Virus record (IMG/VR): IMGVR_UViG_3300034279_001372
Coordinates: 1-26,254 of that record
Source of the DNA: a virus
Length of the DNA stretch: 26,254 nt
Direction: 5' to 3' (one strand)
In this document: one piece after another, positions 1 to 26,254 of the stretch
Layout: every line of letters starts with the position of its first letter
How positions within the stretch are numbered: position 1 is the stretch's first letter
Position numbers and translations under genes: made by a program
Notes under the pieces: model-generated
The model's input: the letters and a program-made list of their open reading frames with translations, nothing else
Database searches by the model: none
Told to the model about the DNA's origin: nothing

Positions 1-1
1 G

Positions 2-100
2 CAACCCGGCTTCAGAAACGTATTGGTCAATGTAATACACAAGTATTACATTCAAGGAATTTCCTTACCCGGCCCTCAACCAGGACAGCTCAAAGCATAA
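2..100 (+). CDS. 3' end of an upstream gene (partial, hypothetical)
   Basis: An open frame enters from the left edge and stops with TAA at 98-100. It encodes about 32 residues, ending in a Pro/Gly-rich tail (...SLPGPQPGQLKA). Only the C-terminus is present, so no function can be assigned. The next promoter begins 21 bases after the stop, as expected if a transcription unit ends here. Reservation: the frame contains an inverted repeat (32-49) that recurs in non-coding DNA near 17519, so this stretch could be intergenic. Confidence 0.4.
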   Translation, partial: QPGFRNVLVNVIHKYYIQGISLPGPQPGQLKA

Positions 101-121
101 GATCTAAGCCCGGGATTATGG

Positions 122-150
122 TTGACCAAAATTTTCCAAACTGCTATAAT
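122..150 (+). promoter_or_regulatory. Strong sigma70-type promoter P1
   Basis: The -35 box TTGACC (122-127) and the -10 box TATAAT (145-150) are 17 bases apart. The leader has a CAGGAG ribosome site (171-176) before the ATG at 182. The promoter and leader closely resemble those at 25605 and 17570, so this is one member of a repeated early-type cassette. It should start near 157. Confidence 0.88.
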
Positions 151-181
151 ATACACATAGCAAAGCAAAACAGGAGTTGAA

Positions 182-457
182 ATGACTAGCATCAAAGACG
201 TTAATTCTGCAATCATGTTTGGTAACTTCACCAACACCGAGCTCACCAGCATCATCGACGCTGTGAAATATGCTCGCACTCAGCTTACACAAAAAACCAA
301 ACGCAGTCTCATGCTGGGAGACACTGTGAAGTTCACCAGCAACCGCAACGGCGTGACTTATCGTGGCACCGTTCGTAAAATTGCCATCAAGTTTGTGACA
401 GTTGACACTGGCCAAATGTTGTTCAAGGTTCCGGCCAACATGTTGGAGGCAGTGTAA
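182..457 (+). CDS. Small phage protein with SH3-like beta segment
   Basis: This 91-aa protein starts 5 bases after a CAGGAG ribosome site and is the first gene after promoter P1. Residues 1-38 look helical. Residues 42-90 form a basic beta-rich segment (GDTVKFTSN..., YRGTVRKIAIKFVTVDTG) of the kind seen in small SH3- or KOW-like barrels that bind nucleic acid or protein. I do not recognise a named family. The stop overlaps the next start in a TAATG, so the two are translationally coupled. Its position directly behind a strong host-type promoter suggests early expression. Function is unknown; nucleic-acid binding is an inference from the basic barrel only. Confidence 0.82.
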   Translation: MTSIKDVNSAIMFGNFTNTELTSIIDAVKYARTQLTQKTKRSLMLGDTVKFTSNRNGVTYRGTVRKIAIKFVTVDTGQMLFKVPANMLEAV

Positions 458-864
458 TGGGACTGGATATGTACGCCTACGTGGCCACCAAAGCAGGCCA
501 ACAAAAAGAATACTACGACAACGCCAATTTTGATAATGATTTAAAAGAACTTACCTCTACTGTAAATAAGCCGCGTGAAATTGCTTATTGGCGTAAGCAT
601 CCTAACCTACATGGTTGGATGCAACAGTTATGGGAAAACCAAGGCAACTCAGGTGACTTCAATGGTGACGAACTTGAGCTAACATACAAGGACTTGGAAA
701 TCCTTGAGCTAGACATTATTGCCGGCACCTTGCCCAATACTTCAGGATTCTTTTTTGGCAACAATGCTGATGAACACTATCGTGAAAGTGATCTGGAGTT
801 CGTCAAGAATGCTCGTGCTGAGTTGTTCTTGGGCTTGAAAGTGTTCTATAATAGTTCGTGGTGA
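457..864 (+). CDS. Conserved phage/bacterial protein of the MGLDMYAY type
   Basis: This 135-aa soluble protein has the recognisable features of a widespread but uncharacterised phage family: an N-terminal MGLDMYAY, a central REIAYWRKHPNLHGWM, and the C-terminal pattern GFFFG...YRESDLEFVKNAR...LGLKVFYNSSW. I know the family only as a hypothetical protein. Homologues are sometimes labelled phosphoglycerate kinase, which nothing in the sequence supports. It is acidic and Trp/Tyr-rich with no signal peptide or membrane segment. Its ATG overlaps the preceding stop (TAATG), so it is the second gene of the P1 transcription unit. Confidence 0.88.
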   Translation: MGLDMYAYVATKAGQQKEYYDNANFDNDLKELTSTVNKPREIAYWRKHPNLHGWMQQLWENQGNSGDFNGDELELTYKDLEILELDIIAGTLPNTSGFFFGNNADEHYRESDLEFVKNARAELFLGLKVFYNSSW

Positions 865-874
865 AAGCGTAAAT

Positions 875-2251
875 ATGATTAATGAAATTGATTTTGACAA
901 CAACCGATTTGAGGGTGTAATGGCCGCAGGATGGATCCGCGATCTTGAATCCAGCGACAGTAGAATTCACAAAGAAAAAACAATTGAAAAAGCCTTGATG
1001 GCTGCAAAACTGGGCAGTAGTGACGCACAGATTTTCTTGTTCAACTGCTATCAGGCCTACAATCCTTTCTACACATTCAACGTCAGGCAAGTGCCAGAAA
1101 CGTCAGGTCTGACTGGCCGTGCCAATCCTTGGCCTGTGTTCTGGGCCTTGTTGGAAAATCTACGCACCCGTAGTATCACAGGACATCGTGCCCGTGACCG
1201 TATTCAAGAAGTAGCCGAACAGTTTGACTCAGACGAGTGGAACAACTTGGCTCGCAGAGTGATCATCAAAGATCTACGTTGCGGTGTGAGTGAAAAGACC
1301 ATCAACAAAGTTGTGGGCAATACAGAGTGGCGAATCCCAGTGTTCAGTGTGCAGTTGGCGCAGGACAGTACTGATCAGCCCAAAAAGATGAAAGGCATCA
1401 AGCGCCTGGAAGTCAAACTGGATGGTGTTCGTGTGGTAGCTGTGGTACAAGGTGATGTTTGCACACTGTACAGCCGCAACGGCAAGGTGTTTGAAAACTT
1501 TCCGCAGATTGCTGAAGCTATCGAAGCCAACCGTAAGGCGTTTCAATACGGTCGCGGCACCGGTGGCCAATTTGTACTGGACGGTGAGATTGTAGGCGAG
1601 ACTTTTCAAAAGCTCATGAAGCAGGCGCACCGCAAGAGCGATGCTGAAACTGACAACATGATGTATCACATTTTTGATGTGTTGCCACTGGATGCACTCA
1701 AAGAAGGTCATTGGAATGTGCAACAGCACAAACGCCTGGAGTGGCTTGACAGTGCCAAATCAGCCTTAGAAGAGACTGCCAACCTGCGAATCATGCCGGG
1801 CATGGATGTAGACTTGGACACAGCAGAAGGACATGACATCATGCGCCGATTTGCCGAAGCGAGTGTTGAACAAGGCTACGAAGGTATCATGATCAAGAAT
1901 CTGGATGCACCTTATCTCTGCAAGCGTAGCGATTCATGGATGAAATGGAAACCCACAATCACTGTGGACTTGACCATTGTGGGTTTTGAAGAAGGTACCG
2001 GTCGCAATGCAGGCCGGTTGGGTGCTATAATTTACGAAGGAGTTGACAATGAACGAAATATTCGGGTTAATGTTGGTACTGGTTATAGCGATAGCGATCG
2101 CGATGAGTTTTGGGCCGCACGGGATCAGTTACTTGGTGTCATTGGTGAAGTCGAAGCTGACGCAGTTACGCAAAACCAAGACGGAACATACTCACTGAGA
2201 TTCCCCCGTCACAAACGATTCCGTGGATTTGAACCTGGAGAAAAATTATGA
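875..2251 (+). CDS. ATP-dependent DNA ligase (T4 type)
   Basis: The protein seals nicks in duplex DNA during phage replication, recombination and repair through a lysine-AMP intermediate. At 458 aa it is close to T4 gp30 (487 aa). The nucleotidyltransferase motifs appear in order: motif I VKLDGVR with catalytic K181, motif III FVLDGEIV, IIIa MYHIFDVLP, IV YEGIMIKNL, and V SWMKWKP, followed by an OB-fold region (about residues 345-458). The N-terminal 170 residues fit the helical DNA-binding domain of this family (ARRVIIKDLRCGVSEKTIN). It lies 10 bases downstream of the previous gene, and its stop overlaps the next start (ATGA at 2248). The ribosome site is weak (GTGAAAG). Confidence 0.96.
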   Translation: MINEIDFDNNRFEGVMAAGWIRDLESSDSRIHKEKTIEKALMAAKLGSSDAQIFLFNCYQAYNPFYTFNVRQVPETSGLTGRANPWPVFWALLENLRTRSITGHRARDRIQEVAEQFDSDEWNNLARRVIIKDLRCGVSEKTINKVVGNTEWRIPVFSVQLAQDSTDQPKKMKGIKRLEVKLDGVRVVAVVQGDVCTLYSRNGKVFENFPQIAEAIEANRKAFQYGRGTGGQFVLDGEIVGETFQKLMKQAHRKSDAETDNMMYHIFDVLPLDALKEGHWNVQQHKRLEWLDSAKSALEETANLRIMPGMDVDLDTAEGHDIMRRFAEASVEQGYEGIMIKNLDAPYLCKRSDSWMKWKPTITVDLTIVGFEEGTGRNAGRLGAIIYEGVDNERNIRVNVGTGYSDSDRDEFWAARDQLLGVIGEVEADAVTQNQDGTYSLRFPRHKRFRGFEPGEKL

Positions 2252-2478
2252 GCAAAAGAATTGGACCTATCACACTAGACGGTGACGCAGCCGATCGCAT
2301 CACTGTGCTCACACTGATAGAACAAAGAAGCTATCTCAAGACAGAACTCAAGGCGTGGAGGAAAAATCCTCGCACAGATGCCAATCCTGACGGATACTGG
2401 TTGCATCCTGAAGATGTAAGTGGAAACGAAATCTTGATACATCACTTGGACGCTATTATCAAATACTTTAAAGAATAA
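2248..2478 (+). CDS. Small hypothetical phage protein
   Basis: This 76-aa protein starts in an ATGA overlap with the DNA ligase stop, so its translation is probably coupled to the ligase. The N-terminus (GPITLDGDAADRITVLTLIEQ) leads into a helical segment, and the C-terminus (EILIHHLDAIIKYF) is also helical. The mid-section TDANPDGYWLHPEDV is polar. There are no cysteines and no signal or membrane segment. I do not recognise it. Its tight coupling suggests a small accessory protein of the same replication-associated unit. Confidence 0.75.
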   Translation: MSKRIGPITLDGDAADRITVLTLIEQRSYLKTELKAWRKNPRTDANPDGYWLHPEDVSGNEILIHHLDAIIKYFKE

Positions 2479-2480
2479 CA

Positions 2481-2912
2481 ATGAAAATTGGACTAAGTTA
2501 TAGCCGTTGTGTGCGTGATATTGTTGATGGTAAAGTAGACATCAATGATGTGCTAGTGCTGATCACTCGTACTGATTTTGATCCGCATGACAACGAGCAG
2601 TGGTCGGGCATTTGGACTGGGTATGGTGGTGGCCAGACGTTTGGCAGTCCGTTCAGCAATCCAGAATGGATGGACTATCCTGCTGAAGACGAAGACAAGT
2701 TTCGTAGTGTAACTATCAAACTTTGGGAGTCGGGCAAGCTACATCAGCCTCGCAAGTTTGGCGCTCATCCCAGCCGTCGTTCAGAAATCTGGTTGGAAGC
2801 TGTGTTGCCGGATTCAGAACTGGAATCGCGCCCTGCAGTCAAAGAAGCCTGGGATCAATTTCAAATGCTGGCCAGACTCACCAACACCAAACTAGACAAG
2901 AACTACCAATGA
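2481..2912 (+). CDS. Conserved phage protein, MKIGLSYSRCVRDI type
   Basis: This 143-aa protein begins with MKIGLSYSRCVRDIVDGKVD and continues with DVLVLITRTDFDP and a Trp/Gly-rich segment (WSGIWTGYGGGQTFG). That start resembles hypothetical proteins common in T4-like and other large phages. No catalytic motif is evident. It lies 2 bases after the previous gene, and its stop shares an ATGA with the next start at 2909. The C-terminal pattern PAVKEAWDQFQMLARL is echoed in the next protein (PAVRDAYEQFQLVCKL), which suggests the two genes share a small helical C-terminal module. Confidence 0.82.
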   Translation: MKIGLSYSRCVRDIVDGKVDINDVLVLITRTDFDPHDNEQWSGIWTGYGGGQTFGSPFSNPEWMDYPAEDEDKFRSVTIKLWESGKLHQPRKFGAHPSRRSEIWLEAVLPDSELESRPAVKEAWDQFQMLARLTNTKLDKNYQ

Positions 2913-3376
2913 AAAAGATCTACTATGTCAAAGAAGGTCGCAGGTACAAACCTGTGGCAGAGTACGACAGTGATCTCATGGACAGTTTTCACAAAGGCAA
3001 TCATCTTGTGATGGTATATCCTGGTGGTACTAGTCGCAGGTTCAACATTGAGCCTGCCTTGGCACCTATGATTGCCGCAGGGCGAGTGGCCGAAGATGCC
3101 ATGTGCCGAGCCATGGTCAAGTCCAGCGAATTAAAACCACAGCACACTCCTCTTACAGAAGGACAACGTAAGGCATGGCGTAAACTGGCCAAGGAGTTTG
3201 GCACCGAACTTTGTACCCTAGAAGGTAGCAGTACTCGTGACATTGTGGAAGCTGGAGTGCAGGCCATGCAGATTGAAGCAGATCAACTCATGAGTCACCC
3301 TGCTGTTCGTGATGCCTACGAACAGTTTCAATTGGTATGCAAACTTGTAAAGGAAAAAGATAATGGCCACAACTGA
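2909..3376 (+). CDS. Hypothetical phage protein sharing C-terminal helix with its neighbour
   Basis: The chosen start is the ATG in the ATGA overlap at 2909, giving 155 aa beginning MKKIYYVKEGRRYKPVAEYD. A longer in-frame ORF starts at 2723 but would lie inside the previous gene in another frame. The middle is helical and basic (EGQRKAWRKLAKEFGTEL). The end HPAVRDAYEQFQLVCKLV matches the previous gene's C-terminus in pattern. I do not recognise a named family. It overlaps the next gene by 14 bases, and the AAAGGA ribosome site for that gene lies inside this one. Confidence 0.8.
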   Translation: MKKIYYVKEGRRYKPVAEYDSDLMDSFHKGNHLVMVYPGGTSRRFNIEPALAPMIAAGRVAEDAMCRAMVKSSELKPQHTPLTEGQRKAWRKLAKEFGTELCTLEGSSTRDIVEAGVQAMQIEADQLMSHPAVRDAYEQFQLVCKLVKEKDNGHN

Positions 3377-4283
3377 TGAACATGAAAAGCTCATTGCACA
3401 TTTGAAATTCACTCCACGCACCTACAAAATTCAATTGTGGGGCTACGGCGGCGAGTATGTGATGGGTACTGTGTCACGTGAAATCTACGACTACTTTAGA
3501 AAACACAGACTCAGTGTGCCAGACTATGCCTGGGGTGGTGACGAGTTTGATGATGTGCCCGAAGACATGCGACCATTTGAGCCAGGATCGTACTATGACT
3601 GCGACAACATCGGGCATATCAACGGTGTTGATCGTAATTCTGGTACCATGCAAGTCTTGGACGAAAATGGCACAGTAGTCTACGAACGAGATCTGTCTGG
3701 CCTAGATGGATGTGATGTGCAACTCAGCACATTTGAGGAAGTTTGGGTTGACAGTCAACCGCCTGGCACGGTTGTGTATTTTGGCCATACATCCGACAAG
3801 GGTACCTTTTTCGAAGCCGACATTGATCTTACAGAACCGTTTGACCCTGAAAAACTATTGTTGAACCTTGCTGATTTTGACTCAAACGAAATTGTGATTG
3901 GTGTGGAATACGACGACCAAGAGCTGGACAACTACGGTGGTGATACCAATGGCAAAGGCTCGGATCATGCATTTTACATTGCTGGTTCCAACACAGGCTC
4001 GGGCTACGAACGCTATCGCGACATGGATGACATCAAGTACACACTCACTGACTGGTTTCCTTCAAAAGTCAAACCTGTACGCGAAGGAAAATACAATGTT
4101 CAAACTCAAACTGGTCATGAATACCATGCTGGATGGAATGGTGAATATTGGTACAACGATTGGAAACCCGAAGAGCCAATCAAGGTCAAGCGTTGGCAAG
4201 GAGTATCATATGATCCAGATGAACACTTCTTGATGGAAGAACTGGATCAAATTGCCAAGGAATTTCAACGCCTCACATTGTGA
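3363..4283 (+). CDS. Large acidic hypothetical phage protein
   Basis: This 306-aa soluble, acidic, aromatic-rich protein has an early IQLWGYGGEYVMGTV segment, a DDVPEDMRPFEPGSYYDCD segment near residue 70, and a Trp/Tyr-rich end (EYHAGWNGEYWYNDWKPEEP). Proteins of this general kind are typical hypotheticals of large marine and freshwater phages. No enzyme signature is visible. It starts after an AAAGGA ribosome site and ends the first transcription unit. The strong P2 promoter begins 11 bases after its stop, and no hairpin terminator is visible between them. Confidence 0.82.
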   Translation: MATTDEHEKLIAHLKFTPRTYKIQLWGYGGEYVMGTVSREIYDYFRKHRLSVPDYAWGGDEFDDVPEDMRPFEPGSYYDCDNIGHINGVDRNSGTMQVLDENGTVVYERDLSGLDGCDVQLSTFEEVWVDSQPPGTVVYFGHTSDKGTFFEADIDLTEPFDPEKLLLNLADFDSNEIVIGVEYDDQELDNYGGDTNGKGSDHAFYIAGSNTGSGYERYRDMDDIKYTLTDWFPSKVKPVREGKYNVQTQTGHEYHAGWNGEYWYNDWKPEEPIKVKRWQGVSYDPDEHFLMEELDQIAKEFQRLTL

Positions 4284-4294
4284 CCCAATTACTG

Positions 4295-4323
4295 TTGACC
4301 AGCACTGATATTGTTGTTATAAT
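4295..4323 (+). promoter_or_regulatory. Perfect-spacing sigma70 promoter P2
   Basis: TTGACC (4295-4300), a 17-base spacer, and TATAAT (4318-4323). The predicted start is about 4330, exactly the first base of the folded RNA at 4330-4479. Unlike P1, P5 and P7 its leader is not the short CAGGAG type, so it drives a distinct transcript. Confidence 0.88.
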
Positions 4324-4329
4324 AGCTAT

Positions 4330-4479
4330 GCACGGTTGGGGAGATTGAGCAGTTCAATGGTGAAACAGGGTAGCTAACTCGAGCCTGTTTCTACCGTGGC
4401 ATGTGAACATCAGTCTTGTAGGTTGCGACAAGGACCACGATCGCAAGATCAAACCCTGGCTGGTACCCGGGAGTATGCC
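4330..4479 (+). ncRNA. Structured RNA: long 5' leader or small RNA of unknown class
   Basis: The transcript from P2 should begin here. By eye it folds as a compact three-way junction. P1 pairs 4331-4336 (CACGGT) with 4393-4398 (ACCGTG). P2 pairs 4344-4348 (ATTGA) with 4354-4358 (TCAAT). P3 pairs 4362-4369 (GAAACAGG) with 4384-4391 (CCTGTTTC). A second domain is closed by GCAT (4399-4402) with ATGC (4475-4478) and contains a hairpin TTGCGA (4423-4428)/TCGCAA (4441-4446). No good terminator follows; the next gene starts at 4507 behind GGAAAGGA. It could be a riboswitch-like leader for the 4507-7910 unit or a processed small RNA. It does not fit a tRNA, and I do not recognise a known class. Confidence 0.6.
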
Positions 4480-4506
4480 GAGTGGATTTAAACTGGAAAG
4501 GACATT

Positions 4507-4827
4507 ATGTCTGTCAACATTGAGGCCTCTACGTTGAGTATGCCTGAGTCACTTGACTCGCTTAAATTAACGCCCTCAGCCGTGCACCTACATCGAGTGT
4601 TTGTTGAACTAGCAAACACTGACCAATGGTACAAGATCATTCGTGAAGCCAACACCTTGTACGGTGTCCATAACTGGCGAGGTCAGCCTAGAGCCAGACG
4701 TCGTCTAGAGCGCGAACGTTGGAGTGAAAAAGTTACTTCAATCTGGTTTGATGTGCCTGATCCTGCATTTGCCACCTGGGTATCTGTAAAGCATAGCGTG
4801 ATTGCTCGCGTACAGGCCACTAAATAA
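4507..4827 (+). CDS. Small basic hypothetical protein behind the structured leader
   Basis: This 106-aa protein has a GGAAAGGA ribosome site (4495-4502) just upstream. Residues 1-25 are low-complexity and Ser/Leu-rich, followed by a helical region and a strongly basic stretch (WRGQPRARRRLERERWSEK, residues 58-76) that could bind nucleic acid. The C-terminus (FATWVSVKHSVIARVQATK) looks like a beta hairpin plus tail. I recognise no family. It is the first gene after the P2 promoter and the folded RNA, so if that RNA is regulatory this gene and the membrane protein/clpX genes downstream are its likely targets. Confidence 0.78.
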   Translation: MSVNIEASTLSMPESLDSLKLTPSAVHLHRVFVELANTDQWYKIIREANTLYGVHNWRGQPRARRRLERERWSEKVTSIWFDVPDPAFATWVSVKHSVIARVQATK

Positions 4828-4830
4828 TCT

Positions 4831-6255
4831 ATGTTTCTTAGTTATATTACCCTGGCAGTTGCACTGAGTCTGTCAGTTATTGCCGCCTACTACAGTATTG
4901 CAGGTCTTACTGCAATTTTTGCCGCGGCTGTGATTCCTATCATTGTGATGGGCGGCATTCTTGAGATTGGCAAAGTTGTGGTCACACTGTGGCTGCACGA
5001 GTACTGGAGTCGTTGCCGTTTGCTCATGAAACTGTATTTGGTTCCTGCTGTGGCTGTGCTGATGCTGATCACCAGCATGGGTATCTTTGGGTTTTTGTCA
5101 AAAGCACACAGTGATCAAAATCTAGTGTCAGGCGATGTACAGGCCAAAATTGCAGTGTACGACGAAAAAATCAAGACAGCAAAGGACAATATAGATGCAA
5201 ACCGTAAGGCACTTAAACAGATGGATGAGGCTGTGGACCAAGTCATGGGTCGAAGCCAAGACGAAAAAGGTGCTGACAAAGCAGTTGCACTACGACGAGC
5301 ACAACAAAAAGAACGTGCCCGCCTTCTCTCTGAGATCCAGGCCGAACAAAAAACAATTAGTGGTCTTAATGAAGAACGTGCGCCAATTGCAGCCGAAGTA
5401 CGCAAGGTTGAGGCTGAAGTAGGTCCCATCAAGTACATTGCTGCCATGGTGTATGACGAAAACACAGACACCAACTCCTTGGAAGCCGCAGTACGATGGG
5501 TTATCGTCATGTTGGTAATTGTGTTTGATCCCTTGGCCATCATGATGTTGCTGGCCGCTACCGAAAGTCTAAAGTGGGAACGTCAACGACTGTTTGACTT
5601 GTTGAAATTGCCTGCACCTGAACCTGAACCAGAGCCTATACCCGAACCCACACCAGAACCTGAAAAGAGTTTGTTAGAGAAACATCCTTACTTGACCGCA
5701 GGCTTTGCCCACTTCCGTAATCTTGTGCCCATGGTGTGGCGCCCAGCACCACAACCGGTATCTCAAGATCCCACACCGCCGGGCTGGATGTTTGAAACCG
5801 CTGTGTCTACGCCTGAAACTACAACAGAAGACACAGATGCAGTGGATGAACACAATCCCAAGTTTAAAGAGGCCATTAGACGATGGAAACAGGAACACCC
5901 TGGCAAAACCATAAAGAATCAACGCTATTTGTTACAGCGTGGCGACATTCAAGAACTGCCCTGGATCCAGTATCTACATGAAACCAAAAGCAGTTTTGGC
6001 ACAGATTTTCCTGCCCAGCCTGCCAAAGGCGACAGCTTTGTTAGAATAGATCGAGTGCCTAGCCAGTTGTTCAAATTCAATGGCAGTCGTTGGATAGAGG
6101 TTGACAAAAACACCACAGACAATTACACTTATGACATGGCCTATATTGACCATCTCATTCAATTGATTAGCCAGGGCAGCTACGATGCTGAACTGTTGAC
6201 TGATGCAGAACAACTACAAGTGGCCAACCGCTTGCAACAAAACTCAAACATATGA
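4831..6255 (+). CDS. Membrane protein with periplasmic or cytoplasmic coiled coil
   Basis: This 474-aa protein has hydrophobic segments at about residues 3-22, 24-54 and 68-90. A long charged coiled coil follows at about 100-200, then another membrane segment at about 221-243 (VRWVIVMLVIVFDPLAIMML). Next come an E-P repeat linker (residues 262-278) and a soluble C-terminal region of about 190 residues. It resembles hypothetical inner-membrane proteins of large aquatic phages, and I know no function. The start lacks a clear ribosome site and follows the previous stop by 3 bases, so coupling is likely. Its own stop shares an ATGA with clpX, which could indicate a membrane adaptor or anchor for ClpX, but that is inference. 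Confidence 0.85.
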   Translation: MFLSYITLAVALSLSVIAAYYSIAGLTAIFAAAVIPIIVMGGILEIGKVVVTLWLHEYWSRCRLLMKLYLVPAVAVLMLITSMGIFGFLSKAHSDQNLVSGDVQAKIAVYDEKIKTAKDNIDANRKALKQMDEAVDQVMGRSQDEKGADKAVALRRAQQKERARLLSEIQAEQKTISGLNEERAPIAAEVRKVEAEVGPIKYIAAMVYDENTDTNSLEAAVRWVIVMLVIVFDPLAIMMLLAATESLKWERQRLFDLLKLPAPEPEPEPIPEPTPEPEKSLLEKHPYLTAGFAHFRNLVPMVWRPAPQPVSQDPTPPGWMFETAVSTPETTTEDTDAVDEHNPKFKEAIRRWKQEHPGKTIKNQRYLLQRGDIQELPWIQYLHETKSSFGTDFPAQPAKGDSFVRIDRVPSQLFKFNGSRWIEVDKNTTDNYTYDMAYIDHLIQLISQGSYDAELLTDAEQLQVANRLQQNSNI

Positions 6256-7442
6256 AATCAAACGAATCTATCTACAATTGCAGTTTCTGCGGCAAACACA
6301 AAGATGTTGTAACCAAATTAATAGTAGGCGAAAATGTTGCTATTTGCAACGAGTGTGTGGATTTGTGCCAAAACTTGCTGATAGACACCCCAGCCGAAGT
6401 CAAGGCCGCTAGCACACCTAGCTTGGATCCACGCAAAATTCGTGAGCACCTGGATCAGTATGTGATTGGTCAAGACCAGGCCAAGATACTGCTGAGTGTG
6501 GCCATTGCCAATCATTACAAACGCATTGACAATCAAGACCCCGAACACGAAATTGAAAAAGCCAATATTCTCATGCTTGGTCCCACAGGCTCAGGAAAGA
6601 CCTTGTTGGCCCGTACCGTAGCACGTTATCTAGATGTGCCATTTGTAATCGCAGATGCTACCAGTTTAACCGAAGCAGGGTATGTAGGCGATGATGTAGA
6701 AAGTCTAATCGGTCGACTGTTTGCTGCCGCAGGTGGTGACATTGATAAAACACAACGTGGCATTGTGTTTGTGGACGAAATTGACAAGATTTCTCGCAAA
6801 AGCGAAAGCGCCAGTATCACTCGTGATGTCAGTGGCGAAGGTGTGCAACAGGCCTTGCTCAAGCTGGTAGAAGGTACCAAGTGCAGAATCACTCCTACTG
6901 GTGGGCGCAAGCATCCGTCAGGCGAAACGGTGGAAATTGATACCACCAACATCTTGTTTATTGCTGGTGGTGCATTTGTGGGCATGGAAAATATTGTAAA
7001 AAGTCGCGTAAAAGGCACCAGCATTGGATTTGGCGCTGATGTACGCACAAATGAAAAAACACAGTTGAGCCAAACCACCCCTGACGACCTGGTGCGCTTT
7101 GGATTAATTCCCGAGTTTGTGGGTCGGTTCCCAGCCTGGGTAGCACTACAAGAGCTGGACAAAGCAGACCTTGTGCGTATTCTACAAGAAGTCAAGCACA
7201 ACTATGTGAGTCAGTATCAATGGTTGTTCAAGCAGGATGATGTTGATCTAGAGTTTACAAAAGACAGCTTGGATCTTATTGCTGAACGCACCATCAAGAA
7301 CAAAACAGGTGCTCGTGGACTGCATTCTGAATTGGAACGTGTGTTGTTGCCACACATGTACAATCTAGCTCGCTATCGTTCAGATGGCATCAAGCATGTG
7401 GACATTGATCAGGCCTTGGTAAATAGTCCCAAGGAACTCTGA
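6252..7442 (+). CDS. clpX: ClpX, AAA+ unfoldase of the Clp protease
   Basis: ClpX unfolds tagged proteins and threads them into ClpP. The 396-aa protein is near the usual 420-aa length and has every key element. These are the N-terminal zinc-binding domain (C10, C13, C32, C35), Walker A GPTGSGKT (110-117), pore loop GYVGD (143-147), Walker B VFVDEID (172-178), RKH loop (219-221), an IGF loop (258-260) that docks ClpX on ClpP, an arginine-finger region GRFP (291-294), and sensor 2 GAR (353-355). The intact IGF loop argues for a working ClpXP partnership, either with the ClpP at 22942 or with host ClpP. It is coupled to the membrane protein upstream by ATGA, and bS21 follows 7 bases after its stop. 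Confidence 0.97.
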   Translation: MKSNESIYNCSFCGKHKDVVTKLIVGENVAICNECVDLCQNLLIDTPAEVKAASTPSLDPRKIREHLDQYVIGQDQAKILLSVAIANHYKRIDNQDPEHEIEKANILMLGPTGSGKTLLARTVARYLDVPFVIADATSLTEAGYVGDDVESLIGRLFAAAGGDIDKTQRGIVFVDEIDKISRKSESASITRDVSGEGVQQALLKLVEGTKCRITPTGGRKHPSGETVEIDTTNILFIAGGAFVGMENIVKSRVKGTSIGFGADVRTNEKTQLSQTTPDDLVRFGLIPEFVGRFPAWVALQELDKADLVRILQEVKHNYVSQYQWLFKQDDVDLEFTKDSLDLIAERTIKNKTGARGLHSELERVLLPHMYNLARYRSDGIKHVDIDQALVNSPKEL

Positions 7443-7449
7443 CAGGATT

Positions 7450-7674
7450 ATGGAAAAATTACACGGTAGATTAGTACTAGTACAGGATGGCAACGTAGAT
7501 CGTGCCTTGCGCAAGTTCAAGAAAAAGATAGCTGCTTCGGGGCTGTTGAATGATCTGCGAGAGCGCGAACACTATGTCAAACCCACTACTGCTCGCAAAC
7601 TCAAGGCCAGTGCCGCCGCCAGCCGTTGGCGCAAAAAGATGCGTGAGCAAGAACTGCCCAAAAAAATGTTCTAA
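7450..7674 (+). CDS. rpsU: Ribosomal protein bS21 homologue
   Basis: This 74-aa protein is highly basic and matches bS21 over most of its length. The VDRALRKFKKKIAASGLLNDLREREHY core corresponds to the family's ALRRFKR...G...E.RRREFYEKPT, and it is followed by KPTTARKLKASAA and a basic helical tail (SRWRKKMREQELPKKMF). bS21 sits near the anti-Shine-Dalgarno end of 16S rRNA in the 30S subunit and helps initiation. Phage-encoded bS21 is known in pelagiphages and huge phages and is thought to bias translation to viral mRNA. An AGGA site precedes the ATG, and the stop overlaps the next start (TAATG). Confidence 0.92.
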   Translation: MEKLHGRLVLVQDGNVDRALRKFKKKIAASGLLNDLREREHYVKPTTARKLKASAAASRWRKKMREQELPKKMF

Positions 7675-7910
7675 TGTACATAGAGTTTAGGTACGCACCG
7701 TCGGCTATGCTCACAGCAGCGATCAATCATGAAATGCATGCTTGGTCGGATAGATATGCAATTCCTTACTTTACCAAAACAGTCAGATACGGCAAAAGAT
7801 TCACGTTCAACGACGATGCACACTACAGTTTCTTTGCCATGACCTGGAACCCTACTTTACCAGTGCCCGATTACTACTTGGTTGAGCCAATGAGAATTGA
7901 CAGAAAATAA
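7674..7910 (+). CDS. Small hypothetical protein coupled to bS21
   Basis: This 78-aa protein starts in a TAATG overlap with the bS21 stop. It is aromatic-rich (MYIEFRYAPSAML..., YFTKTVRYGKRFTF, HYSFFAMTWNPTLPVPDYYLVEP) and looks like a mixed alpha/beta fold. There is no signal peptide, membrane segment or known motif. I do not recognise it. It ends the clpX-rpsU unit; the late-type promoter candidate for hsp20 begins 9 bases downstream. Confidence 0.72.
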   Translation: MYIEFRYAPSAMLTAAINHEMHAWSDRYAIPYFTKTVRYGKRFTFNDDAHYSFFAMTWNPTLPVPDYYLVEPMRIDRK

Positions 7911-7919
7911 TTTATCTGT

Positions 7920-7927
7920 TATAAATA
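7920..7927 (+). promoter_or_regulatory. T4-late-type promoter octamer TATAAATA
   Basis: This is an exact match to the T4 late consensus TATAAATA, with no sigma70 -35 box. Initiation would fall near 7933-7934, at the base of the hairpin at 7932-7957, giving a leader of about 58 bases for hsp20. Confidence 0.55.
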
Positions 7928-7931
7928 CATT

Positions 7932-7957
7932 TGTAGATGCTCATGGTGAGGTCTACA
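7932..7957 (+). other. 5' leader hairpin of hsp20
   Basis: Outer stem TGTAGA (7932-7937) pairs with TCTACA (7952-7957). Inner stem CTCA (7940-7943) pairs with TGAG (7947-7950) around a TGG loop. It lies at the predicted 5' end of the late-type transcript and could stabilise the mRNA. An RNA thermometer is less likely because it does not cover the AGGAG site at 7981-7985. Confidence 0.5.
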
Positions 7958-7991
7958 TCAAAACGTCATACTTGCTTAATAGGAGAAAAAC

Positions 7992-8450
7992 ATGACAAAA
8001 ACTCTAACCCTTCGCTCTTTCGACATTCCCGCAATTCACAAATTTGGTATCGGTTTCGATAACATGTTTGACGAACTCATGCGTGTGAGTGCTCAACAAG
8101 GCAACACCAACTACCCACCCTACGATATTGTACAAATCAATGATGACGAGTACATGATCAGCGTGGCTGTAGCTGGCTTTGGACACGACAATCTTTCAGT
8201 AACCAAGGATAAAAAAGTCTTGATCATTGAAGGCAAACACAGCCGTGATACGGTGGACAACGAAGACGCCACCGCAAAATACCTACACAAAGGCATCAGC
8301 GAACGAAACTTCCGCAGGGAATTTCAGTTGGCTGACCACGTGGAGATCAGCAATGCGCACCTTGAACTGGGCATCTTGAACATACACCTAAAGCGTGAAG
8401 TTCCAGAAGACGCCAAGCCAAAGACCATCTCTATCAGCTACACTTCTTGA
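7992..8450 (+). CDS. Small heat shock protein, Hsp20/IbpA type
   Basis: This 152-aa alpha-crystallin-domain chaperone would hold unfolding proteins during infection. The alpha-crystallin core runs from about residue 40 (NYPPYDIVQINDDEYMISVAVAGF) to about 140. It includes VLIIEGKH and the C-terminal pattern LELGILNIHLKREVPE, matching the family's A-x-x-x-n-G-v-L-x-I element. The C-terminal KTISI provides the short I-x-I-like oligomerisation tail. It has an AGGAG site and a late-type octamer upstream. Small Hsps are common in T4-like cyanophages and other large phages. It is probably transcribed separately from the clpX unit. Confidence 0.95.
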   Translation: MTKTLTLRSFDIPAIHKFGIGFDNMFDELMRVSAQQGNTNYPPYDIVQINDDEYMISVAVAGFGHDNLSVTKDKKVLIIEGKHSRDTVDNEDATAKYLHKGISERNFRREFQLADHVEISNAHLELGILNIHLKREVPEDAKPKTISISYTS

Positions 8451-8455
8451 TGTAG

Positions 8456-8463
8456 AGTAAATA
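8456..8463 (+). promoter_or_regulatory. Late-type promoter candidate AGTAAATA
   Basis: The sequence AGTAAATA differs from the T4 late octamer at two positions and lies 35 bases before the ATG at 8498. A perfect hairpin follows immediately. The same AGTAAATACTG-like string precedes the minus-strand gene at 17071, and a GGTAAATACTG one precedes the minus-strand gene at 25521, which supports a shared element. Confidence 0.42.
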
Positions 8464-8486
8464 CAGTGGCAGGAAACTGCCACTGT
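8463..8486 (+). terminator. Strong GAAA-loop hairpin after hsp20
   Basis: A 10-bp perfect stem (8463-8472 with 8477-8486) closes on a GAAA tetraloop. Only TTT follows before AGGAACACC, so termination would be weak. It may instead be a 3' stabilising hairpin for hsp20 or a 5' hairpin for the next gene. Confidence 0.55.
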
Positions 8487-8497
8487 TTAGGAACACC

Positions 8498-9187
8498 ATG
8501 GCTCAAATCGAACACAATCTTATTTCTGCAGATGAGATTGCATTATTCAAACAATACTACAACACATTCTCTACAGAAAAATATGTGAATGCTACCACCG
8601 ATGATCATCTCATGGTGAACCAAGGTCCCATAATTGATCATAGACTGTTGATTGAACCTTCAAAAAGTCAGCAGTGTTGGGATATTGTACAAAGAGTTAC
8701 CCATCATTTTTTGCCAGGATGTGAAAACATTTGGGCTAACTATCAGCGGCAAAGTCTGCCCCACAGCACACATGTGGACGACTACTGCAAACACTTTGAT
8801 GTTCCCACCTACACTGTTATTATTGCATTGGATACACATCCCGAATTCAATGTGATACTGTGCAAGGAAGAAGCCGACAGCAACGATCATCTAAGTCAAA
8901 TGCTGTACAACTGGGCCACACCTGCACCCAATCCAGCAACCAAGATCTGCAACATCAGCGAAACTGAAGATCTCGAACATTCAATTGACCCAGTTCATCA
9001 GCAATACTTTCTAGACTGGTTGACACCCGACGGTGTTTTCCGCTATACTGCTGGTAGTGGTGTATTCTTCTTGGCATCACAGATACATTGCTCGGGAAAC
9101 TGGCACAAGTACAACAAGTTTATCAACAAAGACCTAGTGCAAATTCATGCACACTACAACAAAGGAACAGGCAATGTCTCAATCTGA
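8498..9187 (+). CDS. Probable 2OG-Fe(II) oxygenase-like protein
   Basis: This 229-aa protein probably has a double-stranded beta-helix fold. The iron ligands would be HVD (residues 92-94) and a later histidine in SQIHCSGNWHK (H197 or H203), with K204 or K207 as candidates for binding 2-oxoglutarate. Small phage proteins of this type are usually predicted hydroxylases of protein, nucleotide or nucleic acid; no substrate can be read here. An AGGA site (8489-8492) precedes the ATG. Its last 14 bases overlap clpS. The assignment rests on motif spacing and overall look rather than a close match, so another DSBH or cupin protein is possible. Confidence 0.55.
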   Translation: MAQIEHNLISADEIALFKQYYNTFSTEKYVNATTDDHLMVNQGPIIDHRLLIEPSKSQQCWDIVQRVTHHFLPGCENIWANYQRQSLPHSTHVDDYCKHFDVPTYTVIIALDTHPEFNVILCKEEADSNDHLSQMLYNWATPAPNPATKICNISETEDLEHSIDPVHQQYFLDWLTPDGVFRYTAGSGVFFLASQIHCSGNWHKYNKFINKDLVQIHAHYNKGTGNVSI

Positions 9188-9485
9188 AACAAAAACACGT
9201 ATCAAACCTTCTGAGGCAGTGAAAGAACCTCCTATGTACAAAGTAATCTATCTCAACGACAATCAAACCACCATGGAGTTTGTTGTAGAAAGTTTGATGG
9301 AGTTTTTTGATTACAACGAAGAAACTGCGTTTACTATCACTGAAGACATTCACGAAGCAGGTTCAGCAGTGGTAGCAGTGTTGCCATTTGAAATTGCTGA
9401 ACAAAAAGGTATCGAAGTTACAATAAGTGCGCGAGCTCTAAGTTTTCCGTTGCAGATCAAACTTGAGCCTGATACTGTTCAATAA
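9174..9485 (+). CDS. clpS: ClpS, N-end rule adaptor
   Basis: ClpS binds proteins with destabilising N-terminal residues and normally hands them to ClpAP. The chosen ATG at 9174 has an AGGA site and gives 103 aa, like bacterial ClpS. The core MYKVIYLNDNQTTMEFVVE matches the family's MYKV.LvNDd.T.MEFV. Pocket residues are present: N28 and D29, M34 and H60 (E. coli N34, D35, M40, H66). The family's second aspartate is Asn here. The disordered N-terminus of about 20 residues, needed for delivery to ClpA, is retained. No ClpA is encoded in the window, so it either uses host ClpA, blocks it, or cooperates with another phage unfoldase. The stop overlaps the convergent gene by 7 bases. Confidence 0.93.
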   Translation: MSQSETKTRIKPSEAVKEPPMYKVIYLNDNQTTMEFVVESLMEFFDYNEETAFTITEDIHEAGSAVVAVLPFEIAEQKGIEVTISARALSFPLQIKLEPDTVQ

Positions 9486-10270
9486 TCCACAGTGATTCGC
9501 AAGGGGTGATACACATGCTGAGCCCATGCACCGTTGCTACTGCCTCTACAGTTATTGACATATCGAACACCACCACGCATTTGATCTATTGACCCTGGAT
9601 AGTGGCCAAAGCACCAGGTATGTATCTTTTGCTCACTGTCCACAGCCAGCGCCTGTTGCATGATCCTGTTGCCCATGGTATTGAATGCTAGTTTTCCTTC
9701 AAGACTGATGTCATGCGCAATCAGTGAAGGATCAGGTACTGTGTGAGTTACCATTACAATTTTCTTGACATCAGGATGTGTTTGTAGACGTTTCACTGAG
9801 TTTATCATGTACATGGCATCAGTGTTGGCCATTCTACTGATGGCTTTGACTGCTTCGTTGCTGAGATTGTGCTGCTCTTGAAATTGCTGTGCGCTTCCTG
9901 TGGGATCTATACCAAGATCAAAATCAAAACTCCACCAACCATTGGTACCTAGAATGGCTACTCCTTCTACCACTACCACATTGTCCTGTAGATACACCAC
10001 ATTGGGTATTCGGTTGATTTTGTGTACCAGATCAGCATAGCTGTAGCCTAAATTACCCAGGTGCGATTGGTGTTCGTCATTGCCATCAATGTAAAATACC
10101 GCTTGGTAGCTACGACCCAGTTCTCTCAAGGTTTCCACAGTATGTCTGCGATCTCGGCTGATATCACCGGCTACTACACACACAGGGCTGGTAGGCTGCA
10201 CACTCCAGTCCATAAGGGGCCATGCATCCACGTGCAAATCAGAAATTAAGTCAAATGTAAAAGTCATCAT
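9479..10270 (-). CDS. Calcineurin-like metallophosphoesterase
   Basis: This 263-aa protein carries the two-metal phosphoesterase motifs in order: DLH (residues 11-13), GD (35-36), GNDEH in place of GNHE (about 63-67), a VTHT histidine (about residue 174), and GHYP in place of GHTH (about 218). It would hydrolyse a phosphate mono- or diester; the substrate is unknown (nucleotide, RNA end or protein). It is the only minus-strand gene in this stretch. It converges on clpS with a 7-base overlap and diverges from the gene at 10292 with 21 bases between. The start could be either of two adjacent Met codons. Confidence 0.85.
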   Translation of the reverse strand: MMTFTFDLISDLHVDAWPLMDWSVQPTSPVCVVAGDISRDRRHTVETLRELGRSYQAVFYIDGNDEHQSHLGNLGYSYADLVHKINRIPNVVYLQDNVVVVEGVAILGTNGWWSFDFDLGIDPTGSAQQFQEQHNLSNEAVKAISRMANTDAMYMINSVKRLQTHPDVKKIVMVTHTVPDPSLIAHDISLEGKLAFNTMGNRIMQQALAVDSEQKIHTWCFGHYPGSIDQMRGGVRYVNNCRGSSNGAWAQHVYHPLRITVDY

Positions 10271-10291
10271 ACATATTTAAAAGGAAAACAC

Positions 10292-10654
10292 ATGTACATT
10301 ATTTTTGGAGACACCGCTAATCAAATACCCGACAGTCATACTGTGCTGGAGTTGGATACTGTGCGCCGACCACCGGACAACATCCCTGTGACTGCATACT
10401 GTGTGATTGACAAAATCCCCTTGCAAGAATTTCCTGTGGTAGAAAACAACAAGCAACTGCACAGCGAATTGATGCAGCATTATCGAGCACGTGACTGGGA
10501 CCAATGCGGACAAGCGATTCAGAATTTGTTGGGCAAATGGAACTGCGAGCTAGACAGCTTCTACACTGACCTTGGTCAACGTGTGGAGCAGTACCGCAGC
10601 AATCCTCCGCCCGCAGACTGGGACGGTACCTATCTCAAACTAGCCCATAAATAA
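10292..10654 (+). CDS. Hypothetical phage protein
   Basis: This 120-aa protein follows an AAAAGGA ribosome site in the 21-base divergent gap. The N-terminal half is beta-rich (MYIIFGDTANQIPDSHTVLELDTV), and the second half is helical (LHSELMQHYRARDWDQCGQAIQNLLGKW), resembling a TPR-like helix pair. It ends with NPPPADWDGTYLKLAHK. I recall similar small proteins in T4-like marine phages but no function. Its promoter must lie within the opposing metallophosphoesterase gene. It is probably the first gene before the glycosyltransferase-like protein. Confidence 0.78.
   Translation: MYIIFGDTANQIPDSHTVLELDTVRRPPDNIPVTAYCVIDKIPLQEFPVVENNKQLHSELMQHYRARDWDQCGQAIQNLLGKWNCELDSFYTDLGQRVEQYRSNPPPADWDGTYLKLAHK
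10646..10653 (+). promoter_or_regulatory. Late-type promoter candidate CATAAATA
   Basis: This matches the T4 late octamer at 7 of 8 positions and overlaps the stop codon of the preceding gene. Initiation would be near 10660, just before the GGGAG ribosome site (10666-10670) of the GTG-started gene at 10676. Confidence 0.42.
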
Positions 10655-10675
10655 CAGTTTAGATCGGGAGCCAAC

Positions 10676-11524
10676 GTGAAAACAGCAAGAATTATGCCAG
10701 TGGGTGGGCATCGAATTGGCAATGCGTGTCTTTCGCTACAGTTTGATCGCAATCTTGATCAGTTTGACAACACTTACATTATCAGCCCCATGCCCGGCGA
10801 TCGACTACAAAAAGTTTTTGAACGCTACAACATCAACACCACAGGGTTTGTGTATCTCACAGATCAGGATCTAATCAACTTATATCCACAGATCAACAAC
10901 TGGTATCTCACCAACGACTATCGTGGCGGTTGGTTGTTTCAACAGGCGCTGAAACTAGCTTGCATAGACCATGTAGATGCTGATCTTTTGTTTATACATG
11001 ATGCTGACACGTTTTGCACTAAACCTTATTCTTGCCTGATCAATCAAGAATTGAATTTATTCTATCAACCTAATACAAATCATAGCTGGGAATATTACAC
11101 AGCGGCTGAAAATCTCACTGGTATGCCAAGGCCATACCCTCATTCGTTTGTGTGTGACATGATGCCGGTGTTCAAAAAGGATTGGATTGCTTTGCGCAAC
11201 CGAATCACCAACACCTTTCCGGGATATTGGTTAGACACCGTTATTGATCAAACTCCTTGGGATCATGTTGCTGGAGTCAAATGGTTCAGCGAATATGAAC
11301 TTCTGGCCAACTGGTCCATATATCAAAATCCCAACATTGTGTTGACTCAGCAGCATCGTTTTGAATTCAAAAGTTTGGAAGCATTGACCCATCGAGATTT
11401 TCCTACAGAGTTCAATACAATCATTGACAAGAATCCCGTGGGGCAGGTACTGCCATTTGACTATGCCACTGACATTGTACACCACCTTGACGCTGTACTA
11501 GATCGACTAAATCGCACCTACTGA
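10676..11524 (+). CDS. Glycosyltransferase-like protein (DUF6492 type)
   Basis: This 282-aa protein starts with GTG after GGGAG (spacing 5). It shows a GT-A-like pattern: an early beta strand (RIMPVGGH), a WLFQQALKLACI helix (residues 86-97) and the DxD-type site DADLLFIHDADTFC (D109, D111), which would bind a metal and nucleotide sugar. The later PYPHSFVCDMMPVFKKD and WFSEYELLANW segments fit the DUF6492 family of putative glycosyltransferases. It may glycosylate a virion or host surface molecule. It is followed by a nucleotide-sugar dehydrogenase, which supports a role in sugar chemistry. The assignment is by motif; acceptor and donor are unknown. Confidence 0.7.
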   Translation: MKTARIMPVGGHRIGNACLSLQFDRNLDQFDNTYIISPMPGDRLQKVFERYNINTTGFVYLTDQDLINLYPQINNWYLTNDYRGGWLFQQALKLACIDHVDADLLFIHDADTFCTKPYSCLINQELNLFYQPNTNHSWEYYTAAENLTGMPRPYPHSFVCDMMPVFKKDWIALRNRITNTFPGYWLDTVIDQTPWDHVAGVKWFSEYELLANWSIYQNPNIVLTQQHRFEFKSLEALTHRDFPTEFNTIIDKNPVGQVLPFDYATDIVHHLDAVLDRLNRTY

Positions 11525-11531
11525 GTGTTTA

Positions 11532-11551
11532 TTTTGCCTGACACGGCAAAA
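11532..11551. other. Hairpin after the glycosyltransferase-like gene
   Basis: TTTTGCC (11532-11538) pairs with GGCAAAA (11545-11551) around TGACAC. No run of T follows on either strand, so it is not a standard intrinsic terminator, though it lies 7 bases after a stop and may cap the mRNA 3' end. Confidence 0.45.
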
Positions 11552-11577
11552 CCCCATAAATTAAATTATCGCAGTGG

Positions 11578-11606
11578 TTGTTCAAGACATCTGCAAATTG
11601 TATAAT
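11578..11606 (+). promoter_or_regulatory. Sigma70-type promoter P3
   Basis: TTGTTC (11578-11583), a 17-base spacer and TATAAT (11601-11606). Transcription would start near 11613, at the AAAGGA ribosome site, giving a leader of about 16 bases before the ATG at 11629. Confidence 0.75.
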
Positions 11607-11628
11607 CTATCTAAAGGAACACTCATAC

Positions 11629-12867
11629 ATGAAAAAAATTGGATTTATCGGAATCGGTAAACTTGGCCTTGACTGTGCTGAAGTTATGGCTGAAAAGCAC
11701 GAAGTTCGTGGTTACGACATTTACCCAAGAACCAGCGACACAGTAAAAGTCTGCGACATTGACGAACTTGTAAACAAAAGCGAATGGATCTTTATTGCTG
11801 TACCAACGCCACATGCTGAAGGATACGATGGTAGTGTGCCAAGCAGCCACATGACTCCCAAGGACTTTGGACATGACGCTGTGATTGATGCAATCAACAA
11901 GGTGAACCAACATGCCAAGACCAGCAAAAAGGTTGTGTTGATCTCTACTGTGCTTCCAGGCACAACACGTAGCAAATTTATTACATTGCTAGACCCCAAG
12001 CATCAGTTCTTGTACAATCCTTATCTGATTGCCATGGGTTCGGTTAAGTGGGACATGGCCAATCCAGAGATGGTTATTATTGGTACCGAAGACGGCGAGC
12101 TCACTGGTATTGCTGGTGAATTGATTGCCTTGTACAAAACCATCATGAACAACGACCCACGTTATGAAATTGGCACCTGGGACGAATGCGAAGCCATCAA
12201 GATCTTCTACAACACCTACATCTCGGCCAAGGTTGGCATCGTTAACATGATTCAAGACTTTGCCATGAAGATTGGCAACATCAACGTTGACGTTGTGACC
12301 AACGCTCTAGCACGAAGCACCATGCGACTACAAGGTCCCAAGTATATGACAGCAGGCATGGGTGATGCAGGTGCTTGCCATCCACGTGACAACATTGCGT
12401 TGCGTTGGTTGGCTGAACATTATGAAGTGGGCTATGACTTGTTTGATACAATCATGCATGCTCGTGAGATCCAGGCCAAGAACTTGGGCTTGTTCCTGGT
12501 TGAACAAGCACGAACAACAGGGTTGCCTATTGTGATCCATGGCAAAGCATACAAGCCTGACGTTGAATACTGCATTGGCAGCTACTCAACCTTGGTTGGT
12601 CACTATGTTAAAGAAGCAGGCATGCCAGTTGTGTATGTTGACCCACTGGCAGACAACATGGACGAAGTGGTCAAGGAAGTTGACGGTCCTGCTGTGTTCC
12701 TTTGGGCACACAATCGTAAAATTACTTACGAATATACTGGCGAACAAAAAGACACACAGGCCTACTGCGATATCAAGCCAGGATCAGTTATTGTTGATCC
12801 ATGGCGCAAACTAGCATCTACATCCGACTACCAAGTGGTCCACTATGGCAACACCCGCGGCGTTTAA
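11629..12867 (+). CDS. UDP-glucose/UDP-sugar 6-dehydrogenase family
   Basis: This enzyme family oxidises the C6 alcohol of a UDP- or GDP-sugar to a uronic acid using NAD+. The start at 11629 follows AAAGGA; a longer frame from 11578 would overlap the promoter. The 412 aa show a Rossmann GFIGIGKLG (5-13), the AVPTP motif (58-62), STVLPGTT (107-113), the central EAIKIFYNTYISAK with K191 and N195, and the catalytic cysteine C250 in GDAGACHPRDN, equivalent to GGSCFPKD. Substitution of the usual GGxC by AGAC and FPKD by HPRD marks a divergent subgroup, so the exact sugar is uncertain. It is the first gene of a unit with an oxygenase and an amidinotransferase. Confidence 0.85.
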   Translation: MKKIGFIGIGKLGLDCAEVMAEKHEVRGYDIYPRTSDTVKVCDIDELVNKSEWIFIAVPTPHAEGYDGSVPSSHMTPKDFGHDAVIDAINKVNQHAKTSKKVVLISTVLPGTTRSKFITLLDPKHQFLYNPYLIAMGSVKWDMANPEMVIIGTEDGELTGIAGELIALYKTIMNNDPRYEIGTWDECEAIKIFYNTYISAKVGIVNMIQDFAMKIGNINVDVVTNALARSTMRLQGPKYMTAGMGDAGACHPRDNIALRWLAEHYEVGYDLFDTIMHAREIQAKNLGLFLVEQARTTGLPIVIHGKAYKPDVEYCIGSYSTLVGHYVKEAGMPVVYVDPLADNMDEVVKEVDGPAVFLWAHNRKITYEYTGEQKDTQAYCDIKPGSVIVDPWRKLASTSDYQVVHYGNTRGV

Positions 12868-13363
12868 GTATCGCATTGATCAGTTCTGGGATGATGAGTT
12901 CAAAACGCTGGACTATATCCAAGAACCTTTCAACGATCCTGCCAGTGTAGCCTTATGGCTGTCACAAGGCTACACAAACAAGATTTGTGGTGACCTGTGT
13001 GACATGCGGCATACTCTGCCGTCTTGGACCAATCAATTTATCAAAATATACACTGAACTGGGATGGAAGGACATTGGTATTGCTTTTTATCGCATGCCCA
13101 CAGGCACAGTGATGCCGGTGCATAGTGATCTTTACAAACGCTATATTGAACTATTTGATTTGCAAGGACGCGAACACACTATCAAACGTGCGCTGTTGCT
13201 GTTGGAAGACTGGAAGTCAGGACACTATCTTGAAGTTGATAACCATGCCTATACCAACTGGCGTGCCGGCGATGTAGTAGAGTGGGTGTACAGCACTCCG
13301 CACATGGCAGCAAATCTTGGTCTTGAAGACCGCTACTCATTGCAAATTACAGGACACTTATGA
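12845..13363 (+). CDS. 2OG-Fe(II) oxygenase / aspartyl-hydroxylase-like protein
   Basis: This 172-aa protein has a double-stranded beta-helix pattern. It has a metal site HSD (93-95) preceded by FYRMPTGTVMPV, a central LLLLEDWKSGHYLEVDN, and a distal H153 in STPHMAANLG with R163 in RYSLQITG, the usual position of the 2-oxoglutarate-binding arginine. This resembles phage proteins related to aspartyl/asparaginyl beta-hydroxylases. The substrate is unknown. It overlaps the dehydrogenase by 23 bases and the amidinotransferase start by 4 (ATGA), so all three are probably co-translated and may work in one pathway. The ribosome site is poor. Confidence 0.72.
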   Translation: MATPAAFKYRIDQFWDDEFKTLDYIQEPFNDPASVALWLSQGYTNKICGDLCDMRHTLPSWTNQFIKIYTELGWKDIGIAFYRMPTGTVMPVHSDLYKRYIELFDLQGREHTIKRALLLLEDWKSGHYLEVDNHAYTNWRAGDVVEWVYSTPHMAANLGLEDRYSLQITGHL

Positions 13364-14277
13364 TATCCAGCTACGACGAATACAGTACACTGAAAAAGAT
13401 TGTGGTAGGTGATGCTTCCTATGCTAACTGGCCTGTGCATGATCCTGTGTTTAGAGCCGAAGCAGAACACACACTGTGGAAAGAAACGCCCTTGCCGTCG
13501 GGTCCTGTGCCACAGCACATTATTGATGAAGCCAACCAGGACCTGCAGGGCTTGTGTGATATCCTAACTGATCACGGAGTTGAAGTGGTGCGGCCTGCCA
13601 CCATGAACTTTCAAACACGCGATGGCATGTACAACTACTGCCCTCGTGATCGATTCATTGTGCATGGCAGTACTGTGATTGATCCTGCCATGATGTATCC
13701 CTGTAGAGACATGGAGTATCAGTGCTATGTTGACATATTGAAATCAGCTGATCGTGTGATACACATGCCACGAGCTGCTGGAATGGTGCTGGATGCAGCC
13801 AATGTGCTGCGAGTGTCCCAGAACCAATGGTTGTTTTTGGAATCAGCGTCGGGCAATCGTGCTGCCTATGAATGGCTGTGCGCTCAAGTGCCTGAAGTCA
13901 AAATTGAACTGTGTAACTTTTATGCCGGAGTGCATATTGATTCAACCATCGTGGCCCTGAATGCCACTACCTTTGTGGTTAATGGCAGCAGAGTCAACTC
14001 GACCACATTGCCCCGAATGTTGCAGGACAAACTCATATTGTATGTGAATGAGGTAGTACCACAGGATTTTTACCAGTATCCTTATGCATCAAAATGGATT
14101 GGTCTCAACATGCTCAGTATTGATCCCCACACAGTAATTGTAGACTCTGACCAAACTGACCTAATTCGCACCTTGGAAAGCCGACTGGGCATGACTGTGA
14201 TTCCGCATCGCCTGCGACACAGTCGTACCCTGGGTGGCGGATTTCACTGCACAACACTGGATTTGGTACGTGGTTGA
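13360..14277 (+). CDS. Amidinotransferase (glycine/inosamine amidinotransferase family)
   Basis: Members of this family move an amidino group from arginine to an amine, making a guanidino product and ornithine, through a cysteine intermediate. The 305-aa protein retains catalytic candidates: D97 in CPRDR, D145 in LDAANVLR, H192 in GVHIDST, and the nucleophile C297 in LGGGFHCTTLDLVR. It is shorter than human AGAT but has the full five-bladed pentein core. It starts in an ATGA overlap with the oxygenase. The -35 box of the next promoter overlaps its stop codon. The acceptor could be an amino sugar, an amino acid, an aminated nucleobase or a polyamine; the sequence does not say. Confidence 0.88.
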   Translation: MISSYDEYSTLKKIVVGDASYANWPVHDPVFRAEAEHTLWKETPLPSGPVPQHIIDEANQDLQGLCDILTDHGVEVVRPATMNFQTRDGMYNYCPRDRFIVHGSTVIDPAMMYPCRDMEYQCYVDILKSADRVIHMPRAAGMVLDAANVLRVSQNQWLFLESASGNRAAYEWLCAQVPEVKIELCNFYAGVHIDSTIVALNATTFVVNGSRVNSTTLPRMLQDKLILYVNEVVPQDFYQYPYASKWIGLNMLSIDPHTVIVDSDQTDLIRTLESRLGMTVIPHRLRHSRTLGGGFHCTTLDLVRG

Positions 14278-14302
14278 CCAATATTCAGCTTTGTTGTATA
14301 AT
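14274..14302 (+). promoter_or_regulatory. Sigma70-type promoter P4, likely leaderless
   Basis: TTGACC (14274-14279) overlaps the upstream stop codon, then a 17-base spacer and TATAAT (14297-14302). Seven bases later is the ATG at 14309, so the transcript would begin at or next to the start codon. There is no ribosome site. Confidence 0.85.
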
Positions 14303-14308
14303 ACAAGC

Positions 14309-15337
14309 ATGAATACACATCCTCGAATTGGCTTTTGTTGCAAGTGGCTTAATGACCCTACTGAATGTGGTGGCATGAAAGTCAATGCAGTGGACCGTGA
14401 CCTAAACGGCAGATCAACTACCATGAGGTGGCTTCGCGAACATGCATCCGAAGCAGACCAGCGACAATGGGATATCATGAATCACAATGCCTCGGCGGCT
14501 GTGAAAATGATTGAACGTGTGGCCACACTGCCCGCAGAACGCAGAATGGTACGATTGGGCAGTGAAATGCTACAGGGCTACACTGAGCCTTCGTGGATTG
14601 ACTGGTGGCAACGTCAAGAAATTCAGGATCATTGTGCAAAAATCTTTGCCCCTGTTGGCGAAGCCGCACGTAGATACAATGTGCGTTTGAGCTTTCATCC
14701 TGGACAATTTTGCGTACTAGCAAGTGAAGCAGATGAAATCGTAGAACGTTCAATCCTGGAATTTGAATATCACGCTGATATGGCACGTTGGATGGGCTAT
14801 GGTAATACCTGGCACGACAACGGCTTTAAGATCAATGTACACTTGAGCGGTAAAGGTGGTGCCGCAAAATTCTTGCGTACTTTGGGTAGACTCAGTCCCG
14901 AAGCAAGAAACTTAATTACCATCGAGAATGATGAGATGACAAATGGACTTGACACTACTTTGGCTGTGGCTCAGCATGTGGCTCTTGTATTGGACCTACA
15001 CCACCACTGGATTAACTCGGGAGAGTACATCTCCGCGCAGGACGATCGTGTCAAGCGGGTTATTGACTCTTGGCGCGGCACTCGTCCTGCACTTCATTAT
15101 AGTGTTAGTCGCGAGGACCTTTTGGTTGACCATGACCGAGGAACTAGACCCGATCTTGCTGAACTTCTTGCTAGAGGTTATAAGAAACAGAAACTACGGG
15201 CACACAGCGACTTTTACTGGAACACTGCTGTAACGGATTGGGCACTGACTTTTGCTGACAGCTTTGATATTCAGTGCGAAGCCAAAGGCAAGAACCTAGC
15301 TAGTGAACAAGTTTATAAAAGACACATAAATGTATAA
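14309..15337 (+). CDS. uvsE: UV-damage endonuclease, UvsE/UVDE family
   Basis: The enzyme nicks DNA 5' of UV photoproducts and begins alternative excision repair. The 342-aa TIM-barrel protein starts RIGFCCKWLNDPTE. It contains the metal-binding elements LSFHPGQFCVL, INVHLSGKGG, TIENDEMT, LDLHHHWIN and LHYSVSR, in family order, and the late AHSDFYW. The length is typical (about 300-400). The start at 14309 is chosen because the -10 box of P4 ends at 14302; the longer frame from 14234 would include the promoter. The mRNA is apparently leaderless. It overlaps the next amidinotransferase by 8 bases. Repair of sunlight damage fits a virus of lit surface water. Confidence 0.95.
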   Translation: MNTHPRIGFCCKWLNDPTECGGMKVNAVDRDLNGRSTTMRWLREHASEADQRQWDIMNHNASAAVKMIERVATLPAERRMVRLGSEMLQGYTEPSWIDWWQRQEIQDHCAKIFAPVGEAARRYNVRLSFHPGQFCVLASEADEIVERSILEFEYHADMARWMGYGNTWHDNGFKINVHLSGKGGAAKFLRTLGRLSPEARNLITIENDEMTNGLDTTLAVAQHVALVLDLHHHWINSGEYISAQDDRVKRVIDSWRGTRPALHYSVSREDLLVDHDRGTRPDLAELLARGYKKQKLRAHSDFYWNTAVTDWALTFADSFDIQCEAKGKNLASEQVYKRHINV

Positions 15338-16463
15338 TGTATATCAACACTGGGATCCGTTAAAGGTTTGTGTAGTTGGACGCAGTTATCCCCCTGACTA
15401 TTATTGTTGGATGACTGATGCCCGTGTAAGATCCTTGTTTGAAAAAATTGCATTAGAAACCGAAGAAGATTATCAATATCTAATTAAAAAACTTCAAGAA
15501 TTTGGAGTACAAGTATTGCGACCCGAGTTACCTGCGTTTGAGGATATTAAGATAGGAGGAAAATATTTGCCGCCTCCGATGACTCCAAGAGATTACATGA
15601 TAATGATTGGGGAAGTTTTTTATAAAGGTTATCAACTCGACATTGAAAAATTTTACAAAGCGGTTAAGGATCCTTCATGGCCTGACTGTACTAGTGTTGA
15701 GGAATTTAGTACTCTACCACAACATATACAAGACGAGTGCAATGACCTTCATAATCTAAAAAAACTGCAAAAATTTTATTCAAGTTATGATAAAATATAT
15801 GATCAAATTCAACAAGCGGGTAACCAAGTAGTAAAGAATGTTATTAGTCAAGCACCAGGTGCTTTTATAACCAGAGTGGGTAAAGATTTATACTTTGGTA
15901 CAGAGACCTACAGTCAGAATCATATACAATACAAACAACAAATTGATTCAGTGTTTACTGAGACTAGAAATCATATTGTCAACACAGGAGGACACAGTGA
16001 CGCAACTTTTTGTCCTGTGTGCCCTGGTTTGATTATAAGTCTTAAAGACGTGCCAACTTATGCAGATACTTTTCCAGGTTGGGAAGTAGTCTACTTACCA
16101 AATCAAAGTTGGTCAAAGATTAAACCTTTTGTTCAATTAAAACAAAAAAACAATGGTAAATGGTGGATACCAGGTTTTGAAAACGATCAGTCGGTGATTG
16201 ATACAGTTGAACAATGGCTGGGCCATTGGACAGGGTATGTGGAAGAAACTGTGTTTGATGTCAACATGTTGATCATCGATCCCAAAAATGTCATGGTGTT
16301 TAACTACAACAAACAAGTGTTTGATGCACTAGACCGTTATGGTATTACGCCACATGTTGTACCGTTTAGACATAGATATTTTTGGGACGGTGGTATACAT
16401 TGTATAACCAGTGATATACACCGAGAAGGTATATTGCAAGATTATTTTCCCAACAGAACATGA
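15330..16463 (+). CDS. Second amidinotransferase-family protein, AT-rich and with a large insertion
   Basis: This 377-aa pentein-fold protein shares the start (PLKVCVVG) and end (FRHRYFWDGGIHCITSDIHR, nucleophile C358) with the amidinotransferase at 13360. It also has a PRD-type D88 and a catalytic-type histidine H222 in GGHSDATF. It is about 70 residues longer, with an extra helical segment near 95-165. The codons from about 15400 to 16180 are clearly more AT-rich than in neighbouring genes; from about 16190 to the end they look like the rest of the phage. This suggests acquisition or replacement by recombination. It overlaps uvsE by 8 bases. The acceptor is unknown, and it probably does not duplicate the first enzyme's reaction. 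Confidence 0.85.
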   Translation: MYNVYQHWDPLKVCVVGRSYPPDYYCWMTDARVRSLFEKIALETEEDYQYLIKKLQEFGVQVLRPELPAFEDIKIGGKYLPPPMTPRDYMIMIGEVFYKGYQLDIEKFYKAVKDPSWPDCTSVEEFSTLPQHIQDECNDLHNLKKLQKFYSSYDKIYDQIQQAGNQVVKNVISQAPGAFITRVGKDLYFGTETYSQNHIQYKQQIDSVFTETRNHIVNTGGHSDATFCPVCPGLIISLKDVPTYADTFPGWEVVYLPNQSWSKIKPFVQLKQKNNGKWWIPGFENDQSVIDTVEQWLGHWTGYVEETVFDVNMLIIDPKNVMVFNYNKQVFDALDRYGITPHVVPFRHRYFWDGGIHCITSDIHREGILQDYFPNRT

Positions 16464-16750
16464 ACGAACTACTTAGACCCACCGTTGAATGGATAAAAGA
16501 TGATTTTAAGTCCAATCGAATTCGCTTTAGCATTGAGCTTCTTGCTTGGGCTATCAGCATTGGTTGCAGTATTACTATGGCACTCACGGTCCCCAATCCT
16601 CCGCTTTTGGCTCTTTATCCTGCTTGGGTCCTTGGCTGCGCCATGTATGCTTGGGCTGCTTGGACTCGGCAATCTTTTGGCATGCTGGCTAACTACATCT
16701 TGCTCACTGCAATAGATACTTTGGGACTAGTCAGACTGTTGACCCAATAA
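16460..16750 (+). CDS. Small integral membrane protein
   Basis: This 96-aa protein has a charged N-terminus (MNELLRPTVEWIKDDFKSNRIRF) and about three membrane segments (about residues 23-44, 48-68 and 73-92) with WAISIGCSITMALTV and LLTAIDTLGLVRLL. It resembles short hypothetical phage membrane proteins. A distant likeness to SWEET/PnuC-type three-helix bundles is possible but unproven. It starts in an ATGA overlap with the second amidinotransferase and ends at a bidirectional terminator, so it closes that transcription unit. Confidence 0.82.
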   Translation: MNELLRPTVEWIKDDFKSNRIRFSIELLAWAISIGCSITMALTVPNPPLLALYPAWVLGCAMYAWAAWTRQSFGMLANYILLTAIDTLGLVRLLTQ

Positions 16751-16773
16751 AAAAGCCCCTTTCGGGGCTTTTT
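16750..16773. terminator. Bidirectional intrinsic terminator
   Basis: A 10-bp stem (16750-16759 with 16764-16773) of AAAA-AGCCCC and GGGGCT-TTTT closes on TTTC and is followed by T-rich DNA on both strands. It overlaps the stop codons of the converging genes at 16460 and 17071. Confidence 0.92.
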
Positions 16774-17071
16774 ATTTTTGTGCAGGCTTGCGACCTCGGG
16801 GCTGTTTAGCCGCTGTAGTTGCAGTAGGTTTGGTAGTTGGTTTTGCTACTGGCTTGGCTCTGGGCTTACGAGCAGGCGGCGCAGTGGCTTCAACTCGCTG
16901 GTTGGTAGGTTTACCAACTTCGGCAGGTGTGGCCACAACAGGTGCGGCCTCCATCACTGTGGCTACCTGAACAGGTGCTTCTGTTTTGTAGGGCACAGCT
17001 TCTGGCTGTACTGCTGGCGCCTGTGCCGCAGAGCTGGGGGTTTTAAACCAATCAAAAATTGCTTTTAGCAT
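16772..17071 (-). CDS. Ala/Pro/Lys-rich basic-tailed protein
   Basis: This 99-aa protein has a short N-terminal amphipathic helix (MLKAIFDWFKTP), an Ala/Pro/Val-rich linker, and a basic tail with KP repeats (RKPRAKPVAKPTTKP, PRGRKPAQK). The tail resembles histone H1-like or AlgP-like DNA-compacting tails. A DNA-binding or virion-internal role is plausible but unproven. The start has AGGAG 5-7 bases upstream, and a late-type AGTAAATA lies just beyond that. It converges on the preceding gene and shares its terminator. The apparent forward ORF at 16778-17068 is its shadow. Confidence 0.75.
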   Translation of the reverse strand: MLKAIFDWFKTPSSAAQAPAVQPEAVPYKTEAPVQVATVMEAAPVVATPAEVGKPTNQRVEATAPPARKPRAKPVAKPTTKPTATTAAKQPRGRKPAQK

Positions 17072-17088
17072 AAAGTTCTCCTATACAG

Positions 17089-17096
17089 TATTTACT
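17089..17096 (-). promoter_or_regulatory. Late-type promoter candidate (minus strand)
   Basis: Reads AGTAAATA on the minus strand, 18 bases before the ATG at 17071. The transcript would start at or near the AGGAG site. No sigma70 -35 box is seen. Same AGTAAATAC string as at 8456. Confidence 0.42.
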
Positions 17097-17121
17097 ATCA
17101 ACACAGCCAATGGATTTAAAA

Positions 17122-17166
17122 TTAGTGAACGATCACTAAAGTGCTGAAAATATGTTGCAGTGCAAC
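17122..17166. promoter_or_regulatory. Two palindromic operator-like sites
   Basis: TTAGTGA-ACGA-TCACTAA (17122-17139) is a perfect 7-bp inverted repeat. GTTGCA-G-TGCAAC (17154-17166) is a 6-bp inverted repeat overlapping the -35 box of the phasin-like gene's promoter. The placement suggests repressor or activator binding. Confidence 0.55.
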
Positions 17167-17184
17167 AAAGTTATCATATATAAT
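17155..17184 (+). promoter_or_regulatory. Sigma70-type promoter of the phasin-like gene
   Basis: TTGCAG (17155-17160), an 18-base spacer and TATAAT (17179-17184). The leader is about 56 bases, with a stem AGGAC (17192-17196)/GTCCT (17211-17215), and ends in AGGAG. Confidence 0.65.
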
Positions 17185-17246
17185 AGTACATAGGACGCTG
17201 GATAGGCCGGGTCCTGTAGCAAACTCGCTTAAATTAGGAGAAACAT

Positions 17247-17522
17247 ATGTTTACAGCAGACGCAATCATCGACACCGTTCAAACCGGTAAAAAGACTTTT
17301 GTCAACACATTCGTCACAAACGAAACTGTCAAAGAATCAATGATCAAGTTCATTGACGCTCAAGCCGACTACACCAAGAAGGCAGCCAAAGTTGGAATGG
17401 ACACATTCACCACTCTCAGCACTGAGATGGTCAAGGCCAACCAAGAAGCCATGAAATTTGACTACACCAAATTTGGTGAAGGCATCATGAAAGCTTACAC
17501 AGCTACCACATCCAAAAAGTAA
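17247..17522 (+). CDS. Phasin-like small helical protein
   Basis: This 91-aa all-helical protein is Lys/Thr-rich with amphipathic heptads (VKESMIKFIDAQADYTKKAAKVGMDTFTTLSTEMVKANQEAM). This resembles phasins, which coat polyhydroxyalkanoate granules, and the related PHA-type helical domain. It is shorter than most phasins, so the match is by composition and pattern only. It has its own regulated-looking promoter, an AGGAG site and its own terminator, so it is a single-gene unit likely to be expressed strongly. Host granule or membrane binding is an inference; another coiled-coil virion protein is possible. Confidence 0.6.
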   Translation: MFTADAIIDTVQTGKKTFVNTFVTNETVKESMIKFIDAQADYTKKAAKVGMDTFTTLSTEMVKANQEAMKFDYTKFGEGIMKAYTATTSKK

Positions 17523-17536
17523 TACTCAAGTATTAC
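17519..17536. repeat. Inverted repeat GTAATAC-TCAA-GTATTAC
   Basis: A perfect 7-bp inverted repeat spanning the phasin-like gene's stop. A nearly identical element with ACAA in the loop occurs at 32-49, and flanking ATT is shared. It may be a protein-binding site. Confidence 0.55.
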
Positions 17537-17543
17537 ATTTCGG

Positions 17544-17567
17544 AGCCCCGCAAGGGGCTTTTCTTTT
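17544..17567 (+). terminator. Intrinsic terminator of the phasin-like gene
   Basis: AGCCCC (17544-17549) pairs with GGGGCT (17554-17559) around GCAA, followed by TTTTCTTTT. Promoter P5 begins 3 bases later. Confidence 0.9.
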
Positions 17568-17569
17568 GG

Positions 17570-17598
17570 TTGACTCGAAATTGCCAATTTGCTATAAT
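17570..17598 (+). promoter_or_regulatory. Sigma70-type promoter P5
   Basis: TTGACT (17570-17575), a 17-base spacer and TATAAT (17593-17598). The spacer end CCAATTTGC and downstream CACACATA are shared with P7, placing it in the same cassette family. Confidence 0.87.
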
Positions 17599-17628
17599 AC
17601 ACACATACTCAGCAACACAGAGTCCGAA

Positions 17629-18024
17629 ATGAATCTAACCAAATTCAGCAAAGATCGCATGAAGCTCTCGGCCAGTCGTTGGTCGGTGCCCCGCGACTAT
17701 TTTGATCCCTTGTACAATCACTTGGTGCATGCATATCCACCTGGCAGTTTTTGGTCAGCGGTGTTGAGCAATGACTTCATTAGAGCAATCCAATGCAGTC
17801 ATCCCAGCAACACTATAGAAGCCTTGAAACACACTGTGGGCTGGATTCAGGATAGTTTTCCCGAGCAAAGCTACGGCAGTGCCTACCGAGTTCAGACCTG
17901 GCAGGATCTTACCAGCCACGAACGCAGGATCATACTAGAGTCTATGGACCTAATCTACTCAGAACAGGACGAAGTCATGATGGCGCTAAAAGGTACAAAA
18001 ACCCACGAACCCATGCTGTACTGA
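17629..18024 (+). CDS. Hypothetical phage protein
   Basis: The start at 17629 is chosen because promoter P5 ends at 17598; the longer frame beginning at 17566 would include the promoter. The 131-aa protein begins MNLTKFSKDRMKLSASRWSV and includes RDYFDPLYNHLVHAYPPGSFWSAVLSNDF and a central helical part (NTIEALKHTVGWIQDSF). It has several Trp and Tyr but no Cys pairs, signal or membrane segment. I recognise it only as similar in style to hypothetical proteins of large T4-like phages. It is the sole gene of its short transcription unit before P6. Confidence 0.8.
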   Translation: MNLTKFSKDRMKLSASRWSVPRDYFDPLYNHLVHAYPPGSFWSAVLSNDFIRAIQCSHPSNTIEALKHTVGWIQDSFPEQSYGSAYRVQTWQDLTSHERRIILESMDLIYSEQDEVMMALKGTKTHEPMLY

Positions 18025-18053
18025 TTGACCAATAAATCTCATTTTGCTATAAT
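18025..18053 (+). promoter_or_regulatory. Sigma70-type promoter P6, near-leaderless
   Basis: TTGACC (18025-18030) begins one base after the upstream stop codon, then 17 bases, then TATAAT (18048-18053). Predicted +1 near 18060, three bases before the ATG of the 49-aa gene. Confidence 0.86.
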
Positions 18054-18062
18054 TACACTATT

Positions 18063-18212
18063 ATGAAGCCTATATCTTTTGTACTGCAACCGTTACGTCA
18101 GCGTCGACATCAAGCACTGTTTGATTCGGACCTGCCGTTTCGTGGCCGTGTGGAACAGCCCAAGACAGTGTACAAGCGCAAGCCCAAACACAAAAAACAG
18201 GAGCAAGAATGA
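18063..18212 (+). CDS. 49-aa basic mini-protein
   Basis: A short frame of 49 codons directly follows promoter P6 and ends in an ATGA overlap with the next gene. The protein (MKPISFVLQPLRQRRHQALF...) is very basic toward the end (KTVYKRKPKHKKQEQE). The tight promoter spacing, the ATGA coupling and the codon style support a real gene. It has no ribosome site, which fits near-leaderless translation. Function unknown; the basic tail would suit nucleic-acid binding. Confidence 0.68.
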   Translation: MKPISFVLQPLRQRRHQALFDSDLPFRGRVEQPKTVYKRKPKHKKQEQE

Positions 18213-18391
18213 CTGAATCTAAATTAGATGGACGCTCCTCTGTTGAGGTGGAGCTGGACCGTGAAGAATGGTATCAGCTTATGATGTTGGCACATGAACG
18301 CGACATCACCTTGAATCAGTTGGTGGAAAAGATCTTGCGTGACTTTATCCAGGAGCACCACAATGGCACATTCTCTGAAACTACCGTATAA
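18209..18391 (+). CDS. Ribbon-helix-helix-like small protein
   Basis: This 60-aa protein has the pattern of ribbon-helix-helix proteins: a strand (SSVEVELDREEW) then helix (YQLMMLAHERDI), turn, and helix (TLNQLVEKILRDFIQEH). These dimers bind DNA through the strand. The sequence VELDREEWYQLMMLAHERD-TLNQLVE is typical of phage members of unknown target. It could regulate nearby promoters such as the palindromes at 17122-17166. A GAGCAAG site and ATGA coupling link it to the mini-gene before it, and it overlaps the following gene by 29 bases. Confidence 0.75.
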   Translation: MTESKLDGRSSVEVELDREEWYQLMMLAHERDITLNQLVEKILRDFIQEHHNGTFSETTV

Positions 18392-18614
18392 ACGCAACAA
18401 CCCACGTTCGGTACGTGGTGCTCGCAAGCGCGGCTGGCACGTGGTCGACGTTGACCTTCGCAAGTTGTCAGGCGAGCGTGATGTCAGTTGGATGGCATTG
18501 TGTATCTGGATTGATCGCGGTCCCTGTGGTTATTGGGTTGCCAGTCATTGGCTCCGACAGTTTGCATTTGAGTCCGGTGCAGATGCAGTGGCATTCAAAT
18601 TGAAATGGGCATGA
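18363..18614 (+). CDS. Small basic hypothetical protein
   Basis: The preferred ATG at 18363 follows GGAG with good spacing and gives 83 aa; an upstream in-frame ATG (18339) lies deeper inside the previous gene. The N-terminus is strongly basic (LKLPYKRNNPRSVRGARKRGWHVV), followed by a mixed region with Trp and Cys (WMALCIWIDRGPCGYWVASHWLRQF). I recognise no family. The arrangement with the RHH-like gene and the signal-peptide gene 1 base downstream suggests one operon. Confidence 0.72.
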   Translation: MAHSLKLPYKRNNPRSVRGARKRGWHVVDVDLRKLSGERDVSWMALCIWIDRGPCGYWVASHWLRQFAFESGADAVAFKLKWA

Positions 18615-18615
18615 C

Positions 18616-19206
18616 ATGAAAAAGTTAATTTTTGCATTGTGTGCAATTCCTGTGCTGGCCACAGCGCAAGACACGTGCCAATTGACCAGCCGAACTGATA
18701 CCCAGGCTACCACTGTGCTACGACAGGTAGTGGTACTGGAACAAACAATCACTCGAGAACAGTACGGCTGGCAAAGATGCCGTGCCCGAGTGCAAGCGCA
18801 GGCTGACAACACAGTATACACCGGAGAAGGCAGTTTTAGCTGGGCCGACGGACGCAGTATGGAAGAAAGTTGCGGAATGGCTCAACAACGGGCCAAAGAT
18901 TCGATCCTGGAACAACTGGGTAGTCTGCAGATCAGCAGTCGCAAGGCCATGGTGTGCAACGACGGCGTCATAGCCGAACCCGGCACCCCCGAAGTCAAAA
19001 CAAAGTTTGCTGTGGGATATGTGGCTCCGCGCCATGAGTTTCCGGTGTACAATCATGGACGCAGAACATTCAGTCACAGTCGCCATCCTGGCAGTACTTG
19101 TCTGCACTTTACAAATCAAGTGAACGCCATTGGCGGTACCATTTGCCAGACCAGCCAAAACCTTTGGGTAGTGGTTGACATCATTAACCCTTATCGTGTA
19201 AAATAA
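18616..19206 (+). CDS. Exported protein with Sec signal peptide
   Basis: This 196-aa protein has a clear Sec signal peptide (MKKLIFALCAIPVLATAQ, cleavage expected after Ala-Thr-Ala). The mature protein has five or six cysteines suited to periplasmic disulfides, a repeated-residue central region (SFSWADGRSMEESCGMAQQRAKDSILEQLG) and a Tyr/His-rich end. I do not recognise the family. Its start is 1 base after the upstream stop, so coupling is likely. It is followed by a lipoprotein gene; two exported proteins side by side suggest envelope modification, such as superinfection exclusion or lysis control. Confidence 0.8.
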   Translation: MKKLIFALCAIPVLATAQDTCQLTSRTDTQATTVLRQVVVLEQTITREQYGWQRCRARVQAQADNTVYTGEGSFSWADGRSMEESCGMAQQRAKDSILEQLGSLQISSRKAMVCNDGVIAEPGTPEVKTKFAVGYVAPRHEFPVYNHGRRTFSHSRHPGSTCLHFTNQVNAIGGTICQTSQNLWVVVDIINPYRVK

Positions 19207-19233
19207 CACATCTTAACTTTTTGAAAGACAACC

Positions 19234-19812
19234 ATGCGTAAACTTTTGATCCTGCTTCCTGTTGTGGCTCTTGTGGCTGCTTGCAGTTCGTCCCCCAAAG
19301 AAACCTATGACCGCAGAGCCTATGAGGCCGAGCAAAAGCGTGAACAGTATGCAGAACGGGCAGTTGACAAAGCACCAAAATGGATGACTGAGTTGCCCAA
19401 ATCCAATGCCGCAGTTTATGCCAACGGTACAGCAGTCAGCGGCGACTTCTCAATGGCAGATGAAAAAGCCAAGACCATTGCGTTTGGTAAAATCTGTATG
19501 GCAGCCGGTGGTGAAGTAGACAAGAACAGCCGAATGTTTCGGGCAGATGTGGGCGAGCAAAGTGTGGAAAACAGTTCAATTGCAATTCGCTCCATGTGCC
19601 GAACTGTGGACGTAACCGGTGCTGAAGTGGTAGAGATTCGACGTCTAGCAGAAGGCAGTCGTTTCCGTAGTTATGTGCTGATAGCATTGCCCACTGGCAC
19701 AGCCAATCCTATGCAACAACGCCGAGATCAAAATCGAGCACAGCGAGCAGTACAGGCACAGAGTGATGCGGCATTCCGTGAACTGGACACAAGACCAAAA
19801 CGTCAGGATTAA
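19234..19812 (+). CDS. Lipoprotein, LPP20-like
   Basis: The 192-aa protein begins MRKLLILLPVVALVAACSSS, a lipoprotein signal with lipobox VAAC and lipidated Cys17. A helical charged region follows, then a domain (APKWMTELPKSNAAVYANGTAVSGDFSMADEKAKTIAFGKICMAAGGEV) that resembles LPP20-family outer-membrane lipoproteins. Ser18-Ser19 after the Cys would favour outer-membrane placement in proteobacteria. Its tail is Gln/Arg-rich. It lies 27 bases after the exported protein and ends before a terminator. It may alter the host envelope during infection. I judge the lipoprotein call secure and the LPP20 call tentative. Confidence 0.86.
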   Translation: MRKLLILLPVVALVAACSSSPKETYDRRAYEAEQKREQYAERAVDKAPKWMTELPKSNAAVYANGTAVSGDFSMADEKAKTIAFGKICMAAGGEVDKNSRMFRADVGEQSVENSSIAIRSMCRTVDVTGAEVVEIRRLAEGSRFRSYVLIALPTGTANPMQQRRDQNRAQRAVQAQSDAAFRELDTRPKRQD

Positions 19813-19817
19813 CTACC

Positions 19818-19825
19818 CATAAATA
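19818..19825 (+). promoter_or_regulatory. Late-type promoter candidate CATAAATA (weak)
   Basis: Matches the late octamer at 7 of 8 positions. It directly abuts the terminator stem, so initiation would fall inside the hairpin. It may be coincidental. Confidence 0.28.
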
Positions 19826-19859
19826 AAAGCGGTGCTAAAAACACCGCTTTTTCTCTTTT
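19825..19859 (+). terminator. Intrinsic terminator before the ClpP-like gene
   Basis: AAAAGCGGTG (19825-19834) pairs with CACCGCTTTT (19842-19851), followed by T-rich sequence up to the next ATG at 19860. It ends the lipoprotein unit. The T run takes the place of a ribosome site for the next gene. Confidence 0.88.
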
Positions 19860-20438
19860 ATGAACATGCCATTAGACACAACTCAATCAGACCAAAATCA
19901 TTCACAAGCACTTGCCGATAACGGTATGTATGTTTTTATGGGCGAAGTAGACCATGAAAGTATAAAGCCCATAATTGAATGGATTTTGCACGAAAACTTT
20001 GTGGCAAAGAAAAAGCGCAAAGAACTTTTGCTAATGATCTGTAGTGAAGGCGGAGACATGAGCGCGGCATTTGCACTGATTGATGTGATGCGTAGTTCCA
20101 ACATCTTTATAAAGACTGTGGGACTGGGTCAGATTGCCAGTGCCGGATTGTTGATCTTTTTGGCAGGATCTCCGGGACGCAGAACGCTAACACCCAACAC
20201 TTCAATCATGAGTCACCAGTATGCCTGGGGCAGTGATGGAAAACATCACGAACTGTTGGCCACAATTAAAGAGTTTGAACTCACACAACGCCGCATGGTC
20301 AATCACTACACGACTTGTACAGGGCTAAGTGAAGATGAAATCAAGCAACACCTGTTGCCACCGCATGATGTTTATCTAGGTGCGGATGATGCCTTGCGTT
20401 TGGGCATCTGTGATCACATCAGCCAATTGTCCCGCTAG
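19860..20438 (+). CDS. Divergent ClpP-type serine protease (second ClpP)
   Basis: This 192-aa member of the ClpP/crotonase fold keeps the catalytic triad: S94 in GQIASAG, H119 in SIMSHQYAWG, and D170 in PPHDVYLGADDALRLG. INSPGG is replaced by ICSEGG. It diverges strongly from the canonical ClpP at 22942 and resembles the ClpP-like proteins of large phages. It could be a self-assembling protease or a second subunit of a mixed ClpP ring. There is no ribosome site; the ATG lies in the T run of the terminator. A later Met at residue 23 is a possible alternative start but would trim into the fold's first strand. No transcription start is certain. Confidence 0.85.
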   Translation: MNMPLDTTQSDQNHSQALADNGMYVFMGEVDHESIKPIIEWILHENFVAKKKRKELLLMICSEGGDMSAAFALIDVMRSSNIFIKTVGLGQIASAGLLIFLAGSPGRRTLTPNTSIMSHQYAWGSDGKHHELLATIKEFELTQRRMVNHYTTCTGLSEDEIKQHLLPPHDVYLGADDALRLGICDHISQLSR

Positions 20439-20440
20439 GC

Positions 20441-21277
20441 TCAGCCAGCCCAAACAGCATATAGGCCAGCGTCTGAGTTGTAGTTACTGCCGTATACTCG
20501 GCTCAATTTTGTTTTGACCGCTGCTTCCAGCTCGGTACCAGTGGCGTTGGGACGTACATCAAACGCAAAATATTTGTCGCCGCTGGGGCCAGTGCCAATA
20601 TAATCACCGCCTAATTGGCCCATAATGATATCAATGTTTTTTTCGACTTTAGCAGGCGATGTTCTACCCCATCCACGTTCACTAGCATCCAATTCGGTTT
20701 CGTCCAGTGATACCCAGCCCTTCATTTCAACACCAGGAATGCTGGCCAAGCTGACCCAGTTGCGTCTGCCACCAGGTGTTTGACTTGTGCCTGCCAACAA
20801 TGGGCGCTTGAGAATTGTGAGCACAATGCCGTACAGGGCTTTGGCCAGGCTCATGCCACGATAGTCTTCGTCCACAGTGATAGTGCTGACTTGTACTGCT
20901 CTCTGCAATGGGAAGTAACTGACACCCTCTACTGACAGTTTGCCAATCAGTTGTCCTGGTGCTGTAAGACCTGCTTCTTGAAATTGCCAATTTCTTACTC
21001 TGCGTTGGTAAGCCCAACTGTCTTCACGTCTACTCTTGACCGGTTTGGGAGTTGCACCTTGAGCTTTTTGTGCAAGGTAATCTGCACCTTTTGGATCCCA
21101 CAATTTGATGGTAATATCGCCATAGCCGCCTTGGCTAATGCTGTAGATTAATCCACTGCCGCCAGGCAATTTACGAACTTGCTTGCCGGTAGTTTTGTCG
21201 CTGAGACTTTCTTTGCCACCGGTGTATGCGCCTGGGCTCAGTCTTTCAATTTCTTGTACAAATTCATGCGATCTCAT
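20441..21277 (-). CDS. GNAT-like acetyltransferase domain protein
   Basis: This 278-aa protein begins MRSHEFVQEIERLSPG, a short amphipathic start shared in style with internal proteins of T4-like phages. Its central part has GNAT motif A character: VSTITVDEDYRGMSLAKALYGIVLTIL (about 130-156), where acetyl-CoA would bind. The loop reads YRGMSLA rather than the common R/Q-x-x-G-x-G/A, and the last Gly is Ser, so activity is uncertain. It is transcribed leftward 1 base after the 533-aa gene, as a two-gene operon. It may modify or form part of the virion. The stop lies 2 bases from the ClpP-like stop, so the genes converge. Confidence 0.7.
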   Translation of the reverse strand: MRSHEFVQEIERLSPGAYTGGKESLSDKTTGKQVRKLPGGSGLIYSISQGGYGDITIKLWDPKGADYLAQKAQGATPKPVKSRREDSWAYQRRVRNWQFQEAGLTAPGQLIGKLSVEGVSYFPLQRAVQVSTITVDEDYRGMSLAKALYGIVLTILKRPLLAGTSQTPGGRRNWVSLASIPGVEMKGWVSLDETELDASERGWGRTSPAKVEKNIDIIMGQLGGDYIGTGPSGDKYFAFDVRPNATGTELEAAVKTKLSRVYGSNYNSDAGLYAVWAG

Positions 21278-21278
21278 G

Positions 21279-22880
21279 TTAGATCTTTGCTCTTCGTCCC
21301 AGTACTTCGGGACTCATGTTGGGTTGTGCCCCAGACTTGGCGGTTCGTGCGCCGGGTCCTTTGAGTCTTGGCGTTTGTGTTACTGCATCAAGATCAGCTG
21401 TTTCTTTGTCGCTGTCAAAGTTGTTTTTGCCAACCGACGCTTTTTTAGAGCTGCCAACTTCGATGTTGGCTTTTTCTTTGCCCGGGCTAATCTCCACGCT
21501 GAGTTTGCCTTTCTTGGGATCAGAAGCTGACCCTTTGGTCTTGAGCTTGACCTCGCCCTTGAGTTTGGCTGGCCAAAATGCTTCAGTCACTAGCTTGCCG
21601 CCTTTGACGTTGGTGTATAATTGCACAAAGTTGTAGCCCAGACTTTCAATCAAGGCCTCACGCAAATTGGGCACAGCAGAACCCTTGTTCACAGCGTTGA
21701 TAATATCGGTGGTCACAGCATACCAGGCCTTGCCACCGTCACTGTTGTCTGACTTTTCAACTTTGTCAGTGAGACGTTTGTTGAATACCGACATGATGTT
21801 TTTGGGCACGGGCTTGTTTGATTTTACTGTGGTCTCTAGTTGAGCAATCAGTTCGTCACTGAATGGCAACAGCGGTGAATATTGAACTGGCACGTTATTG
21901 GGATTGATTTCGTACATGGCATTCAGCATCTTGAACGGCTGTGCAAATGTGCTTATACCTGTGTCCTGTGCAGTGTCCAGGAACTCAGCAGCTTCGGGAT
22001 ACTTGTCGCGGAGGTCATTGGGTAGTTTGAGCGATGTCAAACTGGGTGGTGCACCTTTGCCTGCAGCCTTGCTGGAAATCTTGATACTGTGACCAGTTTG
22101 GTCGTTGGTAACACTAAAGCTGTCGGCCAGGGGATTGCTGACGTTCTTGGGAAAATATATGATCATGGATCCAAGATCAGTGCCAATGAAGTTGTCAAAG
22201 TCTTGTCGGTTGCCTTGTTTGAACGGCACGATTCCAGCCACTAGGCCCAGCACTCCTAAATATTCGGAAGCATATAATTCTATGGCTTTGATTTCTTGTG
22301 CAGATAATCCTGCTGGTATAGTAGGAACCACACCTTGAGTAATCTGTTTGGCCATTGCTACCACAGCTTGGCCCACTTTGCCCAATGTTTTTATTTGCGG
22401 GCTTTTGGCAATGGCATCATACATGTCCATGGCCGGAAATCCTCCAGCCGCCATGATGGACTCAATGCTGTTGCCCATGTCTTTGACATCAGTGTCTTCA
22501 GACCCAAAAACATCCGAACCTTTGATTTTGATTCCTTCTGCTTCTTTACTGCCAAATTCTACTGTTTTTAATAATTCATTATTTTTTATAGTGTCCCCAT
22601 CGGTGGTGGTCAGTACAATAGGTTTTGTCATGCCTTGCGATAACCAGCTTCTGACATTGGGTGCTTCAGCGGGGTTAATGGTCACTTCACCACCGCCTGC
22701 TTTTTCAAGTGCAGTAAACGGGCTTGAGTTGATGACTTTCCAGAGAAACAGCTCTTGTCTGGTCATCAATTGCCCTGTTGTGGGATTTTTGACTGCGGAC
22801 ATCTTTTTTGCAGGTATTTCGGCAGCGGCCAAAGCAGCTTCAGTTAGTACGTTATCGATTAAATTGAGTAGGTCTCTCAT
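21279..22880 (-). CDS. Large probable virion or internal head protein
   Basis: This 533-aa protein starts MRDLLNLIDNVLTEAALAA. The hydrophobic helix ending LTE-A resembles the capsid-targeting leader and L-x-E cleavage site of T4 internal proteins. The rest is mixed alpha/beta without known enzyme motifs, with a Lys/Ser-rich low-complexity tail (about 445-533). I do not recognise a named family. It is the first gene of the leftward operon and shares a 61-base divergent promoter region with clpP. An internal or structural virion role fits the leader and size but is an inference. The apparent forward ORFs across 21183-22902 are its shadows. Confidence 0.75.
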   Translation of the reverse strand: MRDLLNLIDNVLTEAALAAAEIPAKKMSAVKNPTTGQLMTRQELFLWKVINSSPFTALEKAGGGEVTINPAEAPNVRSWLSQGMTKPIVLTTTDGDTIKNNELLKTVEFGSKEAEGIKIKGSDVFGSEDTDVKDMGNSIESIMAAGGFPAMDMYDAIAKSPQIKTLGKVGQAVVAMAKQITQGVVPTIPAGLSAQEIKAIELYASEYLGVLGLVAGIVPFKQGNRQDFDNFIGTDLGSMIIYFPKNVSNPLADSFSVTNDQTGHSIKISSKAAGKGAPPSLTSLKLPNDLRDKYPEAAEFLDTAQDTGISTFAQPFKMLNAMYEINPNNVPVQYSPLLPFSDELIAQLETTVKSNKPVPKNIMSVFNKRLTDKVEKSDNSDGGKAWYAVTTDIINAVNKGSAVPNLREALIESLGYNFVQLYTNVKGGKLVTEAFWPAKLKGEVKLKTKGSASDPKKGKLSVEISPGKEKANIEVGSSKKASVGKNNFDSDKETADLDAVTQTPRLKGPGARTAKSGAQPNMSPEVLGRRAKI

Positions 22881-22908
22881 TGTGCTTTCCAGAAAATTAT
22901 AGTATACT
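22880..22908 (+). promoter_or_regulatory. Promoter candidate for clpP, face-to-face with a minus-strand promoter
   Basis: TTGTGC (22880-22885), 17 bases, TATACT (22903-22908). On the minus strand a TATAAT (22896-22901) sits between them, aimed at the 533-aa gene but with a poor -35. The two would compete for RNA polymerase. Confidence 0.5.
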
Positions 22909-22941
22909 TATCAAAGTGCATTACTTAACACAGGAGAATTT

Positions 22942-23565
22942 ATGCCCAGTTTGATCCCCATGGTTGTTGAACAAACCTCAAAAGGCGAACGCAGTTATGA
23001 CATCTACAGTCGCTTGCTCAAAGACCGTATCATCATGTTGGACACAGATGTCAACGAACACAGTGCCAGCTTGATTGTGAGTCAAATGCTGTACCTCGAA
23101 AGTGAAGACTCTGACAAGGATATTTCGCTATATATAAACAGTCCAGGCGGACTTGTTACTGCCGGGCTTGCAATCTACGATACCATGCAGTTTATCAAAC
23201 CCGATGTTCATACCATTGTTATTGGCCAAGCTGCCAGCATGGGCAGTTTTTTGGCACAGGCAGGCGCACCTGGCAAACGTTTTGTGTTGCCCGAAAGCCG
23301 TACCATGATTCACCGCGTTAGTTCAGGTACCCCCAGCACACGTGGATCAATCCATGTGCAAGAACTTGAGTTTGAAGATGCTCGTAGAACCTTTGAAGAA
23401 AGCAAGCGTATCAATCAGCGTCTTACTGAGCTGTATGTCAAGCACAACACCACAGGCAAGACCTATGACGAACTGTTTGAAGCCATGAAGTTTGACACGT
23501 TCCTTAGTGCTGAACAAGCAGTGGCGTTTGGCCTAGCAGATAAAGTTGTGGAGAAACGTGTCTAA
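22942..23565 (+). CDS. clpP: ClpP, ATP-dependent protease proteolytic subunit
   Basis: Canonical ClpP of 207 aa. It forms the two-ring tetradecamer that degrades proteins fed by ClpX or ClpA. The catalytic triad is S99 in GQAASMGS, H124 in MIHRVSSG, and D185 in [12 protein letters not shown]. The Ile-Asn-Ser-Pro-Gly-Gly motif is intact (65-70), as are the YDTMQF and the handle helix. An N-terminal propeptide-like [26 protein letters not shown] matches the bacterial form. AGGAG precedes the ATG. It overlaps the radical SAM gene by 8 bases. It should pair with the phage ClpX at 6252, which keeps the IGF docking loop. Confidence 0.97.
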
Positions 23566-24847
23566 CGCCGGCGTATTCTGCAATACACCGTGGTACGAGC
23601 TGCACATCTATTGGGATGGCAGCTTGGGCATCTGCTGCCAAGAAGCTCACAAACTGTACACAGATCACAGCTACAACATTGCCACCATGACCATTGCAGA
23701 ATGGTTTAATTCAGAACCAGTGCGTGATTTTAGACAACGTATACTGAAAGATTCCAGACTGAGTGAATGTCGTCGTTGCTATACTGAAGAAGATTCTGGA
23801 GGCAACAGCCGTCGACACAAATCCAATCAAAAGAGTGTGATTTTTAATCAGGCGTTCAAATACAGTTTTGAACAAAGTCCGAGTCGCGAGCACTTTGATG
23901 AGTCGGGATTTACTTCTACACAACCTATAGACATACACATTGACCTTGGAAACTACTGCAACTTGGCCTGTAAAATGTGTAATGCGCAGGCCTCAAGCCG
24001 TATTGCTGTACAAGAAGTCAAATGGGGCATGCAATCTAGCCAACAGTTTGTGAGATCAGATTGGACACTTGATACTACAGTGTGGAACAATTTCAAACAA
24101 CAATTGTTAGCTATACCCGGCCTTAACAACATTCATTTCATGGGCGGTGAAACACTGCTGACTGATCGATTTGAAGATATTGTGGATACCTTGATCGCAC
24201 ATCAGAGATTCGAAACGTGTTTTAGTTTTGTAACCAACGGTACTGTGTTCCGTTCCGAGTTATTGGCCAAACTATCTAAATTTCGTCGTGTGGGCATAGA
24301 AGTCAGCATAGAGACTGTGGATGATCACAACACATATCAACGGCAAGGCACTGATACTGCACAAGTTTTGCGCAACATTGATCATTATTTGGAGGTATGT
24401 AATGGCACCAATATCACAGTGTCGTTGCGCCCAGCCATCAGTGCATTGACCATTGGCTACTATGCTGGTCTGCTGAAGTATGCTTTGCAGAATAAATTGA
24501 CAGTGAAAGGGCTACAAGTCAACACCCCACGATTTTTAGATGCAACGGTATTGCCTCAGGAAGTGAAACAGCAGTACATAGTACAATATCACAACATATT
24601 GCAGGATCTTGATTCAGTTAACATGGTCCTGGATTACAATGCCAGTGACCCCAACAATTATCAGTTGGTTGTCAAGCAACAAGCACAAATGTGTATAAAC
24701 ATGTTATCACAGCCAGCACCACATGATGTGGAGCAACTGCGTGACCAACTTGTGAAACATTGCAAAAAGTGGGACAAGATTTATCACCTTGATGCCAGAC
24801 AGTTGTATCCTGAGCTGACCGCGGTATGGGATCAGTATGGTTACTGA
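23558..24847 (+). CDS. Radical SAM protein with N-terminal SPASM/twitch-like cysteines
   Basis: The chosen GTG at 23558 has GGAG 4 bases upstream and gives 429 aa; a TTG at 23546 is less likely. The radical SAM cluster CX3CX2C is [10 protein letters not shown] (C134, C138, C141), and the FMGGETLL segment fits the SAM-binding GGE motif. An upstream set of cysteines (C8, C26/C27, C71, C74) resembles an auxiliary cluster domain of twitch/SPASM type, here placed before the core. Such proteins modify peptides, tRNA or sugars; the substrate is unknown. It overlaps clpP by 8 bases and the next gene by 11. The phage must rely on host iron-sulfur and reductant supply. Confidence 0.88.
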
Positions 24848-25277
24848 GTATCTAGTACAGGCAGCAGTGACGCTGATCCCAAAAATTGGAGTTACTGCCC
24901 CCGAAGTACGTATATCAGTGCCAGGATATTCTGTCACACATGTACTACAGCAAACTGAAAAAATACAGCTGGAATTTGTTGCAGACTCGGGATGGTTGGA
25001 AATTGAGTTTTACAACAAACCTGACCTAGATCATAGCATGGCTGTGATAGTGGACAGTATTGAATTTTTTGGAATATCAGATCCCAAATTTGTATGGCAT
25101 GGTGTGTATAGCCCTAAGTATCCCGAACCATGGCACAGTCAGCAACAACCACTACCAGCAGCGGCACTACCTGCTTGTAATTACATGGGATGGAACGGTT
25201 CTTGGCGTCTGAATTTTGATGTTCCTGTATTTAGATGGATGCATCGCATACAGGATTTGGGCTGGATTTATCAATGA
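24837..25277 (+). CDS. Beta-sandwich protein, possible carbohydrate-binding type
   Basis: This 146-aa protein overlaps the radical SAM gene by 11 bases. Its pattern (LDHSMAVIVDSIEFFGISDP, YSPKYPEPW, NYMGWNGSWRLNFDVPVFRWMH, LGWIYQ) is rich in strands and aromatics. I associate it with xylan-binding-type calcium-dependent carbohydrate-binding modules seen in phage and bacterial hypotheticals. The role could be recognition of a sugar on the virion or host. The ending overlaps the minus-strand 31-aa gene by 7 bases. The CBM link is tentative; the co-translation with the radical SAM protein suggests a related job or complex. Confidence 0.7.
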   Translation: MVTEYLVQAAVTLIPKIGVTAPEVRISVPGYSVTHVLQQTEKIQLEFVADSGWLEIEFYNKPDLDHSMAVIVDSIEFFGISDPKFVWHGVYSPKYPEPWHSQQQPLPAAALPACNYMGWNGSWRLNFDVPVFRWMHRIQDLGWIYQ

Positions 25278-25366
25278 TCCCAGGTGCCACTGCGAGCCCG
25301 GCTTTGATATCTAGCTTCGCCTATGTCCTGTAAAAAATCCCAGATGGCTGTAAAAAACTGTTTCAT
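25271..25366 (-). CDS. 31-aa mini-protein, coupled to the DUF3563-like gene
   Basis: A short frame reads MKQFFTAIWDFLQDIGEARYQ and ends in a basic segment. It has a perfect GGAGG ribosome site (25373-25377) and an ATGA overlap with the upstream mini-gene, which strongly supports translation. The front is an amphipathic helix. It has the look of small proteins that accompany DUF3563-type genes in proteobacteria. Function unknown. Confidence 0.7.
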   Translation of the reverse strand: MKQFFTAIWDFLQDIGEARYQSRARSGTWDH

Positions 25367-25521
25367 ATCAAGCCTCCGCAATTCATTCTAGAATACTGAC
25401 GCTCTAGATATTCCACTTCGGCTACAGAAGTAGGACGGTGTGCAGATATGTACTGCTCTAAATTAGACTGATAGTTAGGGGAGAACAGTTGGGTAAACTG
25501 TCGTAAAATGGCGTTGAACAT
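25363..25521 (-). CDS. 52-aa DUF3563-like small protein
   Basis: The ATG at 25521 follows AAGGA with a long spacing; a longer in-frame start at 25560 would overlap the late-type promoter candidate. The protein (MFNAILRQFTQLFSPN..., YLERQYSRM) has an amphipathic N-terminal helix and an end like the DLERRMRELD pattern of DUF3563, a family of short proteins found mostly in Burkholderiales. That resemblance is loose. It is translationally coupled to the 31-aa gene by ATGA. Function unknown. Confidence 0.68.
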   Translation of the reverse strand: MFNAILRQFTQLFSPNYQSNLEQYISAHRPTSVAEVEYLERQYSRMNCGGLI

Positions 25522-25541
25522 GGTGTGTTTTTCCTTCTCAG

Positions 25542-25549
25542 TATTTACC
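25542..25549 (-). promoter_or_regulatory. Late-type promoter candidate (minus strand)
   Basis: Reads GGTAAATA on the minus strand, 20 bases before the ATG at 25521. The transcript would start near the AAGGA site. Shares the string GTAAATACTG with the site at 17089. Confidence 0.4.
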
Positions 25550-25604
25550 ATGAGACTCATGGTTTCTACTAATAAAGTATTACTTTTTGCCCAGAACTTT
25601 TTGG

Positions 25605-25633
25605 TTGACTAAAATTAGCCAATTTGCTATAAT
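25605..25633 (+). promoter_or_regulatory. Sigma70-type promoter P7
   Basis: TTGACT (25605-25610), a 17-base spacer and TATAAT (25628-25633). The whole unit through the CAGGAG site to the ATG closely matches P1 at 122. Predicted +1 near 25640. Confidence 0.88.
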
Positions 25634-25666
25634 ATACACATAGACAGCAACAAACAGGAGTTCAAA

Positions 25667-26095
25667 ATGGCATACGTTTCCCAGGACATGAAGGCAAAAT
25701 TGGCACCTACTATCAAGGCAATCTGCAAAAAGTACGGCATCAAAGCCAGTATTGCAGTGCGCCATCACAGCACCTTGGTGCTGAACATACGCCAAGGCAG
25801 CATTGACTTCATTGAAAACTACATCGAAACAGATGCTGCCAAGCACTACGGCAACAAGATGTCTGAGGACCAAGTTGCTTATATCCGCAAGAATCGTAGC
25901 CTGGATGTGAACACTTATTGGGCTCATGAACACTACAGCGGCAAGGCTAATCTGTTCCTGATGGAAATGATTGCGGCCATGAAAGGTCCAGACTTCTTTG
26001 ACCATTCAGATGCCCAAACTGATTACTTCCATCGCTCACACTATATCGACATCAACATTGGCACATGGGACAAACCCTACGCCTTGGAGAAATAA
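25667..26095 (+). CDS. LPD29-like conserved phage protein
   Basis: This 142-aa protein follows a CAGGAG site and starts MAYVSQDMKAKLAPTIKAIC. The pattern KKYGIKASIAVRHHSTLVLNI and later HYIDINIGTWDKPY matches proteins of the LPD29 kind (large polyvalent protein associated domain), which are common as stand-alone small genes in phages. The function is unknown. It is the first gene of the P7 unit, and its stop is followed 1 base later by the next gene's ATG. Confidence 0.82.
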   Translation: MAYVSQDMKAKLAPTIKAICKKYGIKASIAVRHHSTLVLNIRQGSIDFIENYIETDAAKHYGNKMSEDQVAYIRKNRSLDVNTYWAHEHYSGKANLFLMEMIAAMKGPDFFDHSDAQTDYFHRSHYIDINIGTWDKPYALEK

Positions 26096-26096
26096 A

Positions 26097-26198
26097 ATGA
26101 AACTGTACAACATTACTTGGACTCAAAAATATTCAACCTGGCCTGTGGAAGATCTTGCCGCGGCCCGCGAAGTGTTGGCAAGGATCATGGCAAAATGA
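26097..26198 (+). CDS. 33-aa mini-protein
   Basis: A 33-codon frame (MKLYNITWTQKYSTWPVEDL then a helix AAAREVLARIMAK) begins 1 base after the previous stop; GGAG lies upstream at 26086-26089. It ends in an ATGA overlap with the next gene. A longer in-frame start at 25998 would overlap the previous gene, so it is rejected. Function unknown. Confidence 0.68.
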   Translation: MKLYNITWTQKYSTWPVEDLAAAREVLARIMAK

Positions 26199-26254
26199 AC
26201 GAACGAATCAAAGAACTTGCTAAAGAGGCTGCAAGAGAAATGAACGAAACTGGG
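26195..26254 (+). CDS. 5' end of a conserved phage gene (partial)
   Basis: An ATGA-coupled start opens a frame reading MNERIKELAKEAAREMNETG and running off the right edge. The MNERIKELA start is common in a family of short hypothetical phage proteins. Only 20 residues are visible. Confidence 0.65.
   Translation, partial: MNERIKELAKEAAREMNETG

Follow-up and report, generated by a model that had tools for sequence, protein, structure and literature searches.

A radical SAM enzyme and an adjoining CBM60-like protein as a candidate two-protein modification unit in phages

In a stretch of DNA of 26,254 nucleotides from a large uncultured phage (IMG/VR record IMGVR_UViG_3300034279_001372, positions 1 to 26,254; hereafter the window), a radical SAM enzyme and a small beta-sandwich protein are co-encoded in overlapping frames, and across relatives the two co-diverge and stay together when the gene upstream of them changes. 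We hypothesize that the two proteins work together as a modification unit, the beta protein serving the enzyme as client or docking partner, a reading to which we assign a probability of about 0.4. We favour it over, in descending order, a glycan-presenting role for the beta protein, chance adjacency and a maturation pathway coupled to ClpP. The features concerned are as follows:

22942-23565, + strand: clpP, proteolytic subunit of the ATP-dependent Clp protease and first gene of the trio (NF001368, 254.7 bits, cut-off 249; PF00574, 216.8 bits)
23558-24847, + strand: N_Twi_rSAM radical SAM enzyme, 429 residues (NF033640, 246.1 bits, cut-off 170, residues 7-423)
23579-23782, + strand: twitch/SPASM N-terminal region of the enzyme with C8, C26, C27, C71 and C74 (PF13186, residues 8-75, E 3.7e-8)
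23957-23980, + strand: radical SAM motif CxxxCxxC (C134, C138, C141), conserved without exception in the 17 aligned sequences, within the Radical_SAM core (PF04055, residues 130-282)
24837-25277, + strand: beta-sandwich protein, 146 residues, with a predicted CBM60-like fold and no accepted family (AlphaFold2, VIA-align, position after the enzyme gene)
25236-25274, + strand: C-terminal tail of the beta protein, WMHRIQDLGWIYQ, residues 134-146 (loose pattern in 64 of 64 enzyme-linked copies)

The original prediction had the three genes overlapping by 8 bases (clpP and the enzyme gene) and 11 bases (the enzyme gene and the beta gene). The ORF coordinates confirm both figures, and since relatives whose enzyme is as little as about 50% identical show these overlaps too, they appear to be more than chance. 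An alternative start for the enzyme exists (TTG at 23546); the GTG at 23558 is the better fit, being preceded by GGAG at 23550 and marking the point at which the alignment of the relatives begins. In the relatives the beta start codons were set by a rule near the stop of the enzyme gene, so the exact overlap of these two genes is uncertain in some of them. In a simple scan the + strand showed no terminator-like site, and the enzyme gene contained two promoter-like sites, fewer than shuffled sequences did. The enzyme and the beta protein may be translated from the clpP message.

The gene order behind this arrangement is strongly conserved. From the matches listed we took 71 distinct enzyme sequences scoring above 250 bits and merged them at 90% identity into 66 groups; the scans that fed this pool covered the best 80 of 138 relatives for the enzyme alignment and the best 80 of 100 in another. 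The beta gene lies directly downstream of the enzyme gene in 64 of the 66, which sustains the suggestion that this neighbour is a partner of the enzyme. Because part of the pool was collected through the beta protein itself, we also quote the scans made with the enzyme only. With the single enzyme protein, IMG/VR yielded 26 loci, 24 of them with the beta gene behind the enzyme gene and two (L010 and L027) running into a contig end. With the enzyme alignment, the beta gene was present in 75 of the best 80 of 138 loci. The five remaining loci comprise L146 and L027, which are cut by contig ends, L205, whose sequence ends 117 bases past a partial beta match, and L208 and L210, in which the enzyme is present and no beta gene was found. 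A search of the rest of the 127-kb record of L210 likewise found none. The enzyme can thus do without the beta protein at least in these two; they are sisters in the tree and group with the beta-bearing L141, so a single loss would explain both. In L208 and L210 the enzyme gene adjoins a second radical SAM gene; in L210 what looks like a GIY-YIG endonuclease gene comes after the enzyme gene.

Pairwise distances were compared across the 37 loci in which all three genes are present. Those of the enzyme and the beta protein correlate with r = 0.64, a value to which the common history of neighbouring genes contributes and which so speaks for joint inheritance, not for contact; the corresponding values are 0.19 for the enzyme and ClpP and 0.28 for the beta protein and ClpP. 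The enzyme and the beta protein co-diverge, and ClpP does not. It is the pair, by its gene order, rather than the clpP gene ahead of it, that evolution appears to have kept together.

Its profile match assigns the enzyme to the known family N_Twi_rSAM: the match is near full length (profile positions 4-397 of 398), and all 17 aligned sequences of the enzyme match NF033640 as well. The five cysteines ahead of the core are, like those of the motif, invariant in all 17. The original prediction had noted that the extra cysteines precede the core instead of following it, and the SPASM match does lie before the core domain. This layout is real; it is not a peculiarity of the enzyme in the window, since the enzyme and all its aligned relatives match NF033640, which makes the reversed domain order a family trait. 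With that family the enzyme shares the N-terminal cysteine domain and the radical SAM core; within it, the enzyme represents one clade, marked by a dedicated downstream partner, and the library entry gives no reaction. A viperin-like defence enzyme (pVip) was rejected as a candidate, its match being confined to the core at 42.4 bits, against the full-length match to N_Twi_rSAM.

In the structure model the putative N-terminal cluster region is uneven, with block pLDDT values of 43-92 for residues 1-60 and 45-68 for residues 61-110. The nearest solved folds include 6efn (E 4e-5), 5wgg and 5v1q. SkfB, the sactipeptide enzyme 5wgg and SuiB, all SPASM/twitch peptide modifiers, are among these nearest folds, with TM-scores of just 0.3-0.4. 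Such peptide-modifying enzymes carry their extra cluster domain C-terminal to the core, unlike the N_Twi_rSAM enzyme described here, and their partner is a short peptide, whereas here, in a survey of the longer ORFs, the adjoining gene encodes a domain of 146 residues that is predicted to be folded.

The beta protein is modelled by AlphaFold2, from 17 sequences, as a mostly beta domain with a pLDDT of 93.1, in keeping with the earlier beta-sandwich reading. When the model was compared by VIA-align, vCBM60, a calcium-dependent carbohydrate-binding module, headed the list (2xhh, Z 10.9, rmsd 3.2 over 112 residues), followed by 2xfd (Z 10.6, rmsd 2.8 over 104 residues), with the next row at Z 6.0. 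The likeness to 2xhh and 2xfd extends over the whole domain. A predicted fold of this carbohydrate-binding type would suit the glycan-binding neighbour that had been envisaged among other roles. Sequence criteria do not place the protein in the family: the Pfam CBM60 model was listed for none of the 17 aligned members, and its one sub-threshold match, of 18.2 bits against a cut-off of 28.2, lies at G015:67181-67384, which by coordinates is the beta gene of locus L134. Given vCBM60 first by VIA-align and Pfam CBM60 below its cut-off, we describe the predicted fold as CBM60-like, without assigning the protein to the family. The beta protein further differs from CBM60 in its extra C-terminal tail and in being encoded by a stand-alone gene rather than as a module of a hydrolase.

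For the beta protein, Foldseek returned no solved relative in the PDB below E 0.001 and, in BFVD, just three proteins below that value, from uncultured phages. No acceptable family emerged from Pfam, PHROGs or solved structures, a search in named phages gave no match, and among bacteria and archaea, taken as one genome per species, 16 pattern matches were obtained and none was confirmed.

The C-terminal tail is, in our view, the best functional clue. It reads W-x-H and, a short distance further on, G-W-[IL]-Y or something close to it. All 64 enzyme-linked copies show the loose pattern, and 59 of the 64 show the strict form within the last eight residues, with deviations in L028, L182, L096, L124 and L133. 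The end of the tail is weakly ordered in the AlphaFold2 model (pLDDT 60 for residues 141-146). Distant beta copies, represented by nine rows from the same genomes as the linked copies, some of them near-duplicates, align in all nine cases only to position 136-137 of the 147-position model, just short of the tail, and the six that we read out all end before it (L065, at G007:C1:22962-23402, L068, L069, L070, L259 and L260). Around seven such loci we saw groups of small genes or an amidinotransferase-like gene, and no radical SAM gene; one tail-less copy stands directly behind an amidinotransferase-like gene, whereas a small conserved set that includes a protein of 54-55 residues holds others. 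A tail that is conserved, loosely ordered and linked to the enzyme would suit a docking element or the modified site; an aromatic tail could instead serve dimerisation or folding. Because of its G-W-[IL]-Y ending we considered, and did not keep, a modification of the C-terminal tyrosine as in mycofactocin; in most beta copies one residue follows the tail tyrosine.

The genomes of the relatives hold many further enzymes of this family, with up to 14 N_Twi_rSAM matches per record in G002 (316 kb) and G023 (289 kb), of which 12 and 13 are over the cut-off. Five to seven diverged genes form tandem or near-tandem arrays in the giant relatives (G001:C1:23032-30646, G002:C1:251508-263234, G015:C1:250962-258428, G018:C1:154645-163574, G023:C1:95463-104595 and others), and the genes among which these arrays lie look, by eye, as if they encoded sugar epimerases, kinases and a carbamoyltransferase. 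The ORFs of 14 stretches around other N_Twi_rSAM genes contained no match to the beta model, so the beta partner seems to belong to one clade of the enzyme. In a tree of the enzymes, a supported branch (99/97) sets all 66 groups apart from 13 paralogues; this tree of 66 and 13 enzymes carries a long-branch warning. Twelve records each gave one strong beta match.

A second set of genes in the window bears on the context of the pair:

11623-12867, + strand: nucleotide-sugar (UDP-glucose type) dehydrogenase, which starts the operon holding the pair in other relatives (phrog_9148, E 3.2e-85; PF03721, 54.6 bits)
12845-13363, + strand: aspartyl/asparaginyl-hydroxylase-like protein, same operon (PF05118, sub-threshold, E 0.0011; gene order)
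13360-14277, + strand: amidinotransferase/arginine-deiminase-like protein, same operon (phrog_25854, a family of unknown function, E 6.7e-19)
14234-15337, + strand: UvdE-like endonuclease (PF03851, 109 bits, cut-off 24; gene order)
15330-16463, + strand: second amidinotransferase/arginine-deiminase-like protein (PF02274, sub-threshold, E 0.0082; phrog_25854, E 7e-11)

On these sequence matches the dehydrogenase and UvdE names are firm. The two related amidinotransferase-like genes flank the UvdE-like gene; the name of the first is presumptive, being taken in part from the weak arginine-deiminase match of the second. In 13 of the 66 groups an amidinotransferase-like gene stands within four genes of the pair. 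Nine of these show the full operon order (L094, L209, L189, L132, L126, L130, L127, L135 and L122), namely sugar dehydrogenase, hydroxylase-like, amidinotransferase-like, a 245-residue protein, a 415-residue protein, the enzyme and the beta protein; L123, L206 and L186 show part of it. In several relatives the gene immediately behind the beta gene is the UvdE-like one. In the window, the counterpart of this operon lies 7-12 kb upstream of the pair, and the pair does not stand between its dehydrogenase, hydroxylase-like, amidinotransferase-like and UvdE genes (11623-15337). L186, which has the partial operon order, falls inside the ClpP clade in the tree, so a change of gene context by the pair is probable. 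The 415-residue protein has homologues in 10 of the 21 records searched; its sole match in PHROGs is to a family without assigned function (E 0.008), and by eye it reads like a tail-fibre type.

An amidinotransferase-like gene was present in 19 of the 22 records that carry the enzyme clade of the window. Its distance from the enzyme gene has a median of 13.7 kb and does not exceed 33.3 kb, and the two share a strand in 16 of the 19. Such closeness would arise by chance with a median P of 0.12 per record, the records being related. We treat the operon link as a lead that is mildly unlikely by chance and, since the records are related, partly inherited synteny.

From these observations, we propose that the beta protein would bind the enzyme through its tail, W-x-H-...-L-G-W-[IL]-Y, and that the enzyme would perform radical chemistry on its partner, the aromatic tail or the face it carries being the likeliest target. 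The matured protein might in turn bind or act on a glycan, conceivably as one step of a phage tailoring pathway that includes the sugar dehydrogenase, the hydroxylase-like and the amidinotransferase-like proteins. This two-protein unit draws its support from the conserved gene order, the correlated distances, the tail that all linked copies and none of the distant ones carry, the paralogue stretches free of a beta match, the single strong beta match per record and the supported branch; the two relatives without a beta gene, the other roles open to the tail and the partly inherited synteny of the operon count against it. In its most specific form, in which the enzyme modifies a folded lectin-like protein at its aromatic tail and so yields a chemically altered glycan-binding protein, an activity undescribed for phages in the searches made, the proposal is unlikely to be correct as it stands.

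The closest rival leaves the beta protein unmodified and makes it a glycan-recognition subunit, which would bring a carbohydrate, or a virion protein that bears a glycan, to the enzyme for alteration of the sugar. We consider it somewhat unlikely. The CBM60-like predicted fold, the sub-threshold CBM60 match of the L134 gene, the sugar dehydrogenase in the shared operon and the sugar-like genes seen by eye around other N_Twi_rSAM genes of the relatives all agree with it; the lack of any Pfam CBM60 listing among the 17 members and of any solved relative by Foldseek argues against it, as does the position of the enzyme-linked tail outside the part that aligns to the vCBM60-like copies.

That two genes of unrelated function are merely hitch-hiking, their overlap making them hard to separate, we regard as improbable. 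In compact phage genomes genes that overlap do not easily come apart, and two relatives have the enzyme without a beta gene; the pair nevertheless occurs as a unit in several contexts. The clpP gene overlaps too, yet it is exchanged or missing in relatives.

ClpP stands directly upstream of the pair and on the same strand in 35 of the 66 groups and not directly upstream in 31; in L100 and L117 it lies behind the pair on the opposite strand. The proteins at this position are of more than one type, scoring 50-444 bits against the ClpP of the window. We therefore discarded ClpP as a constant partner, given this count and its weak distance correlations with both members of the pair; it is a frequent neighbour in one clade and no required component. 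Coupling to a protease had been offered as a hint of peptide maturation, and a pathway in which ClpP would trim the product after its modification, in the manner of the dedicated proteases of certain radical SAM peptide systems, would accord with the clpP overlap in the window and with the 35 upstream occurrences, but the 31 exceptions, the mixed types of ClpP and its failure to co-diverge with the pair make it highly improbable, and it is not supported as a general rule.

The window also contains a second, diverged clpP-like gene (19860-20438, + strand; PF00574, 99.5 bits), as do many relatives, and ORFs at 6252-7442 and 9147-9485 (+ strand) read by eye like ClpX and ClpS; the phage may encode a whole Clp system. 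A gene for 533 residues (21279-22880, - strand), which gave no family match, begins MRDLLNLIDNVLTEA, a start that looks like a capsid-targeting leader of the T4 type, including its LxE/A cleavage site. Its widely diverged relatives sit between two clpP-like genes in many loci.

Radical SAM genes are abundant in several described phages. In the portions of the reports available, the Campylobacter phages CP220 and CPt10 have 11 and 12 radical SAM proteins and exchangeable clusters that include a putative glycine amidinotransferase (PMC2853527), a marine T4-like genome has 12 radical SAM genes (PMC5332604), and pelagimyophages carry radical SAM cassettes (PMC7029224). CP220 and CPt10 thus resemble the present genomes in their many radical SAM genes and putative amidinotransferase gene (PMC2853527); unlike the window, CP220 has no gene at the N_Twi_rSAM cut-off. 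KVP40 has N_Twi_rSAM-like matches, all below the cut-off. Searches run with no positive control found no beta homologue in CP220 or KVP40, and one paralogue locus, compared at the DNA level with named phages, gave no match. No title or abstract opening in the literature searched names a radical SAM enzyme paired with a CBM60-like protein, and as far as these searches show the pair is undescribed.

If the lectin-like reading is true, it would concern one enzyme-partner pair among the dozen diverged radical SAM enzymes of the same genomes. Large phages with at least ten radical SAM genes, to which the available portions of the reports give no substrate, have been recorded (PMC2853527, PMC5332604), and the clade described here supplies a concrete candidate partner: a soluble domain of 146 residues that keeps its place beside a single enzyme and whose tail distinguishes the linked copies. 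Should the proposed working of the pair prove right, the question of the substrate would reduce to two small proteins.
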